Origin: Firmicutes bacterium HGW-Firmicutes-14
GTDB taxonomy: Bacteria; Bacillota; Thermincolia; Thermincolales; UBA2595
Assembly: GCA_002840275.1 (NCBI GenBank)
Contig: PHAB01000003.1
Location: forward strand, 124,001 to 188,000
Reading direction: 5' to 3'
DNA: 64,000 bases
Positions 1 to 64,000 of the stretch are shown here, piece by piece. The position numbers and the translations under genes were made by a program. The notes below the pieces were generated by a model that was not told where the DNA came from, made no database searches, and saw only the letters and a list, made by a program, of their open reading frames with translations. Each line of letters opens with the position of its first letter. Position 1 is the stretch's first letter.

Positions 1-1
1 G

Positions 2-355
2 CAAAACGGCGATACCTATGACCGTTTTGTAATTCGGGTTATGGAAATGAGGGAAAGTGTCAAGATTATCCAGCAGGCAATAAAAGATATGCCTGAAGGA
101 CCGGTTATGGCCAAGGTTCCCAAGGTTATCAAACCACCTGTCGGTGAAGTATATCACCGGATCGAAAACGCAAAAGGTCACCTCGGGTTTCACATCGTTA
201 GTGACGGTTCAACCAAGCCTTACCGGACACGTATTTATTCACCGACATTTGTTATGTTGAGCGCTTTTCCGGAAATGGCCAAAGGGACCCATATCATGGA
301 TGCGGTATTAATACTGGCTTCAATCGATATAGTTCTGGGGGAAGTTGACCGTTAA
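2..355 (+). CDS. nuoD: NADH-quinone oxidoreductase subunit D (C-terminal part, cut by window edge)
   Basis: This is the last 117 residues of the 49-kDa (NuoD) subunit of complex I; the gene begins before the window. The frame is open from base 2, and the residues before the first internal Met (ending [13 protein letters not shown]) fit the family. The C-terminus shows the conserved acidic ending IVLGEVDR, and the stretch [20 protein letters not shown] is the typical quinone-site region. NuoD sits in the peripheral arm next to cluster N2, where quinone is reduced. It is followed 43 bases later by nuoH, so the genes for the NADH-oxidising module (nuoE, F, G), which in many bacteria lie between D and H, are absent here. 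Confidence 0.95.
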
Positions 356-398
356 CATATGTGTAAACCAAAATTATAGGGTTTAGGGGAGAAGAAGC

Positions 399-1445
399 AT
401 GAAATTTTTTATTGATCTGGCCAATAGTATGAGGGCTGGAATTGAAGGCATGGGAGCTTCTGCTACAACTGCGGAAATTATTTTAACTGCTATAACCACA
501 CTGGCGGTTGTTATCTTCATACTTCTTCATGTTGTCGTCCTTCTTTTGGCAGAACGCCGCCTTAGTGCCATGTTCCAGCTTCGTCTTGGCCCAAACCGGC
601 TTGGACCGCTCGGTATAGGCCAAGTTATTGCTGATGTTGTAAAGACTCTGGGTAAAGAAGATATCATTCCGGCCGGCGCAGATAAGTTTGTGTTCAAGCT
701 GGCCAGTACCACTCTCTTTGCAACTGCGCTTCTTGCGTGGGCTGTAATTCCTTTTGGTAACGGCATGATTATCCAGGACCTGAACATCGGAATTTTCTAT
801 TTCATTGCGATAGGTTCCACTGCTACCATATCAGTAGTAATGGGTGGATGGGCATCTAATAACAAATACGCCCTGATAGGCGGTATGCGTGGTGTTGCCC
901 AGATGATCAGCTATGAGATTCCGATGGTATTTTCTTTATTGGGTGTTGTGATGCTGACAGGCTCTATGAAAATGTCAGATATTGTTGCAGCACAAGAGAA
1001 CATGTGGTTTATAATTCCACAATTTATTGCATTTTTCATTTATTATGTTGCAGCCACGGCTGAAATCAACAGGGCGCCCTTCGACCTGCCGGAAGGTGAG
1101 CAGGAATTGGTCGCCGGCTATTTTATCGAGTACTCCGGTATCAGGTGGGCCCTCTTTATGATGGCTGAATATGCCAATATGGTTGCCGTTTCCGCAATTG
1201 CTGTCACAATGTTTCTGGGTGGATGGAACGCTCCCTTTGGACTCACATTCATTCCGGGCATAGTATGGTTTTTAATCAAGCTGTACCTGATGTTATTCAC
1301 ATTCTTTTGGGTACGCTGGACATTCCCAAGACTTCGTGTTGACCACTTGATGCACTTCGGCTGGAAATTCATGATCCCTGTTTCCCTGGCCAATATCGTT
1401 GTTACAGGGATAGGTATTTATGTTTACAGAATGATAACAGGTTAG
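399..1445 (+). CDS. nuoH: NADH-quinone oxidoreductase subunit H
   Basis: NuoH (ND1 family, 348 aa, a normal length) is the membrane subunit that links the peripheral arm to the proton-pumping arm and forms part of the quinone channel. Eight or so hydrophobic helices are visible. Family signatures include [19 protein letters not shown] near residues 50-70 and the acidic loop [20 protein letters not shown] near residues 220-240. The ATG is preceded by GGGGAG at good spacing. It lies in the tight nuoDHIJKLMN run. With NuoE/F/G missing here, the electron donor may be reduced ferredoxin rather than NADH; this is inference from related anaerobes, not visible in this protein. Confidence 0.97.
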
Positions 1446-1456
1446 GTGGTGATATA

Positions 1457-1903
1457 GTGTTTGGAAAGGGGCTAATAAAAGGACTCAAGATTACAATGGG
1501 ACACTTTTTTGATAAGAAAGTCACAGAGCAGTACCCCGAAGAAAGACCTAACTTGCCTCCTGCGTTCAAGGGTTCCTTTAAACTAAACGTGGCTAAGTGC
1601 ATCGCCTGTGGACTCTGTGCAAACGGATGTCCCAACAATGTTATTAAAATCGAATCTGTCAAAGATGAAAACAACAAGAAGAAACTAACCGGTTATAAGA
1701 TGATGACTGAAAGGTGCCTGTACTGCGGTTTCTGTGTAGAAGCATGTCCCCCCAAGGCACTTCAGTGGACAAAGGATTTCGAGTTGGCTGTGCATCTCCG
1801 GGATGATGTCAATCTTGACCTTTTCGCAAATTATACTCCATCTCCCGATGATGAAAAACCGGCTGAGCCTAAGAACGAAGAAGATTCGGCACAGGCTAGT
1901 TAA
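1457..1903 (+). CDS. nuoI: NADH-quinone oxidoreductase subunit I (2x[4Fe-4S])
   Basis: NuoI (148 aa) carries the two [4Fe-4S] clusters N6a/N6b that pass electrons to N2 in the peripheral arm. Two ferredoxin motifs are visible: CIACGLCANGCP from about residue 49 and CLYCGFCVEACP from about residue 88. The start is GTG with AGGTGGTGAT just upstream; no in-frame ATG fits better. The C-terminal tail is acidic and low in complexity (DDEKPAEPKNEEDS), probably disordered. It sits 11 bases after nuoH in the same operon. Confidence 0.96.
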   Translation: MFGKGLIKGLKITMGHFFDKKVTEQYPEERPNLPPAFKGSFKLNVAKCIACGLCANGCPNNVIKIESVKDENNKKKLTGYKMMTERCLYCGFCVEACPPKALQWTKDFELAVHLRDDVNLDLFANYTPSPDDEKPAEPKNEEDSAQAS

Positions 1904-1919
1904 GGGGTGAAAATATTAA

Positions 1920-2414
1920 ATGAATTTCATGTTTTGGATTATTGCCATAATCACATTAGGGTCGGCACTAATGATGGTTATGAACAAGAACCTTTTTCAC
2001 AGCGCCCTCTTTATGCTGGTCACCTTCATTGGTGTAGCCGGTATGTATGTTATGCTGTATGCTGACTTCATGGCTGCCGTGCAAATACTGGTATACGGAG
2101 GAGCTATTACGATCTTTATAGTATTCGGTATCATGTTGACCCAGAGGGGAAACATGAAGGAAACAAACTTGTTCTCAAAGAATGCTGCAGTTGCAGGTCT
2201 TGTTTCCCTGGTGCTGATTGTGATAAATGCTGTTATGGTTATCAGCACCAATTGGCCGGTCAGTAATCAGGCGCCACCGGAAGAAACCGTGGGCCAAATT
2301 GCCGAATTAATGTTAACCAAGTATGTTGTTCCCTTTGAAGTAGCTGCCATTCTCCTGTTGGTTGCTTTACTGGGGGCGGTTATAATTGCGAAAGAGGTGA
2401 AAAAGACCTCATGA
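1920..2414 (+). CDS. nuoJ: NADH-quinone oxidoreductase subunit J
   Basis: NuoJ (ND6 family, 164 aa) is a five-helix membrane subunit of complex I. The hydrophobic pattern and the segment FMAAVQILVYGGAITIFIVF, containing the family's pi-bulge region of helix 3, identify it. The reading frame ends inside the start of nuoK with a 4-base ATGA overlap, which suggests translational coupling. The ATG at 1920 follows GGGGTG. Confidence 0.95.
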   Translation: MNFMFWIIAIITLGSALMMVMNKNLFHSALFMLVTFIGVAGMYVMLYADFMAAVQILVYGGAITIFIVFGIMLTQRGNMKETNLFSKNAAVAGLVSLVLIVINAVMVISTNWPVSNQAPPEETVGQIAELMLTKYVVPFEVAAILLLVALLGAVIIAKEVKKTS

Positions 2415-2719
2415 TAGGATTAAACCACTTCCTGATTTTTAGCGGCACACTATTCTGTATAGGTCTTTTCGGGGCTTTGTCCAAGAGAAATGCCATTGCA
2501 ATTCTCATGGGACTGGAATTAATGTTAAATGCTGTTAACATTAACCTTGTTGCCTTTGCCAGGTATGTAACCACGGGAATTCTTACAGGCCACGTATTTG
2601 CTATCTTTGTTATTGCAGTTGCCGCTGCCGAAGTGGCAGTCGGCCTGGCTCTGATCGTTGCTATTTACCGTGCGCGTATATCTGTCAATGTTGAAGACTT
2701 CGATTGGTTAAAATGGTAG
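2411..2719 (+). CDS. nuoK: NADH-quinone oxidoreductase subunit K
   Basis: NuoK (ND4L family, 102 aa) is a three-helix subunit next to NuoJ. The segment IAILMGLELMLNAVNINLVA holds the conserved membrane Glu of helix 2, and a second conserved Glu is in AAAEVAVGLALIVAI of helix 3; both belong to the central hydrophilic axis for proton transfer. The start overlaps the nuoJ stop by 4 bases. Length and topology are normal. Confidence 0.96.
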   Translation: MIGLNHFLIFSGTLFCIGLFGALSKRNAIAILMGLELMLNAVNINLVAFARYVTTGILTGHVFAIFVIAVAAAEVAVGLALIVAIYRARISVNVEDFDWLKW

Positions 2720-2752
2720 TTTCTACTAATAAAGGTAGGTGCAAAGAACAAG

Positions 2753-4726
2753 ATGATTGATTTTGCTCTTCACAACGCTTGGTTGATACCCCTCCTACCG
2801 GCAATTGCGTTCTTACTCATCGTACTGGTATTCAGACCACTTCCCAAAGCAAGCGCTTTTGTAGCGATTACGGCCATGTTGATATCGTTTATCCTGGCCA
2901 TACACGTCGGTATTGGGGTAATCCAGGCCGGAGACGCGTTTGTTGAACACCCACTCAAATATGCGGTTACCTGGTTTGAAATGAGCGGATTAAAGATCGA
3001 AATGGGTGTTCAGATTGACCCGACTTCTGCCATGATGCTTTTTGTTGTAGCCCTGGTCGCCTCCCTGGTTCAGATTTATTCCCTGGGTTACATGCATGGC
3101 GACCCTGGTTTTGCCAACTTTTTTGCTTATTTATCACTGTTTGCCATGTCTATGCTCGGATTGGTTATTGCTCCCAACCTCCTGCAAATGTTTGTATTCT
3201 GGGAGCTGGTGGGTTTGTGTTCTTACCTGCTGATAGGGTTTTGGTGGCACAAGTATTCTGCAAGGGAAGCTGCAAAAAAGGCCTTCATTACAACCCGTAC
3301 CGGGGACTTCGGCCTTTTACTCGGTATCCTGCTTCTGCAGATTAACTTTGGCACCCTTGACCTGCAGGAATTAGGCAGAATGATTCCAAACTTTACCGAG
3401 TATACAACACTTACTTTAGGCGGCCTTACAGCCATTGCAGCTATACTGTTCTTGGGTCCCATCGGCAAATCAGGCCAGTTCCCGCTTCACGTGTGGCTGC
3501 CTGATGCCATGGAAGGTCCTACCCCGGTCAGCGCGCTGATCCATGCTGCTACCATGGTTGTCGCCGGTGTCTACTTGGTGGGCCGGACTCTGATTCTGTT
3601 CAAGACTGTCCCTGGGGCGATGGCATTTGTTGCATTCATGGGGGCATTCACCGCCATGTTTGCGGCGAGTATAGCCATAACCCAGACGGAAATGAAAAAA
3701 ATACTGGCATATTCGACAGTATCCCAGCTGGGATACATGATGCTGGCCCTTGGGGCAGGCAGTCTGACGGCCAGTATGTTCCACCTGATGACCCACGCCT
3801 TTTTCAAGGCTCTGATGTTCCTTGGAGCCGGTAGTGTCCTTCACGCAATGCATAATGAGGCTAACATATGGAAATACGGAGGCCTTAAGAAATACATGCC
3901 GATAACCTACTGGACATTCCTGATTGGATGCCTGGCCATTGCGGGGATATTCCCCTTCGCCGGGTTCTTCAGCAAGGACCTGATTCTGGAAGTGGTATGG
4001 GCTGCTTCAACCCTTTCAGGCCATGCTCACGGACCGTTCCAGGGGCTTTACACAGTGCTGTATATTATGGCAGCTGTTACAGCAATGATGACTGCCTTCT
4101 ACATGTTCCGGATGTTCTTTATCTGCTTCCACGGAGAACTTCGTGACAAGCACGCACATCCCCATGAATCACCGTTCTCCATGGCTCTGCCTCTGGTAGT
4201 TCTGGGATTCCTTTCTGTTGTAGGCGGGTTAGTAGGGTGGCCCGGACTGGGAGAAGGGAAAGCCTTCGGATACTTTGTCCGGCTTGGGGAATTTGAAGTT
4301 GTTCATGCTAACTGGTTCCTGATTATAAGCTCAACTGTGCTGGCTCTTATAGGAATTGGCGGTGCAATGGCAGTCTATTTGAAGGGTGCAATTTCCCACG
4401 AAGCTATTGCTAAGAAATTTGCTCCGCTTTACAAATTGTCTTTCAATAAGTTCTATATTGATGAAATATACTTGTGGCTTATCCATAATGTACTGGACGG
4501 TCTCGGCAAACTCCTCTGGTGGGTTGACCTCAAGATTGTCGACGGAATCGTTGACGGTGTCGGTCAGGGAGCTAAAATCACCGGCAGTTCCCTGAGACGT
4601 ATTCAGACAGGTCAATTACAGCAATATGCGCTTATCCTGTTTGCCGGAATAGTGATCCTCGTGATAATCATGGGTTTTGCTGATACCAGCCTGGCTAAGC
4701 TTAGCCTGTTAGGAGGTGTGAGGTAA
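2753..4726 (+). CDS. nuoL: NADH-quinone oxidoreductase subunit L (antiporter-like)
   Basis: NuoL (ND5 family, 657 aa) is the distal antiporter-like proton-pumping subunit with a long lateral helix. The conserved core is seen in FWELVGLCSYLLIGFWWHK (helix-5 Glu) and GKSGQFPLHVWLPDAMEGPT (helix-7/8 Lys region), followed by PVSALIHAATMVVAGVYL. The C-terminal extension holds the amphipathic lateral helix and final anchoring helix. The stop shares one base with the nuoM start (TAATG), showing tight coupling. Confidence 0.97.
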   Translation: MIDFALHNAWLIPLLPAIAFLLIVLVFRPLPKASAFVAITAMLISFILAIHVGIGVIQAGDAFVEHPLKYAVTWFEMSGLKIEMGVQIDPTSAMMLFVVALVASLVQIYSLGYMHGDPGFANFFAYLSLFAMSMLGLVIAPNLLQMFVFWELVGLCSYLLIGFWWHKYSAREAAKKAFITTRTGDFGLLLGILLLQINFGTLDLQELGRMIPNFTEYTTLTLGGLTAIAAILFLGPIGKSGQFPLHVWLPDAMEGPTPVSALIHAATMVVAGVYLVGRTLILFKTVPGAMAFVAFMGAFTAMFAASIAITQTEMKKILAYSTVSQLGYMMLALGAGSLTASMFHLMTHAFFKALMFLGAGSVLHAMHNEANIWKYGGLKKYMPITYWTFLIGCLAIAGIFPFAGFFSKDLILEVVWAASTLSGHAHGPFQGLYTVLYIMAAVTAMMTAFYMFRMFFICFHGELRDKHAHPHESPFSMALPLVVLGFLSVVGGLVGWPGLGEGKAFGYFVRLGEFEVVHANWFLIISSTVLALIGIGGAMAVYLKGAISHEAIAKKFAPLYKLSFNKFYIDEIYLWLIHNVLDGLGKLLWWVDLKIVDGIVDGVGQGAKITGSSLRRIQTGQLQQYALILFAGIVILVIIMGFADTSLAKLSLLGGVR

Positions 4727-6282
4727 TGAGTTTTCCCGTATTGACCGTAATCCTGCTGGCACCTGTAATCGGAGCATTAATCGCTGTATTCATTCCCAAG
4801 GAAGAATCCAAGATAATTAAAGCCGTTGCAGGGGTTACTACCTTCATCTCCCTGATTCTAACCATTATTATTTATATCATCTATTATACACAGCACCTGG
4901 CTGTTGGAGGGTTTGCCTTCACTGAAGACATTCCATGGGTTACCGACCTTGGTGTGGTATATTCCCTCGGGGTAGACGGTTTTAGCCTTCCAATGCTTTT
5001 ACTGACTAATATCATCGGGTTTACCGCAGTATTTTCCCGCTCATGGAGTGTTGAGAAGCGTGCCAAGGAGTTTTATATTCTCCTCCTGATCCTGATAACC
5101 GGGGTTATGGGTACCTTTGTAGCACGTGACCTGTTTATCTTCTTCCTGTTCTATGAGGTAGTGGTAATTCCCATCTATATCATGGTTATTATCTGGGGCA
5201 GTGGCAGTAAGACCAAGGCAGTTACCAAAGAATATGCCGGTATGAAACTGACCATATTCCTCCTGATAGGAAGTGCATTCCTGCTGGCTGCCATGATCTG
5301 GATGTATATGGAAGCAGCAGGTCTTCGCGGAGCGCCAACCTTTGATATTGCCACACTGGCTTCTCTGTCAAGTCAATTCTCGGGGTGGTTCCAGATAGTG
5401 GTGTTCGGTATGATGGCATTCGGATTTACCTGTCTTTTGTCAATGTTCCCGTTTCACTCCTGGTCACCCGATGGGTACGCAGGCGCGCCTACAGCGGTAT
5501 CTATGATCCACGCAGGCGTATTGAAAAAGATTGGGGGCTACGGTCTGGTTCGTGTGGGACTGTTTATTCTGCCTATTGGAGCTAAATTCTGGGCCCCGTG
5601 GATTGCTATCTTAGCTGTTGCCAACGTAGTATATGCCGCATTGATTTGCCTGGCTCAGAAGGATATGAAGTATGTTGTCGGTTACTCCAGTGTCAGCCAT
5701 ATGGGATTCGTCCTGATAGGTATGGCATCCCTCAATATCATCGGTCTTAACGGCGCCGTCGCCAACATGTTTGGCCACGGGGTAATGTCAGCCCTCTTCT
5801 TCTCAATGGTAGGCTATATCTATGGTGCAACCAAGTCCAGGTATATCCCGGACCTGGGCGGCCTGGCCCACCAGATGCCTATAGCAGCTACCGGTTTTGT
5901 GGTAGCAGCCATGGCTTCGGCCGGTCTGCCGGGACTGGTAAGCTTCGTTCCGGAGTTTACCACATTTGTAGGAGCATTTAGTGTGCCTGCATTGCGGATT
6001 CCTGCAATTGTTGCCCTGACGGGTGTTGTCCTGGGTGCGGTTTATGTATTGAGAATGGTTGCAAATGTACTATTCGGACCACGGAAAGAAGAATGGGATC
6101 ATGTAGAAGACATCAAGGGTTCCTATATGATTCCGGTTGTTGTATTGATCATTTTCATCGTTGGATTCGGTGTATTCCCCTCACTGCTGATGGATATGGT
6201 AAACTCAGGGCTTGAACCTATAGCGGCTAAACTGGCTGAAGTGACAGCCGCTTCCGCCGGCCAGATTGGAGGGAATTTATAA
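4726..6282 (+). CDS. nuoM: NADH-quinone oxidoreductase subunit M (antiporter-like)
   Basis: NuoM (ND4 family, 518 aa) is the second antiporter-like proton channel. The conserved Glu is in LFYEVVVIPIYIMVIIWG and the Lys/His region in FPFHSWSPDGYAGAPTAVS. About 14 membrane helices can be traced. It overlaps nuoL by one base and nuoN by one base, so nuoLMN are translated as a coupled block. Nothing unusual is seen in length or motif content. Confidence 0.97.
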   Translation: MSFPVLTVILLAPVIGALIAVFIPKEESKIIKAVAGVTTFISLILTIIIYIIYYTQHLAVGGFAFTEDIPWVTDLGVVYSLGVDGFSLPMLLLTNIIGFTAVFSRSWSVEKRAKEFYILLLILITGVMGTFVARDLFIFFLFYEVVVIPIYIMVIIWGSGSKTKAVTKEYAGMKLTIFLLIGSAFLLAAMIWMYMEAAGLRGAPTFDIATLASLSSQFSGWFQIVVFGMMAFGFTCLLSMFPFHSWSPDGYAGAPTAVSMIHAGVLKKIGGYGLVRVGLFILPIGAKFWAPWIAILAVANVVYAALICLAQKDMKYVVGYSSVSHMGFVLIGMASLNIIGLNGAVANMFGHGVMSALFFSMVGYIYGATKSRYIPDLGGLAHQMPIAATGFVVAAMASAGLPGLVSFVPEFTTFVGAFSVPALRIPAIVALTGVVLGAVYVLRMVANVLFGPRKEEWDHVEDIKGSYMIPVVVLIIFIVGFGVFPSLLMDMVNSGLEPIAAKLAEVTAASAGQIGGNL

Positions 6283-7715
6283 TGGATGTAAACCTTTCAT
6301 TGCTCTCAATTGAAATCGCCACGGTTGTCCTCGCTTTAGGTGTCCTGATAATAGGGTTGCTGGTTCCCAAGGAACAGAAATACGGGCTTGGGTACCTCGT
6401 TACCATAGGGCTGGCCATCATCCTTTTTGTCAGCTTCAGTTTCTATGGTATCAATACCAAGATGTTTGACGGGATGTATATAATTGATGACTACTCGGTC
6501 TTCTTCAAACAACTGTTCCTTATATCTGCGACCCTGGTTACCCTGGCTGCCACACTGTATGTCAAGAAGATTGGCACCAATTATGGTGAGTTCTTTATTA
6601 TGATAGTCTTTGCAACCCTGGGAATGATGATTCTGTCATCCGCAGGGGACCTTATAACACTTTACCTGGCTCTTGAAACCATGACCATTTCCTTTTATAT
6701 CCTGACCGGTTTCAGGAAAGGGGACAGCAAGTCTATAGAGGCTGCGGTTAAATACCTTATCCTTGGAGCCCTGTCGTCCGGAGTTCTCCTGTTTGGTCTC
6801 AGCCTGGTATACGGCATGACCGGGACCACAGTTATCAGTGAAGTAGCCCTCAAGATAGGGGAAATGGCTTCTATGCCCCCCGCGCTTGTAGTAGGTGTTG
6901 TATTCCTGGTAGGTGGTTTTGGATTCAAGATTTCAGCCGTGCCGTTTCAGATGTGGTCTCCTGACGTTTACGAAGGGGCCCCCACACCGGTTACAGCCTT
7001 CCTGGCCGTTGGTTCTAAAGCAGCTGCCTTTGCTGTACTCATGAGGGTATTCCTTATAGCCTTCCCAGATTTCAGCGCCCAGTGGAGAGTACTCTTTGCT
7101 GCCCTGGCAGCCCTGACAATCATCGTAGGGAACCTGGTAGCCATACCGCAGACAAATATCAAGAGAATGCTCGCTTATTCCAGTATAGCCCAGGCCGGTT
7201 ACATCATGACCGGGGTTGTGGCAGCAAACACAGCCGGAGTAAAAGGTGTTGCCTTCTATGGAATGCTCTATGTATTTGCAACTATCGGAGCATTTACTGT
7301 TGTAATGAATTTCTCAGCCAATACAGGCAGTGATGAGATTAAGGATTATGCAGGCTTAGCCCAGCGTTCACCGTTATTGGCAGCGGTGCTGACGGTATGC
7401 CTCCTTTCAATGGCCGGCATTCCTCCGCTGGCAGGGTTTGCAGGCAAGTTTTACCTGTTCTCATCAATTGTCAGCCAGGGATACCTGTGGCTGGTAATTA
7501 TTGGCCTGTTGATGAGTATGGCATCCGTATACTACTATCTTAGCGTTGCCAAGGTAATGTATATGGCTGACCCGCAGGATGACACACCGATTATTGTTCC
7601 TGCCGGCGCCAAGGCTACGCTGCTGATTACCATGGCAGTTACAGTGTTCCTTGGGGTTTACCCGCAACCGCTGTCAGTTTTAGCCAATATGGCTGCAAAG
7701 GCTTTGTTCTTTTAA
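6282..7715 (+). CDS. nuoN: NADH-quinone oxidoreductase subunit N (antiporter-like)
   Basis: NuoN (ND2 family, 477 aa) is the third antiporter-like subunit of complex I. The helix-5 Glu appears in LYLALETMTISFYIL and the helix-7/8 segment in VPFQMWSPDVYEGAPTPV. It is the last gene of the complex I operon: a strong Rho-independent terminator follows about 40 bases after the stop. The start shares one base with the nuoM stop. Confidence 0.97.
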   Translation: MDVNLSLLSIEIATVVLALGVLIIGLLVPKEQKYGLGYLVTIGLAIILFVSFSFYGINTKMFDGMYIIDDYSVFFKQLFLISATLVTLAATLYVKKIGTNYGEFFIMIVFATLGMMILSSAGDLITLYLALETMTISFYILTGFRKGDSKSIEAAVKYLILGALSSGVLLFGLSLVYGMTGTTVISEVALKIGEMASMPPALVVGVVFLVGGFGFKISAVPFQMWSPDVYEGAPTPVTAFLAVGSKAAAFAVLMRVFLIAFPDFSAQWRVLFAALAALTIIVGNLVAIPQTNIKRMLAYSSIAQAGYIMTGVVAANTAGVKGVAFYGMLYVFATIGAFTVVMNFSANTGSDEIKDYAGLAQRSPLLAAVLTVCLLSMAGIPPLAGFAGKFYLFSSIVSQGYLWLVIIGLLMSMASVYYYLSVAKVMYMADPQDDTPIIVPAGAKATLLITMAVTVFLGVYPQPLSVLANMAAKALFF

Positions 7716-7751
7716 GAAAGAGATTTTAATGCCATAAAAGAAATACCATAA

Positions 7752-7788
7752 ACAGAGGGTGTTCCGTCGTGAACATCCTCTGTTTTTC
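7752..7788 (+). terminator. Rho-independent terminator after nuoN
   Basis: A 13-bp stem (ACAGAGGGTGTTC pairing with GAACATCCTCTGT, one G-U pair) closes a short loop and is followed by a run of five T. It ends the complex I operon and separates it from the yraN-like gene. Confidence 0.93.
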
Positions 7789-7804
7789 ATAAGAGGTGTT
7801 TTGT

Positions 7805-8170
7805 ATGGAGAGAATGAATAATAAAGCACTGGGTTCACTGGGAGAGGAATTGGCAGCTGAGCTTATAATGACTAAGGGAATGGAGATAATTGAAAGGAAT
7901 TTCAGGTGTAAAATGGGGGAAATAGACCTTATTGCCAGGGATAAGGATGAAATGGTATTCATTGAAGTAAAAACCCGTACCAGCTATACATACGGATATC
8001 CCCAAGAGTCAATAGACAGGCGGAAAGTTGCGAAACTAAGGTCTGTTGCTGCTTATTACTTATCAGTGAACAGGTTAGCAGACCAAAAATGCAGGTTTGA
8101 CATCTATACAGTTTTTATGACCAGAGAATATACTCTGGAAAATATAAGTGTATTTAAAAACTGTTTTTAA
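7805..8170 (+). CDS. YraN / UPF0102 family protein (endonuclease-like fold)
   Basis: The protein (about 121 aa) belongs to the YraN/UPF0102 family, which has a restriction-endonuclease-like fold and an unknown or DNA-processing role. The family core is seen in LGEELAAELI near the N-terminus and in the catalytic-type sequence CKMGEIDLIARDKDEMVFIEVKTR, containing the E..D..ExK pattern. The chosen ATG has AGAGGTG six bases upstream; an in-frame GTG at 7796 lies within this ribosome site and is less likely. Its usual place near rnhB or YifB is kept: YifB is two genes downstream. Confidence 0.9.
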   Translation: MERMNNKALGSLGEELAAELIMTKGMEIIERNFRCKMGEIDLIARDKDEMVFIEVKTRTSYTYGYPQESIDRRKVAKLRSVAAYYLSVNRLADQKCRFDIYTVFMTREYTLENISVFKNCF

Positions 8171-8182
8171 TGGGGCGATAAT

Positions 8183-8644
8183 TTGAAAACAACAATGGTT
8201 CTGGGAATTGGCAACCGGTTAATGACTGATGACGGTATCGGGGTATGGATAGTTGAAAAACTTATACAAAATAAAGATGCAGTCAATAAAAGTGGAGCTG
8301 AAGAGGTTTTATACATTATAGGAGAAACAGACTTCGACTTTTGCCTGGACCAGATTGAAAATGCCGGGTACTTAATCATTATTGATGCCGTGAAAATGAA
8401 TAAAGAACCTGGAGAAGTAACAGTTTTTCCGTTGAAAGAGGTTCTGGCGGGACCCCTGCAGGGTCATTCGGCTCATGATCATCACCTGCTAAGCATGTTA
8501 AGCTATTTAAGAAAAGATTTAGATGGGATTCTTATCGGCATTGAACCCTGTGAAGTGGCGTTCCATATCGGGTTAAGTGATATCTTGTCCCGGAATTTTC
8601 CGGAAATTCTACACAAAGTAGAAAATATAATAATCGAAATATGA
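8183..8644 (+). CDS. Hydrogenase maturation protease (HyaD/HycI family)
   Basis: This 153-residue protein matches peptidase family M52, which removes the C-terminal extension of [NiFe]-hydrogenase large subunits once nickel is in place. Visible signatures are GIGNRLMTDDGIG at the N-terminus (the metal-binding Asp is in this motif), IIDAVKMN near residue 70 and the His-rich GHSAHDHHLLSML near residue 95. The start is TTG, supported by GGGG seven bases upstream; an in-frame ATG lies four codons later. No hydrogenase structural genes are in the window, so the substrate must be encoded elsewhere. Confidence 0.87.
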   Translation: MKTTMVLGIGNRLMTDDGIGVWIVEKLIQNKDAVNKSGAEEVLYIIGETDFDFCLDQIENAGYLIIIDAVKMNKEPGEVTVFPLKEVLAGPLQGHSAHDHHLLSMLSYLRKDLDGILIGIEPCEVAFHIGLSDILSRNFPEILHKVENIIIEI

Positions 8645-8747
8645 TGCAACTTGACATTCATTGTCGAAGGTATTGCAAAATATAGTAAAAATACCTATAA
8701 TTGGACGTGGTTTCAACTGGACTATTACAGATCTTGGAGTGAGAGTT

Positions 8748-10301
8748 TTGCTGGCAATTGTGAGGAGTGTTGGACTAACAGGGCTGGAAGGATATATTGT
8801 TGACGTCGAGGTTGACATCTCCAGAGGGCTTCCCGGGCTGGAGATAGTGGGGTTGCCGGATACTTCGGTCAGGGAATCAAGAGAACGGGTAAGAGCTGCC
8901 ATACGAAATTCGGGGATGGAGTTTCCAATGGGGAGAATTACTGTCAACCTGGCTCCTGCTGACTTAAGAAAAGAAGGTCCGGTTTTTGACCTGCCAATTG
9001 CCGTGGGATTAATGGCGGCTTCAGGCCACCTCAAAAACAGTAATTATAAACGATACATATATTTCGGTGAACTTTCTCTGGATGGAGCTATACGGGGAGT
9101 GACCGGTATTTTGCCATCTGTGGCGGCCATTAACCAGGCCGGGGGAAAAGCCGGAGACATCGAAGGAGTGATTGTACCGGCTGTGAATGCAGATGAGGCA
9201 GCCCTTCCAGGGAATGTTTGTGTGTTTCCGGTAAAACACCTGGCCCAGGTAATCCGTTTTATCGAGGGCCAAGAAACTGTTGAGAATCATTGGGTTGACA
9301 TAGAGAATATGTTTATTTCTGAAAGCCTTCCTTTAGATGACGACATGTCTGATATATCAGGACAGGCAAGGGCTAAAAGGGCTTTGGAAATTGCCGCTGC
9401 AGGGGGTCACAATGTCCTGATGATCGGACCTCCGGGTTCGGGAAAAACAATGATGGCCAGAAGATTGTCCCGGATAGTGCCGCGCATGTCCCTTGAGGAA
9501 GCTATTGATGTAACCAAGATATACAGTGTGGCAGGCTTATTGAATAACAGCGAAGCTCCCCTTGTAACCGCCAGACCCTTCAGATCTCCCCATCACAGTA
9601 TAACAAAGTCTGGTATGGTTGGAGGCGGTACATATCCTAAACCGGGTGAGATAAGCCTTTCCCATTGCGGGGTTTTATTTTTGGATGAACTCCCAGAATT
9701 CAACAGGGATACTCTTGAATCTCTCAGACAGCCCCTGGAAGACGGAAGGGTACGTATTTCAAGAATTGGGAACAGTATATTATATCCGGCCGATGTGACT
9801 GTTATTGCCGCCATGAATCCTTGTCCCTGCGGTTACCATGGAGATGAACTGAATGAATGTTCATGCACTCCGTTGCAGATATCCAGGTATAGGAATAAAA
9901 TATCCGGGCCTCTCCTGGACCGGTTTGACATTCATATTGAAGTACCAAGGGTCAGTTATGCTGATATAAATTCCAGCCAAAAATCTGAGAGTTCAAAGGA
10001 AATCAGAAGACGGGTGGAAAAAGCCCGAACCCTGCAGAAAAAAAGGCTTAAAGGAACGGGAATCTGTTCAAATGCAGGAATGGGGAGCAGGGACGTAAGG
10101 ACCCACTGCAAAATAGAAGGGAACACCGCAGATTTGATGAGGGAAGCATTTGACAAACTTCACCTTAGCGCAAGGGCATACAGCAGGGTGTTAAAGGTAG
10201 CGAGGACAATTGCTGACTTACAGGACAGCGAAAGGATTATGGAAGTCCATATTGCTGAAGCCCTGCAGTACAGGTGTATAGACCGGAACATTTATCAATA
10301 A
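8748..10301 (+). CDS. YifB family Mg-chelatase-like AAA ATPase (ComM-like)
   Basis: This protein of about 517 aa is a YifB/ComM-type AAA ATPase; ComM is a hexameric helicase that drives branch migration in natural transformation, while the role in Firmicutes is less clear. The N-terminal Lon-protease-like S5 fold starts AIVRSVGLTGLEGYIVDVEV, the Walker A is GPPGSGKTMMARR near residue 225, and the Mg-chelatase segment FLDELPEFNR follows. The C-terminal part has the Cys motif CPCGYHGD...CSC. The frame is open further upstream, but the TTG at 8748 has GGAG eight bases before it and gives the normal family N-terminus. Confidence 0.93.
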   Translation: MLAIVRSVGLTGLEGYIVDVEVDISRGLPGLEIVGLPDTSVRESRERVRAAIRNSGMEFPMGRITVNLAPADLRKEGPVFDLPIAVGLMAASGHLKNSNYKRYIYFGELSLDGAIRGVTGILPSVAAINQAGGKAGDIEGVIVPAVNADEAALPGNVCVFPVKHLAQVIRFIEGQETVENHWVDIENMFISESLPLDDDMSDISGQARAKRALEIAAAGGHNVLMIGPPGSGKTMMARRLSRIVPRMSLEEAIDVTKIYSVAGLLNNSEAPLVTARPFRSPHHSITKSGMVGGGTYPKPGEISLSHCGVLFLDELPEFNRDTLESLRQPLEDGRVRISRIGNSILYPADVTVIAAMNPCPCGYHGDELNECSCTPLQISRYRNKISGPLLDRFDIHIEVPRVSYADINSSQKSESSKEIRRRVEKARTLQKKRLKGTGICSNAGMGSRDVRTHCKIEGNTADLMREAFDKLHLSARAYSRVLKVARTIADLQDSERIMEVHIAEALQYRCIDRNIYQ

Positions 10302-10302
10302 A

Positions 10303-10353
10303 CCGTTTACCGCTAAAAATCAACTGCTTATAATTGTAAGAGTCCGTTTACCG
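10303..10353 (+). repeat. Pair of 10-bp direct repeats upstream of the PAS-AAA-Fis regulator
   Basis: CCGTTTACCG occurs at 10303-10312 and again at 10344-10353. The 41-bp start-to-start distance is close to four helical turns. They lie 100-150 bases before the regulator gene and could be operator half-sites; nothing else supports this. Confidence 0.45.
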
Positions 10354-10453
10354 TCCAAAACCGACCATTGCGGGAAAAAGTAAAGTCAACATGCTTCATG
10401 GTGAGATACAATTAAGTTGACACAGTCTGTATTTTACTCATGGAGGTCTTAAT

Positions 10454-12196
10454 ATGACTTTATCAAAAAGGGCTCTCAGTGATGTTAATTGGGAATACAG
10501 CTTAAGCTTTATTCTGGATTCCACCTATAACGGAATAATTGCAGTTGATAAAGACGGCTACATAGTTATCTTTAATGATTCGGCAAAAAAATATTTTAAT
10601 CTCAGAAGAGATATTACAGGGCTGCATATTCAGGAAGTGGTCCCCGAATCCCATTTGCCCACTGTTCTCCGGTCCGGGAAGCCGGAACTTGGCAAAAGGA
10701 TGGTGTTAAACAATAAAATATGTCTCGAGAACCTTACCCCCATTGTAAAAAACAACGAGATTATCGGAGCGGTATCTGTTTTTGAGGATATCAGCGCTGT
10801 ACAGGGCGTAATGGATGAACTGGCATCAGTTAAAGATACCGGTCTTATATTGCAAAACCTGTTAAATAATGCTCATGAGGGAATAGTCATAACAGACAGG
10901 CATGGACATATAGAAATGTGCAATGAGGCATTTTGTGCTTGCCTTAAGATTGATAAAGGGAAGGTTATCGGAAAAGACATATCATCTATCTTAACTGATT
11001 TAGACCTGCGCAGTATAATCAGGACCGGTGAGCCTGAATTATCTGAGACGAAACAGGTCAAAGGTTTAGATGTGATTATTACAAGAATCCCTGTCCGGAA
11101 TGGGAACGAAGTAACGGGAGCAATAATAAAGATACTGTTTAAAAACATCAATGAAATGGATTCCCTGATTAATAAAATTAATACCCTGAAATCAAAACTG
11201 ACCTATTATAAAGAACAACTGGAAAAGGTATCAGGCGCTAAGTATAAGGTAGATCATATCATAGGAAAAAGCCAGGTAATAATTCAACTTAAGGAAACCA
11301 TCAAAAAGGTTGCCCAGGGGAATTCTACAGTTCTGTTGCGTGGCGAAGCAGGGACTGGGAAAAAATTATTTGCCAACGGACTTCACCTCGAAAGCCCGCG
11401 GAAACACGGACCCTTTGTTGTTGTGGACTGTGCGGCCGTTCCGGGAAATATGCTTGAAGCAGAGCTGTTTGGGGTTGCCGAAGGGGCTTCTTCTAATACA
11501 AAAAAAGGCTCCCAGACAGGTAAACTCGAATTGGCTGACGGAGGTACCATCCTGCTTGACGAAATTGGGGAAATGTCAATAAAATTGCAGGAGAGACTGC
11601 TGGAAGTACTACAAAAAAAAGAGATTCACCGAATCGGAGACCATCAGGTCAAGACAGTCGATATAAGGATTGTTGCAACAACAAAAAGGAACCTGGAGGA
11701 CCTGACCAGACAGAAACTTTTTAGAGAAGACCTTTATTACAGGCTTAATGTTTTAAGCTTTTATATTCCTCCTTTAAGAGACAGGAGAGAAGATATAGAA
11801 CCCCTTATAAATTTCTTTATTGATAAGTTTAATAACGAATTTGGCAAAAAGGTTATCGGGATATCCTCAGAGGCTTATAATATTCTCATTAAACACACAT
11901 GGCCTGGGAACGTCAGGGAGCTGGAAACCGTTATGGAAAGGGTTTTTAGCGTTGTTGAAGACCAGATTATCCAGCCACACCATCTCCCTATATACCTGAA
12001 GAAGATTTCCCATACAAAATTTAAAATCAATGATATTGCCTCACTTAAGACAATAATTGAAGATACAGAGCGAAATGCCCTTATCCAGGCCCTGCAGAGA
12101 ACCGGAGGAAACAAGGTTAAAGCCGCAAAGCTACTTGGTATTTCAAGGGCCGGACTCTATCAGAAACTGGAGAAATACAACTTGCTTGATGATTAG
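10454..12196 (+). CDS. PAS-PAS-AAA-Fis transcriptional regulator without GAFTGA motif
   Basis: A 580-aa protein with the layout of a sigma-54 enhancer-binding regulator. It has two PAS-like sensor domains (about 15-125 and 130-235), a short coiled linker, a AAA+ domain (Walker A GEAGTGKKLFA near residue 297, Walker B GGTILLDEIGEM) and a C-terminal Fis-type helix-turn-helix (KAAKLLGISRAGLYQKLEKY). The sigma-54-contacting GAFTGA loop is replaced by GASSNT in ELFGVAEGASSNTKKG. Proteins with that loss, such as TyrR, regulate without activating sigma-54, so this may be a sigma-70-type regulator or repressor. GGAGG precedes the ATG. Nothing in the window names its target or signal; speE is the next gene. 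Confidence 0.9.
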   Translation: MTLSKRALSDVNWEYSLSFILDSTYNGIIAVDKDGYIVIFNDSAKKYFNLRRDITGLHIQEVVPESHLPTVLRSGKPELGKRMVLNNKICLENLTPIVKNNEIIGAVSVFEDISAVQGVMDELASVKDTGLILQNLLNNAHEGIVITDRHGHIEMCNEAFCACLKIDKGKVIGKDISSILTDLDLRSIIRTGEPELSETKQVKGLDVIITRIPVRNGNEVTGAIIKILFKNINEMDSLINKINTLKSKLTYYKEQLEKVSGAKYKVDHIIGKSQVIIQLKETIKKVAQGNSTVLLRGEAGTGKKLFANGLHLESPRKHGPFVVVDCAAVPGNMLEAELFGVAEGASSNTKKGSQTGKLELADGGTILLDEIGEMSIKLQERLLEVLQKKEIHRIGDHQVKTVDIRIVATTKRNLEDLTRQKLFREDLYYRLNVLSFYIPPLRDRREDIEPLINFFIDKFNNEFGKKVIGISSEAYNILIKHTWPGNVRELETVMERVFSVVEDQIIQPHHLPIYLKKISHTKFKINDIASLKTIIEDTERNALIQALQRTGGNKVKAAKLLGISRAGLYQKLEKYNLLDD

Positions 12197-12288
12197 AAAA
12201 ATGATAAATACGGTGAATTTGCAGGAGATCCCCAATATTTTATAGAAAATAATTACAGACTAATTCAAAGGAAGGGATGTAACAAGAC

Positions 12289-13122
12289 ATGGGATTCTGG
12301 CTAAATGAAAAACATACCGGGGGTTACAGTGTCAACTGGAAATTCACTGAAACCCTCTATACCACAAATACCGATTATCAGCAATTGGCCATCATCAATA
12401 CCGTTGAATTTGGGAAGGCCCTTGTTCTGGACGGTATTATTCAGACCACAGAATACGATGAATTTATATATCATGAAATGATTTCCCACCCGGCCATGAT
12501 CACCCATCCTAATCCGAAAAAGGTGCTGGTCATCGGCGGAGGGGATGGCGGTACCATCAGGGAAGTAATAAAACATCCGTCAGTTGAACAGGCAGACCTG
12601 GTGGAGATCGATGAAAAGGTCATCTGGGCGTGCAGGGAATACCTTCCCGAAATCAGTTGTGCCCTTAATGAGCAAAGGGTAAGGATTTTTGTGGAAGACG
12701 GTTTAAAGTTCGTTAAACAGAAAAAGGAATATTATGATGTTGTCCTGGTTGATTCATCAGACCCGATAGGTCCTGCGGTAGGTCTGTTTGGAGAGGAATT
12801 TTACCGGGATGTCTATGATGTACTCAAGGAAGACGGGTTAATGGTGGCCCAGACGGAATCACCCCTATTCAATAAGCAGTTATTAAGAGATGTTAACAAA
12901 GTTATGTCTGATATTTTTCCCGTCACCAGGACATACCTTACAGCAATAGCTACATATATAGGAGGATTCTGGTCCTTTACCACCGGCAGCAAAACATACG
13001 ACCCTGTGTTAGTGGAACCTGACGAAACATTAATCAATGGTATGGAACTGAAGTATTATAACATAGATGTGCACAAGGCATGTTTTGTACTGCCGAATTT
13101 CGTGATGGAGTTGTTTAAATAA
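12289..13122 (+). CDS. speE: Spermidine synthase (polyamine aminopropyltransferase)
   Basis: SpeE (277 aa) transfers the aminopropyl group of decarboxylated S-adenosylmethionine to putrescine. The family is recognised by the N-terminal strand region (DYQQLAIINTVEFGKALVLDG), the cofactor loop VLVIGGGDGGTIREV near residue 80 and the catalytic segment VLVDSSDPIGPA near residue 155. The ATG has AAGGAAGGG upstream. No decarboxylase or agmatinase gene is adjacent, unlike the usual Bacillus speEB pair. The gene after it is on the other strand. Confidence 0.95.
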   Translation: MGFWLNEKHTGGYSVNWKFTETLYTTNTDYQQLAIINTVEFGKALVLDGIIQTTEYDEFIYHEMISHPAMITHPNPKKVLVIGGGDGGTIREVIKHPSVEQADLVEIDEKVIWACREYLPEISCALNEQRVRIFVEDGLKFVKQKKEYYDVVLVDSSDPIGPAVGLFGEEFYRDVYDVLKEDGLMVAQTESPLFNKQLLRDVNKVMSDIFPVTRTYLTAIATYIGGFWSFTTGSKTYDPVLVEPDETLINGMELKYYNIDVHKACFVLPNFVMELFK

Positions 13123-13202
13123 AAAACAAAAATACCCAGACCCTGTCTGAGTACATTTCATGCCTTCAAAATATTTTTAAAACCTGATAAAGCTTGTTTG
13201 TG

Positions 13203-13352
13203 TTAGACCTTCAAACGAACCTTTCGCGGGTAAAAACCTTTACCTGCCTTTTTTATTATCAATTTTGACACAGCTAATTCACAATCATTGCAGATGCCTT
13301 TGGCCTTTTCATTTAAATCAAGTCTCTCGCCACACACCTTACAATCCCGCAC
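13203..13352 (-). CDS. Small zinc-finger protein (49 aa)
   Basis: An unnamed 49-residue protein on the minus strand, starting at GTG with GGAGGTGGGG seven bases before it. The N-terminal half holds two CxxC pairs (CKVCGERLDLNEKAKGICND then C), a classic zinc ribbon/knuckle, followed by a basic tail rich in Lys and Arg. Zinc-ribbon proteins of this size often act as small nucleic-acid or RNA-polymerase binding factors, but no function can be assigned. It faces speE (convergent) and is divergent from prkA. Confidence 0.75.
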   Translation of the reverse strand: MRDCKVCGERLDLNEKAKGICNDCELAVSKLIIKKAGKGFYPRKVRLKV

Positions 13353-13570
13353 ATCCCCACCTCCAACACCGTTTTTATTTTAGATATTATCTTAAAATTC
13401 AAATAACAGCTATAATGTTTCGCCGAATTGAAGAAATTGGGTGGTGAACGGTCATTTATACGACAAATTATGCAAAAATTCTTATTCAGGTTTTCATCCT
13501 ACGCGCTCAAGCATATAATGTTTAAGAGGAAATAAGCACCAAAAAACAGGTGATTTGGGGGGAAATTTCA

Positions 13571-15466
13571 TTGGAAATTCTTCACGAACTAGCCGAATAT
13601 AAGCAAAAAATGAAAAAATTGAAGTGGGAAGGCACTTTAGTGGAATATCTGGAAATGGTCAGAAATAATCCTCGGATAGCCCAATTATCTCATGCAAGAG
13701 TTTACGAAATGATAAAAAGCGCGGGTGTAACGGAAAGTAATGAAAAAAAGAGATATCACTTTTTTGACAAGGAAATATTCGGTTTGGAAAAGACATTAGA
13801 AAGGCTTGTTGAAGAGTACTTTCACCCCGCTGCCAGGAGACTTGATGTCAGGAAAAGGATACTTCTGCTGATGGGTCCCGTTAGCGGAGGGAAGTCAACT
13901 ATTGTCACCATGTTGAAGAGGGGTCTGGAGAATTATGCGAAAACCGAAGAGGGCGCTATGTTTGGTATTAAAGGATGCCCTATGCATGAAGAACCGCTGC
14001 ACCTGATACCGAAAGAGATGAGAGGGGATTTTGAAAAAAGATACGGTGTCCATATAGAAGGGGAACTCTGTCCGGCCTGCAGGATGCTTCTGGAAGAAAA
14101 GTATGAAAATGATTTATCCGAAGTCAGGGTAGAGAGAGTGATACTATCTGAAGAAAACAGGATAGGCATCGGTACATTTTCTCCTTCTGATCCCAAGTCC
14201 CAGGATATTGCAGAATTGACGGGGAGCATAGATTTTTCGACTATCACCCAGTATGGAAGTGAATCTGACCCGCGGGCATACAGATTCGACGGTGAACTTA
14301 ATATTTCCAACCGGGGTATTATGGAATTTCAGGAAATGCTGAAATGTGATGATAAGTTTCTGTATAACCTGTTGAGCCTGTCTCAGGAGGGCAATTTTAA
14401 GGCTGGAAGGTTTGCCTTGATATCTGCTGATGAAGTTATTATTGCCCATACAAATGAATCAGAATTCAAGAGTTTTATAGCCAATAAGAAAAACGAAGCG
14501 CTTCAGTCAAGAATTATCGTCATGCCTGTACCGTACAATCTAAAGGTTACAGAGGAAATAAAAATTTATGAGAAACTTATTGCCCAGAGTGATATGACAA
14601 ATATCCATATTGCCCCCCATGCCCTCCGTACAGCTGCAATCTTTTCGGTATTGTCAAGGTTGAAAGAATCCAAGAAACAGGGCATGGACCTTTTGAAAAA
14701 AATGAAACTCTATGATGGAGAAGATGTGGAAGGTTTCAAACTGAAAGATGTTGCTGAACTGCAGGCGGAATTTGCAGAAGAAGGGATGAGCGGTGTAGAT
14801 CCGCGATATGTCATCAACAGGATATCCACAGCGCTTATCAGAAGCGGTACTGTCTGTATCAATGCCCTTGACATCCTGAGGGCCCTCAAAGATGGGTTGG
14901 ACCAGCATCCATCTATAAGCAAAGAGGAGAAGGAAAGGCTTCTTAATTATATTTCTACGGCAAGAAAAGAATATGACGAAATTTCCAAGAAGGAAATTCA
15001 GAAGGCTTTTGTATATTCCTACGAAGAATCGGCCAAGACATTATTTAATAATTATCTTGATAATATAGAGGCTTATTGCAACGGGGTCAGGGTCAAGGAC
15101 CCGATTACCGAAGAAGAGCTTGACCCGGATGAAAAACTGATGAGATCAATTGAAGAACAAATCGGGATATCTGAAAGCTCCAAAAAAAGTTTCCGGGAGG
15201 AAATACTTATAAGGTTGTCGACTTATGCGCGGCAGGGCAGGAAGTTTGACTATAATTCCCATGAACGTCTGAGAGAAGCAATAGAGAAGAAACTCTTTGT
15301 GGACCTGAAAGATGTGGTTAAAATCACTACATCCACCAAAACACCTGATGCCGAACAGCTTAAGAAGATAAATGACGTTACAGCCAGACTTATCGATGAT
15401 CATGGGTACTGCCCGGTTTGTGCCAATGAATTATTAAAATACGTTGGGAGTTTGCTTAACAGGTAA
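13571..15466 (+). CDS. prkA: PrkA family serine protein kinase
   Basis: PrkA (631 aa from the TTG start) is a AAA-type P-loop protein with a C-terminal kinase-like domain; in Bacillus it is expressed in the mother cell during sporulation. The P-loop is LMGPVSGGKSTIVTML near residue 105. A zinc-like CPMHEEPLH...CPACRMLL region follows, as in the family. The TTG at 13571, eight bases after a GGGGGG tract, gives the normal family length; an in-frame GTG 21 bases upstream is less likely. Upstream, CATATAAT near 13514 resembles a sporulation sigma-E -10 box, but the -35 box is unclear. It forms an operon with yhbH and spoVR. Confidence 0.95.
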   Translation: MEILHELAEYKQKMKKLKWEGTLVEYLEMVRNNPRIAQLSHARVYEMIKSAGVTESNEKKRYHFFDKEIFGLEKTLERLVEEYFHPAARRLDVRKRILLLMGPVSGGKSTIVTMLKRGLENYAKTEEGAMFGIKGCPMHEEPLHLIPKEMRGDFEKRYGVHIEGELCPACRMLLEEKYENDLSEVRVERVILSEENRIGIGTFSPSDPKSQDIAELTGSIDFSTITQYGSESDPRAYRFDGELNISNRGIMEFQEMLKCDDKFLYNLLSLSQEGNFKAGRFALISADEVIIAHTNESEFKSFIANKKNEALQSRIIVMPVPYNLKVTEEIKIYEKLIAQSDMTNIHIAPHALRTAAIFSVLSRLKESKKQGMDLLKKMKLYDGEDVEGFKLKDVAELQAEFAEEGMSGVDPRYVINRISTALIRSGTVCINALDILRALKDGLDQHPSISKEEKERLLNYISTARKEYDEISKKEIQKAFVYSYEESAKTLFNNYLDNIEAYCNGVRVKDPITEEELDPDEKLMRSIEEQIGISESSKKSFREEILIRLSTYARQGRKFDYNSHERLREAIEKKLFVDLKDVVKITTSTKTPDAEQLKKINDVTARLIDDHGYCPVCANELLKYVGSLLNR

Positions 15467-15490
15467 AGTAAGCGCCGGGAGGGGATGGCG

Positions 15491-16633
15491 TTGTTTAACA
15501 AGAGTTTTATTGTATCAAAAGATGACTGGTCTCTGCACAGGAAAGGATATATTGACCAGCAACGCCACATGGAAAAAGTAAAAGAGGCCATAAAAAAGAA
15601 CCTGGCTGACATTGTAGCCGAAGAGAGTATTATAATGTCAGACGGCAAAAAGGTTATTAAAGTGCCGATAAGATCCCTGGAAGAATATCATTTCAGATAC
15701 AATCAGAATAAGCAGAAATATGTTGGACAGGGGGACGGGAAAACCAAAAAAGGGGATGTGCTGGGTAAGGACGGTTCGACAGGTGACGGAAAAGGGCCGG
15801 GAGCCGGGTCTGAACCGGGGGTTGATTATTATGAAACCGAAATAACAATTGATGAATTAGCAGAATTAATATTTGAAGACCTGGGGCTGCCGAATTTGAA
15901 AGAGAAAAGACAGCAGGAACTGACCACCGAATCCTTTCAATTCAGGGATGTGCGAAAAAAAGGGGTAATGAGCAATATCGATAAGCGAAGGACATTGCTG
16001 GAAAGTATTAAACGCCAGGCGATACAGGGTGAAGAGAACCACAACATAACACCCGACGACCTCAGGTTTAAGACCTGGGATGAAGATGTCAGGTTCCAGT
16101 CAAATGCAGTGGTAATAGCCATGATGGATACATCAGGCTCCATGGGGCCCTTTGAGAAGTACATTGCCAGAAGCTTCTTTTTTTGGATGGTCAGGTTTTT
16201 GAGAACGAAATACCAGAATGTCAAAATAATTTTTCTGGCCCATCATACTGCAGCCAAAGAAGTAAGTGAAAATGAATTCTTTACCAAGGGAGAATCTGGG
16301 GGAACCAGGTGTTCATCGGTTTATGAACTGGCCCTGGACATTATAAGTAAAAGATACAGTCCCGATGACTATAATATTTACCCATTTCATTTTTCCGACG
16401 GTGACAACCTGCCGTCCGATAATGAAAAGTGCCTGGAACTGGTAGGTAAACTGCTGGAAGTCTGCAATATATTCGGGTACGGTGAAATTGAGGGATTATA
16501 TTATAACTCCAGTTCTTTGAAGGGAGTTTACAGAAAGATCAATAACCCCAGGTTTACCAGTGTCCTTATTAAAGACAAAAAAGGTGTTTATCCCGCCCTG
16601 AAAACATTTTTCAGGGTAAAAGAGGAATTATAA
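15491..16633 (+). CDS. yhbH: YhbH family sporulation protein (von Willebrand-like)
   Basis: YhbH (about 380 aa) always accompanies PrkA and SpoVR and is induced in sporulation; its biochemical role is unknown. The N-terminus FIVSKDDWSLHRKGYIDQQR is diagnostic. The middle is a Gly/Lys-rich flexible stretch (residues 75-115), and the C-terminal half has a von Willebrand A-like metal site, MMDTSGSMGPFEK. The ribosome site GGAGG directly abuts an ATG at 15485, so the in-frame TTG at 15491, eight bases away, is the better start. It lies 24 bases after prkA. Confidence 0.92.
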   Translation: MFNKSFIVSKDDWSLHRKGYIDQQRHMEKVKEAIKKNLADIVAEESIIMSDGKKVIKVPIRSLEEYHFRYNQNKQKYVGQGDGKTKKGDVLGKDGSTGDGKGPGAGSEPGVDYYETEITIDELAELIFEDLGLPNLKEKRQQELTTESFQFRDVRKKGVMSNIDKRRTLLESIKRQAIQGEENHNITPDDLRFKTWDEDVRFQSNAVVIAMMDTSGSMGPFEKYIARSFFFWMVRFLRTKYQNVKIIFLAHHTAAKEVSENEFFTKGESGGTRCSSVYELALDIISKRYSPDDYNIYPFHFSDGDNLPSDNEKCLELVGKLLEVCNIFGYGEIEGLYYNSSSLKGVYRKINNPRFTSVLIKDKKGVYPALKTFFRVKEEL

Positions 16634-16656
16634 TCCTTTCGTTAGGTTGTGATAGG

Positions 16657-18072
16657 ATGTCACCGGAAGAACTTAAACTGTTTGAGGAATCTCTTGCTGA
16701 AATTTCCGAAAAGGCCAGAGAATTCGGGCTTGATTTCTATCCAATGAGGTTTGAGATATGTCCTTCAGATATAATTTATACATTCGGGGCATATGGTATG
16801 CCGACGCGATATTCCCACTGGTCTTTCGGCAAATCCTTTCACCGGATGAAAACCCAGTATGACTATAACCTGAGTAAGATTTATGAACTGGTAATCAATT
16901 CAAATCCCTGTTATGCCTTTCTCCTGGACGGGAATTCCCTGATACAGAACAAGATGGTTGCCGCCCATGTATTTGCCCACTGTGATTTTTTCAAAAACAA
17001 CCAATGGTTTAGGCACACATCAGGGAACATGGTGGAATCCATGGCCAGAAGTGCAGAACGTTTAAGACAATATGAATTCACATACGGCAAGGACCGGGTG
17101 GAGGAATTCCTTGATGCGGCTATGGCGATCCAGGAGCATATAGATCCCAGGTATGATATTGGAAGAAAAAAAGAGGAGAAAAGTGATGACTTGTCAAGGG
17201 AGAAGAAGAATAAGGATAAACCTTCTCCCTATGACGATTTATGGAATATAGGTCAGGCTAACTTTGATGAAACAGGGCCAAAGATTAAGAAATTTCCTCA
17301 GGAACCGGAGAAGGACATTGTTGGTTTCATAGCCTGCAATGCCAAGGAGCTTGAAGAATGGCAGAGAGATATCCTTTTTATTGTCAGAGACGAGATGCTG
17401 TATTTCTGGCCCCAGATTGAGACCAAAATAATGAACGAAGGATGGGCTACCCTCTGGCATTCCAGGATAATGAGAGAGATTGATCTGTCTGTTGAAGAGA
17501 CAATAGAGTATGCAAAGATGCACGCAGGTGTGGTGCAGGCTTCCAGGATGTCTTACAATCCGTACATGCTGGGATTGAAGATATGGGAGGATATCGAAAA
17601 AAGATGGAATTCACCGGCCGGGGAAGACAAGCAAAAATATGGAAGGAAGGAAGGAACCGGCAGAGAAAAGATTTTTGAAGTAAGGGAGACAGAAAATGAT
17701 GTTTCATTTATAAGAAACTACCTGACCAAAGAACTTGTGGAAGAATTGGACCTGTATCTGTTTCAAAAAGTTTATACCAAATGGCAGGTTGCAGAAACAG
17801 AATGGGAACAGGTCAGGGAAGGATTCATCACCCTTTTAAATAACGGCGGGAACCCTTATATTGTTGTGGAAGACGGAAATTACAGGAGAAACGGGGAATT
17901 ATACCTGAAGCACTGCTATGAAGGCAGGGACCTCGACCTTTATTATCTGGAAAAAACCCTCCCTTATGTTTACAGGTTGTGGGGGAAGCCTGTAAACCTT
18001 GAAACGGTTATTGAAGGAAGAGGGGTTATATATAATTTTAGCGGAGAAAAGATGAATAAAAAAGTGTTATAA
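16657..18072 (+). CDS. spoVR: SpoVR family protein
   Basis: SpoVR (471 aa) is needed for normal spore cortex formation in Bacillus subtilis; its activity is unknown. The family features are the N-terminal EICPSDIIYTFGAYGMPTRY and YSHWSFGKSF motifs, the HVFAHCDFFKNN motif with conserved His/Cys, and the C-terminal half including EGWATLWHSRIMR. It ends the prkA-yhbH-spoVR operon, 23 bases after yhbH. No obvious terminator follows before the adk promoter. Confidence 0.95.
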   Translation: MSPEELKLFEESLAEISEKAREFGLDFYPMRFEICPSDIIYTFGAYGMPTRYSHWSFGKSFHRMKTQYDYNLSKIYELVINSNPCYAFLLDGNSLIQNKMVAAHVFAHCDFFKNNQWFRHTSGNMVESMARSAERLRQYEFTYGKDRVEEFLDAAMAIQEHIDPRYDIGRKKEEKSDDLSREKKNKDKPSPYDDLWNIGQANFDETGPKIKKFPQEPEKDIVGFIACNAKELEEWQRDILFIVRDEMLYFWPQIETKIMNEGWATLWHSRIMREIDLSVEETIEYAKMHAGVVQASRMSYNPYMLGLKIWEDIEKRWNSPAGEDKQKYGRKEGTGREKIFEVRETENDVSFIRNYLTKELVEELDLYLFQKVYTKWQVAETEWEQVREGFITLLNNGGNPYIVVEDGNYRRNGELYLKHCYEGRDLDLYYLEKTLPYVYRLWGKPVNLETVIEGRGVIYNFSGEKMNKKVL

Positions 18073-18117
18073 TCAAACCGGCCCAATTTTAAGAATTTTC
18101 TCAGTAGTGTGTTTTTT

Positions 18118-18140
18118 TTGTGGGACAAATATGTTATAAT
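18118..18140 (+). promoter_or_regulatory. Candidate extended -10 promoter for adk
   Basis: TGTTATAAT at 18132-18140 is a TGn-extended -10 element. The region 17 bases upstream is T-rich without a clear -35 box. It lies about 60 bases before the adk start. Confidence 0.5.
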
Positions 18141-18201
18141 TCAATTATATAGGATACTAGGCGATAAATGGTATCCAGTTTATTTTAGGGAGGGGTAGTA
18201 C

Positions 18202-18846
18202 TTGAAACTGATGATTATGGGACCGCCGGGGGCCGGTAAGGGTACTCAGGCCGAAAGACTGGTTAAGGAACTTGATATCACCCACATTTCCACCGGTGAT
18301 ATGTTCCGGGCTGCCATCAAAGAAGGAACGGAAATGGGTAAAAAGGCCAAAGAATATATGGATAAAGGCCAATTAGTCCCTGATGAAGTTGTGGTCGGTA
18401 TGGTCAAAGACAGGTTGTCACAACCTGATTGTGCCAAGGGGTTCCTGCTTGATGGTTTCCCCAGGACCGTTGCCCAGGCTGACGCTCTTAGCAAGACCCT
18501 TGATGAGATGGGGATTAAGCTTGACGGGGTTATAAACATCGAAGTACCCAGGGAAAGGCTGATGGCCCGGCTGACCGGCCGCAGGGTATGCAAAGCCTGT
18601 GGAGCCAGCTTCCATGTATTATTCAATGCTCCCAAGACTGACGGTGTTTGTGACAGTTGCAGCGGCGAACTTTACCAGCGTTCCGATGACAATGAAGAAA
18701 CGGTTTCAAACCGCCTTGATGTGTATGAGGGTCAGACACAGCCGCTTATAGATTATTATAAAGACCGCGGACTGTTGCTGAATATCAATGGCGATCAGGA
18801 CATTACTAAAGTGCTGGATGAGGTTATGGCAGCACTCAAGAAATAA
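18202..18846 (+). CDS. adk: Adenylate kinase (zinc-binding LID type)
   Basis: Adk (214 aa) catalyses ATP + AMP = 2 ADP. The P-loop is [14 protein letters not shown] at residue 7, the AMP site is [14 protein letters not shown], and FLLDGFPRT is conserved. The LID holds a four-Cys zinc site (CKACGASFH and CDSCSGEL), typical of Gram-positive enzymes. The TTG start follows AGGGAGGGG. In many Firmicutes adk lies between secY and map in the ribosomal protein operon; here it stands alone with its own promoter and terminator. Confidence 0.97.
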
Positions 18847-18877
18847 ATAACGGTTTAAAATAAAAACTGAAAATAAA

Positions 18878-18950
18878 AGAAGGGGCAGGGTCTGCTCTTG
18901 AAACCTAAGTGTGTCTGCACACGTGGTTTTAGAACAAACCCTGCCCTTTC
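18878..18950 (+). terminator. Long hairpin terminator after adk
   Basis: An imperfect stem (AGAAGGGGCAGGGT against ACCCTGCCCTTTCT) encloses an inner hairpin and ends in TTTCTTTATTT. The whole unit spans about 70 bases, longer than a simple terminator; the inner arm holds GTGTCTGCACAC. Confidence 0.8.
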
Positions 18951-19079
18951 TTTATTTAATCAAATATAACAAACCAAACTTTGATGAAATTATTTTATAT
19001 AGAAGGAATATTTCCCCAGAATGTCGAAAAAAGTCCCTGAATGTAGTAATGTGTAATATTGGGTGAAGGGGTGGGCCTG

Positions 19080-21359
19080 GTGAAGGAAAATTTTGCCAAG
19101 GGCGCCAGGGAACTGTGGGACAGGGCCGACAAAAAAGCATCAGAAATGGGACACGACTTTTTGGGTCCTGAGCATATAATGCTTGCGTTTTTTGAATCAA
19201 ATAACGACCTGGCGGTCAAGGTGATTGAGGAATTTATCGGAAATCCCGAAAAGCTTTTTTTAAAGGTTGTTGATTTTACGCAAGGGAAAAGATATGACCA
19301 ATCACTTACGGAATCATTGCTAAAAAGAGCTCAAAGGGAAGCAAACCTCTCTTTTTCTTCATACATAGATGTTTCCCATATTATGACAGCGGCATTTGAT
19401 GAAGGTGAAGAAAAGAATATCCCGAAAAAAGTCCTGACAAGCTTTGGAGTTGACCTTGGCTGGTTCATCAAGATGATTAAGTACCCCAGAAATATCAAAA
19501 AGGACGTTTCCCAAAAATCAGCAATTTCGGAGGCTTTTTATTCTCAAAACAGTGATGGTGCAGGATGGTCTGCACCGTCGCTCCTGGATAAGTACGGACG
19601 AGACCTGACTTCTTTGGCCCAGAACCAGAGCCTTGACCCTGTTGCCTTAAGGGACAGTGAAATTGAGGATATCGTAGAAGTGCTGTGCCGGCGGGTTAAA
19701 AGCAATCCTCTTCTGATAGGTGAACCTGGGGTGGGCAAATCTGCACTGATGGTTGGTTTAGCCCAAAGGATAGTCAACAAAAATGTCCCTCAAAAACTGA
19801 AAGACATAAGGGTTTTTGAGCTCAACCTGACTTCAGTTATTGCCGGAGCTTCATTACAGGGTGAGTTTGAAAAAAGGATGTCCAATATTATTAATTATCT
19901 CAAACAGGAAAAAAACATTATTCTTTTCATCGATGAAATTCATTCAATTATCGGGACAGGAGGTGTCCCGGGACTGGCGGATGCAGCTAATATTCTTAAG
20001 TCACCTCTGATTAATGGGGATATCAGGTGTATAGGCGCAACAACTATGAGAGAATATAGAAAATATATCGAAAGGGACCCTGCCCTGGCCAGGAGATTCC
20101 AGGTTATTGAAATCCGTGAACCTTCAGCAGAAGAAACTATAGATATTATCAGGACTATTAAAAGCCTTTATGAAGAGTTTCACCAGGTCAAGATACCTGA
20201 CGAAATTATAAAGAAGACTGTTGAACTTTCTGTTCTTCATATAAAGGACCAGTATCTGCCCGATAAAGCAATTGACATTATTGATCAGTCATGTGCCCAT
20301 CTGAGTCTGTCTGGAAAATCATGTGAGGAAAGTACTCTGTCGATTAATGATGTGGCCTCCGTGATTTCCCACAAAACGAAAATACCTGTTGAAAAAATTA
20401 AGTCAGATAAATTGGAAAAGCTGCTTCACCTGGAAAAACATTTAAAGAAAAAGATAATCGGCCAGGATCATGCTATAAGCAAGGTTAGTGACATAATAAG
20501 ACTGACCAAGAGTTCCCTTGCCCTTAAACCGGTCAGACCGGACGGTGTCTTTCTTTTCATAGGACCTACCGGGGTTGGGAAAACGGAGATGGCCAGGGTT
20601 CTCGCAGAGATTCTTTTTGATGATGAGGAAAAGATGATCAGACTGGATATGTCGGAATATATGGAACCCCACAGTGTTTCAAAAATTATCGGGTCACCTC
20701 CGGGATACGTTGGCTCAGACCAGGAAGGAGGTCTGACAGGAAAAGTCAGAACTGACCCGTATTCAATAATTTTGCTGGACGAGGTTGAAAAAGCCCATCC
20801 GGATGTGGTAAATATATTCCTCCAGGTATTTGAGGATGGGAGGCTTACTGATTCTCATGGCCGGACAGTATATTTCAGCAACTCTACCATTATAATGACC
20901 AGCAATCTGGGGGCTTCAGATGCCTTTTCGAAACGGAAGAATATTGGTTTTAATGAAAACGGGGTATTTGATAATAAAGAATCTGAAAAAATATTTACAG
21001 AGTCTTTAAAAAAGTATTTCAGTCCCGAATTTATAAACAGGATAGATGAAATTGTATATTTCAAAACCCTGGATAAGCAGGCTATCAGAGATATCGCCGG
21101 CATGAAACTTAATGAGATAAAAAGAAGGTTTGCCTTTGACGGCAGGAATATAGACATCTCCGACGAAGTACTGGACCTAATCAGTGAAAAAGGCTACAAC
21201 CCGGAATACGGGGCCAGGTTCCTAAACAGGACCATTGAAAACGTGGTTTTAAAACCCCTTTCCAGGAACATACTTTCAGACCCGGAAAACAAAAACTACA
21301 CAATCTATGCCGATGGAGAAGAAGTTTTAATCTCAGGAAGGAGCGGATATTCAGCGTGA
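19080..21359 (+). CDS. ClpA/ClpC-type AAA+ unfoldase (ATP-dependent Clp protease ATP-binding subunit)
   Basis: A double-AAA+ Clp unfoldase of about 759 aa that feeds substrates to ClpP. It has an N-domain (1-145, with FLGPEHIMLAF), AAA-1 (Walker A GEPGVGKSALMVG near 215, FIDEIHSIIGTG) and AAA-2 (GPTGVGKTEMARVLAE near 495). The spacer between AAA domains is too short for the long ClpB coiled coil. The AAA-2 loop KNIGFNENG fits a ClpP-docking IGF loop. The frame opens at 19059, but GTG at 19080, five bases after GGGGTGG, gives the normal N-terminus. The sequence is closer to ClpA than to ClpC with its UVR linker. It overlaps the next gene by 4 bases. Confidence 0.92.
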   Translation: MKENFAKGARELWDRADKKASEMGHDFLGPEHIMLAFFESNNDLAVKVIEEFIGNPEKLFLKVVDFTQGKRYDQSLTESLLKRAQREANLSFSSYIDVSHIMTAAFDEGEEKNIPKKVLTSFGVDLGWFIKMIKYPRNIKKDVSQKSAISEAFYSQNSDGAGWSAPSLLDKYGRDLTSLAQNQSLDPVALRDSEIEDIVEVLCRRVKSNPLLIGEPGVGKSALMVGLAQRIVNKNVPQKLKDIRVFELNLTSVIAGASLQGEFEKRMSNIINYLKQEKNIILFIDEIHSIIGTGGVPGLADAANILKSPLINGDIRCIGATTMREYRKYIERDPALARRFQVIEIREPSAEETIDIIRTIKSLYEEFHQVKIPDEIIKKTVELSVLHIKDQYLPDKAIDIIDQSCAHLSLSGKSCEESTLSINDVASVISHKTKIPVEKIKSDKLEKLLHLEKHLKKKIIGQDHAISKVSDIIRLTKSSLALKPVRPDGVFLFIGPTGVGKTEMARVLAEILFDDEEKMIRLDMSEYMEPHSVSKIIGSPPGYVGSDQEGGLTGKVRTDPYSIILLDEVEKAHPDVVNIFLQVFEDGRLTDSHGRTVYFSNSTIIMTSNLGASDAFSKRKNIGFNENGVFDNKESEKIFTESLKKYFSPEFINRIDEIVYFKTLDKQAIRDIAGMKLNEIKRRFAFDGRNIDISDEVLDLISEKGYNPEYGARFLNRTIENVVLKPLSRNILSDPENKNYTIYADGEEVLISGRSGYSA

Positions 21360-21754
21360 CAAACATAGAGGTTGAAACATTGCTGAGGCGAAACAAAGTA
21401 CCCTATACATTCATGGAAGACGGCTACTGGAGGCTTAATTGCGGGGACCATGTAATACTTATGTTCCATAATGAAGAATCAGAGTTCCTGCGTTTCGTAA
21501 TGCCCCTGATTCCTGTGCCACAGTATAACAGGGAGGATGTTTACAGGTATCTCCTGGAACTAAACTGCAACGGAGTATTCTGCGGCTCATTTGCTATCCA
21601 TGCAGACAGTGACTCCATAATCTACATAGACCAAATACCGACTGCCGATCTGGAATTTTCGGAGATTATTACCACTCTAAATTCCTTCGTACATATAATA
21701 GATAACCACCTTCCCAATATAAGGGAGATAATCGAAGAGGGTGAGGGACAATAA
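21356..21754 (+). CDS. YbjN/CesT-like small acidic protein, coupled to the Clp gene
   Basis: I do not recognise a specific family with certainty. The 132-aa acidic protein has the length and the alternating strand/helix look of YbjN or type III chaperone-like folds (WRLNCGDHVILMFHNEE, RFVMPLIPVP, ELNCNGVFCGSFAI). The GTG start overlaps the stop of the Clp unfoldase by four bases (GTGA), implying translational coupling and a shared job, for example as an adaptor or regulator of that unfoldase. A terminator follows, so the two genes form one operon. Confidence 0.8.
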   Translation: MTNIEVETLLRRNKVPYTFMEDGYWRLNCGDHVILMFHNEESEFLRFVMPLIPVPQYNREDVYRYLLELNCNGVFCGSFAIHADSDSIIYIDQIPTADLEFSEIITTLNSFVHIIDNHLPNIREIIEEGEGQ

Positions 21755-21760
21755 ATAAAC

Positions 21761-21785
21761 AGCCTTGAGAAAGGCTTTTTTCTTT
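21761..21785 (+). terminator. Rho-independent terminator
   Basis: AGCCTT and AAGGCT form a short stem with a GAGA loop, followed by TTTTTCTTTT. It ends the Clp/YbjN-like operon. Confidence 0.85.
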
Positions 21786-21855
21786 TAAAGCGATATGGTA
21801 TTATAATATTGTTTCATGAGGTTAATTACAATGACTAGATGCCGGGAGAGAAGTA

Positions 21856-22647
21856 ATGAATAATCAACAGACCAAATTACCTATTGGGGTTTTCGATTCA
21901 GGAATAGGCGGAATCAGCGTCTTGTCACATTTGGTCAGGTGTATGCCAAATGAAGAGTATATCTATCTTGCCGATTCGGCTCATGCTCCATATGGCACTA
22001 AAGACAGGGAATATGTCAGGATATGTTCTGTAAATGCTGCCAGGATGCTGCTGAACAGGGGGGTCAAAGCCCTGGTGGTTGCTTGTAACACTGCTACCAG
22101 CGCCGCAATAAACAATATCAGAAATGAGTTTGATATACCGGTCATCGGCATGGAACCTGCGGTAAAACCGGCTGTCGAAGCCGGAAAATCGGGAAATATT
22201 GTGGTAATGGCCACCCCCCTTACACTAAAAGAGAATAAATTTAACAGCTTATTCCGCAGATTCAACCTGGAAACGTCCATCATTCCGCTGCCATGCCCGG
22301 GACTGGTTGAACTTATTGAAAAAGAAGTTCAACCAGAGGAGATAAAACACTACCTGTTCAACGTGTTCCGGGATATTATAAATACAGGAATTTCTTCTGT
22401 GGTCCTTGGTTGTACACATTATTGCTTTATTCGCAGAGAAATTTCCGAAGTTGCAGGTCCGGGGACAGACATCTTTGACGGTAATGAAGGTACAGTTCGT
22501 CAAGTAAAAAGGAGCCTGATAAATGAAGGGATTTTAGTTTCCGAAAAAGAGAAACCCGGAGATTCTGAGGTGGAGTTTATGACAACCGGTGACAGCAACT
22601 CGATTATTCCCCTGTGCAGGCGCTTTTATAATAAGATTTCCAGTTAA
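21856..22647 (+). CDS. murI: Glutamate racemase
   Basis: MurI (263 aa) makes D-glutamate for peptidoglycan. Both catalytic Cys regions are present: VVACNTATSAAINN near residue 75 and SVVLGCTHYCFIRREI near residue 185; the N-terminal substrate motif is GVFDSGIGGISVL. The ATG follows GGGAGAG. A TATAAT-like box at about 21801 suggests its own promoter after the preceding terminator. It stands alone and is closed by a terminator. Confidence 0.96.
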   Translation: MNNQQTKLPIGVFDSGIGGISVLSHLVRCMPNEEYIYLADSAHAPYGTKDREYVRICSVNAARMLLNRGVKALVVACNTATSAAINNIRNEFDIPVIGMEPAVKPAVEAGKSGNIVVMATPLTLKENKFNSLFRRFNLETSIIPLPCPGLVELIEKEVQPEEIKHYLFNVFRDIINTGISSVVLGCTHYCFIRREISEVAGPGTDIFDGNEGTVRQVKRSLINEGILVSEKEKPGDSEVEFMTTGDSNSIIPLCRRFYNKISS

Positions 22648-22674
22648 TAATTCCTATAATTCTTATCATAAGTG

Positions 22675-22712
22675 AACACGGATGTCCAGACCAGGTTATC
22701 CGTGTTTTTATT
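22675..22712 (+). terminator. Rho-independent terminator after murI
   Basis: ACACGGAT pairs with ATCCGTGT around an 18-base loop and is followed by TTTTTATTT. Confidence 0.85.
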
Positions 22713-22807
22713 TATGATTTAATATTAATTTGTTCCGGAAATGCATATTCTATCCTTTGAATAGAATGAACCAATGGATAAGAATGAACCTGAAGGATGG
22801 AAGAAAC

Positions 22808-23320
22808 ATGTTGCATTTGTTGTGCGGTATTCCGGGCAGTGGAAAATCAACATTGGCCGCGAGAATGGACGGTTATGTTGTTTCAACCGACAGTATCCGC
22901 AAATATCTTTGGAACGACGAATCTGTTATAAAACACGATGAACTTGTATTCAAACTGGCAGAGGATATTGTAGGGTATATGTTAAAAAAAGGACACAATG
23001 TAATATTTGATGCCACAAACCTTACTGCCCAAAAGAGGAAGAGGTTTGCCGCAATAGCTGCGAAAAATGATGTGAAAGTAACTCTCCACTGGGTAAATTG
23101 TCCGCTGCAGACAGCATTGGAGCGAAATGCCCTCCGTGACCGTAAAGTACCTGTAGAAATAATAGGGAATCTCTACAATTCGTTTCAGTTTCCAACCTTC
23201 GGGGAGGGGATAAATGTCATTAAGGTTTATGACAGTGACCTTAATATTAAACAAATTGTCATTCCAGGATTCATCCTGGGAGAAAAAGCAGGATATACAA
23301 AATCCCCAACGAAATATTAA
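22808..23320 (+). CDS. P-loop kinase-like ATPase (AAA_33 / polynucleotide-kinase type)
   Basis: A 170-aa P-loop protein of the AAA_33 predicted kinase group, related to T4 polynucleotide kinase and zeta-toxin folds. It shows Walker A LLCGIPGSGKSTLAARM at the N-terminus, DSIRK after strand 2, VIFDATNLTAQKRK as the Walker B-like segment, and the LID Arg pair NALRDRKVP. The substrate is unknown, likely a small phosphorylatable ligand or nucleic acid end. The frame is open 78 bases further upstream, but the ATG at 22808 has AAGGATGG seven bases before it and begins directly at the P-loop strand. Confidence 0.85.
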   Translation: MLHLLCGIPGSGKSTLAARMDGYVVSTDSIRKYLWNDESVIKHDELVFKLAEDIVGYMLKKGHNVIFDATNLTAQKRKRFAAIAAKNDVKVTLHWVNCPLQTALERNALRDRKVPVEIIGNLYNSFQFPTFGEGINVIKVYDSDLNIKQIVIPGFILGEKAGYTKSPTKY

Positions 23321-23350
23321 ACAATATCGTTTGAGAGGGGATACCGTATA

Positions 23351-24274
23351 ATGTTTAGCCTGCGCCAGCTTAAGGCTTTTGTAACTGTGGCGGAAAACAA
23401 AAGCTTCACAAATGCTGCCAAAATATTATTTATGACCCAGCCTGCAATTAGCGCCCAGATTAAAGCTCTGGAAGAAAGGTTAGAGGTTAAGCTTATAGAG
23501 AGAAACGACAAGACAATAGCGCTGACGGAGGCCGGTGAAGTTCTTTTTATAGAAGCACAAAAAATTCTGGACATATATGACGGCTTTATGGAAGCCATAG
23601 ATGAAATGAAAGGAATCCACAGGGGTAAACTCTTCATTACAGCCAGCACCATACCCGGAGAATATGTTTTGCCCATATTAATCGGCGGGTTCCACCGGGT
23701 TTATCCGGGCATAGAAATTTCCCTCAAAATAGGTGATACAGGAGCGGTGGTACAACAGTTACTGAAAAGGACTGTGGATATCGGTATTATAGGGGCCCCG
23801 GTAAAGAATGAATCAATATCCCTAAAGGAATTTATTAAAGATGAACTGATAATCATTGGCCCGCCTGGCAACACAAAAAATGTGCAGGAAATAAGTGTTG
23901 AAGAACTGGTAGAAGCGGACCTGGTATTAAGGGAACCGGATTCTGGAACCCGGATGATGTTCTATGAAAAGATTTCCTCGGCAGGTGTTGAAATAAGACA
24001 GCTAAAAGTAGTAATGGAACTTGGCAGTACAAGGGCAATTATTACTGCAGTTGAGAGCGGCCTGGGCCTCAGCGTGGTATCCAGGCTGGCTGCACAGGAA
24101 GCCCTGGAGTTGGGGAAAATCACTGAATACAGGGTGAGGGGGATCAGTTTTGAGCGGTATCTTTACCTGGCCTGGAATAAAAACAAATATGAAAGTTTTG
24201 CGGCAAAAGAATTCTTCAGTTTCCTGGACAGCCGCAAGCATGAAATAAGCAGTAAAACGGTGAAATGTCAATGA
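23351..24274 (+). CDS. LysR family transcriptional regulator
   Basis: A 307-aa LysR-type regulator. The N-terminal winged helix-turn-helix is clear (LRQLKAFVTVAENKSFTNAA then LFMTQPAISAQIKALEERL), and the C-terminal periplasmic-binding-like effector domain runs from about residue 90. It resembles the CysL/CbbR branch (GIIGAPVKNESI; LREPDSGTRMMFYE), which often controls sulfur or carbon assimilation; the effector cannot be read. It overlaps the next membrane protein gene by 4 bases, so that gene may be coregulated or the target. Confidence 0.92.
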   Translation: MFSLRQLKAFVTVAENKSFTNAAKILFMTQPAISAQIKALEERLEVKLIERNDKTIALTEAGEVLFIEAQKILDIYDGFMEAIDEMKGIHRGKLFITASTIPGEYVLPILIGGFHRVYPGIEISLKIGDTGAVVQQLLKRTVDIGIIGAPVKNESISLKEFIKDELIIIGPPGNTKNVQEISVEELVEADLVLREPDSGTRMMFYEKISSAGVEIRQLKVVMELGSTRAIITAVESGLGLSVVSRLAAQEALELGKITEYRVRGISFERYLYLAWNKNKYESFAAKEFFSFLDSRKHEISSKTVKCQ

Positions 24275-24762
24275 ACAGGTTAGGTTTGTTATTACGGGCT
24301 TTAATAATAGCAGCCAGGGATATGTTTATAGGCTTTATCCTGGGCATGTGTGCCGCTGTCTTAATGGCCAAAATCAATCCGGAATCTCAAAGAATAGTTG
24401 CTCTTTTAATCCCTGCCGGTATTGCCGCCGGGTTCCTAAAAGGAATAGCCAAATTCGTTTTTATTAACCTTTACAGCGCCCTGCCAAGCAAAGGTTACCG
24501 GTATAACTACCCAAAATATAAAATACTCTTTTTCTGGGTTTTGATTTTTGCCGGTGTACTCATATATGGATACGGTTTTAATCCCTGGTCATGGTTTTAT
24601 GGCCCCTTGCAGCTACTGCAGAACAACGTGTTTTTAGGTCCTGTCCCGAAACAGACCTGGGTTTTCCTGACCCTCCTGGTTTCGGCAGCAGGAATCTTTT
24701 CTTACCTGTATGAACCGCCATATAACCCGGAAGAGACCCTGCCACCACAGGAAGATTTATAA
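24271..24762 (+). CDS. Small integral membrane protein, unknown function
   Basis: Not recognised. The protein (about 163 aa) has four to five hydrophobic segments: residues 5-25, 40-60, 88-108 and 128-150. The region GIAAGFLKGIAKFVFINLYS looks like a Gly-rich helix pair. The ATG at 24271 overlaps the LysR stop as ATGA and is eight bases after GGTG; an upstream ATG six bases earlier is badly spaced. Coupling to the LysR gene suggests linked regulation. Confidence 0.75.
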   Translation: MNRLGLLLRALIIAARDMFIGFILGMCAAVLMAKINPESQRIVALLIPAGIAAGFLKGIAKFVFINLYSALPSKGYRYNYPKYKILFFWVLIFAGVLIYGYGFNPWSWFYGPLQLLQNNVFLGPVPKQTWVFLTLLVSAAGIFSYLYEPPYNPEETLPPQEDL

Positions 24763-24822
24763 ATACAATATTTCTACATACTATTTAAAAAACAGACAAG
24801 GAAGGTTAAGGGAAGGTAATAT

Positions 24823-25497
24823 ATGAAGTTAGGGAAAAGTGTTTTCATGTCATTTTTTGTTGTTCTAATCCTGTCAATTGGAATGTATTTATATAAACCT
24901 GTGAGCCTTGAAGAAATATCTACTGTCAGGGGATTAACATCCTATGTGAGGTCTTTTGGAACAATAATGCCTTTGGCTGCTTTTGCCATTACTGTAATAC
25001 AGGCGATTGTCCCGGTTATCCCTTTTATAATCCTGTGCAGTACCAATGGGATACTGTTTGGGATGGGAAACGGGATACTGCTGACTTGGACCGCTACCCT
25101 GACCGGGGCAACTATCATGTTTTTTGCAGCCCGGCGATTTGGATGGGAAATTCGGGATGGTCAATCGGAAGAAAACAGTAATTTCAAGTATCTGAAAGAT
25201 TTGGATGGACCAAAGGGGTTTATGGCAATCCTGGCCCTAAGGCTCCTTCCATACTTTCCGGCACCTTTGGTAAATATCGCATCCGGTATAGGCAAGATAG
25301 GATATGTCTGGTTTCTGCTTGCTTCTGCTATCGGAAAACTCCCATTCATTGTGGGTTATACTTTTCTGGGATACAGCCTGCTTCACAGGCAAAACTTAGC
25401 TCTTACGGCGGTATTGTCTATCCTTTTAATATTAATCCCATACCTGATTGCCAAGAAAACGAAACACCGGCTGGCTTACCGCAGGGAGGAACCATAA
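24823..25497 (+). CDS. VTT/DedA-like (TVP38/TMEM64) membrane protein
   Basis: A 224-aa polytopic protein of the TVP38/TMEM64 (VTT) family; related DedA and VTT proteins act as lipid scramblases or flippases. The signature is the Gly-rich re-entrant region FGMGNGILLTWTATLTGATI with FFAARRFGWEI, and the second half RLLPYFPAPLVNIASGIGKI with FIVGYTFLGYSLL. The ATG follows GGGAAGG. It is probably transcribed with the preceding genes. No partner is visible. Confidence 0.88.
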   Translation: MKLGKSVFMSFFVVLILSIGMYLYKPVSLEEISTVRGLTSYVRSFGTIMPLAAFAITVIQAIVPVIPFIILCSTNGILFGMGNGILLTWTATLTGATIMFFAARRFGWEIRDGQSEENSNFKYLKDLDGPKGFMAILALRLLPYFPAPLVNIASGIGKIGYVWFLLASAIGKLPFIVGYTFLGYSLLHRQNLALTAVLSILLILIPYLIAKKTKHRLAYRREEP

Positions 25498-25557
25498 AGA
25501 AGGAAAAACAGCGCCGGTGTCGAAAAAATAACAAAAAACTGTTAAGTGGAGGTTAAT

Positions 25558-25848
25558 GTGCCTGTAAAAAGATGTGCCATTTGTAAAAAACCTTCCTACA
25601 CTGATTCCAGAACAGGGTCTGCGAACTTGAAATGGACATGTTCAGCATGTGAAAAACGTTTCGAAGAAGACATAAAAAATGTCAGGACCCATGAAGGTGG
25701 TAAGATCTGTGAAAAATGCATAAAGAGAAAAAGGAACCAGTGTCCCTTTTCTTCATGGCAACGCAGCAAAATTCTGGCATGTACTGATTGGGAAGGGAAA
25801 AACACGGAACATAACAGAAAAAGATGGGCTAAATTTGAACAGGACTAG
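25558..25848 (+). CDS. Cysteine-rich zinc-binding small protein, unknown
   Basis: Not assigned. The 96-aa protein has a series of Cys pairs: CAICKK at the N-terminus, CSACEKRF near 30, CEKCIKRKRNQC near 55-65 and a late single Cys. This fits two zinc knuckles in a Lys-rich context, suggesting nucleic-acid binding. The GTG start at 25558 follows TGGAGG by five bases. It lies 14 bases before a DNA glycosylase gene, so a DNA-related role is possible but inferred only from position. Confidence 0.7.
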   Translation: MPVKRCAICKKPSYTDSRTGSANLKWTCSACEKRFEEDIKNVRTHEGGKICEKCIKRKRNQCPFSSWQRSKILACTDWEGKNTEHNRKRWAKFEQD

Positions 25849-25862
25849 ATTGAGGACATATA

Positions 25863-26540
25863 ATGACCGTTAATAATGCAGAACAAATAAAAACACGTCT
25901 CATGGAAATATATAAAAAGATGTTTGAACATTTTGGTCCCCGTGGGTGGTGGCCGGGTGACACTGATTTCGAAATATGTGTTGGGGCCATATTGACCCAG
26001 AGTGTTTCCTGGAAAAACGTTATGAAGGCAATTAACAGCCTAAAGGCCTCCGGACTTCTTGATGTCAGCAGGATGTATTCCTGTAGTAATGAAACCTTAG
26101 AAAAACATATCATTCCCACTATGTATTACAGGATGAAGGCCAAAAAACTAAAGGCTTTTGCAGGTAATATTGTTGAGAAATATAATGGAAACCTCCGGCA
26201 AATGCTGAGCAGACCCCTGGAAGAACTTAGAGAGGAGTTGCTCAGCATTTACGGGATAGGTCCTGAAACAGCAGACAGCATTATTCTTTATGCAGCAGGG
26301 AAACCTGTTTTTGTGGTGGATGCATATACCAGGCGCATTTTTTCCCGGCTTGGGATCTTCAGGGAAGATGTTGCCTATGACGAAATGCAGAGGTATTTCA
26401 TGAGACACCTGCCCCATGATGTGCAATTATTTAATGAATTTCATGCCCTTATTGCCGGTACAGGCAACAAATACTGCGGCAACAAAAAACCTAAATGCAG
26501 CCGGTGTCCTGTGTTACAGGAATGTGGTTTTACCCGGTAA
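25863..26540 (+). CDS. HhH-GPD DNA glycosylase with [4Fe-4S] (MagIII/EndoIII-like)
   Basis: A 225-aa helix-hairpin-helix base-excision glycosylase. The N-terminal GAILTQSVSWKNVMKAI, the HhH YGIGPETADSI near residue 130, and the catalytic-Asp segment VFVVDAYTRRIFSRLG are clear; the C-terminus ends in a [4Fe-4S] loop CGNKKPKCSRCPVLQEC. The Lys of EndoIII in the hairpin is replaced by Glu (GPET), so it should be a monofunctional glycosylase like MagIII, which removes 3-methyladenine, rather than an EndoIII with lyase activity. The ATG follows GAGG. Confidence 0.9.
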   Translation: MTVNNAEQIKTRLMEIYKKMFEHFGPRGWWPGDTDFEICVGAILTQSVSWKNVMKAINSLKASGLLDVSRMYSCSNETLEKHIIPTMYYRMKAKKLKAFAGNIVEKYNGNLRQMLSRPLEELREELLSIYGIGPETADSIILYAAGKPVFVVDAYTRRIFSRLGIFREDVAYDEMQRYFMRHLPHDVQLFNEFHALIAGTGNKYCGNKKPKCSRCPVLQECGFTR

Positions 26541-26544
26541 AATT

Positions 26545-26844
26545 CTATTCTATAACAGAAAAGGTTTCCATCTTAGGTTCCCCGGTTAGATGGAGTAACA
26601 GCTGAAATACTGTTTTCCTGGCCTGCGGGTCTTTTTTTATTGATTTCCTGGCTTCTTCAAAAAGGAATTTGTTCTTCCAAATCGTAAAAACAAGAATTTC
26701 ATCATTGTTCTCATCATTACATCCAAGATAACTATTAATATATCCTTCCCTGGCAGAGCCCATCCTGGAGTTTTCTTTTAACACTGGCAGTACTTTATCT
26801 TTGTGCCCGCTTCTGACCTTTATCTTACTTAATGCTATATACAT
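26545..26844 (-). CDS. Antibiotic biosynthesis monooxygenase (ABM) domain protein
   Basis: A 99-aa single-domain dimeric alpha-beta barrel (ABM) protein on the minus strand. The layout is typical: MYIALSKIKVRSGHKDKVLP, then CNDENNDEILVFTIWKNKFLFEEARKS, and a C-terminal strand EPKMETFSVIE. Members are quinol monooxygenases or heme-degrading enzymes; in an anaerobe the role is unclear. GGGAGG precedes the ATG. It is convergent with the glycosylase gene, with only four bases between the stops. Confidence 0.8.
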   Translation of the reverse strand: MYIALSKIKVRSGHKDKVLPVLKENSRMGSAREGYINSYLGCNDENNDEILVFTIWKNKFLFEEARKSIKKDPQARKTVFQLLLHLTGEPKMETFSVIE

Positions 26845-27017
26845 ATAGTAAACCTCCCGGTTCAGGATATTACATTCTATTCCAAGAGGTAAAATGTGTT
26901 AAGAAAAAAATTGATAATATTTTTAACCAGTACAAATCATATTTTTAACTATTGGTTCATATTATATTTTATCTGCCGGTTTCAGCCGGAATAAAAACAG
27001 CATGGAGGGGATATTGG

Positions 27018-27161
27018 TTGTCAAAGGAAGTTATCAACAAGATTTTGGAAGAGATAGGACTGGAATCTTTAAACAGGCATGAACAGGGGGAAGGGGAAGG
27101 GAAAAAAGATGTAACCACCAAAATACCAAGAGAAAGAAACACAGAAGGGAGTGTCCCGTAA
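27018..27161 (+). CDS. Short protein of 47 aa, unknown
   Basis: A possible small gene: TTG start with GGAGGGG seven bases upstream and a helix-like N-terminus (SKEVINKILEEIGLESL) followed by a charged, probably disordered tail. No family is recognised. Its TAA stop falls inside the loop of the terminator hairpin at 27146-27363, which E1 splits. An overlap with the terminator is unusual but compact. It could equally be a chance frame with a good ribosome site. Confidence 0.5.
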   Translation: MSKEVINKILEEIGLESLNRHEQGEGEGKKDVTTKIPRERNTEGSVP

Positions 27162-27369
27162 TAGGCCTGTTGACAAATGGTCACTAGGTAAACTTAGGCA
27201 GGAAGGGTGTGTTCCAGAGAGCGAGTCTGATGTCTGCCGTCCCAAGAGCGCGTGAGCGCGATTGGTTAGACGGCTGAATCGTTGCCGCTCGAAGGAATTC
27301 ACCCTTCCTGCCTTGTTCTTCCCAAACTGTATTTGTCAACAAGCCCCGTAATGGGCACTCCCTGTTTTT
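27146..27369 (+). terminator. Rho-independent terminator split by element E1
   Basis: The left arm AGGGAGTGTCC (27146-27156) and the right arm GGGCACTCCCT (27353-27363) are complementary, and GTTTTTA follows. Without E1 they form an 11-bp stem with the six-base loop CGTAAT. E1 now lies in this loop, which keeps both arms intact. Confidence 0.75.
27163..27346. mobile_element. Structured inverted-repeat element E1 (no ORF)
   Basis: A 184-bp element whose ends are inverted repeats (AGGCCTGTTGACAAAT at the left, the complement of GGGCTTGTTGACAAAT at the right), with a further inner inverted repeat AGGCAGGAAGGGTG / CACCCTTCCTGCCT. CGTAAT stands directly on both sides (27157-27162 and 27347-27352), a 6-bp target duplication. 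The core holds small hairpins such as AGAGCGCGTGAGCGCG. Its complement shares GCGGCAACG and CAGACTCGC with E2, so E1 lies inverted relative to E2. It encodes no transposase and would move, if at all, in trans. Confidence 0.75.
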
Positions 27370-27410
27370 ATTTATGAAATCCAGTTAGTAGCAGACATTT
27401 ATTAATATAA

Positions 27411-27485
27411 TGGTGCGCCCGGTAGGAATCGAACCTACGCTCCAGGTTCCGGAGACCTGTGCTCTATCCACTGAGCTACGGGCGC
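27411..27485 (-). tRNA. tRNA-Arg (anticodon CCG)
   Basis: The complement folds into a full cloverleaf: 7-bp acceptor stem GCGCCCG/CGGGCGC, D-arm GCTC/GAGC, anticodon stem CAGGT/ACCTG with loop CTCCGGA (anticodon CCG, reading CGG), T-arm GTAGG/CCTAC with TTCGATT, and an encoded CCA end. It is single, downstream of E1 and opposite to its neighbours. Confidence 0.97.
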
Positions 27486-27633
27486 AAAACCTCTAACGAA
27501 CAATAATTAATATACCTGAAAACCCCCATAATGTCAAGATGGTAACATTATCAAGAAGGATTTATCTAAGAGAATGTAGAACCTTTAGACAGTTTATCCG
27601 GCAAAAAATTATTCTGTCATTGGTGGGGAGAAT

Positions 27634-29973
27634 ATGGGACGGATCCTAAAACAAGTCTCCAAAATATCAGGAGTTTATGGACAACCCGGCGAGGAAAAGG
27701 TGTCCCGGATTCTTGCTGAAAAACTGCCGGATGATTATGTTGTTTTAAACTCACCGCGTATATATTACCATGGCGCAACTATTGATATTGACCATATTGT
27801 GATAGGCCCTAACGGGGTATTTGTTATTGAAACCAAAAACATGCAGGGACTGATTATGGGCGGTCTCATGGGGAACTGGGTCCAGGAGAGAAAAAGGACC
27901 GGGAAGAACAGGAAAGTAAAGATAGGTAACCCCGCAAACCAGGTGAACCAGTATGGCAAAATTGTCAGGTCATACCTTGGTTCCCGTTTTTCTTATGAAA
28001 CAGGCAGCAAGATTAATATAAAGGTATATCCGGTAGTGGTGTTCGTAAATGAGGACATAGACCTGTCCCAAATAGTGCATACAAAACCAGGGTATGTGGG
28101 AAGGGTAAAGGTTTTAACAATAGATGAACTTATAGACTTTATTGAACGGCGGGAAGGAGGGTCATACTCTCCTGAAGAGATCAGCATGTTTGCCGAACTC
28201 GTTGTACCTGAAAACCAGAGAGACCAGACGGTTTACTATTCCCTTGAGGAACTGAAAGAATATAATGAGGGTTCTGATTCCCGGTATGAAATTTTTGAAG
28301 AACTTGGCCAGGGGAGTTTTGGCGTTGTTTACCGTGGCTTTGATTATAAACTTGATGAGGAGATTGCTATCAAAATCCTGCCACTGTCAAAACAAAACAT
28401 CCAAAATGCCGTTGGCCGTTTTTACAGGGAAGCAAGAATAGCATCAGGGCTTCATCATGAAAACATTGTCGGGGTCAATGACTATTACGAAAAAAACGGT
28501 GAATATTATATTGTCATGGAGTTTATTGATGGTATGACTCTGGATAAATATAAAAGGGAAAATACGGTATCTGTCCCTGAAGCCCTGAAAATAACCGGAG
28601 AGGTCTGTAAAGGACTGGTATATGCTCATGAAAAACAGGTCATTCACAGGGATCTGAAACCGTCAAATATTTTAATTTCTTATGACGGTAATGTTAAAAT
28701 TACAGATTTCGGAATTGCCAAAATTGCAGATTCAAAAGACTTGACCCTTGAAGGTACAGGAGCCGGTACACCTATTATCATGTCTCCGGAGCAAATTTCC
28801 GGGGCACCGGTTACTGAAAAATCGGACATATTTGCCGCCGGGTCCCTGTTATATTATTTAGTAACCGGTAAAATGCCCTTTGATGGAGAGCATATCGGGG
28901 AGATCTTGCAGAAGATTACCCGAATGGAACCTGTATCTCCCAAAAAATATAACAGTGAAGTGTCAGATGACCTTGAATATGTTATTTTGAAAGCCTTAGA
29001 AAAAAATCCGGAGGACCGTTTCAAAAATGCCGCCGAATTTCTGAAGGCGGTGGAAGAATTGTTAAACACAGGGAAGCTCACTTCCCGCCCAGGTAAAAAA
29101 CGATGGCTAAAAATATTTCCGGGAAAATTCAGACCTTTTATGAGGTCTGAAAGGAGCCTGTTCACTACCGTTACAATAGTAAGCCTGGTAGTTTTTATCG
29201 GAATCCTGGGTTTGCAGGTATACAGGGATTCAAGGGAACTGGCCAGAGAGGCAGTCCTGACAAAACAATACGGTTTTACCAATGAAAACCTTCAGCTTCT
29301 TTATGAAAACCCCAGGTTGTATATGGGACTGCCGATAAATGTGGTGGGGAGGATTGACAAGGTTATCCAGGTAAACCAAAACAATACCCAGTTCAGCGTA
29401 TCAGTCAAGATAAGCGGACAATCAGGAAACGAGTCTTTAATAATCAGTTACAATCAACCCCATTTTTCCCTGCAGTTTGCTTCATATGTCAAAATAACCG
29501 GCAGTATCCAGCATATCAGCAGAATTCAGAGTAATAAAGAAACACCGGTGGTTATTGCCGATAAAGTTGAAGCGATAGAAGACCCATGGTCTATTCTGGC
29601 GCCATCGCAATATACAATATATCCTGACAAAACTGCTCAACAGAACGGAAAAGTGGTCCACCTGGAAAAGGTAGAATTTGCGGAACAGGAAACCAGGTTA
29701 TATGTGCGGGTAAGGAATGAAGCAGATACCAGCGAGGTACTGGTGCTCTCAAACCCGGTCGGTTTTCAGGAGGGGACCGAATACCACGAGACAAAAAATA
29801 ATTATGGGTGGGATTTCCCGGCGATAATCCAGCTGCAGCCCCAACAGGAAGCAAGGGGAGTGATGTTCCTGGAACCAATGGACAGGCACAGAAACGCTGT
29901 AACTTTTGTCCTGGGGTCAACCAACGATATTTTAATGGGTCAGAAACCTTACGTCTTTGACGTAAAATGGTAG
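27634..29973 (+). CDS. NERD domain-serine/threonine kinase membrane fusion protein
   Basis: A 779-aa fusion. Residues 15-140 form a NERD (nuclease-related) domain (TIDIDHIVIGPNGVFVIETK, with the D...ExK pattern of the endonuclease-like fold). Residues 215-475 are a Hanks-type kinase with a complete motif set: GQGSFGVVYRG, AIKIL, HRDLKPSNIL, DFGIAKI, SPEQISG. A single membrane helix at about 507-530 (LFTTVTIVSLVVFIGILGLQ) leads to an outer domain of about 240 residues of beta type. So it is a transmembrane receptor kinase with a cytoplasmic nuclease-like module. The substrate is unknown; phage defence or signalling are possible. The ATG follows GGTGGGGAG. A terminator closes it as a single-gene unit. 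Confidence 0.9.
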   Translation: MGRILKQVSKISGVYGQPGEEKVSRILAEKLPDDYVVLNSPRIYYHGATIDIDHIVIGPNGVFVIETKNMQGLIMGGLMGNWVQERKRTGKNRKVKIGNPANQVNQYGKIVRSYLGSRFSYETGSKINIKVYPVVVFVNEDIDLSQIVHTKPGYVGRVKVLTIDELIDFIERREGGSYSPEEISMFAELVVPENQRDQTVYYSLEELKEYNEGSDSRYEIFEELGQGSFGVVYRGFDYKLDEEIAIKILPLSKQNIQNAVGRFYREARIASGLHHENIVGVNDYYEKNGEYYIVMEFIDGMTLDKYKRENTVSVPEALKITGEVCKGLVYAHEKQVIHRDLKPSNILISYDGNVKITDFGIAKIADSKDLTLEGTGAGTPIIMSPEQISGAPVTEKSDIFAAGSLLYYLVTGKMPFDGEHIGEILQKITRMEPVSPKKYNSEVSDDLEYVILKALEKNPEDRFKNAAEFLKAVEELLNTGKLTSRPGKKRWLKIFPGKFRPFMRSERSLFTTVTIVSLVVFIGILGLQVYRDSRELAREAVLTKQYGFTNENLQLLYENPRLYMGLPINVVGRIDKVIQVNQNNTQFSVSVKISGQSGNESLIISYNQPHFSLQFASYVKITGSIQHISRIQSNKETPVVIADKVEAIEDPWSILAPSQYTIYPDKTAQQNGKVVHLEKVEFAEQETRLYVRVRNEADTSEVLVLSNPVGFQEGTEYHETKNNYGWDFPAIIQLQPQQEARGVMFLEPMDRHRNAVTFVLGSTNDILMGQKPYVFDVKW

Positions 29974-30020
29974 AACGAAATCCTGTTTTGGAAGAATGAC
30001 TTGTTTTGGAATAATATAGA

Positions 30021-30071
30021 GGGGGTTAATGTTTCTACAGATGGGTCTGGAGAAACATTAACCCCCTTTTT
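30021..30071 (+). terminator. Strong Rho-independent terminator
   Basis: GGGGGTTAATGTTTCT pairs with AGAAACATTAACCCCC over 16 bp with a 14-base loop, then TTTTT. Confidence 0.95.
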
Positions 30072-30205
30072 CCAGTGTCCTTATTCAGGGTTTGCGGATA
30101 AGATACAGTAACAAAAGGGGGTTGCTCTTATTTAATTGTATATAATCGGATTTTACTACCAAAAATAAAAAAGCCTTTAAAATAATAATAGCGACAGGTG
30201 GTAAC

Positions 30206-30667
30206 ATGGGCACAAATCCGGCCGGAAGCCTTCGAAAATATATCGGGCTGTTCGATAAACAAAATAAAAAGGTTGCTCTGGATTATGGGTCGGGGAACCT
30301 TAGAAATGCTGTTTTTCTGCACAGAAAAGGCTATGAAGTATATGCCGTTGACCTGCCCCACAAGATAAAGATCAGGTCTCTTCCGAAACTCTCCTGTATC
30401 CTGCCATGTGAACTCAGGGATCTGAATATCAGAGCAGATATAGTCATATGCACCTTTGTTTTAAATCTAATCTCCGGGGAAGAACGCAAAGAGGTGTTAG
30501 ACCTGATTGCAGAAAAGATTGTCCCAGGAGGTTATCTGCTCATTGAAACCAAGGGTTTCTCCCTGCTGCAGCTGGACCAGATGATAATTCCAAGGGGTTT
30601 TGTCAGGGTCCACAACCATAGGGGGAGATATACAGTCATCGTTCTCTATCGCTATGTGGGCTGTTGA
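30206..30667 (+). CDS. SAM-dependent methyltransferase (class I, short)
   Basis: A 153-aa Rossmann methyltransferase. Motif I is VALDYGSGNLRNAVFLHRKG near residue 32, the acidic loop is VYAVDLPHK, and motif IV/post-I is DIVICTFVLNLISGEER; a late strand GGYLLIETKGF follows. The family resembles TehB/UbiE-like small methyltransferases; the substrate is unknown. The ATG has AGGTGG upstream. It lies alone between a terminator and the mazG-like gene. Confidence 0.85.
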   Translation: MGTNPAGSLRKYIGLFDKQNKKVALDYGSGNLRNAVFLHRKGYEVYAVDLPHKIKIRSLPKLSCILPCELRDLNIRADIVICTFVLNLISGEERKEVLDLIAEKIVPGGYLLIETKGFSLLQLDQMIIPRGFVRVHNHRGRYTVIVLYRYVGC

Positions 30668-30772
30668 TTACCCGCTAAAGGTGTTTACAAACTTTTGCAG
30701 TTGTTTTAACATAAATGTAAATGATTTTACTTGCAAATGCTGTAAGCACCGCAAGTAATGGGAGGGTCATAG

Positions 30773-31099
30773 GTGGAAATAAAAGAAATGCAGCAGGAAG
30801 TGGATAATTGGATAAGCCGGTTTGAGGAAGGGTACTGGCAGCCTCTGGTGATGTTAGCAAGGATGACCGAAGAAGTGGGCGAACTGGCCAGAGAGATCAA
30901 TCACAGTTTCGGTCAGAAACCCAAAAAGAGCAGTGAAGAAGAAGGAAGCATTGCCCTTGAACTGGCAGATATACTGTTTATCATTCTCTGTTTTGCAAAC
31001 TCTATGAAAATTGACCTGGATGAGGCATTCAAAGAGACGATGGAAAAATACAGGAAAAGGGATTCTATGCGTTGGACTCCGAAAAGAGGGAACGCCTGA
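30773..31099 (+). CDS. MazG-like nucleotide pyrophosphohydrolase
   Basis: A 108-aa all-alpha NTP pyrophosphatase (MazG/YpjD type) that hydrolyses nucleoside triphosphates to monophosphate and PPi, a house-cleaning role. The metal-binding EExxE and ExxD patterns are in MTEEVGELAREIN and ALELADILFIILCFA. The GTG start follows GGGAGGG by six bases. The C-terminal KYRKRDSMRW is the usual ending. A single domain, unlike tandem MazG. Confidence 0.93.
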   Translation: MEIKEMQQEVDNWISRFEEGYWQPLVMLARMTEEVGELAREINHSFGQKPKKSSEEEGSIALELADILFIILCFANSMKIDLDEAFKETMEKYRKRDSMRWTPKRGNA

Positions 31100-31117
31100 T
31101 TGGAAACAGGTCCAAGC

Positions 31118-31636
31118 TCAAAAGGGGCGCAACCTCATGTATGTCCTTATATAATTTATCAAAGCCAACAATGAAACAAATCCGGCAATAACAGCTAAAA
31201 CAAAATCTCCCGCAGTTCCGAAAGCGCTGGCAAACAAGGCTGCGTAAATCGTAATCGTAGCGGCTTTGCCAAAGTTATTGGCACTTATTTCAACCTTCTT
31301 TTCAACTACCAGGAAAAAGCTGCCCAGAACCAGAACAAGTTCTTTGAACACTATTAAAACGACCAGCCATACAGGAAATTTGCCCACCAGGAATAATGAC
31401 AGCATAACAGAAACTACCATAAGCTTATCAGCCAGTGGGTCCAGAATTTTACCCAGAGGTGTGGTAAGGTTCAGTTTCCGGGCCAGGTACCCGTCAATCA
31501 GGTCGGTTAGACCTGCTGCAGCAAAAATAATCATTCCCCACAAAAGATTATTAGCTTCCGAATACCAAAATACAAACAGGAAAACCGGTACCAAGAGGAT
31601 TCTTAATACAGTTATTGCATTAGGAAGGTTTAGCAT
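31118..31636 (-). CDS. pgsA: CDP-diacylglycerol-glycerol-3-phosphate 3-phosphatidyltransferase
   Basis: PgsA (172 aa) makes phosphatidylglycerol phosphate, the first committed step to PG and cardiolipin. The CDP-alcohol phosphatidyltransferase motif (D..DG..AR........G...D...D) is seen as DLIDGYLARKLN then LGKILDPLADK. The N-terminus MLNLPNAITVLRILLVPVF is typical. The ATG at 31636 has AAGGATGG seven bases upstream; the frame is open further upstream but not coding there. It is convergent with mazG. An AGTTTCCT/AGGAAACT hairpin lies in its leader at 31681-31712. Confidence 0.95.
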   Translation of the reverse strand: MLNLPNAITVLRILLVPVFLFVFWYSEANNLLWGMIIFAAAGLTDLIDGYLARKLNLTTPLGKILDPLADKLMVVSVMLSLFLVGKFPVWLVVLIVFKELVLVLGSFFLVVEKKVEISANNFGKAATITIYAALFASAFGTAGDFVLAVIAGFVSLLALINYIRTYMRLRPF

Positions 31637-31680
31637 GGATGTACCATCCTTTTTATGATATATCTTTATTATAGAACAAA

Positions 31681-31718
31681 AGTTTCCTATTGAAAAATAA
31701 AACAGGAAACTTTTCTTT
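31681..31718. other. Leader hairpin between pgsA and a zinc-ribbon gene
   Basis: AGTTTCCT and AGGAAACT are complementary around a 16-base loop and T-rich on both sides. It lies 45 bases upstream of pgsA and just before the sigma-A promoter of the next gene, so it could be a terminator remnant, attenuator or operator. Confidence 0.5.
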
Positions 31719-31723
31719 GGGCA

Positions 31724-31752
31724 TTGACAATCATCTTCCTCAAACATATAAT
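31724..31752 (+). promoter_or_regulatory. Consensus sigma-A promoter for the 45-aa zinc-ribbon gene
   Basis: TTGACA and TATAAT are separated by exactly 17 bases. Both boxes match the consensus fully. Confidence 0.9.
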
Positions 31753-31837
31753 CTGTTTTAAGGGAGAATATATTATACATATGACTTTTAAGGCGGGACA
31801 TAAATATATAATAATTTATGTGAAAGTGGTGAAGTAG

Positions 31838-31975
31838 TTGAATGCCAAAAAATGTCCTCACTGTAATGAATTTTCTTATTCCGCCTACATTGGCGCCCAG
31901 TGGATATGTCCAAACTGCGGAAAAGATATCACAGATGTAATGTCTATACCCGCTGAAAATCATTCGGAAGATTGA
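31838..31975 (+). CDS. Small zinc-ribbon protein (45 aa)
   Basis: A 45-aa protein with a CPHCNEFS...CPNCGKDI zinc ribbon (two CxxC pairs 18 residues apart). TTG start with GGTG a few bases upstream, a perfect sigma-A promoter about 90 bases before, and a terminator right after. It is a complete single-gene transcription unit. No specific family is recognised; double zinc ribbons of this size often bind RNA or RNA polymerase. The function is unknown. Confidence 0.8.
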   Translation: MNAKKCPHCNEFSYSAYIGAQWICPNCGKDITDVMSIPAENHSED

Positions 31976-32001
31976 TTGAACTACAGAAAAAAACAAGCGA
32001 T

Positions 32002-32043
32002 AAAGGCCTTAAGGCGAGACATACCTCGTTAGGGCCTTTTTTA
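32002..32043 (+). terminator. Rho-independent terminator
   Basis: AAAGGCC...GGCCTTT stem with an inner imperfect arm and a TTTTTT tract follows the zinc-ribbon gene. Confidence 0.85.
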
Positions 32044-32085
32044 CTAGATATGATATATTCCCGGCAAAAAAAGTTGGTGTGAAAG

Positions 32086-32736
32086 ATGGAAATAAAGGCT
32101 TTAGGGGATAATGCCCTGGTAATATTTTATAACACCGGGGATTATATTCCTGAATCCCTGGTTCAAAAGGATTATTTAAAATTAAACAGGGCAAAGCCGG
32201 ACTGGATAACCGATATTGTACCGTGTTACAGCAATATAGGTATATATTTCAGGCATGATGATATAACTGTTGAAGAAGTATGGGAATATATAACATCCAG
32301 ATTAAAAGAACAACGATTGCCGGAAGCTGAATACAAAGAAAATAAAGTAGCGGTGCCGGTATATTATGGCGGCGAGTTTGGGCCGGACCTGCCGCATCTT
32401 GCCGGCCAACTGGGCATGCCGCCGGAAGAAATAATAAAAATCCATTCTTCAGCATTATATAAGGTTGTCAACATAGGCTTCCTGCCCGGATTTCCTTATC
32501 TGGCAGGTCTGCCTAAAAAGCTGGCTGTGGCGAGGAAGAAAACACCCAGCCTGAAGGTGCCGGCCGGTTCAGTGGCTATAGCCGGAAATTATACAGGAAT
32601 CTATCCCTTTGAATCTCCGGGCGGATGGCATATAATAGGCAGGACCCCGCTTAGAATGTTTGACCTGAACCGTTCTGAACCTTGTCTTTTAAAACCCGGG
32701 GATACAGTAAGGTTTCTGCCCCAAACTAACTATTAA
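32086..32736 (+). CDS. pxpB: 5-oxoprolinase subunit B (KipI-like)
   Basis: PxpB (216 aa) is the allophanate-hydrolase subunit-1-like part of the ATP-dependent 5-oxoprolinase PxpABC that opens pyroglutamate to glutamate. The family signatures are VGFLPGFPYLAGLPKKL and SVAIAGNYTGIYPFESPGGWH. In Bacillus the homologue KipI also inhibits the KinA sporulation kinase. It is followed eight bases later by pxpA and then pxpC, forming one operon. The ATG follows GGTG. Confidence 0.93.
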   Translation: MEIKALGDNALVIFYNTGDYIPESLVQKDYLKLNRAKPDWITDIVPCYSNIGIYFRHDDITVEEVWEYITSRLKEQRLPEAEYKENKVAVPVYYGGEFGPDLPHLAGQLGMPPEEIIKIHSSALYKVVNIGFLPGFPYLAGLPKKLAVARKKTPSLKVPAGSVAIAGNYTGIYPFESPGGWHIIGRTPLRMFDLNRSEPCLLKPGDTVRFLPQTNY

Positions 32737-32749
32737 GCGGAGGATGGCT

Positions 32750-33514
32750 ATGTATCGCATTGACCTGAACTGTGATATCGGAGAAGGTTTTGGAATTTAC
32801 AGTTTTGGACAGGACAAAGAACTCCTTGGGCTGATAACTTCTGCAAATATTGCCTGTGGTTTTCACGCAGGTGACCCTAATCAAATGTTTAATACTGTTA
32901 AGATGTGCTTAGAACACGATGTGGCAATTGGGGCTCACCCCGGATACCCCGACTTGCCTGGTTTCGGAAGAAGAAGTATGGAATTTGATTATGATGAAAT
33001 AAGAAACATGATCTTGTATCAGGCCGGCGCCCTTGCAGCTATTGCCGGCAGCCTGGGAGGAAAGGTGGAACATATAAAACCCCATGGGGAGTTATATAAT
33101 ACAGCCCTGCGAAACGATGGTGTGGCAGCTGCTGTTGTTGATGCGGTTGCCGGTCTTAAAGGGCCTGCTTTGGTAATGATGGCTGGTTCAAAAATCGTGG
33201 AAATGGCGCAGAAAAGAGGCGTAAAGGTTATCCATGAAGGCTTTGCTGACAGAAATTATGGCAGTGACAGAACACTTCTCAGCCGTAAATTCGCGGATGC
33301 TGTAATCAATGATCCGGAAAGGGCTGCCAGCAGGGTTATCAGGATGATAAAAGAAAACAGGGTTGACTGCTGCAACGGTTCAGATATGCCCCTTTATGCA
33401 GATACAATATGTGTACATAGTGACAACAAGAATGCTGTGAATATATTAAAACAAATAAGAAAAGAACTTGACAGAAATAATGTACAGCTGTTAAAACCAT
33501 CCCATGAACTTTAA
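32750..33514 (+). CDS. pxpA: 5-oxoprolinase subunit A (LamB/YcsF)
   Basis: PxpA (about 254 aa) is the LamB/YcsF TIM-barrel-like subunit of the 5-oxoprolinase complex. Recognised by the start YRIDLNCDIGEGFG, NIACGFHAGDPNQM, GAHPGYPDLPGFGRR and HIKPHGELYN. An ATG at 32744 abuts GGAGG; the ATG at 32750, six bases from it, is the better start. It is the middle gene of the pxpBAC operon. Confidence 0.93.
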   Translation: MYRIDLNCDIGEGFGIYSFGQDKELLGLITSANIACGFHAGDPNQMFNTVKMCLEHDVAIGAHPGYPDLPGFGRRSMEFDYDEIRNMILYQAGALAAIAGSLGGKVEHIKPHGELYNTALRNDGVAAAVVDAVAGLKGPALVMMAGSKIVEMAQKRGVKVIHEGFADRNYGSDRTLLSRKFADAVINDPERAASRVIRMIKENRVDCCNGSDMPLYADTICVHSDNKNAVNILKQIRKELDRNNVQLLKPSHEL

Positions 33515-33535
33515 CATGAACCTTGGGTGATATGA

Positions 33536-34540
33536 ATGATTGCGGCTGAGGTAAAAAAACCGGGTATGCTTACAACAGTACAGGATATGGGCAGACACGG
33601 ATACCGGCATCTTGGTATTCCTTTGTCCGGGGGAATTGACCGGTGGTCATTAAGAACGGCCAACGTTCTGGTTGGAAATGACCCCGGCGCTGCCTGCCTG
33701 GAAATAACCATGAGAGGCCCTGAAATGATATTTCTTAAGGATTGCGTGGCAGCAGTAACCGGGGCCGAAGCAGATGTGACTTTGTCCGGCATCCCGGTTC
33801 CTATGTGGGAAGGTATTTTCTGTGGCCCGGGGGATGTATTAACCCTTGGCAGCCCAAAGAAGGGAAGCAAAAGTTACCTTGCTGTTGCGGGCGGCCTGGA
33901 CGTTCCCGTGGTGCTGGGCAGCAGGTCAACATATTTGACAGGCTGTTTCGGCGGGATTGAGGGCCGCAGGCTGCAGAAAGGTGATTTGATCAGGACACTG
34001 TTCAAAAGGCATGCTTTGGATTGTTTGGGGAAAAAATATCCCAAACGGTACCGCCCGCGATTTGAAGATGATATTATGGTAAATGTAATTAAAGGTATCA
34101 ATGCCGACAGCTTTACTGAAAAAGAATTTAGGCGATTTCTTGATACAGAATTCGTGGTAACCCCCCGGTCTGACAGAATGGGGTGCTCCCTTGAAGGTAT
34201 ATCTGAAATCAAATCAAATATCCCTGCGGTGTCTGAATCCTGCCCCGTAGTACCGGGTTCAATACAGATACTGCCATCAGGCTGTCCGGTGGTGCTTCTC
34301 AATGACGCGCAGGCAACCGGAGGTTATCCCCAGATTGCCTGTGTTACTTCTGCTGACCTTTGGAAGATTGGACAGGCAGTTCCCGGGACAAGAGTATTTT
34401 TCCGGGAAACAGATGTCCGGACAGCCAGAAGTGAATACCAAAAAAAGTGGGTTGAAACAGGAATAACAGAAAGGAATCCAGAAGTACGTTTTTATAGCAA
34501 AACTTCAAAGTATCATTATGAAATAACTTTAAAAGACTGA
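33536..34540 (+). CDS. pxpC: 5-oxoprolinase subunit C (biotin-dependent carboxyltransferase-like)
   Basis: PxpC (334 aa), related to allophanate hydrolase subunit 2 and KipA. The N-terminus KKPGMLTTVQDMGRHGYRHL and the loop GIPLSGGIDRWSLRTAN are diagnostic, as is VLLNDAQATGGYPQIA near residue 260. With pxpA and pxpB it completes the 5-oxoproline hydrolysing complex, which recovers glutamate from spontaneous pyroglutamate. Length is normal. Confidence 0.93.
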   Translation: MIAAEVKKPGMLTTVQDMGRHGYRHLGIPLSGGIDRWSLRTANVLVGNDPGAACLEITMRGPEMIFLKDCVAAVTGAEADVTLSGIPVPMWEGIFCGPGDVLTLGSPKKGSKSYLAVAGGLDVPVVLGSRSTYLTGCFGGIEGRRLQKGDLIRTLFKRHALDCLGKKYPKRYRPRFEDDIMVNVIKGINADSFTEKEFRRFLDTEFVVTPRSDRMGCSLEGISEIKSNIPAVSESCPVVPGSIQILPSGCPVVLLNDAQATGGYPQIACVTSADLWKIGQAVPGTRVFFRETDVRTARSEYQKKWVETGITERNPEVRFYSKTSKYHYEITLKD

Positions 34541-34564
34541 CAAAAAAACTAAGAGGTGAGTCAA

Positions 34565-35485
34565 TTGACAGATTATGATGTGGTAATTATCGGAGGAGGT
34601 CCTGCCGGGTTATCGGCAGGTCTGTATGCGGCGAGGGCTGCATTGAAGACAGCGATTCTGGAACGGGGTATGCCCGGGGGGCAGGCATCCACAACTGACT
34701 GGATTGAAAACTATCCTGGTTTCCCAGATGGCATAACAGGACCTGACCTGATGATGAACATGGATTTGCAGGCAAGGAAATTCGGGATAGAGCCAATGTT
34801 TGACGAGGTTCTGTCAATCGACCCACTCCCTGACAGCAGATTTCAGATAAAAACCGGGGAAGGAAATATAACTTCAAAGACAGTCATTATCGCCACAGGA
34901 GCCCAGTCAAGGCCTTTGGGTATCAAAGGGGAAGAAGAGTTCAGGGGGAAAGGCGTGTCATACTGTGCCACCTGTGACGGGGCTTTTTTCCAGGGGAAAG
35001 TTGTTGCTGTTGTGGGGGGAGGAGATTCTGCGATCCAGGAAGGGATTTTCCTGACCAAATTTGCTGAAAAGGTATATATCGTCCATCGCCGGAATGAACT
35101 CAGGGCAACCAAAGTTCTGCAGCAAAAAGCCCTTGCCCATCCAAAGATTGAGCTGATCTTTGATTCGGTTTTAACCGGTATTCTAGGAAATGATAATGTG
35201 GAAGCCATTAAGATAAAAAACCTTCATACAAATGTTGAGAAGGCAGTGGCCGTTAACGGGGTTTTTGTATATATTGGCAAAGACCCGATTACCGAACTGT
35301 TTAAGGGATTGATAGAAACTGATGAAAGAGGTTATATCATAACAGATTCCAGCATGAGGACCTCCCATAAAGGCATATTTGCAGCAGGGGATGTCAGGCA
35401 GACACCGCTCCGCCAGGTTGTAACAGCTGTTGCCGACGGTGCCGTGGCGGCTGTTTCTGCGGAACAGCTTATTGCCGGGCATTGA
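34565..35485 (+). CDS. trxB: Thioredoxin-disulfide reductase
   Basis: TrxB (306 aa) reduces thioredoxin with NAD(P)H through FAD and a redox disulfide. FAD motif VIIGGGPAGLSAGLYAARA, active site CATCDG near residue 138, NADPH motif VVGGGDSAIQEG followed by HRRNELRA (the Arg pair favouring NADPH), and the C-terminal FAD motif GIFAAGDVRQ are seen. The TTG at 34565 is six bases after AGAGGTG; a GTG lying inside that site is less likely. A terminator follows. Confidence 0.96.
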   Translation: MTDYDVVIIGGGPAGLSAGLYAARAALKTAILERGMPGGQASTTDWIENYPGFPDGITGPDLMMNMDLQARKFGIEPMFDEVLSIDPLPDSRFQIKTGEGNITSKTVIIATGAQSRPLGIKGEEEFRGKGVSYCATCDGAFFQGKVVAVVGGGDSAIQEGIFLTKFAEKVYIVHRRNELRATKVLQQKALAHPKIELIFDSVLTGILGNDNVEAIKIKNLHTNVEKAVAVNGVFVYIGKDPITELFKGLIETDERGYIITDSSMRTSHKGIFAAGDVRQTPLRQVVTAVADGAVAAVSAEQLIAGH

Positions 35486-35521
35486 TCCACAGTCATATTT
35501 ATAAAAAGTAGCAGCCATATA

Positions 35522-35556
35522 AACGGCGGGGCCCTAGCCGGGTCCGGCCGTTTTAA
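35522..35556 (+). terminator. Rho-independent terminator after trxB
   Basis: ACGGCGGGGCC pairs with GGTCCGGCCGT (two mismatches) followed by TTTTAATTTT. Confidence 0.8.
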
Positions 35557-35565
35557 TTTTAAGTG

Positions 35566-35594
35566 TTGACAGCAGAAGTGGGAAGGATTAAAAT
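35566..35594 (+). promoter_or_regulatory. Sigma-A promoter for the small ferredoxin gene
   Basis: TTGACA and TAAAAT at a 17-base spacing; the predicted start point lies at about 35601, in the CsoR-like palindrome. Confidence 0.85.
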
Positions 35595-35602
35595 ATAAGA
35601 GG

Positions 35603-35617
35603 TACCCCCTGGGGGTA
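35603..35617. promoter_or_regulatory. CsoR/CstR-family-like operator palindrome
   Basis: TACCCCCTGGGGGTA is a perfect G/C-tract palindrome at the start of the transcript. It resembles operators of the CsoR/RcnR/FrmR/CstR family, which sense copper, nickel, formaldehyde or sulfane sulfur. A second imperfect palindrome follows at 35622-35641 (CCCAGGGATATATCCTTGGG). Confidence 0.65.
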
Positions 35618-35681
35618 TATGCCCAGGGATATATCCTTGGGAAATGCGCCTGATCGCATAAGGTTGACGGGAGTGATTGTT

Positions 35682-35873
35682 GTGTCAGTTAAAAGAGCTG
35701 TGATAGATACGAAAAAATGTGATAAGTCTCCGGGGTGCCCAGCCAGGAGAATATGCCCTGCAGATGCCATCGAAAGGGAAGAATCCAATGAACCTTACTT
35801 TGTAAATGCATACTGCCAGGGATGTGGCAAGTGTATAAACTTTTGTCCCAGGAGGGCAATCAGCATGGTGTAA
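35682..35873 (+). CDS. Small 4Fe-4S ferredoxin-like protein (63 aa)
   Basis: A 63-aa ferredoxin-type protein. The C-terminal motif CQGCGKCINFCP is a normal [4Fe-4S] site. The N-terminal site is atypical, with Cys spaced C-x5-C-x5-CP in CDKSPGCPARRICP rather than CxxCxxCxxxCP. The GTG at 35682 is eight bases after GGGAG; the frame is open further upstream, but that part is the leader. It has its own sigma-A promoter with a CsoR-like operator, which suggests metal or thiol stress control. The partner is unknown. Confidence 0.8.
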   Translation: MSVKRAVIDTKKCDKSPGCPARRICPADAIEREESNEPYFVNAYCQGCGKCINFCPRRAISMV

Positions 35874-35882
35874 AATCTTGAA

Positions 35883-35911
35883 TTGACATCAGGCCGATAG
35901 TCTTATATAAT
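35883..35911 (+). promoter_or_regulatory. Consensus sigma-A promoter for the FmdB-like gene
   Basis: TTGACA and TATAAT with exactly 17 bases between. Confidence 0.9.
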
Positions 35912-35963
35912 TTCCACAATCGAATTAATCATAAAAACTATATGGCTACAGGGAGGTGGCAAT

Positions 35964-36164
35964 ATGCCTGCATATGATTTCAAGTGCAAAACGTGTGAAC
36001 ATAAATTTTCCGTTAGGATATCCATTAATGAAAGAGATCAGGTAAAATGTCCGGAATGCGGCAGCCCGAGTGTCCAACAGTTGTTCACACCATTTTCCGT
36101 TTCTGTTAAAGGTGAAAAGAACACATGTGATTTGGGCTGCGGGGCCAGTACAAGATTTGGCTGA
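35964..36164 (+). CDS. FmdB family zinc ribbon protein
   Basis: A 66-aa zinc ribbon of the FmdB/regulatory-protein family. The start MPAYDFKCKTCEHKFSV and the second knuckle VKCPECGSPSVQQLF are diagnostic; the Cys pairs bind one zinc. A late Cys pair (CDLGCG) is near the C-terminus. FmdB homologues were linked to formamidase regulation in methylotrophs, but most are uncharacterised. It has its own perfect promoter and GGGAGGTGG before the ATG, and its terminator contains element E2. Confidence 0.9.
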   Translation: MPAYDFKCKTCEHKFSVRISINERDQVKCPECGSPSVQQLFTPFSVSVKGEKNTCDLGCGASTRFG

Positions 36165-36200
36165 GGTTAATAACAGGGAACAGGATGTTCTTTGTAAAGA

Positions 36201-36462
36201 AACAGGGCTGTCCAAATAATGGGCTTGTTGACATAATAATCAGTCAAAAAAGGGGATGGGCATATTCCAACGGGCGGCAACGTCTCCGCCGGCAGCGTCT
36301 CCCGCTTCGCGGGTCTACCCCAAGGGTACCGCCAGCTCTTGGCGCTTTAGCGCCTAGAGCTGGCATGGTCGGCCGGACGGATGACAGACTCGCCCTTGTG
36401 GAACATGCCCATCCCCTTTAAGTCCTGCTAATTATGTCAACAAGCCCATAAGTGCTGTTTTG
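36201..36462 (+). terminator. Terminator split by element E2
   Basis: AACAGGGC at 36201-36208 and the right-hand GTGCTGTTTTGTTTTT from 36452 can form an 8-bp stem with one mismatch and a T-run. E2 lies in the loop, just as E1 lies in the loop of its terminator. Confidence 0.55.
36221..36447. mobile_element. Structured inverted-repeat element E2 (no ORF)
   Basis: A 227-bp element with 17-bp perfect terminal inverted repeats beginning GGGCTTGTTGACATAAT. A second inverted pair lies inside (GGGGATGGGCATATTCC against GGAACATGCCCATCCCC). The core holds a CCCGC/GCGGG hairpin, a GCCAGCTCT/AGAGCTGGC hairpin with inner GGCGCTTTAGCGCC, and shared motifs with E1 and E3. ATAAT precedes and ATAAG follows, an imperfect possible duplication. 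There is no transposase. Confidence 0.75.
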
Positions 36463-36548
36463 TTTTTAATCAGAAGGATTATAAGGGTTTAATTAAACTA
36501 TATTGAATAATAATAAAAACGAATAATTCTCAATAAAGGGGTACTGTT

Positions 36549-37247
36549 ATGAATCAGGCCGGAAACATTCTTGTGGTTGACGATGAACCTAAAATAAGAG
36601 ACCTGATAAAATTGTATCTTGAAAAAGAGGGGTTCAAAATTACTGAAGCTGGCGACGGGGAACAGGTGCTTGATTTTCTTGGAAAAAAGGATTTTGACCT
36701 GGTCATTTTGGATATCATGATGCCCAGGATTGACGGCCTTACCGTTTGTAAAGAGATCAGGAAAAATTACGATATCCCGGTAATAATGCTAACAGCCAGG
36801 GGTGAAGAAATAGACCGGGTACTTGGTTTTGAACTTGGAGCCGATGATTACGTAGTTAAGCCATTTAGTCCCCGGGAACTTACAGCCAGGGTAAAGGCGC
36901 TTTTGAGACGTGCCGGTCCCAAACAGTCCGGTTCACCCGAAAATGTCCTTCAATTCCCCGGATTGACAGTGAATAAGGACGCGAGGGAAATTGAGGTGGA
37001 GGGGAACAAGGTAAACCTTACCCCAAAAGAATTTGAACTCCTGTTGTTTCTTGCAAAAAATGCAGGCCGGGTCTTCACCAGGGATCAACTCCTGGAACAT
37101 GTATGGGGGTATGACTTTTTTGGTGACGCCCGGACAGTTGATACCCATATAAAAAAGCTGAGAGAAAAGATGTCCCGTTTCGGTGACGCTTCATCATATG
37201 TAGCAACCGTCTGGGGTGTCGGATATAAGTTTGAGGTGGGGAAATGA
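36549..37247 (+). CDS. OmpR/PhoP-type response regulator
   Basis: A 232-aa response regulator: receiver domain (1-120) with acidic pocket DDEPKIRDL, phosphoacceptor Asp in VILDIMMPRIDGL, and KPFSPRELTARVKALLR; the C-terminal winged helix is OmpR type (LTPKEFELLLFLAKN and RTVDTHIKKLREKM). It resembles PhoP/WalR. It overlaps the histidine kinase gene by four bases (ATGA). RBS AAGGGG precedes the ATG. The signal and target genes are not visible. Confidence 0.95.
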   Translation: MNQAGNILVVDDEPKIRDLIKLYLEKEGFKITEAGDGEQVLDFLGKKDFDLVILDIMMPRIDGLTVCKEIRKNYDIPVIMLTARGEEIDRVLGFELGADDYVVKPFSPRELTARVKALLRRAGPKQSGSPENVLQFPGLTVNKDAREIEVEGNKVNLTPKEFELLLFLAKNAGRVFTRDQLLEHVWGYDFFGDARTVDTHIKKLREKMSRFGDASSYVATVWGVGYKFEVGK

Positions 37248-39013
37248 TCAACAGGAGCCTGGTTGGCAGGTTGTGGTTTGCCATGGTGGTCCTGGTAATA
37301 CTGGTGATGTTCTTCCTGGGCATATTTCTGTCCAACTTTTTTGAGGACTTTTATTTCAGTCTCAAGACCAGGGAACTCATAGACTACAGCCAAAAGCTTG
37401 CAGTCATGATATCGTCTGCCCCGGACAGGGAGGGATGGGAATCTGAACTGTCCATAATCAGCAAGTATATTGATGCAAAAATTATAATAGTCGACAGGAG
37501 AGGTCTAATCCGTGAATGCACTATTCAGGGCAGGGGAATGCATCGGGGGCAGAAGATAGAATACCCGGAAATTGAAAGGATACTTCAGGGAGAAACTGTG
37601 GTTAACCGGGGAATTGTTCCCGGCCTTGATGTGACGGTCCTTACAATAGGGGTTCCGGTCGAAAACAACGGAGAGATAATAGGGGCTGTGTTTTTCCTCT
37701 CTCCTGTGGAACCGGTTACTCAAACAGTCCGAACTGTGCAGTCTTATATCCTGTATGGGGCAATGGGGACGATAATTCTGGCTACCGTTCTGGGGTTCAT
37801 CATGTCAAAAAAGATAACAAAACCTGTTTTGGATATGAACAGGGTAGCCAAGGAAATGGCTAAGGGAAATTTCAATGAAAGGATAACGACCGAGTCAGAG
37901 GATGAAATCGGACTTCTGGGGAATAGCCTTAATCACCTGTCATCAGAATTACAGAAAAGTATTGAAGCTCTTTCTACGGAAAAGGACCAGCTGAAAAATA
38001 TCCTGGCAAGTATGACAGATGCGGTTGTAACCTTTGATGTAAATGGCAATATCCTGCTTATGAACGACCCTGCCGTTGAACTTTTCAGCATTAAAGAACG
38101 GGATAAGGGAATTAATATAGAAAGTATTTCAGGTATGCCGGAACTTAATGAACAGTTTAATTTAGCGATGAAAGAAAAAAGCCATATAAAAAGCGAAATA
38201 CCATTTAACGGTAAGATTTTCAAAACAGGGGTTACCCCCCTGAGAAATGATAAAGGAGATATAAAAGGAATTGTCGCGGTCCTTCATGATATCACCAGGG
38301 AAAAACGTCTTGAATCACTGCGCAGGGAATTTGTGGCCAATGTATCCCATGAACTGAGGAGCCCCTTAAGCCTTCTTCAGGGTTATGTTGAAGCACTTGC
38401 TGACGGATTGGCCGGAGATGAGAAGGAACGTCAGAAATATCTGGATATCCTGTTGGAAGAAACCCACAGGCTGAGAAGGCTGGTTAATGACCTCCTGGAC
38501 CTTACCCAGATGCAAACCGGGAACATGAATATGAATTTTGACCGGGTTTCGATAAAAGAACTGGTAAACAGGGTGACTGACAAGTTTACCCCGCTTTTTA
38601 CCGAACAGAACAAGAAACTTGGTATATTCGTTGAAGAAGACCTGCCCCCGGCGTGGGGGGATGAGGATAAGCTGCAGCAGGTAATGATAAATCTCCTGGA
38701 CAATGCTGTCAAATATACCCCGGAAAATGGGACAGTTAAGGTAGATGCTTTCGCCAGGGAAGATACTATTTATGTCTCAGTTGAGGATTCAGGACCCGGA
38801 ATCGCAAAAGATGACCTTGAATTGATCTGGGAGAGGTTTTATAAAGTTGACAAGGCCCGTACAAGGGAAGAAAAGGGAGGCACAGGCCTGGGACTGGCAA
38901 TAGTAAAGAATATCATAGATGCCCATGGCGGCAATGTCTCAGCTGAGAGTGAACCTGGAAAAGGGACAAAAATTACGTTCAGCATAAACACTACAATTAA
39001 AAAACATCCCTAA
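37244..39013 (+). CDS. Sensor histidine kinase (HAMP-PAS-HisKA-HATPase)
   Basis: A 589-aa membrane sensor kinase. Helix 1 (10-30) and helix 2 (165-190) flank an extracytoplasmic domain of about 130 residues; then HAMP (190-240), PAS (255-350), the HisKA H-box VSHELRSPLSLLQGYVEAL (His near 370) and HATPase_c with N-box NLLDNAVKYTPENG, G1 DSGPGIAKDD and G2 GTGLGLAIVKNII. The layout is that of PhoR/WalK/ResE. It is co-translated with the response regulator upstream, and a terminator follows. Confidence 0.95.
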   Translation: MINRSLVGRLWFAMVVLVILVMFFLGIFLSNFFEDFYFSLKTRELIDYSQKLAVMISSAPDREGWESELSIISKYIDAKIIIVDRRGLIRECTIQGRGMHRGQKIEYPEIERILQGETVVNRGIVPGLDVTVLTIGVPVENNGEIIGAVFFLSPVEPVTQTVRTVQSYILYGAMGTIILATVLGFIMSKKITKPVLDMNRVAKEMAKGNFNERITTESEDEIGLLGNSLNHLSSELQKSIEALSTEKDQLKNILASMTDAVVTFDVNGNILLMNDPAVELFSIKERDKGINIESISGMPELNEQFNLAMKEKSHIKSEIPFNGKIFKTGVTPLRNDKGDIKGIVAVLHDITREKRLESLRREFVANVSHELRSPLSLLQGYVEALADGLAGDEKERQKYLDILLEETHRLRRLVNDLLDLTQMQTGNMNMNFDRVSIKELVNRVTDKFTPLFTEQNKKLGIFVEEDLPPAWGDEDKLQQVMINLLDNAVKYTPENGTVKVDAFAREDTIYVSVEDSGPGIAKDDLELIWERFYKVDKARTREEKGGTGLGLAIVKNIIDAHGGNVSAESEPGKGTKITFSINTTIKKHP

Positions 39014-39020
39014 AAAAGAG

Positions 39021-39053
39021 AAAGAGACCCTGTGTTCGGGTCTCTGCTTTCTT
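39021..39053 (+). terminator. Rho-independent terminator after the kinase
   Basis: AGAGACCC and GGGTCTCT pair over a 7-base loop with GCTTTCTT after. Confidence 0.85.
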
Positions 39054-39076
39054 ATTAAATTAGTTTTCAGCCGGAG

Positions 39077-39211
39077 TTATTCCCAGCGACCGATTCCCAC
39101 ATACTGGTCGCTGGAGGGACATGCTTCTGGGAAAAAGATGCCGGATTGGCCTCCACATATGGTACCCTTGTTGCTGCAACAGGCACACTGAGAACAAATT
39201 TCATGCGACAT
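39077..39211 (-). CDS. Cysteine-rich 44-aa protein
   Basis: A small minus-strand gene with a complete set of signals: TTGACA/TAAAAT promoter 16 bases apart (39277-39304), GGAGG before the ATG and a 44-residue product. Cys cluster at residues 6, 9, 11, 12, 19 and 31 (CSQCACC, then CGG). This suggests a metal-binding peptide, possibly Fe-S or zinc. No modification enzyme or exporter is nearby, so a modified peptide is not supported. I do not recognise the family. Confidence 0.7.
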   Translation of the reverse strand: MSHEICSQCACCSNKGTICGGQSGIFFPEACPSSDQYVGIGRWE

Positions 39212-39276
39212 TTTTGGTCCTCCCTCTGCAACTGGACATGTCTAAAGATTCTGAAAACTTTTACCTTTTAAGCTTT

Positions 39277-39304
39277 ATTTTATCAGGATGAGCGGTGTTG
39301 TCAA
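39277..39304 (-). promoter_or_regulatory. Sigma-A promoter for the Cys-rich small gene
   Basis: On the minus strand TTGACA (39299-39304) and TAAAAT (39277-39282) are 16 bases apart, about 65 bases before the start codon. Confidence 0.7.
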
Positions 39305-39342
39305 GGTAAAATATGACAAAAACATACTTTTTTATGTTTTGT

Positions 39343-39371
39343 TTGAAACTATCATCAGCTGTTTGTATAAT
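39343..39371 (+). promoter_or_regulatory. Sigma-A promoter for yjbQ
   Basis: TTGAAA and TATAAT with 17 bases between, about 40 bases before the start codon. Confidence 0.8.
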
Positions 39372-39410
39372 GACAGTAAGTGGGAACGAAAACTTTCCGG
39401 GGGTGTTTGA

Positions 39411-39809
39411 ATGTTAAAAGAATTACGGGTATCAACCCGCTCCCAATCGCAAATGCTGGATATTACCGGGCAGGTAAGTGAAGTTGTTGCCGAGTCAGGA
39501 ATAAAATCCGGGGTCTGTTACGTATTTGTCCCTCATACAACGGCAGGTGTGACAATCAACGAAAACGCAGACCCATGCGTAGTCTCCGATATCTTGACTG
39601 AAACCGATAAGATAGTGCCATGGAAGGATGGCTACAAACACATGGAAGGAAATTCTGCGGCACACATCAAGGCGAGTTTAATGGGATTCTGCCAGACGGT
39701 TCTGGTAGAATGCGGAAAACTAATTTTGGGAACATGGCAGGGAATATATTTCTGTGAATTTGACGGCCCCAGAAACCGAAAGGTCTTCATCAAGATTATG
39801 GAGGCTTAG
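39411..39809 (+). CDS. YjbQ family protein (UPF0047)
   Basis: A 132-aa YjbQ/UPF0047 protein, a trimeric beta-rich fold with a metal-binding His cluster; E. coli YjbQ has weak thiamine phosphate synthase activity. Signatures: CYVFVPHTTAGVTINENADP, GNSAAHIKASLMG and LGTWQGIYFCEFDGPR. The ATG follows GGGGGTG. It is a single-gene unit with its own promoter. Confidence 0.92.
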   Translation: MLKELRVSTRSQSQMLDITGQVSEVVAESGIKSGVCYVFVPHTTAGVTINENADPCVVSDILTETDKIVPWKDGYKHMEGNSAAHIKASLMGFCQTVLVECGKLILGTWQGIYFCEFDGPRNRKVFIKIMEA

Positions 39810-40334
39810 AACCGGGGGTGGAAAACGAAATAAAGAAAAAAAGTGACTGTACCGTCAGATACAGCCGCAGAGAATAGGGAGAGGAGTTTTAGCATGGATT
39901 ATTCCATGTGCTATGTTTAAATGATACTGGTTATTTATAATTTTTGCCATGGTTAGTCTTTTAAATGTAAAAACTGAGGGGTTAATGGTGTCATATCAGG
40001 AAATACGGTAGAAGGCCGCAGGTTAACACCTGCATATAATAAGAAAGCCGGTGAAAATGTGCCTGTTTCTGTATGAAATAATCCATTCAGTTTAAAATAT
40101 GACCTGTCATTGGTTTTATTGCCCGGTAACCAGTGTGATTAAAAGATGAATTTTTATTTTTTAACTTATAAAAAATGCTGTTCACCGTCTATTTTTGCAG
40201 GTTAGCGGTAAAATCCTTTGAAAAACTATATTTGTAGTATAAAATCTTATTAACAATATGGTGAAAAAACACTTACAAGAATATACTAAGCGAAATATGC
40301 AGTATTCAACATTGCTTTTAAGGAGGTCTTCAAA
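39810..40334. other. Long non-coding region
   Basis: About 525 bases with no convincing gene. It holds several small hairpins: CTGTA/TACAG (39849-39866), a TAGCATGGA arm with TCCATGTGCTA, and GCAGGT/ACCTGC around TAAC near 40018. GGAGAGGAG before an eight-codon ATG frame at 39895 could be a leader peptide. The last part holds a candidate promoter for the UspA gene. No recognised riboswitch. Confidence 0.4.
40218..40245 (+). promoter_or_regulatory. Candidate sigma-A promoter for the UspA gene
   Basis: TTGAAA and TAAAAT separated by 16 bases, about 90 bases before the start. Confidence 0.45.
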
Positions 40335-40835
40335 TTGGGAGCAGGGGAGAAAAACGCAGAATGGATGACATTAGATGATATAACTCCTGTTTCTCAACCC
40401 ATAAAGAAAATTCTTCTGGCCACTGACGGTTCTGTATCCTCGGTAAGGGCGACAAAATTCTGTGTCGGATTGGCAAAAAAGATAAATGCCCAGGTGCTGG
40501 CAGCTTATGTAACAGGCCAGGAAGACAATATGGAATTACCGGGAGAACTCAAGGGAAGAAAGTTCTTCGGAGGGGTTCACCCCAGTGAAGCAGGTCTTGC
40601 CGTTGCAAAAGCCTTTGGTCAGAAAAACGGAGTGGAAATCAATACTACAATTCTGAGAGGAAGTGTTCCCAGGAACTTAATTAAGGCGGCTGAGGCAGAC
40701 AATGTTGACCTGATCATCCTTGGAGATTCAGGCAGGTCCGGTTTTTCAAAGATATCTCTGGGAACAGTTGCCGAAACGGTAATGCGGTTATCCTCCTGCC
40801 CGGTTTTAATTGTTCGCGCAGAAAACGAAAAGTAA
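40335..40835 (+). CDS. Universal stress protein (UspA, ATP-binding type)
   Basis: A 166-aa UspA-fold protein. The N-terminus KILLATDGSVSSVRATKF and the nucleotide motif G-x2-G-x9-G-T in LGDSGRSGFSKISLGTVAE are present, so it should bind ATP. The TTG start follows AAGGAGG. Its role is usually survival during starvation or oxidative stress. It is a single-gene unit closed by a long terminator. Confidence 0.93.
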   Translation: MGAGEKNAEWMTLDDITPVSQPIKKILLATDGSVSSVRATKFCVGLAKKINAQVLAAYVTGQEDNMELPGELKGRKFFGGVHPSEAGLAVAKAFGQKNGVEINTTILRGSVPRNLIKAAEADNVDLIILGDSGRSGFSKISLGTVAETVMRLSSCPVLIVRAENEK

Positions 40836-40850
40836 TATAAATTTTTCATA

Positions 40851-40920
40851 AACAGGTACGGGCTGACCGGCCCCCGGAACAACTGTTACGGGCAACGGTA
40901 TCAGCCCGTACCTGTTTTTA
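40851..40920 (+). terminator. Long hairpin terminator after the UspA gene
   Basis: AACAGGTACGGGCTGA pairs with TCAGCCCGTACCTGTT (16 bp) around a roughly 30-base structured loop, with TTTTTA following. Confidence 0.9.
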
Positions 40921-40984
40921 GTTGCTACTGACTCCTTGTTGGTTTAAAATGAGATAGAGAATTATAGAAGGAGTTTGTCACCCT

Positions 40985-43945
40985 ATGGGAAAAACCGAAT
41001 TATTTCCGGATGACCGGTCATATGCCTTTCTCGACCTGGAAACAACAGGCCTTAACCCGGATACAGATGAAATTATAGAAATTGGAGTTATCATAGCCAA
41101 AAAGGGAAAGATAAAAAAAAGGTATAATACCTTTATCAAACCGGCGGGGAAACTGCCTTTTAAAATTATTAAACTTACCGGAATAACAGATCAAATGCTG
41201 GAAGATGCACCCCGTATCTCCGATATCAGGCACGACCTGTTAGGAATCATTGGCAAGTTACCTGTTGCAGGGCACAATGTTGCCTTTGATATTTCATTCT
41301 TGGAGAAAAAACTGGGCCATCAATTTACAAACCCACTGCTCGATACAATGGATTTAGTCCAGTTTCTTATTCCGGGAGCAGAGAGTTACCGCTTGCAGAC
41401 AGTCAGAAATATTCTTGGGATCGACAGCGCCACATCCCACAGGGCCCTCGAAGACGCGGAAGCTGCCTGCAGGGTGTTTTTCGGGTGTATTGATATATTG
41501 GGTGGACTCAACAGAGAAATTCTTTTTCAGATTAACACTTTATTAAAAAACAGGGATTGGAGTTTTGCCCAGGTTGTAACAGGAAGTATTTTAAAAATAC
41601 TCTCCGGCTTTCCGGCGGGTAAATCAGAACCCCTGTTTGCATTTATGAGCACAGAAAGGCCTGAAGAGGTATCCCTGTTCTCCGGAGAAGAAATAACGCC
41701 CGAAGAAAATAATGTATATACCATTTCAGACCTGGCAGTCCTGCTTGGGCAAGATGGGATTTTTGCCCAAAAAAACCCGCACTACAGGTTTAGGCAGGGA
41801 CAGGTGGATATGCTGAAGACCGTTACAGATGGTTTTAAGAATTCAAAGCATATGATTATAGAAGCCGGGACAGGAACGGGAAAAACCCTGGCCTACCTTC
41901 TGCCGTCGGTTGTCTGGGCCGTTTCTGAATGTGAAAAGGTAGTGGTTGCCACCCATACAATCAATCTCCAGGAACAGTTGTGGAACAGGGACCTCCCTGA
42001 TATCAGGAAAATTACGGGGATTGATTTCAAGGCTTGCCTGGTAAAAGGGAGGAGCAATTACCTCTGCCTCAGGCGATGGGAGGAACGAATAAATGAAACC
42101 GGCCTGATGGAAAAAGATGAAATTATTTTATTATTAAAAATCCTTGTCTGGCTGACAAAGACTCTCACTGGTGACAAGTCTGAAATCAATATCATGCCGG
42201 CCCAGAAAAGGTTTTGGAACGAATTGGTTTCTGAGCAGGATACCTGTCTTGGACCCCTGTGCAGGAGGTTTAATAACGGGTGTTTTGTCTCACAGGCGAG
42301 AAGGCGGGCTGAGGCGGCAGATCTACTTATAGTTAATCATTCCCTTCTGATGGCTGACATTAAAACGGAAAACCGGCTTCTCCCACAATATGAATACCTT
42401 ATTATTGATGAGGCCCATCACCTGGAGGACACTGCCACCGAACAAATGGGTGACACTATTGATTTTAACAGCCTTAAATCTGTACTCCGGTCATTAAACA
42501 GAGGATTTGCCAGGGGAGGCAGACCGGGCCTGTTAAGCCTTGTAAAACAGGTCTTCAGAAATCTAAGGGAAAAGACCGGGCAATCTACAGACGAAGTTTC
42601 TAATACAATTGAAGAAGCTGCTGATAAAGTTTCAGGTGTTATTGAAGGCCTTGAAGAAATAGAGGAATTTCTTGTTGAGTGGGCAACAGACAAATCCGAG
42701 GAAGTTGATGAGAGTCACTGCCTGACGGTCAGAATCAGGGAAGCCTTCAGAAGTGACCGGGCGTGGGAGGTTTTAGACACCCTTAAGGCAAACTTCGTGC
42801 TCCGGTCGGAGGTATTGATAAAGTCTCTTAAAAAACTAAATAACCTGATAGAGTCAACAGACAGGGAGGACCAGAAGGCCTTTGGTTTTCTGGCCAAAGA
42901 TATTGGAATTCATCTCAAATTTCTGTCTCATACAAATGAACTTTTCAGATCTTTTTATGAGGGTGCAGAAAACACGGTCCACTGGATAGAAATATATACA
43001 AGCCCGAAACCCTCCCTGAATATCAGGAGCGCTCCGGTTTCTGTCAGCAGGCTCCTGACTGACCTGCTATTTGAACGAAAAAGAAGTGTTCTTCTTACTT
43101 CAGCTACGATGTCCGTGGGTAATGATTTCGAGCATTTTACCGAACGGGTTGGGCTGTCGGGATTTCAGGAGGAGCGGGTTATCAAGGGATCGATTCCCTC
43201 ACCCTTTTTATATGAAAGGCAATCCCTGCTGTGTGTGATAAGAGATTTGCCTGACCCGGGTGAGGCTGAAGAGTGTCATTATACTGAGGAAATAGCGCCG
43301 GTAATCACTGATGTGGTAAAAATATTTGACGGCAGGGTTTTAGTCCTTTTCAATTCCCATAGAATGCTCAGAGATATATATGAAAGGATACGCCCTGTGT
43401 TGGAATCATCAGGCATAACACTCCTCGGGCACAAGATTGACGGTGGAAGGTCAAGACTCGCGGAAGAGTTCCGCTTGAACAACAAGGCTGTTTTACTTGG
43501 TGCGCGGAGTTTCTGGGAAGGGGTTGACCTGCCAGGCGATATGCTTAAATGTGTTATTATTGTCCGGCTTCCTTTTGTCCCGCCCAATACTCCGGTGATG
43601 GAGGCCAGGATAGAGGAAATCTCCGGGGCGAAAAGAGATGCCTTTTACAGTTATTCCCTTCCGGAAGCGGTTATAAAATTCAAACAGGGTTTCGGAAGGC
43701 TTATCAGGACAGAAGAGGATGAAGGCATTGTGTTAGTACTGGACCGCAGAATTGTTGACAGGAAATACGGGCGAAAATTTTTGCATTCCCTGCCAGTTAA
43801 AACCCATTTTAAAGGAGACTCATCCACCGTGCTGCAGAAGATGTCCGACTGGATAAACGGAGAACGGCAGGAAGGAATGTATCTAAACATTTTGGGAAAC
43901 AGCAAAGATATCGAAAAGTACCTGAAAAACAGGCCGGGAAAATGA
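40985..43945 (+). CDS. dinG: DinG-type exonuclease-helicase fusion
   Basis: A 986-aa Gram-positive type DinG. The N-terminal DEDDh exonuclease (1-175) has FLDLETTGL, GHNVAFDISFL and HRALEDAEAA. The XPD-like superfamily 2 helicase follows, with Walker A IEAGTGTGKTLAYLLP near residue 295, an Fe-S-type Cys set (CLVKGRSNYLC, then CLGPLC and C near residues 345-440) and Walker B LIIDEAHHLED. The last motif is QGFGRLIRTEEDEG. It should unwind or degrade DNA or RNA-DNA hybrids. AAGGAG precedes the ATG. Confidence 0.93.
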   Translation: MGKTELFPDDRSYAFLDLETTGLNPDTDEIIEIGVIIAKKGKIKKRYNTFIKPAGKLPFKIIKLTGITDQMLEDAPRISDIRHDLLGIIGKLPVAGHNVAFDISFLEKKLGHQFTNPLLDTMDLVQFLIPGAESYRLQTVRNILGIDSATSHRALEDAEAACRVFFGCIDILGGLNREILFQINTLLKNRDWSFAQVVTGSILKILSGFPAGKSEPLFAFMSTERPEEVSLFSGEEITPEENNVYTISDLAVLLGQDGIFAQKNPHYRFRQGQVDMLKTVTDGFKNSKHMIIEAGTGTGKTLAYLLPSVVWAVSECEKVVVATHTINLQEQLWNRDLPDIRKITGIDFKACLVKGRSNYLCLRRWEERINETGLMEKDEIILLLKILVWLTKTLTGDKSEINIMPAQKRFWNELVSEQDTCLGPLCRRFNNGCFVSQARRRAEAADLLIVNHSLLMADIKTENRLLPQYEYLIIDEAHHLEDTATEQMGDTIDFNSLKSVLRSLNRGFARGGRPGLLSLVKQVFRNLREKTGQSTDEVSNTIEEAADKVSGVIEGLEEIEEFLVEWATDKSEEVDESHCLTVRIREAFRSDRAWEVLDTLKANFVLRSEVLIKSLKKLNNLIESTDREDQKAFGFLAKDIGIHLKFLSHTNELFRSFYEGAENTVHWIEIYTSPKPSLNIRSAPVSVSRLLTDLLFERKRSVLLTSATMSVGNDFEHFTERVGLSGFQEERVIKGSIPSPFLYERQSLLCVIRDLPDPGEAEECHYTEEIAPVITDVVKIFDGRVLVLFNSHRMLRDIYERIRPVLESSGITLLGHKIDGGRSRLAEEFRLNNKAVLLGARSFWEGVDLPGDMLKCVIIVRLPFVPPNTPVMEARIEEISGAKRDAFYSYSLPEAVIKFKQGFGRLIRTEEDEGIVLVLDRRIVDRKYGRKFLHSLPVKTHFKGDSSTVLQKMSDWINGERQEGMYLNILGNSKDIEKYLKNRPGK

Positions 43946-44040
43946 ACGTGCTGACCCGCATTCCACATTGCTCTTTTATTATTCAGAAAAAAGTGGTAAA
44001 ATGAAATGAGTCATTTGGTTCAGGAGGGTTTAAGGTATAT

Positions 44041-44685
44041 ATGAAACGGCATTACATTATCGTAAGCGATGCGGCACCATATCTTGCTGTACTTGCAGTT
44101 CTGACGGCCATTTCTTTTTATTTTTACCCCGTTTTTGCGATTATACCGGGGATTTTGTTCTTCTTCACTGCCTTTTTCTTCAGAAACCCGCCGCGCAGGA
44201 TTCCCACAGAGGCAGGGGCGCTTGTTTCACCTGCCGACGGGACAGTTGTAGAAATAAAGGAGATATATGAAGACAGGTTTATCAAGGACAAAGCAATTAA
44301 AGTAAGTATATTCTTATCAATATTTAATGTACATCTGAACAGGTCTCCTATGGGCGGGACGGTAAAGTACCGGAGTTATCGCCCCGGCAGGATGGTCCCC
44401 GCTTTTAAAAGTCATGCATCCGATATCAACGAAAAAAATTATGTGGGTATTGAGAATGGCAGCATCAGGGTTATGGTTACCCAGATAACCGGCTTCATCG
44501 CCAGACGAATAGTCTGCTGGGCTAACCTCGAAGACAGGCTTACCGCGGGTGAGATCTTCGGGCTGATTAAATTCGGTTCATGTACAGAGCTTATCATGCC
44601 GGTGGATTATGAAGTACTTGTGAGAACGGGACAAAAAGTAGTAGGCGGAGAAACAGTCATTGGGAGGCTCAAAGATGAACTTTAA
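44041..44685 (+). CDS. psd: Phosphatidylserine decarboxylase
   Basis: Psd (214 aa, the short archaeal/Gram-positive type) makes phosphatidylethanolamine. The self-cleavage site that forms the pyruvoyl group is the Ser in KFGSCTELIMP near residue 180; SPADGTVVEI and FLSIFNVHLNRSP are family motifs, with two N-terminal membrane helices. It is overlapped by pssA, forming the PS/PE synthesis pair. The start ATG follows AGGAGGG. Confidence 0.94.
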   Translation: MKRHYIIVSDAAPYLAVLAVLTAISFYFYPVFAIIPGILFFFTAFFFRNPPRRIPTEAGALVSPADGTVVEIKEIYEDRFIKDKAIKVSIFLSIFNVHLNRSPMGGTVKYRSYRPGRMVPAFKSHASDINEKNYVGIENGSIRVMVTQITGFIARRIVCWANLEDRLTAGEIFGLIKFGSCTELIMPVDYEVLVRTGQKVVGGETVIGRLKDEL

Positions 44686-45184
44686 GATTATTCCCAGTGT
44701 ATTTACCCTGGCGAACCTGCTGTTAGGTGTTATTTCACTGATTCTGACCATGGATAATGAATATATTATATCAGCTGCTATGATACTCTTTGCCATGATT
44801 CTTGACGGAATGGACGGGCGGCTGGCCAGGAGGCTGAATGCCACATCAACTTTCGGCAAGGAACTTGATTCTTTGGCAGACCTTGTGTCATTCGGAGTAG
44901 CCCCGGCAATTCTTGTTTATGCCCTGGAAATGAGAAGATTAGGTATAGCAGGCCTCGTAATATGTATAATTTTTGCCCTCTGTGGGGCGGTTAGGCTTGC
45001 CAGGTTCAACGTCCTCAACATATCCGACTACTTTGTAGGAGTCCCCATTACCGCAGCAGGCAGCCTGATGGCCTTGATAGTCCTGGTCGGGACAAGGGTG
45101 GCGGTTCCAAATATAGTTTATCCTGTAATAATGGTCCTGTTATCATATCTCATGATCAGTAATATCAAAGTGCCGAAAAAATAA
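44675..45184 (+). CDS. pssA: CDP-diacylglycerol-serine O-phosphatidyltransferase
   Basis: PssA (169 aa) makes phosphatidylserine, the substrate of Psd. The CDP-alcohol phosphotransferase signature is seen as DGMDGRLARRLN then FGKELDSLADLVSFG. The ATG at 44675 follows GGGAGG by seven bases and overlaps psd by 11 bases. Six membrane helices. A perfect hairpin follows. Confidence 0.94.
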   Translation: MNFKIIPSVFTLANLLLGVISLILTMDNEYIISAAMILFAMILDGMDGRLARRLNATSTFGKELDSLADLVSFGVAPAILVYALEMRRLGIAGLVICIIFALCGAVRLARFNVLNISDYFVGVPITAAGSLMALIVLVGTRVAVPNIVYPVIMVLLSYLMISNIKVPKK

Positions 45185-45188
45185 CACG

Positions 45189-45216
45189 CGCCGGTTTCAA
45201 TTAAATGAAACCGGCG
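45189..45216 (+). terminator. Hairpin after pssA
   Basis: CGCCGGTTTCA and TGAAACCGGCG form an 11-bp perfect stem with a six-base loop; no T-run follows, so it may be weak or bidirectional. Confidence 0.6.
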
Positions 45217-45534
45217 AACAATCGGATTGATGTATAATGCGGTTATCAATTAAACATTTTTATCAGCATTTTTCTTAAAAATTGTGGAAGCTTGATATAA
45301 TATACGCGCAATTCGTGTCACCCCTTTGTTTTAGTAACTCTGTATATATTCTATTTAAACAAACAATATATTGTGACTGTCCAGCACTTTCAATGGGAAA
45401 TAATTAGAAGGTGCTTTTTGTTTGTATCCCTGATACTGTTGTTTTTCTGGTGCCCCTTCAGGCAGTATTGACCTGTTTCTTTTATGAAGTCTTTTAAAAT
45501 CGTCGTATGAAATTTTCGTATAAAACTTGGTATT
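45217..45534. other. Gene-poor stretch before E3
   Basis: No supported gene. A TATAAT at about 45296 could be a promoter without a visible gene after it. On the minus strand an open frame from inside E3 runs through 45355-45534 with a protein-like composition (SYDDFKRLHKRNRSILPEG); it may be a remnant of a gene cut by E3 but has no recognised family. Confidence 0.35.
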
Positions 45535-45810
45535 TATAAGGGTTGATATATATAACGAATTTACTCTTGGTTCCATTGTGCGCCTCTAAGGCGAAACCAC
45601 TGATTCCGCCTTCGGTTTCACCCGTCCAAGCGACCTCTACCCGCAGGGGGTACGCCGGATCCGTAAGGCGCTAAAGCGCCAACGGCTCCGCAGCATGTCG
45701 CTGGACGGCTCCGGCATCCATGCCTTCGCCGAAGGCTCCATCAGAGTTTTCGCTAAGAGGCGCAGCAATGGAACCAAAGGCAAATCCTTTTATATATATC
45801 AACCCTTATA
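45535..45810. mobile_element. Structured inverted-repeat element E3 (no intact ORF)
   Basis: A 276-bp element with perfect 21-bp terminal inverted repeats (45535-45555 and 45790-45810, starting TATAAGGGTTGATATA). Inside, arms of about 50 bp remain similar (TTGGTTCCATTG, GCGCCTCT). The core has CCGCCTTCGG-type small hairpins, GGCGCTAAAGCGCC (45667-45680), TCTACCC...GGGTACGCC and GCATGTCGCTGGACGG. The last motifs recur in E2. No target duplication is evident. No transposase is present. Confidence 0.7.
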
Positions 45811-46213
45811 AGCACATTAATATACGATAACCATAGAATTGAAAGAGCAGGTCAACATTACCGTATAGGGCATTGGATGTCAAATATTGTATATAGGGTA
45901 AAACATTACATGTACTAAAGTACACATTTCGACATGGATGTTTAGCTCTTAGTTCCTTATTATTTATCCACGATGCTATGATTTACGCGGGTCTACAATT
46001 TTATTTAATTTTCGAAAAATTATTGCTTGGGAAAAAGGAATTATCAGGAGCACATAGAATAAAATTATAGAGGACATACTGTGCTTTTTTCCTTATATTC
46101 TTTAGTACTCCTTTTCACATGGAAATTTATTCAAATTTTATGATTTAGGAGGTGTATGGCCTGCTTATTTAAATTTTGTCTGTTTTTAATTCTAGGTAAA
46201 GAGGGGTTTTTTG
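45811..46213. other. AT-rich stretch before hdrC
   Basis: About 400 bases with no supported gene, AT-rich, leading into the hdr operon. No clear consensus promoter could be read; CCTTATATTC near 46092 is a possible -10 box. A GGAGGTG at 46149 precedes only a seven-codon frame. Confidence 0.35.
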
Positions 46214-46807
46214 ATGAGCGCAGAAGTAATAAATCTTTCGCAATTGCAAAATGACCACGGCGACTTTGTTGAACGGGTACGTAAGATGAGCGGTCAGGAT
46301 GTCCGCAAGTGCTACCAGTGCGGAAAATGCTCAGCCGGCTGTCCCGTGCACAACTGCGAGGGAATGGATGTATCACCGAACCGCATCATGAGAATGGTCC
46401 AGATGGGTATGGAGGAAGATGTCTTAAGGACCAAGACCATCTGGATATGTGTTCTCTGTTCTACCTGTACAGCCCGCTGCCCAAGAGATATTGATATCGC
46501 CAGGGTAATGGATGCCCTGAGAATAATGTCCTTTGAACGCAAAATAACTGAACCAGCCAAGACAGCAAACATCTTCCATGAAATGTTCATGAATAACATC
46601 AAGAAATACGGGCGTATGTACGAGTTTGGATTTGCTGTCGGATATACCATGAAAACCGGGTATATGCTGAACCTGCTTGATGTTGGACCGGCGACACTGC
46701 TAAAAGGCAACCTGGCCTTTTTCCCTCCTCATATGAAGAATTCCAGTCAAATCAGGGAAATCGCTGAAAATGTCGAAAAAATCGAGAGAATGGAGGGAGA
46801 ACACTGA
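46214..46807 (+). CDS. hdrC: Heterodisulfide reductase-like subunit C
   Basis: HdrC (about 197 aa) carries two [4Fe-4S] clusters that pass electrons from HdrA to the catalytic HdrB. Two ferredoxin motifs are seen: CYQCGKCSAGCPVHNC near residue 35 and CVLCSTCTARCPRDID near residue 80. The C-terminal helical part follows. The ATG at 46214 follows GAGGGG by seven bases. It starts the hdrCBA-flxDCBA operon; the stop overlaps the hdrB start. Confidence 0.94.
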   Translation: MSAEVINLSQLQNDHGDFVERVRKMSGQDVRKCYQCGKCSAGCPVHNCEGMDVSPNRIMRMVQMGMEEDVLRTKTIWICVLCSTCTARCPRDIDIARVMDALRIMSFERKITEPAKTANIFHEMFMNNIKKYGRMYEFGFAVGYTMKTGYMLNLLDVGPATLLKGNLAFFPPHMKNSSQIREIAENVEKIERMEGEH

Positions 46808-47667
46808 TGAAATATGCATATTATCCTGGCTGTTCCCTCCACTCAACGGCCAAGGGTTTTGATATGTCTGTAAAGGATGTATGTAAAAAGCTTGATATTG
46901 AACTATGGGAAGTTCCTGACTGGGCTTGTTGTGGAGCCAGTTCAGCCCATAGTTTCGGGCATCTGCTGGGTTTGGCAGTACCTGCCAAGACCCTGGTACC
47001 GGCCGAAAAAGAGGGACTGGATATTGTTGCCCCATGTGCAGCATGCTGGCAGCGGTTGGTTTGGGTAAACCATGAGGTTAACTCCAACCCTAAAATGAAA
47101 GAGAAAATTAATAAGGCCATCGGAGCTGAACTAAACGGTACCAGTAATGTTTTGTCCGTTATGGAAGCAATCGCTGCTGCCGGGGAAGAGAAAATCAGTC
47201 AGGCTGTCAAAAAACCCTTAAAGGGGTTAAAAGTGGCTGCTTATTACGGATGTTATTATGTAAAGCCACCCAAGATAGCCCATGTTGACGACCCGGAAAG
47301 GCCTCACATGATAGATGACTTGATGGCTGCCGTAGGCGCTGAACCGGTAGATTGGCCGTATAAAACCGAATGTTGTGGAGCTTCACTGAACTTTGTGGAT
47401 TTCAACACCACTTTGGCAATGAGTAAAAAGGTTGTGGATATTGCGGTGAAATCCGGTGCTGATATTATAGTTACGGCATGTCCGATATGCCAGATGAACC
47501 TTGATATGCTCCAGGCCAAAATGAACAAGAAGTTCGGCACTAATTTCAATATTCCTGTTTGTTATTTCACCCAGTTGATGGCGGTTGCCATGGGTTCATC
47601 TCCGGCTGATGTCGGTATGAACAAAAACTATGTTCCTTTTGAATCGACTCTGGCAAAGAGCGGTTAA
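46807..47667 (+). CDS. hdrB: Heterodisulfide reductase-like subunit B
   Basis: HdrB (286 aa) is the catalytic subunit that reduces a disulfide at two non-cubane [4Fe-4S] clusters. Two CCG domains are present: the first has YYPGCSLHSTAKGFD, WACCGASSAHS and CAACWQ; the second has YYGCYYVKPPK, TECCGASLNF and CPICQMN. All cluster Cys are kept, so it is likely active. In bacteria the natural disulfide is not CoM-CoB; DsrC or a similar thiol protein has been proposed in Desulfovibrio. It shares one base with hdrC. Confidence 0.94.
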   Translation: MKYAYYPGCSLHSTAKGFDMSVKDVCKKLDIELWEVPDWACCGASSAHSFGHLLGLAVPAKTLVPAEKEGLDIVAPCAACWQRLVWVNHEVNSNPKMKEKINKAIGAELNGTSNVLSVMEAIAAAGEEKISQAVKKPLKGLKVAAYYGCYYVKPPKIAHVDDPERPHMIDDLMAAVGAEPVDWPYKTECCGASLNFVDFNTTLAMSKKVVDIAVKSGADIIVTACPICQMNLDMLQAKMNKKFGTNFNIPVCYFTQLMAVAMGSSPADVGMNKNYVPFESTLAKSG

Positions 47668-47714
47668 TATCGTTTCACATTTAAATTAAGATACAAATTT
47701 CCAGACAGGGAGCG

Positions 47715-49709
47715 ATGCAAATGAAGAGAATTGGGGTGTTTCTTTGCTGGTGTGGCTCCAACATCGGTGGGGTAGTGGATGTTCCCAAAGTGGCCGAAGC
47801 TGTTCGGACATTCCCCGGTGTTGCCTTTGTCCAGGAGAACAAGTATACTTGTTCTGAACCGGGACAACAAGCCATGGTCCAGGCAATTAAGGAGCACAAG
47901 ATTGACGCAGTGGTAGTTGCCTCCTGCTCACCACGGATGCACCTGCCGACTTTCCAAAAGGCTGTTGAAACAGCCGGTCTCAACCCATACATGGTTGAAA
48001 TGGCAAACCTCCGGGAACACTGCTCATGGGTCCATGCCAGTGAGCCCGAGAATGCTACAACAAAAGCCATGGATCTGGTCAGGAAGGCTGTCGCCAAGGT
48101 AGCCAAACTGGAGCCGCTGTTTGAAAGCTATATCCCGGTTACCAAGCGGGCGCTTGTAATCGGAGGCGGTATTGCAGGCATTCAGACTGCCCTGGATATC
48201 GCAGATTCCGGTCATCAGGTAGTTATCGTTGAGAAAGAAGCCACTATCGGGGGACGGATGGCCCAATTGGATAAAACCTTCCCAACCCTTGACTGCGGCG
48301 CCTGAATTCTCACGCCAAAAATGGTTGCTGCGGCGCAGCATCCTAATATTACACTTTACACCTACTCTCAGGTTGAATCAGTGGGTGGATATATCGGTAA
48401 CTTTGAAGTAAACATCAAGAAAAAAGCCAAGTATGTGGATTATTCCAAATGTACAGGCTGCGGTATCTGTGAGACCAAATGTCCGACCAAAAAGGTTCCA
48501 GGTGAATTTGACTGTTTTATGGGTGAGAGGACAGCCATATACAAACCGTTTGCCCAGGCTGTACCCAACAAACCGGTTATTGACAACAAATCCTGTAAGA
48601 AACTTATCGACGGCAAGTGCGGAGTTTGTGCCAAGATGTGCCCAACCGGAGCTATCAATTACGAGGACCAGGATGAGATTGTAACCGAGAATTTCGGCGC
48701 TATTGTTGTTGCTACCGGTTTTGATCTTATTGAATGGGGCAAGTTCTATCCTGAATACGGCGGCGGCGAAATTCCCGATGTTATCGATGGTCTCCAGTTT
48801 GAACGGCTGGTTAATGCCAGCGGCCCGACCGGTGGCAAGATCAAACGTCCATCTGACCATGAGATTCCGCAGACTGTCGTATTTATTAAGTGTGTTGGCT
48901 CAAGAGATGTGCTAAAGGCCAAGTCATACTGTTCAAGGGCATGCTGCATGTATACAGCTAAACATGCCCACCAGGTCAGGGAGAAAATCAAGGGTTCCGA
49001 TGTCTATATCTTCTACATGGATGTACGGACTCCCGGTAAAATGTATGACGAGTTCTACATGCGGACCAGGGAAGAAGACGGGGCCAAATATGTTCGGGGC
49101 CAGGTATCGAAAATATTCCAGGACGGCAATAAAGTTATTGTCCGCGGTGAAGATACCCTGGTCGGCAAGAGCGTGGAAATCACTGCTGACATGGTCGTTG
49201 TGGAGACCGCAATGGTTCCGCGTCCTGATGCAACCCAGCTGGCTCAAACCGTTGGCTTTTCCTACGACAGGGACGGCTGGTATACTGAGGCCCACCCCAA
49301 ACTTCGCCCGGTTGAAACCAATACCGGGGGCGTATTCCTGTCCGGCTGCTGCCAGGGTCCCAAGGACGTACCTGATACAGTTGCCCAGGCCAGCGCAGCA
49401 GCAGTTAAGGTGGTTGCCATGTTCTCCAAAGACCAGATGGCTACTAACCCGCAGATTGCGTCTGTTAATGAAGCAACCTGTGTGGGATGCCTCCTTTGCA
49501 AACCAATCTGTCCGTACAAAGCTATTGAAGCCAAAGAAATTACCGAAAGAGCACATGGTGAAACTGTTACCCGTACGGTGGCCAGCGTAAACTCCGGCCT
49601 TTGCCAGGGCTGTGGAGCCTGTACAGCTGAATGCCGTTCCGGTTCGATTAATCTTAAAGGGTTCAGCAACTTACAACTTCTTGCGGAGGTGGATGCTGCA
49701 TGTCTGTAA
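47715..49709 (+). CDS. hdrA: Heterodisulfide reductase subunit A, selenocysteine-containing
   Basis: HdrA (664 aa with Sec) is the FAD subunit that bifurcates electrons. The frame is interrupted only by a UGA at 48303-48305 and continues in the same frame to 49709 without another stop. The UGA is at residue 197 in TLDCGA-U-ILTPKM, where related HdrA have Cys. A stable hairpin begins 18 bases downstream. FAD motif [14 protein letters not shown] precedes; four ferredoxin-type Cys groups follow ([45 protein letters not shown]). Read as two ORFs it would be split in error. It overlaps flxD by 10 bases. Confidence 0.9.
48306..48343 (+). promoter_or_regulatory. Bacterial SECIS-like hairpin for hdrA
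   Basis: The stem pairs 48323-48331 with 48335-48343 (GG-T-TGCTGC against GCAGCA-T-CC, one T-T mismatch), with the loop GGC. It begins 18 bases after UGA, and the loop starts with G, as expected for a bacterial SECIS. Confidence 0.75.
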
Positions 49710-50137
49710 AAGAAAAAGACCTGTCCAACTGGCAGCCAAAGATACTCGGTTTCGCATGCAACTGGTGCAGTTACGCCGGTGCAGACGTATGTGGCGTCAG
49801 CCGTTTCCAGCATCCGTCTACAGTGAGGGTTGTCCGTGTTCCATGTTCCGGACGTGTTAACCCGCATTTTGTACTAAGGGCATTTCAACGGGGGATTGAC
49901 GGTGTCCTTGTAGGTGGCTGACACCCGGGTGACTGCCACTATGTTAGTGGTAATTATTACACCAGGAGAAGGTTTATGGTCCTTAAACGCCTCTTGGAAT
50001 ATGTAGGTTATGAACCTGGCCGCTTTAAAGCACGCTGGATCTCCGGTTCGGAAGGCCAAAAATGGGCAGACACCACTAAGGAAATGACTGAAGCAATCAA
50101 AGCCCTCGGCCCGAACAAGAGATTCAAAAAAGATTAA
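49700..50137 (+). CDS. flxD: FlxD/MvhD-like [2Fe-2S] subunit, selenocysteine-containing
   Basis: A 145-aa MvhD/FlxD family protein that passes electrons between the FlxA flavoprotein side and HdrA. The frame has one UGA at 49919-49921 (residue 74, in VLVGG-U-HPGDCHY, where the family has Cys in GCHPGDCHY) and then stays open to TAA at 50135. A hairpin sits 13 bases after the UGA. N-terminal [12 protein letters not shown] and [15 protein letters not shown] are typical. GCGGAGG before the start fits a coupled translation with hdrA, which it overlaps by 10 bases. Confidence 0.9.
49922..49952 (+). promoter_or_regulatory. Bacterial SECIS-like hairpin for flxD
   Basis: CCACTA (49936-49941) pairs with TAGTGG (49945-49950) around the loop TGT, extended by two pairs to 49934/49952. 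It starts 13 bases after UGA and has G in the second loop position. Confidence 0.75.
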
Positions 50138-50155
50138 AAGGATGAGGTGTGCCAG

Positions 50156-51118
50156 ATGAATAAAGTTACTGAGAATTTAAGACAAACAGCGGCCAAGCTG
50201 CTTAAGGACCAAGAGGTGGAAATGGTTATAGGGTACGGTCTCGGATCTGAGGCTGTAAGGACCCAACCTGTCTTCATCACTTCCCCGGATGATGTTGACA
50301 AACTGGTTTGGAACCCATTCTGTGTGAATGGCCTGACAAAGTATCTATCGGATTTAAAGACTCTTTCAGGGAAAATTGCCGTTTGTGTCAAAGGTTGTGA
50401 TTCCCGCGGTGTTTTCAGAATTACCCAGGATAATATCATCCCCAGGGATAAGGTAGTTGTTCTCGGTATACCCTGTGCCGGACAGATGTCCTATACCAAA
50501 CTTGCTTCTAAGATGGATGTCACCGGCCAGCTGAAAGAAGTGGATGACAAGGGAGAAACCCTGGTTATTAAAACATCCAATGGAGATTTCACAGTCAAAA
50601 AGAGTGAAGTAATACTTGACAAGTGCTTAAAGTGTGAAAGCCATAATCCGGTTGTTGCTGACCATATGGTTGGTGACAAGGTGAGTGTTACCGACACTCC
50701 TGACGATTATGATGAGATTAAGAAATATGAAGCCATGTCACCGGAAGAAAAGGCCAAATTCTGGCTGAGCCAGTTTGACCGCTGTATCCGGTGTTATGCA
50801 TGCCGCAACAGCTGCCCAGGCTGTACCTGTCGTGAATGCATCTTTGATGCCATTAAACCAGACTGGGTGGGCAAGGAAATGAATTTAGACGAAAACGAAC
50901 TGTTCCACCTGACCAGGGCGTTCCACCTTGCCGGGCGCTGTGTCGACTGCGGTGAGTGCGACAGGGTATGTCCCATGGATATTCCTATAAGGCTTCTGAA
51001 CAAGAAACTCTTAAAGGACTGTAAAGAACTTTTTGGCATGGAGACCCCGGGTTCTGCCGAAGAAGGCGGTTCCGTCCTCGGACAATACCGCCTGGAAGAC
51101 CCCGAGGAATTCATGTAG
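50156..51118 (+). CDS. Flx Fe-S subunit with FrhB-like N-terminal part
   Basis: A 320-aa iron-sulfur subunit of the Flx part, in the position of FlxC. The N-terminal part (WNPFCVNGLTKYLS, CVKGCDSRGVFRI, GIPCAGQ, CLKCESHNP) resembles the F420-hydrogenase beta/FrhB group, and the C-terminal part carries two [4Fe-4S] sites: CIRCYACRNSCPGC and CVDCGECDRVCPMDIP. It probably carries electrons between FlxA (NADH) and the other Flx/Hdr subunits. ATG at 50156 is six bases after GAGGTG. The function is assigned by context. Confidence 0.85.
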   Translation: MNKVTENLRQTAAKLLKDQEVEMVIGYGLGSEAVRTQPVFITSPDDVDKLVWNPFCVNGLTKYLSDLKTLSGKIAVCVKGCDSRGVFRITQDNIIPRDKVVVLGIPCAGQMSYTKLASKMDVTGQLKEVDDKGETLVIKTSNGDFTVKKSEVILDKCLKCESHNPVVADHMVGDKVSVTDTPDDYDEIKKYEAMSPEEKAKFWLSQFDRCIRCYACRNSCPGCTCRECIFDAIKPDWVGKEMNLDENELFHLTRAFHLAGRCVDCGECDRVCPMDIPIRLLNKKLLKDCKELFGMETPGSAEEGGSVLGQYRLEDPEEFM

Positions 51119-51137
51119 GATGGAGAGGTGATAACAG

Positions 51138-52160
51138 ATGGCGAATAAATCTTTAAAGAAAGACCAGTTAAAAAACCTTCTCAACAAGGTTGCCCAGAAC
51201 AGTCAGCTCATCGCCCCCATCCAAAGTGACGGTATTACCCTGTTCAGACCTGTTAAATCAGGCGAAGGCGTTGTGCTGGAATATCAGAATTCGGTAATGC
51301 CTCCCAAGGACTACTTCTTTCCCATGAGTGAGAAGATGTTCAGTTATGATACAAGTGATCCTTCATGGGCGATTAAGCTTGAAGAGGGCGTACCCAGCAG
51401 GGTTCTGTTTGGAGCCAGACCCTGTGATGTAAAAAGCATTCTCCTTCTGGATAAGGTTTTCGATGCGGAATTCAGGGATGATTTATATCTTGATAAAAGA
51501 AATAAGACAACTATTATAGCCTTAAGCTGTAATGAATGCAGGCATACCTGTTTCTGTGGAGCCTTCGGCATCTCACCCGGAGAAGCTGAGGGAGCCGATA
51601 TTCTAATGACTGACCTGGGTGACAGGTACCTGGTGGAAGTCCTTACCGAAAAAGGTGAAAAACTTGCCGCCACTTGTTCAGACCTGTTAACCGATGATGA
51701 CGGGAGCGGCGCCGGCGCTAAAGAAAAGGCCGTTGCTCCGGCTAAAGAAAAACAGTTGAATATTAGCATCGAAGGTGTTAAGGCCAAACTTGACAATATG
51801 TTTGATCATCCCATTTGGGCAACCGAGTCTCTTCGGTGTATGGGATGCGGAACCTGTACTTTTGTGTGCCCGACATGCCACTGCTTTGATATAGTTGATT
51901 TCAATAACCAGAGTTCCGTTGGTTACAGATACCGCTGTGCAGACTCCTGCCAGTTCGGCAACTTTACCAGAGCAGCAGGAGGCCACCAACCCCGGCCTTC
52001 CAAAACGGAGAGGATTCGCCAGCGGTTTATGCATAAATTAAGATATTTTGTTGACCGTTATGGTGATACCGCATGTGTCGGTTGCGGCCGCTGCCTGGAG
52101 AAGTGCCCTGTCAACCTCGATATCGCACAGATAATTAACAAAGTAAAGGAGGTTGGCTAA
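51138..52160 (+). CDS. Flx Fe-S subunit (AsrA-like 4Fe-4S protein)
   Basis: A 340-aa 4Fe-4S protein resembling anaerobic sulfite reductase subunit A/hydrogenase subunit beta, in the position of FlxB. The N-terminal part has GARPCDVKSILLLDKVF and CNECRHTCFCGAFG; two C-terminal ferredoxin sites are CMGCGTCTFVCPTCHC and CVGCGRCLEKCPVNLD. An Ala/Lys/Gly-rich linker (AGAKEKAVAPAKEK) lies in the middle. It should pass electrons from FlxA. The gene is followed immediately by flxA (ATG one base after its stop). Confidence 0.87.
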   Translation: MANKSLKKDQLKNLLNKVAQNSQLIAPIQSDGITLFRPVKSGEGVVLEYQNSVMPPKDYFFPMSEKMFSYDTSDPSWAIKLEEGVPSRVLFGARPCDVKSILLLDKVFDAEFRDDLYLDKRNKTTIIALSCNECRHTCFCGAFGISPGEAEGADILMTDLGDRYLVEVLTEKGEKLAATCSDLLTDDDGSGAGAKEKAVAPAKEKQLNISIEGVKAKLDNMFDHPIWATESLRCMGCGTCTFVCPTCHCFDIVDFNNQSSVGYRYRCADSCQFGNFTRAAGGHQPRPSKTERIRQRFMHKLRYFVDRYGDTACVGCGRCLEKCPVNLDIAQIINKVKEVG

Positions 52161-52161
52161 T

Positions 52162-53022
52162 ATGTCCTGTAACTGTAATACCAGAGAAGTAGCCAGTCCT
52201 TTATTGCCCCAGACAGCTACTGTACAAAAGATTATTGATGAAACCCCAAATATCAAAACCTTCCAGGTTACCTTTGATGAACCGGGGGTTTTAGAAAACT
52301 TTGGTAATCGGCCGGGACAATGCTGTATGCTGTCTATTCTTGGTGTAGGTGAATCCATGATTTCAATTACTTCTTCACCCACCAGGAAAGGCATGCTGGA
52401 GTTTACCATTATGAAAGTGGGACGGCTTACCGATGTTATCCATCAATTAGATGTTGGTGACAAAATGGCCATTCGTGGTCCATATGGCAACCATTTCCCC
52501 TTTGAAATGATGAAAGGCAAAAACTGCCTGTTTGTGGCCGGTGGTGTAGGTTTAGCTCCACTCCGTTCCCTCATTGACTATGTTCTGGATAACCGTGATG
52601 ATTATGGGCGGGTTGATATCTTCTACGGCGCCAGGACTTATGACCTCTTGTGCTTTAAATATGACCTTTTTGACAGGTGGCCAAAAATCAAGGACACACA
52701 TCTTCATATAACCTTAGATGTTGAAGATCCGAAATGGGACGGCCGTGTTGGTTATCCTACATTGGAATGGATCCAGGAGGGTATTCCATCCATCGAAAAT
52801 ACCGTTCCGGTAACCTGCGGACCGCCTATTATGATCAAAAATGTGCTTAAGTTCTTCGGGCAAATGGGCTTTAAGCCTGAAGAGATTATCACTACTCTGG
52901 AAATGAACATGAGATGTGGTGTAGGTAAATGCGGTCGCTGTAACATAGGTGAAAAATACATCTGTGTTGACGGGCCGGTATTTAACCTGGCCCAGATTAA
53001 CCAGCTCCCACCTGAATATTAA
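52162..53022 (+). CDS. flxA: Flx NAD(P)H-flavin oxidoreductase subunit
   Basis: FlxA (286 aa) is an FNR-like flavoprotein that oxidises NADH and supplies electrons to the Flx-Hdr complex. The FAD-binding barrel has RPGQCCMLSILG, with SITSSP; the NAD domain has FVAGGVGLAPLRSLIDY and CGPPIMIKNVL. A C-terminal [2Fe-2S] site is CGVGKCGRC then C, as in PyrK-like proteins. ATG at 52162 is ten bases after GGAGG; an in-frame TTG nine bases earlier is too close. It is the last gene, and a terminator follows. Confidence 0.9.
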   Translation: MSCNCNTREVASPLLPQTATVQKIIDETPNIKTFQVTFDEPGVLENFGNRPGQCCMLSILGVGESMISITSSPTRKGMLEFTIMKVGRLTDVIHQLDVGDKMAIRGPYGNHFPFEMMKGKNCLFVAGGVGLAPLRSLIDYVLDNRDDYGRVDIFYGARTYDLLCFKYDLFDRWPKIKDTHLHITLDVEDPKWDGRVGYPTLEWIQEGIPSIENTVPVTCGPPIMIKNVLKFFGQMGFKPEEIITTLEMNMRCGVGKCGRCNIGEKYICVDGPVFNLAQINQLPPEY

Positions 53023-53057
53023 TTCTTGCATTTAGAATTACTTCTCGTATTTGAAGA

Positions 53058-53096
53058 GGGACTGACTCATAATTAATGAGTTAGTTCCTTTTCTTT
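53058..53096 (+). terminator. Rho-independent terminator of the hdr-flx operon
   Basis: GGGACTGACTCAT pairs with ATGAGTTAGTTCC (G-U pairs) over a five-base loop, followed by TTTTCTTTC. Confidence 0.85.
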
Positions 53097-53237
53097 CGGG
53101 CCAAAATTCGGGGTCTTTATATTCATCAGATAAATCGCCACTTGCAGCTGCTTTATCAGCTGCATATTGTTCTTTTCTTCTGGTATTCTTCATAAATAGT
53201 TAAGAGGAAAACATATTAAGATTAAGGAGGCCTGGTG

Positions 53238-53399
53238 ATGAATAACGGATTGGCAAGAGTCCTCCCGAGATTCGTCCCGAGAAACGTTTCCGGCCCGGCA
53301 TTGTCGGTCAGAGGCAGGCGGGCAAGGTTCCGGCTCTTTTTCGGGACCGTGTCACTAATTTCCGGAAGTACCCTTATAATAATTGCACTGATAAAGTAA
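53238..53399 (+). CDS. Small Arg-rich protein with C-terminal membrane helix (53 aa)
   Basis: A 53-residue protein with AAGGAGG eight bases before the ATG. The first 32 residues are basic with many Arg (RVLPRFVPRN, RGRRARFR), and the end GTVSLISGSTLIIIALIK is a short membrane segment. No family is recognised. A single-gene unit upstream of the sensor kinase gene; it may be a small membrane protein or a chance frame with a good ribosome site. Confidence 0.55.
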   Translation: MNNGLARVLPRFVPRNVSGPALSVRGRRARFRLFFGTVSLISGSTLIIIALIK

Positions 53400-53527
53400 T
53401 CTCTGAATTCACATAGTATCTATATATTCCGCCAAATTTTTTGTTGTTGCAGGAGAAGAGGGGAATAGGATAGAAAATCATAATTGCAGGTAAAACCTAA
53501 ATTCAAACCCTTTATGGAGGTAACCGA

Positions 53528-54616
53528 ATGGCTCCAATAGACGATGCCAGGGACTCTCTTCTTTTAAGTAAAAAGTACTTTGCTGAAAAATATGTTGATA
53601 ATTCTTCTTCTGCAATTATTGCCATTGACATAAATGAAAAGGTTGTGATATTTAACCAGGCTGCAGAGGATATTATGGGCTTATGTGCTGAAGATATCCT
53701 GGGCAGGCCTTTCTCTGAACTGCTGGAGAAGAAAATCGGCACTCAGGACAGCATACTGCTTAACACACTGCGCATCGGCAGACCTTATACCCATGTTGAG
53801 GCAAACATTGAAACCCCTATGGGACTTATGAATGTTATGGCTTATACCACTCTGGTCAGGGATGAGAACGAAAAAATTATCGGCGGGATCCTTAGTATAA
53901 GGGACATTACCGGGCAAAAACAGCTGGAGGAAAAGGTTGTCAAGGCCGAAAAGTTTTCCGTAATAGGTGAACTGGCAGCCGGAATTGCCCATGAAGTGAG
54001 AAATCCCCTGACATCTGTCAAGGGTTTTCTACAGCTTCTGGCCCAGAGATTTGGAAAAGAAGATCCTCTACAGCAATATATACAAATAATGCTTGATGAG
54101 ATTTCCCGAATTAATCGTATCATATCCGAGTTCCTTCTGCTTTCAAGACCAACAGTTCCAATCAAAAGGCCTGCTAACATTCATAGTGTCCTTGATGAAA
54201 TACTCCTCCTGTCAGAAGGAGAGCTTTTGATTAAGAATATCGAATTAGAAAGAAAATATGATACCGGTTGTCCCATGGTCACTATAGATGTAGAACAGAT
54301 AAAACAGGTTTTTCTGAACCTGGTCACAAATGCCGTAGCCGCTATGCCTGAAAAAGGCAAGCTTATCATTTCCACAAACCATGACAGGTTCGAAAATGTG
54401 CTCAGGACATTTTTTACCGATACTGGAATAGGTATAAAACCTTCATTGATTGATTCAATTTTTGACCCCTTTTTCACTACAAAGGAAGAGGGAACAGGAC
54501 TGGGTCTTACGGTATCATACAGGATTATAGAAAACCACGGAGGCAGGATAGATGTTATCAGCTGCCCCGGTGAGGGTTCAACCTTTGTGATTACTTTACC
54601 TATTGTAAAAACATAA
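53528..54616 (+). CDS. PAS sensor histidine kinase (sporulation-kinase-like)
   Basis: A 362-aa cytoplasmic histidine kinase with a PAS domain (20-135) and HisKA H-box GIAHEVRNPLTSVKGFLQLL (His near 155), N-box NLVTNAVAAMPEKG, G1 DTGIGIKPS and G2 GTGLGLTVSYRII. The HEVRNPLTSVKGF form is typical of KinA/KinE kinases that feed Spo0F, and no membrane helix or partner regulator is adjacent, so it may feed the Spo0A phosphorelay. GGAGG precedes the ATG and a strong terminator follows. The pathway is inferred. Confidence 0.92.
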   Translation: MAPIDDARDSLLLSKKYFAEKYVDNSSSAIIAIDINEKVVIFNQAAEDIMGLCAEDILGRPFSELLEKKIGTQDSILLNTLRIGRPYTHVEANIETPMGLMNVMAYTTLVRDENEKIIGGILSIRDITGQKQLEEKVVKAEKFSVIGELAAGIAHEVRNPLTSVKGFLQLLAQRFGKEDPLQQYIQIMLDEISRINRIISEFLLLSRPTVPIKRPANIHSVLDEILLLSEGELLIKNIELERKYDTGCPMVTIDVEQIKQVFLNLVTNAVAAMPEKGKLIISTNHDRFENVLRTFFTDTGIGIKPSLIDSIFDPFFTTKEEGTGLGLTVSYRIIENHGGRIDVISCPGEGSTFVITLPIVKT

Positions 54617-54626
54617 TCATAACAAC

Positions 54627-54678
54627 AAAAGCTGCCGGTAAGTTTGAAAATTCATTCAAACTTACCGGCAGCTTTTTT
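54627..54678 (+). terminator. Strong Rho-independent terminator
   Basis: A 21-bp stem starting AAAGCTGCCGGTAAG has a six-base loop and a T-run of six, serving both this gene and possibly the opposite one. Confidence 0.95.
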
Positions 54679-54699
54679 GATACAGGAACCATGCCCTTG

Positions 54700-55095
54700 C
54701 TACTTTCCGACACCCCATATACCGCCCAGGCATCCAGCCACCACAGAGGCAACGATTTTCTTGAATACCGGAAAGCCAAAAATACCGCCAGGCACTGCTA
54801 CATTAAACAGAATGGTCAGGAAAAGAAACACCAGTCCGACGGCTAATCCGTGAAACCAACCAGATCTGCCGGCCTTACGGGCAGAAATCAATCCTCCAAT
54901 AAAAATACTGAGAAACAGGATTGTCAAACCGATAACAGGGATGAGCCGTTCGTTAAACACTTTATAATACATGACTGTGCCACCAATAGCCATAAGTATT
55001 ATCGATACTATTACAGCTAAGAGAGTTCCATACAGGATTGCTGTCCAGTGGATATTTCCCTGCGGTTTCAGGGTTGAGGAAAATTTAAGGCCCAT
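54700..55095 (-). CDS. TIGR04086 family membrane protein
   Basis: A 131-aa protein with four membrane helices, matching the YrzE/TIGR04086 group of spore-forming Firmicutes; the function is unknown. Visible helices: WTAILYGTLLAVIVSIILMA, IPVIGLTILFLSIFIGGLIS, WFHGLAVGLVFLFLTILF and IVASVVAGCLGGIWG. AGGAGGTG precedes the ATG on the minus strand. It is convergent with the kinase gene, sharing the terminator region. Confidence 0.85.
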   Translation of the reverse strand: MGLKFSSTLKPQGNIHWTAILYGTLLAVIVSIILMAIGGTVMYYKVFNERLIPVIGLTILFLSIFIGGLISARKAGRSGWFHGLAVGLVFLFLTILFNVAVPGGIFGFPVFKKIVASVVAGCLGGIWGVGK

Positions 55096-55195
55096 TTTTT
55101 CACCTCCATAATTTATTGGGTTTATTACAAAAATATTGCAACAGACCCCAAAATATGTCCATTATTCACAAAAAAACATATTCGCTGAAATTGGA

Positions 55196-55225
55196 TTGAC
55201 AGCAGAATATAAGCAGGTGTAAAAT
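55196..55225 (+). promoter_or_regulatory. Sigma-A promoter for the TetR-efflux operon
   Basis: TTGACA and TAAAAT with 18 bases between; the start point falls at about 55231, over the TetR-like operator. Confidence 0.85.
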
Positions 55226-55230
55226 ATGTA

Positions 55231-55242
55231 GTGAGTACTCAC
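55231..55242. promoter_or_regulatory. Likely TetR autorepressor operator
   Basis: GTGAGTACTCAC is a perfect 12-bp palindrome at the expected transcription start, upstream of the tetR-type gene, the usual position of an autorepressor operator. Confidence 0.65.
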
Positions 55243-55281
55243 TCATTTTGCTTTGACATATTGGAAAAAAGGAGGGCTCAA

Positions 55282-55899
55282 ATGGATCGGGTTATTATCA
55301 GCAGGGAACAGCAGATTAAAGATGCTGCAATCAGGGTCTTCTCAAAAAAGGGGTTTAACGGCGCCACAACAAAGGAAATTGCCAGGGAAGCCGGAGTGGC
55401 TGAAGGGACAATATTCAGGTATTTCAGGACAAAGAAAGATATCCTCCTGAGCCTTGCCGGGCCTTATATCGTGGAATCCCTGAAAACCACCCTGATCAAT
55501 GCGGCCGGGAAATCTGATGAAGCAGTATTGACATCTATTATAAAAAATCGACTCGAACTGATTAAAGAAAACATTGACCTGGCCAGGCTGCTTTTCACAG
55601 AAGCCCAGTTTCATCCTGAATTGAGGGAAAATTTCACCGAAAATGTGGTTATGCGTGCTGCGGGAGTTTTAGAAAAATATATCGATGAACGGATTAGCTC
55701 AGGTGATTTCAAAGCTGTCGACCCCCGGATTGCATCCAGGGCGCTGATAGGCATGGTTGGTGCTTTTGTGCTTTGGAAGGAATTTTTATTAGGAGACAAA
55801 TATATTTCATTTGACGAAGATGAATTGATCAAACAACTGGTTGATATATACCTTACCGGCATCAGGGCGGAGGAATGGGAAGGAGGAATGGGGTCATGA
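55282..55899 (+). CDS. TetR family transcriptional regulator
   Basis: A 205-aa TetR/AcrR regulator. The N-terminal HTH is clear: RVFSKKGFNGATTKEIAREAG, then VAEGTIFRYFRTKKDIL; the C-terminal ligand domain is typical of YfiR/AcrR types. AGGAGGG precedes the ATG at 55282. It leads the efflux operon (membrane fusion, ATPase, permease), and probably represses it until an inducer binds. It overlaps the next gene by 4 bases. Confidence 0.93.
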   Translation: MDRVIISREQQIKDAAIRVFSKKGFNGATTKEIAREAGVAEGTIFRYFRTKKDILLSLAGPYIVESLKTTLINAAGKSDEAVLTSIIKNRLELIKENIDLARLLFTEAQFHPELRENFTENVVMRAAGVLEKYIDERISSGDFKAVDPRIASRALIGMVGAFVLWKEFLLGDKYISFDEDELIKQLVDIYLTGIRAEEWEGGMGS

Positions 55900-56939
55900 C
55901 AAAAGAAAATAACGGATTTGGGATGAGAAGTATTCAATTCTTTTGCCTCATTGTTATCGCGGTATTTATATTCATTACCCCAGGCTGTGGAGAAAAAAAC
56001 ACAGAGCATATCAGAGCTTCAGGTACAATCGAGGCTTCTGAGTTAAATGTTCATGCAGAATCAGGGGGGAAAATTGTCGACGTAAAAGTTGCTGAAGGAA
56101 TTATCGTTAAAGAAGGTGACATATTAGGCAACCTTGATTCAACAATTAAAGCGCTGCAGGTACAGCAGGCTGAAGCTGCCTTAAAGTCTGCCCAGGAAAA
56201 ATCGAAAGAAACGAGGACCGGTTCAAGGGAACAGATGATTGCCCAGGCTGAAGCCAATTTGCAGCAAATAACAGCTCTCCGGCAGGGAGCAGGGCAGTCC
56301 ATGGAAAATGCAGGAGAAAACCTGGCAAGGATAGAGGCTTTGTACAACGAAGGAGGGACCACAATCCAGCAGTTATCTGATGCGCGAACCCGCTATGAGA
56401 CTGCAAAAGCACAGTATGAAGCATATTCAGCCCAAATCAGTTCTGCCAGGGAAAACCTTGATCTGTTAAAAAGCGGCGCTACCCAGGAAACCATAAACAT
56501 CGCCGATGCCGGGGTTGCCCAGGCCCAGGCCGGCCTTTCAATTGCCAAAAACCAGTTAGATAAGACGGTTATATATTCATCCATAGACGGAATAGTCAGC
56601 ACTGTAAATTTCCAAAAGGGGGAATATGTCAATCCCGGAGCTGCGGTTTTTACCATTATAGACATGGAGGACTTATGGGTAAATGTTTATATAACTGAAA
56701 AAGACCTGCCCAAGGTTAAACTGGGTCAAAAAGCTGAAATATATATTGATGCCTATCCAGATAAACCTTTTTCGGGACAAGTTTCATATATATCGCCCAA
56801 ATCAGAATTCACTCCTAAAAACCTTCAGACCAAAGAAGAACGGGTGAACATGGTTTTTAAAGTTAAAATCAATATTACCGGCGAAAAGGAAAACATTAAA
56901 CCGGGTCTGCCTGCAGACATCAAAATATTGACCCATTAA
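55896..56939 (+). CDS. HlyD-family membrane fusion (periplasmic adaptor-like) lipoprotein
   Basis: A 347-aa efflux adaptor. An N-terminal hydrophobic helix ends in ITPGCGEK, which may be a lipobox; a biotinyl-lipoyl hairpin domain (ASGTIEASELNVHAESGGKI, VAEGIIVKEGDILGNLDS), a long coiled coil (residues 70-190) and barrel domain (VYITEKDLPKVKLGQKAEIY) follow. Typical of YhiI/YbhG-type ABC exporters. The ATG at 55896 overlaps the TetR stop as ATGA. It works with the following ATPase and permease. Confidence 0.91.
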   Translation: MTKENNGFGMRSIQFFCLIVIAVFIFITPGCGEKNTEHIRASGTIEASELNVHAESGGKIVDVKVAEGIIVKEGDILGNLDSTIKALQVQQAEAALKSAQEKSKETRTGSREQMIAQAEANLQQITALRQGAGQSMENAGENLARIEALYNEGGTTIQQLSDARTRYETAKAQYEAYSAQISSARENLDLLKSGATQETINIADAGVAQAQAGLSIAKNQLDKTVIYSSIDGIVSTVNFQKGEYVNPGAAVFTIIDMEDLWVNVYITEKDLPKVKLGQKAEIYIDAYPDKPFSGQVSYISPKSEFTPKNLQTKEERVNMVFKVKINITGEKENIKPGLPADIKILTH

Positions 56940-56952
56940 GGGGGCAGTGTCA

Positions 56953-57744
56953 GTGAATATAGCAGTTGAAATAAATGGTCTGACAAAGAAATTCCGGGAG
57001 CATGTAGCTGTGGACGATATATCATTTCACGTAAGGACCGGCGAGATCTTCGGATTTCTTGGTCCTAACGGTTCAGGCAAGTCCACCACAATTCGTATGT
57101 TATGCGGAATACTTACACCCACATCAGGCTCCGGTAAGGTACTGGGTTATGACATCTATTCTCAGTCGGAACAGATTAAGCAAAATATAGGGTATATGTC
57201 ACAAAAATTTAGCCTTTATGAAGAACTTACCGTAAGGGAAAACCTTGAATTCTATGCCGGCATATATGGTCTTAATGCTTCTGAAGCGAAAGAAAGAATG
57301 GAGGAACTCATTGAACTTGCCAGTCTTAAAGGCAGGGAGAACTTCCAGGCAAGGATGCTGTCCGGTGGATGGAAACAGCGGCTGGCCCTCGGCTGTGCGC
57401 TTTTGCACCGGCCGCCCCTGCTTTTTCTTGATGAACCGACTGCCGGGGTGGACCCGGTTTCCAGAAGAATTTTTTGGGAAATAATCAGGTATCTTTCCAA
57501 GAGCGGAATAACCGTCCTTGTAACGACTCATTACATGGATGAAGCCGAGCTCTGTGATAGCATAGGATTTATCCACAACGGGAAAATCAGAGCCTTTGGC
57601 AGACCGGCAGATTTAAAAGACGAATATGGTCAAAAGACCCTTGAAGACATTTTTATTTCAATTGTGGGGGAAGATGAACTGCACCAGGTGAGGGACATTT
57701 TCGAAAACAACAAAACCTCCGTTTCCGGAGGTGAAGGGGCATGA
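56953..57744 (+). CDS. ABC transporter ATP-binding protein
   Basis: A 263-aa ABC-2 type ATPase. Walker A GPNGSGKSTTIRML, Q-loop YMSQKFSLYEELTV, signature MLSGGWKQRLAL, Walker B LLFLDEPTAGVDP and the H-loop TTHYMDEAE are all present. The GTG at 56953 lies eight bases after the AGGGGG site; a GTG at 56947 is too close. It overlaps the permease by 4 bases. It likely powers drug or lipid-like compound export under TetR control. Confidence 0.94.
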   Translation: MNIAVEINGLTKKFREHVAVDDISFHVRTGEIFGFLGPNGSGKSTTIRMLCGILTPTSGSGKVLGYDIYSQSEQIKQNIGYMSQKFSLYEELTVRENLEFYAGIYGLNASEAKERMEELIELASLKGRENFQARMLSGGWKQRLALGCALLHRPPLLFLDEPTAGVDPVSRRIFWEIIRYLSKSGITVLVTTHYMDEAELCDSIGFIHNGKIRAFGRPADLKDEYGQKTLEDIFISIVGEDELHQVRDIFENNKTSVSGGEGA

Positions 57745-58874
57745 ACCTGCAAAGACTGATATCTGTCAGCAGAAAAGAAATAATTCAGATAAAAAGGGAC
57801 CCCCCAAGTCTGATAATGGCATTTGTAGTCCCTTTAATGATGCTGCTGATTTTTGGTTATGCCGTGACAACTGATGTTGAACACATAGAGACAGCTGTCA
57901 TGGACCAGTCCCGGAGTCTTGAAAGCAGGCAGCTGATAGATATGTTCAGAAACACCGGTTATTTCGACCCTGATACTCATGCCGGAAATTTCACTGAGAT
58001 GACACATCTTCTTGACACCGGAAAGGCCAGGGTAGGTCTCATCATCCCTGCTGATTATGCGGTCAATATCCGCAGGAACGAACAGGCCCAGCTGCAGATT
58101 ATCGTAGACGGGTCTGACCCCCTGGTAGCAAGAACCGCCCTCTCAACCGCCCAGGTTATTGCCCAAGCGAGGTCCTTTGACCTGAAGGTCAAGAATCTTC
58201 AGCAAAGCGGCCTCGGTATCAGCGTGGAGCCGGCCCTTGATTTGCGTTACCGGGTTTGGTATAACCCCAACATGGAAAGCATGAAATTCAATATTCCGGG
58301 TCTCATAGGTCTTATTATGCAGAATATTACAATGCTTCTTACCGCATTTGCCATGGTCAGGGAACGGGAAAGGGGAACCCTTGAACAATTGATAATCACT
58401 CCTGTGAGACCCGTGGAACTTATTATAGGGAAACTCATGCCATATATAGTCATAGCTTTTTTCGATGTTCTTTTGATACTGGGTTTCGGAGTCTTTTGGT
58501 TCAATGTCCCGGTTAACGGGAATGTTTTCCTGCTATTAGGCCTTTCATTTATATTTCTAATCGGGGCGCTCGGCTTAGGGATGTTCGTTTCCACCGTTGC
58601 CAAAACCCAGCTGCAGGCAATGCAGATTGGTTTTGCGATTATTCTGCCCAGTGTGCTGCTATCAGGTTTCATGTTTCCCAGGGAATCCATGCCCCAGATA
58701 ATCCAGGCCATAGGTTATGCCATGCCTCTTACCTACTTCCTAAAAATACTGAGGGGTATTATCCTGAAAGGGGTAGGAGTGGAATATCTGTGGAATGACA
58801 TACTGCTCCTGGTAGTTTTTGTTGTCGCCATTGTAACACTGTCAATATTCAGGATGAATAAGCGTTTGGATTAA
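57741..58874 (+). CDS. ABC-2 type transporter permease
   Basis: A 377-aa ABC-2 permease (YbhS/YhhJ type). One N-terminal helix (MAFVVPLMMLLIFGYAVT), a large outer domain (residues 45-170) and five C-terminal helices. The family motif is AMVRERERGTLEQLIITPVRP, and VLLSGFMFPRESMPQIIQ is the helix-pair loop. It is the last gene of the TetR-HlyD-ABC operon. Confidence 0.94.
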   Translation: MNLQRLISVSRKEIIQIKRDPPSLIMAFVVPLMMLLIFGYAVTTDVEHIETAVMDQSRSLESRQLIDMFRNTGYFDPDTHAGNFTEMTHLLDTGKARVGLIIPADYAVNIRRNEQAQLQIIVDGSDPLVARTALSTAQVIAQARSFDLKVKNLQQSGLGISVEPALDLRYRVWYNPNMESMKFNIPGLIGLIMQNITMLLTAFAMVRERERGTLEQLIITPVRPVELIIGKLMPYIVIAFFDVLLILGFGVFWFNVPVNGNVFLLLGLSFIFLIGALGLGMFVSTVAKTQLQAMQIGFAIILPSVLLSGFMFPRESMPQIIQAIGYAMPLTYFLKILRGIILKGVGVEYLWNDILLLVVFVVAIVTLSIFRMNKRLD

Positions 58875-58912
58875 TAAGCGCCCTAATTAATAACCGTCTA
58901 TTGATAGTGAGA

Positions 58913-59317
58913 TTATTCCAGGAATTCCGGCAGGTCGTCCTCCTCTTTAATAATGTGATGCCTGAGAACCTGATCCAGGGTACCGCTGACTTCAACAAGA
59001 CTGCCGGTATCCTTTTTTTTGACAGCTTCAAGATAATTATCGAACAGGGCATATAAGGCTTCGTGTTCTTGCAGCATTTTATCAATGAACTCTCGGCCTT
59101 TGATTCCGGTATCACTGACCCTGACATAAATATCCTCTTCTTCGTTTTTAAAATGGGGAATAATCACATTACGGATAACATCACCGAATTCCTGAAACTC
59201 CACAAATGTATTGGGTGTTGCCAACCCGGCCTTTAAATCCAGGATATTTCCCTCCAGTTTGGCCAGCAAAATCAGTACTGCCTTATGGTCCTCGTGATAG
59301 TTTTTCATCCAGTCCAT
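58913..59317 (-). CDS. Hemerythrin-domain (HHE) protein
   Basis: A 134-aa four-helix hemerythrin-like di-iron protein on the minus strand. The iron ligands are visible as HEDH near the start, PHFKNEEEDIY (H...E), QEHEALY and HHIIKEEDDL. Such proteins bind oxygen or NO, protecting an anaerobe. AAGGAG precedes the ATG. It is convergent with the permease gene. Spaced direct repeats at 59413-59447 lie upstream. Confidence 0.9.
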   Translation of the reverse strand: MDWMKNYHEDHKAVLILLAKLEGNILDLKAGLATPNTFVEFQEFGDVIRNVIIPHFKNEEEDIYVRVSDTGIKGREFIDKMLQEHEALYALFDNYLEAVKKKDTGSLVEVSGTLDQVLRHHIIKEEDDLPEFLE

Positions 59318-59412
59318 TACATCACTCCTTAACTATTTGAATTACTACTTTCCTCTTGATATTAACATTTCCTCTGTTATTCGTCCAGACACTTATTTTC
59401 AGGACACACTTA

Positions 59413-59447
59413 CCGCATTTCAAACCATGAATGCCGTATTTCAAACC
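59413..59447 (+). repeat. Tandem 14-bp direct repeats, 21 bp apart
   Basis: CCGCATTTCAAACC (59413-59426) and CCGTATTTCAAACC (59434-59447) are repeated with start-to-start distance 21, two helical turns. They lie between the divergent hemerythrin and 59527 genes, so they may be a regulator's binding sites. Confidence 0.6.
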
Positions 59448-59526
59448 TCTTTTGAAGGACTTATTTCCTGAATGTGGTAATATTTAAATTAAAAGAAAAT
59501 CGGTTATCACAGGGGTGGAGAGAATA

Positions 59527-60009
59527 TTGCTTGCTGAATATACCTTCTGGGGTCTGAAGACAATTTTCCCTATTTTAATTTTGGTATTTTCGACAATAGT
59601 ATACGTTAAATTGAAAAAAAGATGGCTGAACAAAGTGCAGTGGTCCATTATCATCGAAAATCCAGGGCTCGCTTCTTCAGTGACATTTCCTGTCAGGTGT
59701 TCGGTCGACACACAGGGACTGTTTAAGTTACTGCTTATTAAAATATCAGGGTTCCTTAGCGTCAATAACAGGGGTTTAGTCTTTTTGGGGATAGAGAGCT
59801 CCAATGTACCTGTTAATATGTCTTTCAGTACCACTGATTCTGAAATTGCCTGGCTCGGCAGGATATCAATACTGAGCCCGTCCCACTGGTTTTCAGTTAA
59901 AACAGGGGATAAGACGTACTATTTCACAGTTGAAACAGGAAAATTAATGCCGGCTAATGAATCCCAGTCAAGAGCCTGTTATGAAAAACTGAAGGAATTC
60001 CTAAATTAG
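59527..60009 (+). CDS. Membrane-anchored protein, unknown function
   Basis: Not recognised. The protein (about 160 aa) has one N-terminal membrane helix (FWGLKTIFPILILVFSTIVYV), then a soluble beta-rich domain (KISGFLSVNNRGLVFLGIES, then YYFTVETGKLMP). The TTG at 59527 is six bases after GGAG; a GTG at 59515 lies before that site. Upstream, TTGAAG with TGGTAATAT may be a promoter. Direct repeats lie 80-115 bases upstream. Confidence 0.65.
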   Translation: MLAEYTFWGLKTIFPILILVFSTIVYVKLKKRWLNKVQWSIIIENPGLASSVTFPVRCSVDTQGLFKLLLIKISGFLSVNNRGLVFLGIESSNVPVNMSFSTTDSEIAWLGRISILSPSHWFSVKTGDKTYYFTVETGKLMPANESQSRACYEKLKEFLN

Positions 60010-60153
60010 CTGCTTATCCCCGAATTCCTTTTTTTCATACCCATAAAACCGCTGTTTAACCCTTTTCAAAAGGATTAGTCTGCATTATATTGAATTAGCC
60101 ATGTGCGTCTTGGAAGATTCAATTTTGACATTGTGCAGACAGAAGGGTATGAA

Positions 60154-60765
60154 ATGGATAATAACACCTTGAATAACACTCTGAATTACACTCTGAATAA
60201 TACCGTAATTGGGAAAATACGGTCCTTAATATATCACCCGGTTTTTAACCATGGACCTCAGAAACCCTTCATCCTCGATGATGCCGTTATGGATATCAAT
60301 TCTGAGGGCAGTAAGGCCAGCATTATCGTTGGCTTTAGGCCGGCCGTCGTCAACAGGCTGAATTTTAGCCAATTAAATAAATTTTGGGTTATTAACTGCT
60401 GTGATTCGAATTTGGTTACGGCATGTTCTTTAAAAAAATTCATTGAGTTTTGTAACAGTATATCTGCCCACAGGGTCAAGGGTACAGTCATTACTTCCAG
60501 GTTCCCTTTTAAAAGAGAAGCTGTGAATATGGCCATACAAAATAACATTGGGATTGCCCGTGTTTCCCCTTTGTATCATGCAACCCATAAGGACTTTGCC
60601 GGACACCGGATTCTCGGACCCAATGTCCTTGAACTGAAAAAAGCTTTGTGTGACACCACTTTTGGTAATAGAAGGATGTGTTTTTACGGGTTTACCACCT
60701 CGGGTAAAACCGAGCAGTTGGGGTCCATGGAAAGCTACTTGCGATTTGAAATGGTTAATTTCTAA
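60154..60765 (+). CDS. Unknown protein with possible restriction-endonuclease-like fold and NNTL repeats
   Basis: A 203-aa protein of unknown function. The N-terminus carries an imperfect repeat of NNTL (residues 3-17; DNA repeat 60160-60204). The middle (KGTVITSRFPFKREAVNMAIQ) resembles the last strand-helix of Mrr-like restriction-endonuclease folds, but the Q/E-x-K catalytic triad is not clear, so activity is doubtful. The ATG has AAGGG seven bases upstream. A terminator separates it from addB. Confidence 0.6.
   Translation: MDNNTLNNTLNYTLNNTVIGKIRSLIYHPVFNHGPQKPFILDDAVMDINSEGSKASIIVGFRPAVVNRLNFSQLNKFWVINCCDSNLVTACSLKKFIEFCNSISAHRVKGTVITSRFPFKREAVNMAIQNNIGIARVSPLYHATHKDFAGHRILGPNVLELKKALCDTTFGNRRMCFYGFTTSGKTEQLGSMESYLRFEMVNF
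60160..60204 (+). repeat. 12-bp coding tandem repeat (NNTL)
   Basis: About 3.7 copies of a 12-bp unit such as AATAACACTCTG, encoding NNTL/NYTL. Slippage would change length in frame only. Confidence 0.7.
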
Positions 60766-60780
60766 ATCACAGAAAATGTT

Positions 60781-60810
60781 AACAGGTCATTTACCGGCCT
60801 GTTTTTCTTT
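60781..60810 (+). terminator. Rho-independent terminator
   Basis: AACAGG and CCTGTT pair with an 11-base loop, followed by TTTCTTTT. Confidence 0.75.
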
Positions 60811-60912
60811 TACTACAGGTATATTTTATGACTTCCAAATCAAAGGAATAACCGCACAAAATATAGAATTATTATTGAATGACTTATCAATCGATATCCG
60901 GAGGTGCTGGAT

Positions 60913-63900
60913 TTGAATCTTCGGTTCCTGTTGGGCCGGGCCGGTTCAGGAAAAACTCACTATATGCTGCATTCGGTTAGGGAGCAGTTGCTTCAATCCC
61001 AGGAAGGCTCCCCGGTTGTTTTATTGGTTCCTGAACAGGCAACTTTTCAGACGGAATATACCCTCACATCCAGGATGGGCCTTAAGGGTTCAATCAGGGC
61101 CCAGGTTCTAAGTTTCCGGCGCCTTGCATACAGGGTACTGCAGGAAACGGGAGGGGCCACCAGGGTTCCCATTGGAGAACTCGGCAAACGGATGGTCCTG
61201 CGGGGAATTCTGGAAAAACGTAAATCCGAATTGCGTATCTTCGGAAGGCTGGCCGGGCAGCCAGGTTTTGCGGACAGTCTGGCCAGGACTATAGGAGAGA
61301 TGAAAACCTACCTGGTCAGCCCTGATTCCCTCACGGAAGCAGCGGAGGGCATTGATACGAATTCTGTTTTTCTGCATGACAAGATTGCTGACATAGTTAT
61401 GCTTTACAATGAAATGGATGAATACCTGGAGGACCGCTATACAGACCCTGATGATTATCTCAGTCTGCTGGCAGAGAGGATTGCCCTGGCACCCTCCTTT
61501 AAATCGGCAGAATTCTGGATAGATGGTTTTAAGGGTTTCACACCCCAGGAGTTAAAAGTTATAGAAAAAATATTTCCTGTTGCCGGTACTTTGAATGTTT
61601 CGATATGTATAGAGCCTTCCCTGACCGGCGCCGGTCTTTCACAGGAGGACCTTTTTTATCCGACCTGGAAGACTTATCAGGAAGTAATCAGAGCAGCATC
61701 CCAGGCCGGGGCAACAGTCCTAAAACCAGTCATTTTAGATAACCGGCCCCCTCCGAGATTCTTAAATGCTCCTGATATTGCCCACCTGGAGCAAAACCTG
61801 TTCAGCTACCCCGCCAAGTCATACAGTCAGCAGGCGGGTGGCGGGATAACCATATTGGCTGCCGCCAATCGCCGTGCTGAGGTTGAGGCCTGTGCCAGGG
61901 AAATCGTCAGACTGGCCAGGGACGAGGGGTTCCGCTGGCGCGATATTTCTATTTTAACCAGAGAACTGGAAGTTTACGGCGAATTGATTGCCAACATCTT
62001 TAAAGACTATGACATACCTGTTTTTATTGACACAAAGAAAAAAGTGATGCATCATCCATTGGTGGAACTTATCCGGTCTGCTCTGGAAACGGTCATCAAA
62101 AAATGGTCTTATGAGCCTGTTTTTCGTTATCTTAAAACTGACTTAGTCCCCGTTGACCGGGATGAGGTTTTCCTTTTGGAAAATTACTGCCTCGCCCACG
62201 GGATAAGAGGAAACAGGTGGGTTGACGGAAAAGACTGGCAGTACCGGCGCCATTATACCCTGGGTGAGGATAATGATATAAGCGAAAAAGAAAAAGCAGA
62301 CCTTGTTCTGATTAATGATATCAGGGAAAAAGCTTCCAAAGCCCTGGCGGACTTTAACGATAGAGTTTCCTTATGTCATACGGTTCGCGGGGTCACAGAG
62401 GCTCTGTTCATTCTTCTGGAGGACCTGAAAGCACACGAAACTATAAATGAATGGAAAACCAAAGCCGAGATGGAAGGGAACCTGGAAAAAGCCAGGGAAC
62501 ACGCTCAGATATGGTCCGGCCTAATAAGCCTTTTCGATGAACTGGTTGAAGCCCTGGGAAATGAGGAAATGGCCCTTGACACATATGCCGGAATAATTGA
62601 TTCCGGTTTGGAATCCATGACTATCGGTATGATTCCTCCCGGATTGGACCAGGTTATTGCCGGTTCCCCTGACCGATCCAGAAATCCCGATACTGCGGCA
62701 GCCTTTCTGTTAGGCGCTGTAGAGGGAGTTATTCCGGCCAGGATTTCAGATGATGGGATTTTCAATAACACCGAAAGAGAAAAACTTGCTTCGGCAGGAG
62801 CTGCCATTGCCCCGGGAAGCAGGCACAGGGTATTTGAAGAAAACTATATCGTCTATATGGCTGTAACCCGGGCAGGGAAAAGGCTCATATTAAGCTTCCC
62901 CATGGCAGATGATGAAGGAAAGACCCTTCTGCCATCCCCCGTTATATCAGGAATCAAGAAACTGTTCCCCGGTGTAAAAGAAAGATTTATTCAGGTCGAA
63001 CCCCTCACCGGTGATACAGAGGAATGCACCGGATTTGTTGTCCATCCTGTTCCGGCCTTAACCTATCTTACATCCAGGCTGCGGGAAGCAAAAAGCGGGA
63101 ACAAAATGAATCCTGTCTGGTGGGACCTCTACAACTGGTATATGGGAAGCAGTATAAAAGAAAAAGCTGCCAGGGTCATAAGTTCCGTTTTTCACTCAAA
63201 TACTGCCAGGACCCTGTCGGCAGATAAATGCCGGTCCCTTTATGGAACCCCGGTAAAAACCAGTGTTTCCAGGGTTGAGAAATACATATCCTGTCCTTTT
63301 GCTCACTACTCAGCATATGGTCTCAGGTTGCAAGACAGGCAAATATATCGCCTGGAGGCCCCTGACATGGGGGAATTCTTTCATGCGGCCCTTAAGTGTT
63401 TTACCGAAGAACAGGCCAAAATGCAGGTGGACTGGGGCCGGCTTGACCGGGAAGAATGCATCCGTATCGCCGGGAAAATCGTTTCCGAACTTGCTCCCAG
63501 TCTGCAGAATGAGATTCTCTTAAGTTCCGCCCGGTACCGTTACCTGACAGGTAAGCTTAACAGGGCTGTAACCAGGGCGGTTTTGACCCTTGGTGAACAT
63601 GCCCGGTTAGGGAATTTCAGGCCGGTAGGGGTTGAGGTGTCCTTCGGCCCCGGCACCCGGTTCCCCCACACGCAGATTGAGCTTCCCGGGGGGGATTCTC
63701 TGGCCCTGACAGGCAGGATTGACCGTCTGGATGTGTTCGAGGATGAAGATAATATTTACCTGAGGGTTATAGACTATAAATCAAGTGATCAGAATATAAA
63801 GCCTGAAGACATCTTCCACGGGGTCAGGCTTCAACTCCTGACTTACCTTCATATAGCCGTAGAGCATTATTCCATGCTGACAGGCAAAAAAGTGAAGCCT

Positions 63901-64000
63901 GCAGGGATTTTTTACTTTACCGTTTTGGACCCCTTTGTTACAGGTGCGGGCCCGTTAGCCCCGGAAGAAGTGGAAAGGTCAGTACTGGCCAGGCTTAAAA
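60913..64000 (+). CDS. addB: Helicase-nuclease subunit AddB (partial, runs off the window)
   Basis: The start of AddB, open to the end of the window (at least 1029 codons). AddAB processes DNA double-strand ends for recombination and repair. Walker A is LLGRAGSGKTHYML; later the helicase region, then the Fe-S Cys in SVSRVEKYISCPFAHYSA near residue 790, and nuclease motifs LTGRIDRLDVF and VIDYKSSDQ. The C-terminal Cys cluster is beyond the window. TTG at 60913 follows GGAGGTG by seven bases. addA is expected downstream. Confidence 0.95.
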   Translation, partial: MNLRFLLGRAGSGKTHYMLHSVREQLLQSQEGSPVVLLVPEQATFQTEYTLTSRMGLKGSIRAQVLSFRRLAYRVLQETGGATRVPIGELGKRMVLRGILEKRKSELRIFGRLAGQPGFADSLARTIGEMKTYLVSPDSLTEAAEGIDTNSVFLHDKIADIVMLYNEMDEYLEDRYTDPDDYLSLLAERIALAPSFKSAEFWIDGFKGFTPQELKVIEKIFPVAGTLNVSICIEPSLTGAGLSQEDLFYPTWKTYQEVIRAASQAGATVLKPVILDNRPPPRFLNAPDIAHLEQNLFSYPAKSYSQQAGGGITILAAANRRAEVEACAREIVRLARDEGFRWRDISILTRELEVYGELIANIFKDYDIPVFIDTKKKVMHHPLVELIRSALETVIKKWSYEPVFRYLKTDLVPVDRDEVFLLENYCLAHGIRGNRWVDGKDWQYRRHYTLGEDNDISEKEKADLVLINDIREKASKALADFNDRVSLCHTVRGVTEALFILLEDLKAHETINEWKTKAEMEGNLEKAREHAQIWSGLISLFDELVEALGNEEMALDTYAGIIDSGLESMTIGMIPPGLDQVIAGSPDRSRNPDTAAAFLLGAVEGVIPARISDDGIFNNTEREKLASAGAAIAPGSRHRVFEENYIVYMAVTRAGKRLILSFPMADDEGKTLLPSPVISGIKKLFPGVKERFIQVEPLTGDTEECTGFVVHPVPALTYLTSRLREAKSGNKMNPVWWDLYNWYMGSSIKEKAARVISSVFHSNTARTLSADKCRSLYGTPVKTSVSRVEKYISCPFAHYSAYGLRLQDRQIYRLEAPDMGEFFHAALKCFTEEQAKMQVDWGRLDREECIRIAGKIVSELAPSLQNEILLSSARYRYLTGKLNRAVTRAVLTLGEHARLGNFRPVGVEVSFGPGTRFPHTQIELPGGDSLALTGRIDRLDVFEDEDNIYLRVIDYKSSDQNIKPEDIFHGVRLQLLTYLHIAVEHYSMLTGKKVKPAGIFYFTVLDPFVTGAGPLAPEEVERSVLARLK

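Follow-up and report, generated by a model that had tools for sequence, protein, structure and literature searches.

A palindromic, transposase-less element in a terminator loop of a Firmicutes genome: likely insertion with duplication of the loop

Introduction

ERIC, Correia elements, RUP and BIME/REP are short, non-coding, intergenic and palindromic sequences, which occur in many copies per genome and can carry internal insertions. We know of no case in these families of an insertion at a hairpin tip that duplicated the loop. Group IIC introns are retroelements which land at terminators and attC hairpins and insert after the stem. An association of group IIC introns with integrons has been described (PMC7923331), and insertion sequences have been described for which the repeated REP palindrome is the target (PMC1525189). 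IS1272/TnSha1, a member of the IS1182 family from Staphylococcus, shows no sequence preference when it enters hairpins, most of which are transcription terminators; it measures 1.9 kb, encodes a transposase of 548 aa, removes or replaces the stem-loop, and does not create a target duplication (PMC4923244). In the model of Wan et al. (2017, PMC5678879) one branch, with joining at the loop borders, duplicates the loop only.

Here we analyse an element, E1, in a window of 64,000 nucleotides from Firmicutes bacterium HGW-Firmicutes-14 (contig PHAB01000003.1, positions 124,001 to 188,000). An earlier note on this DNA had described E1 as an inverted-repeat element that had entered the loop of a terminator between two copies of CGTAAT. 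We examined the locus, its counterparts in related genomes and the repeats to which E1 is related.

Results

Structure of E1

The borders assigned to E1 in the earlier note proved to be correct when the sequence was checked, and so did the flanking CGTAAT copies and the slightly changed left end: the two 16-bp termini, AGGCCTGTTGACAAAT and ATTTGTCAACAAGCCC, match at 14 of 16 positions (Table 1). E1 is 184 bp long and has no transposase gene. Upon its removal the flanks rejoin as AGGGAGTGTCC-CGTAAT-GGGCACTCCCT-GTTTTT, with CGTAAT as the whole of the 6-nt loop. The terminator with its T-run had thus been recognised rightly, except that it was called perfect: one of the stem pairs is T-G. Folding of the rejoined flanks gives a stem of 11 bp (-20.4 kcal/mol, z = -6.2). 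What the earlier note had missed is that E1 itself is almost wholly palindromic and contains a conserved inner hairpin of a repeat family. E1 and the host arms make up a single 224-nt hairpin of -119.6 kcal/mol (z = -11.6, equalled by no shuffled sequence; z = -13.2 for the opposite strand).

Table 1. Positions in the window of E1, E2 and neighbouring features
Feature	Position	Strand	Remarks
Upstream ORF, 47 aa, TTG start, LSKEVINKILEEIGLE-type	27018..27161	+	TAA stop inside left CGTAAT copy
Left arm of host terminator, AGGGAGTGTCC	27146..27156	+	pairs with 27353-27363
Left copy of duplicated loop, CGTAAT	27157..27162	.	direct repeat with 27347-27352; loop of reconstructed terminator
Element E1, 184 bp, probable palindromic MITE, type-A ends	27163..27346	.	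folding; 87% identical copy elsewhere; missing at the site in six relatives
Left terminal inverted repeat, AGGCCTGTTGACAAAT	27163..27178	+	14/16 matches to right end
Inner hairpin (core) of E1, family model R1; internal loop GGCWACRAYTCAG ... GAYRTCAGAC conserved	27193..27317	-	R1 match, 125.7 bits (E1 is among the 13 sequences used to build R1)
Right terminal inverted repeat, inward reading GGGCTTGTTGACAAAT	27331..27346	-	sequence, end-pattern search
Right copy of duplicated loop, CGTAAT	27347..27352	.	sequence, direct-repeat survey
Right arm of host terminator, GGGCACTCCCT	27353..27363	+	sequence, folding of rejoined flanks
T-tract after right arm, run of 5 T	27365..27369	+	sequence
tRNA gene, directed towards E1 from the right	27414..27485	-	Rfam RF00005, 71.5 bits
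Second element E2, GGGCTTGTTGACA at both ends, same core family	36221..36447	.	end search; R1 core match
Additional 52-nt insert close to the tip of the E2 core, TACCCCAAGGGTACCGCCAGCTC...GAGCTGGCATG	36316..36367	.	also in other cores

The orthologous site in relatives

The order of the locus, with a small ORF, a terminator, a tRNA gene in the opposite direction and a kinase gene, is conserved. Homologues of the 47-aa ORF precede a terminator and tRNA-Arg in relatives (L055-L060), and the tRNA also adjoins their empty terminators. In six relatives (G002, G003, G004, G007, G008 and G009) the site is occupied by a short element-free hairpin, such as AAAAGCGCCGTTACGGCGCTTTT (G004) and AAAAAAGCGCCATTATGGCGCTTTTTT (G008). 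E1 is therefore an insertion in the lineage of the window and not a fixed RNA gene, which, according to the earlier note, would have been suggested by the same structure at this position in all relatives. The empty site foreseen there was recovered in part: the element-free hairpin is present, and a bare terminator with E1's own stem and the loop CGTAAT was not found at the site in the six relatives. The exact pre-insertion site was not seen because the stems of the relatives' terminators (e.g. AAAAGCGCC... or AAGCACC...) differ in sequence from the arms of E1.

The protein kinase gene (27634-29973), whose N-terminal region looks nuclease-related, is conserved in the family together with the small ORF and the tRNA. 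At its 3' end the reverse case was observed, with an element in G004, G007 and G008 and a plain hairpin in E1's own genome, G002 and G009.

Elements with the same ends

Other copies with the ends of E1, which the earlier note had proposed to look for, do exist: dozens of short elements with GGGCYTGTTGACAAAT ends lie at unrelated sites in four genomes of the family (E1's own, G001, G003 and G006). The end sequence occurs in 4 of 399 genomes of the phylum, all of E1's family, a narrower spread than that of the core described below. In its own 3.65-Mb genome E1 has one near-full copy (87% identical, G000:C15:32064-32248) and dozens of partial matches. Exact GGGCTTGTTGACA was found at three places in the window, the right end of E1 and both ends of E2. 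The core of E2 (contig 160245-160422, window 36245-36422) is of the same family, and the hairpin in which E2 sits is terminator-like but imperfect, has the stem AGAAACAGGGCTGTCC / GTGCTGTTTTGTTTTT and comes with a T-tract. Elements with paired ends are 86-319 bp long, and no transposase lies in any of them. G001 has type-A ends around an unrelated inner hairpin or around almost nothing (elements of 86-105 bp).

Among the copies of the same ends in G001 (L207-L237) there are dozens with another inner hairpin (GAGGGGATGGCTGTTCGC...) and a GGGCTTGTTGGCAAAT variant, and the contigs of this genome often terminate in elements with E1-type ends. A search of viral contigs with the end pattern gave 13 single matches and zero pairs, which were taken as chance. 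No relevant paper was found in a literature search for the end sequence.

Search for a transposase

An autonomous partner, in the form of a full-length IS bearing E1-type ends, was found neither in the 399 genomes of the phylum nor in nine genomes of the family, where repeat-broken assemblies could hide a parent. Scanning inward from unpaired ends revealed no gene between such ends and no autonomous partner. A search of the family for PF05598 gave no autonomous partner and no match in E1's own genome. The IS1182-type gene of G001 is without E1-like ends. G001 also has an IS5-family element (C52:17409-18884, L245; NF033578), whose ends, GGGCCTGCTGAACAGG, resemble GGGCYTGTTGACAAAT in their first bases, and which lies inside the inverted repeat TTAATTAG / CTAATTAG. 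This match is too short for a parent-MITE pair, a search of 81 genomes with the IS5-type protein gave no autonomous partner, and E1's own genome has no member of this protein family. As a source of the transposase the IS5-type element of G001 is only a lead. Relatives of it with similar ends were seen in G032 and G040.

Sequences at the junctions

For the survey of junctions we used a non-redundant set of 34 type-A elements, drawn from four genomes; the control consisted of all combinations of a left flank with the right flank of another element. Of the 34 elements, 9 had direct repeats of 5 nt or more, as against 1.6% of the mismatched flank pairs, a comparison in which the composition is matched and the elements are not independent. 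When L188, whose repeat is the by-product of a palindrome, is left out, repeats of 5-13 nt remain in 8 elements, about 0.5 being expected; with a threshold of at least 6 nt the count is 7 (6 without L188) against 1.0% of the controls. A junction stem score of at least 21 was reached by 9 elements versus 2.9% of the controls (one expected), and the mean pairing energy of the joined flanks was -20.8 kcal/mol versus -14.3 kcal/mol. By folding, the direct repeat is exactly the loop at E1 and coincides with it to within 1-4 nt at L221:241, L226:317 and L178:1502, while the hairpin reconstructed for L230 is weak. Examples of the junctions are AGCGCAAAGGCTACCC-CTACTTTTG-GGGCAGCCTTTGCGCT and AGAGAGACTGTCC-CTAAAG-AGGCAGCCTCTCT. 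Long inverted flanks and no repeat were noted at L186 (19 bp), L035 (11 bp), L200 (at least 20 bp) and, by eye, L188 (12 bp).

In about half of the 34 elements both signatures, the direct repeat and the strong junction stem, are missing, partly as a result of decay or of ends wrongly picked by the script (L034). The 6-bp target duplication, correct for E1, is not a rule of the family, where the repeats vary between 5 and 13 nt and many copies have none. Similarly, insertion into terminator loops, suggested in the earlier note as a targeting choice, stands as a preference (the minority at hairpin tips is significant) and not as a rule, as roughly half of the elements have no strong stem.

In one terminator of E1's own genome, AAAGGGCGTGTCCC...GGGACATGCCCTTTTTTT (L192, G000:C5:92788), the loop holds only a remnant of one element end; decay within a terminator loop seems to be tolerated.

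The core hairpin family

The partial matches of E1 in its genome correspond to the common inner hairpin. Thirteen core copies align almost without gaps, their internal loop is nearly invariant, and compensatory changes (both sides altered, pair kept) were found in 28 of the 43 consensus pairs. Model R1 recognised about 50 distinct places in E1's own genome (83 matches, with the reverse strand of palindromes included), between 11 and 55 matches per genome in the eight further family genomes examined, and 15 in the one genome of a sister family of the same order; it had no match in 51 other genomes of the phylum. Within the sampled phylum the core family is restricted to the family and order of E1. 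An Rfam search over the E1 region, at gathering and at permissive thresholds up to E 10, returned the tRNA only, with no match to E1.

Type A, to which E1 and E2 belong, has GGGCYTGTTGACAAAT ends around the core; type B has inverted arms instead, which are related to GTGTCCCATAAGTAAATGGGGC and in part make small terminators themselves. The 52-nt tip insert is present in several cores, at 13 places of the genome. Every one of these is in a core or a core remnant, which rules out that the insert is an independent REP-like element. From the two kinds of nesting and the tip inserts, it is clear that we are dealing with palindromes nested in palindromes.

The core copies have convergent neighbours in 25 cases, co-directional in 20 and divergent in 7. 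It must be noted that these counts are approximate, the classes being based on simple longest-ORF finding, by which E1 was misplaced as divergent. On a circular chromosome convergent and divergent gene junctions are equal in number, thus 25 against 7 reflects a real bias to the 3' ends of genes. The orientation of the cores is near random (12 vs 13 between convergent genes, 14 vs 6 among co-directional ones), which speaks against an oriented RNA gene.

For at least 12 core copies of G004, a copy in G007, another species of the same genus, matches on both flanks, so many core copies must be old; core copies other than E1 are thus common to species within a genus. In 7 of 12 such loci (L266-L311) the core is 96-99% identical and the flanks, mostly genes, 88-91%. 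This conservation beyond that of mostly coding DNA suggests constraint or homogenisation. In three pairs (L267/L304, L269/L288 and L281/L292) the tip palindrome was swapped as a unit, both arms together, with the outer hairpin unchanged. Because of such exchanges between orthologous copies, paired changes alone are not proof of selection on an RNA.

Discussion

The insertion reading is largely supported for E1: it likely inserted into the loop of an existing terminator. E1 is, in our opinion, probably a non-autonomous element derived from an IS, a MITE, which inserted at the tip of a cruciform under the guidance of DNA structure, and whose transposase is elsewhere or has been lost. It shares with MITEs the small size, the lack of a transposase gene, the common terminal inverted repeats, and an insertion scar with element-free sites in relatives. 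The cruciform as target, the type of the transposase and the preserved termination are what we infer from these data. A transposase recognising GGGCYTGTTGACAAAT ends would insert the element at the tip of a hairpin or cruciform in the DNA. If the strands were joined at both borders of the loop, gap repair would copy the loop (CGTAAT at E1) to each side; joining elsewhere on the stem would leave inverted-repeat flanks and duplicate nothing. The commonest perfect inverted repeats are intergenic terminators, and this would account for the bias to gene 3' ends. As E1 is one long palindrome, it could fold within the loop and the host stem could close beside the T-tract, so termination should survive; judged from folding, it is plausible that the host terminator was left working.

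Terminators fill much of the intergenic space, and one could argue that E1 landed where it did by chance or by an ordinary target preference, for instance for AT-rich intergenic DNA, with a duplication of loose length. Elements with neither hairpin nor repeat (L193, L053 and L177) fit this explanation, and an intergenic location by itself would bring many insertions close to terminators. We nevertheless consider it unlikely, because mismatched flanks from the same intergenic spaces have junction-centred stems about ten times less often, the repeat falls in the loop where both are present, and a duplication varying from 5 to 13 nt would be unusual for a single DDE transposase. Still less probable, in our judgement, is that the outer "terminator" arms belong to the repeat family, E1 being one level of a modular nested palindrome which grew or was copied as a whole. 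Arms similar to GTGTCCCATAAGTAAATGG do surround other cores (15 matches versus one in the reversed control), the arm of E1, GGGAGTGTCCC, resembles them (recurrent GTGTCCC type), in type-B copies the arms of GTGTCCCATAAGTAAATGG-like sequence are inverted and not direct, and the tip palindromes of some shared copies have been exchanged as a unit in relatives. In contrast, the outer arms of type-A elements are entirely different in sequence (AGCGCAAAGGCT, ACAAGCCTTCC, GGAGCCGGCTAA, AAAAACAAAAAG), whole-palindrome copying would not be expected to produce the direct CGTAAT repeat, and all six relatives have some terminator at the E1 site.

The conservation of the core brings up another explanation, that it has a function, as a structured RNA or as a site in the DNA (for instance a gyrase or nucleoid site of the BIME type, a stabiliser of mRNA 3' ends or an sRNA), and that E1 is one of its dispersed copies. 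The compensatory changes, the nearly invariant internal loop, the G004/G007 loci in which the core is more similar than the flanks and the location at gene 3' ends are all in its favour. We find it very improbable for E1, since the orientation to neighbouring genes is near random, Rfam has no match even at E 10, the E1 copy is missing from the site in all relatives, and exchange of whole tip palindromes can produce paired changes.

Insertion of a MITE at a hairpin tip can be carried one step further, to a DDE transposase which reads shape, inserts at the borders of cruciform loops and creates duplications as long as the loop. Palindromic passengers would then be selected, each new hairpin would still terminate transcription and be a new target, and nesting would proceed through several levels. 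We offer this as a speculative extension, possible and rather doubtful. Insertion at loop borders can be tested, as the length of the duplication should track that of the loop. That a palindrome in a terminator loop would leave a working terminator offers a simple reason why such an insertion should be harmless. With about 50 copies per genome, strongly conserved pairing and no Rfam entry, the core family deserves annotation; otherwise it would come up as a new RNA in searches for structured RNAs.

The E1 elements are of a known kind; as a family they are new, and the outcome at the target is unusual. The family differs from ERIC, Correia elements, RUP and BIME/REP in being unrelated to any Rfam sequence and nested several levels deep. 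Unlike group IIC introns, E1 has inverted ends, lies in the loop and has no ribozyme match in Rfam, and whereas the REP target, as described for the insertion sequences that use it, is defined by sequence, here the stems differ from site to site. The nearest behaviour on record is that of IS1272/TnSha1, with which E1 shares the hairpin or terminator as target; L186, L035 and L200, with inverted-repeat flanks and no duplication, are also alike. E1, however, is non-coding, has a length of 184 bp and lies between two copies of the loop, in a genome where no match to a PF13751 protein was found. Of the features of the IS1182 family, neither a related transposase nor removal of the stem-loop with no duplication was found for E1; the latter would fit L186 and L035. 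E1 and several of its relatives look like natural cases of the loop-duplicating branch drawn by Wan et al. (PMC5678879), and the copies with inverted flanks fit the other branch.
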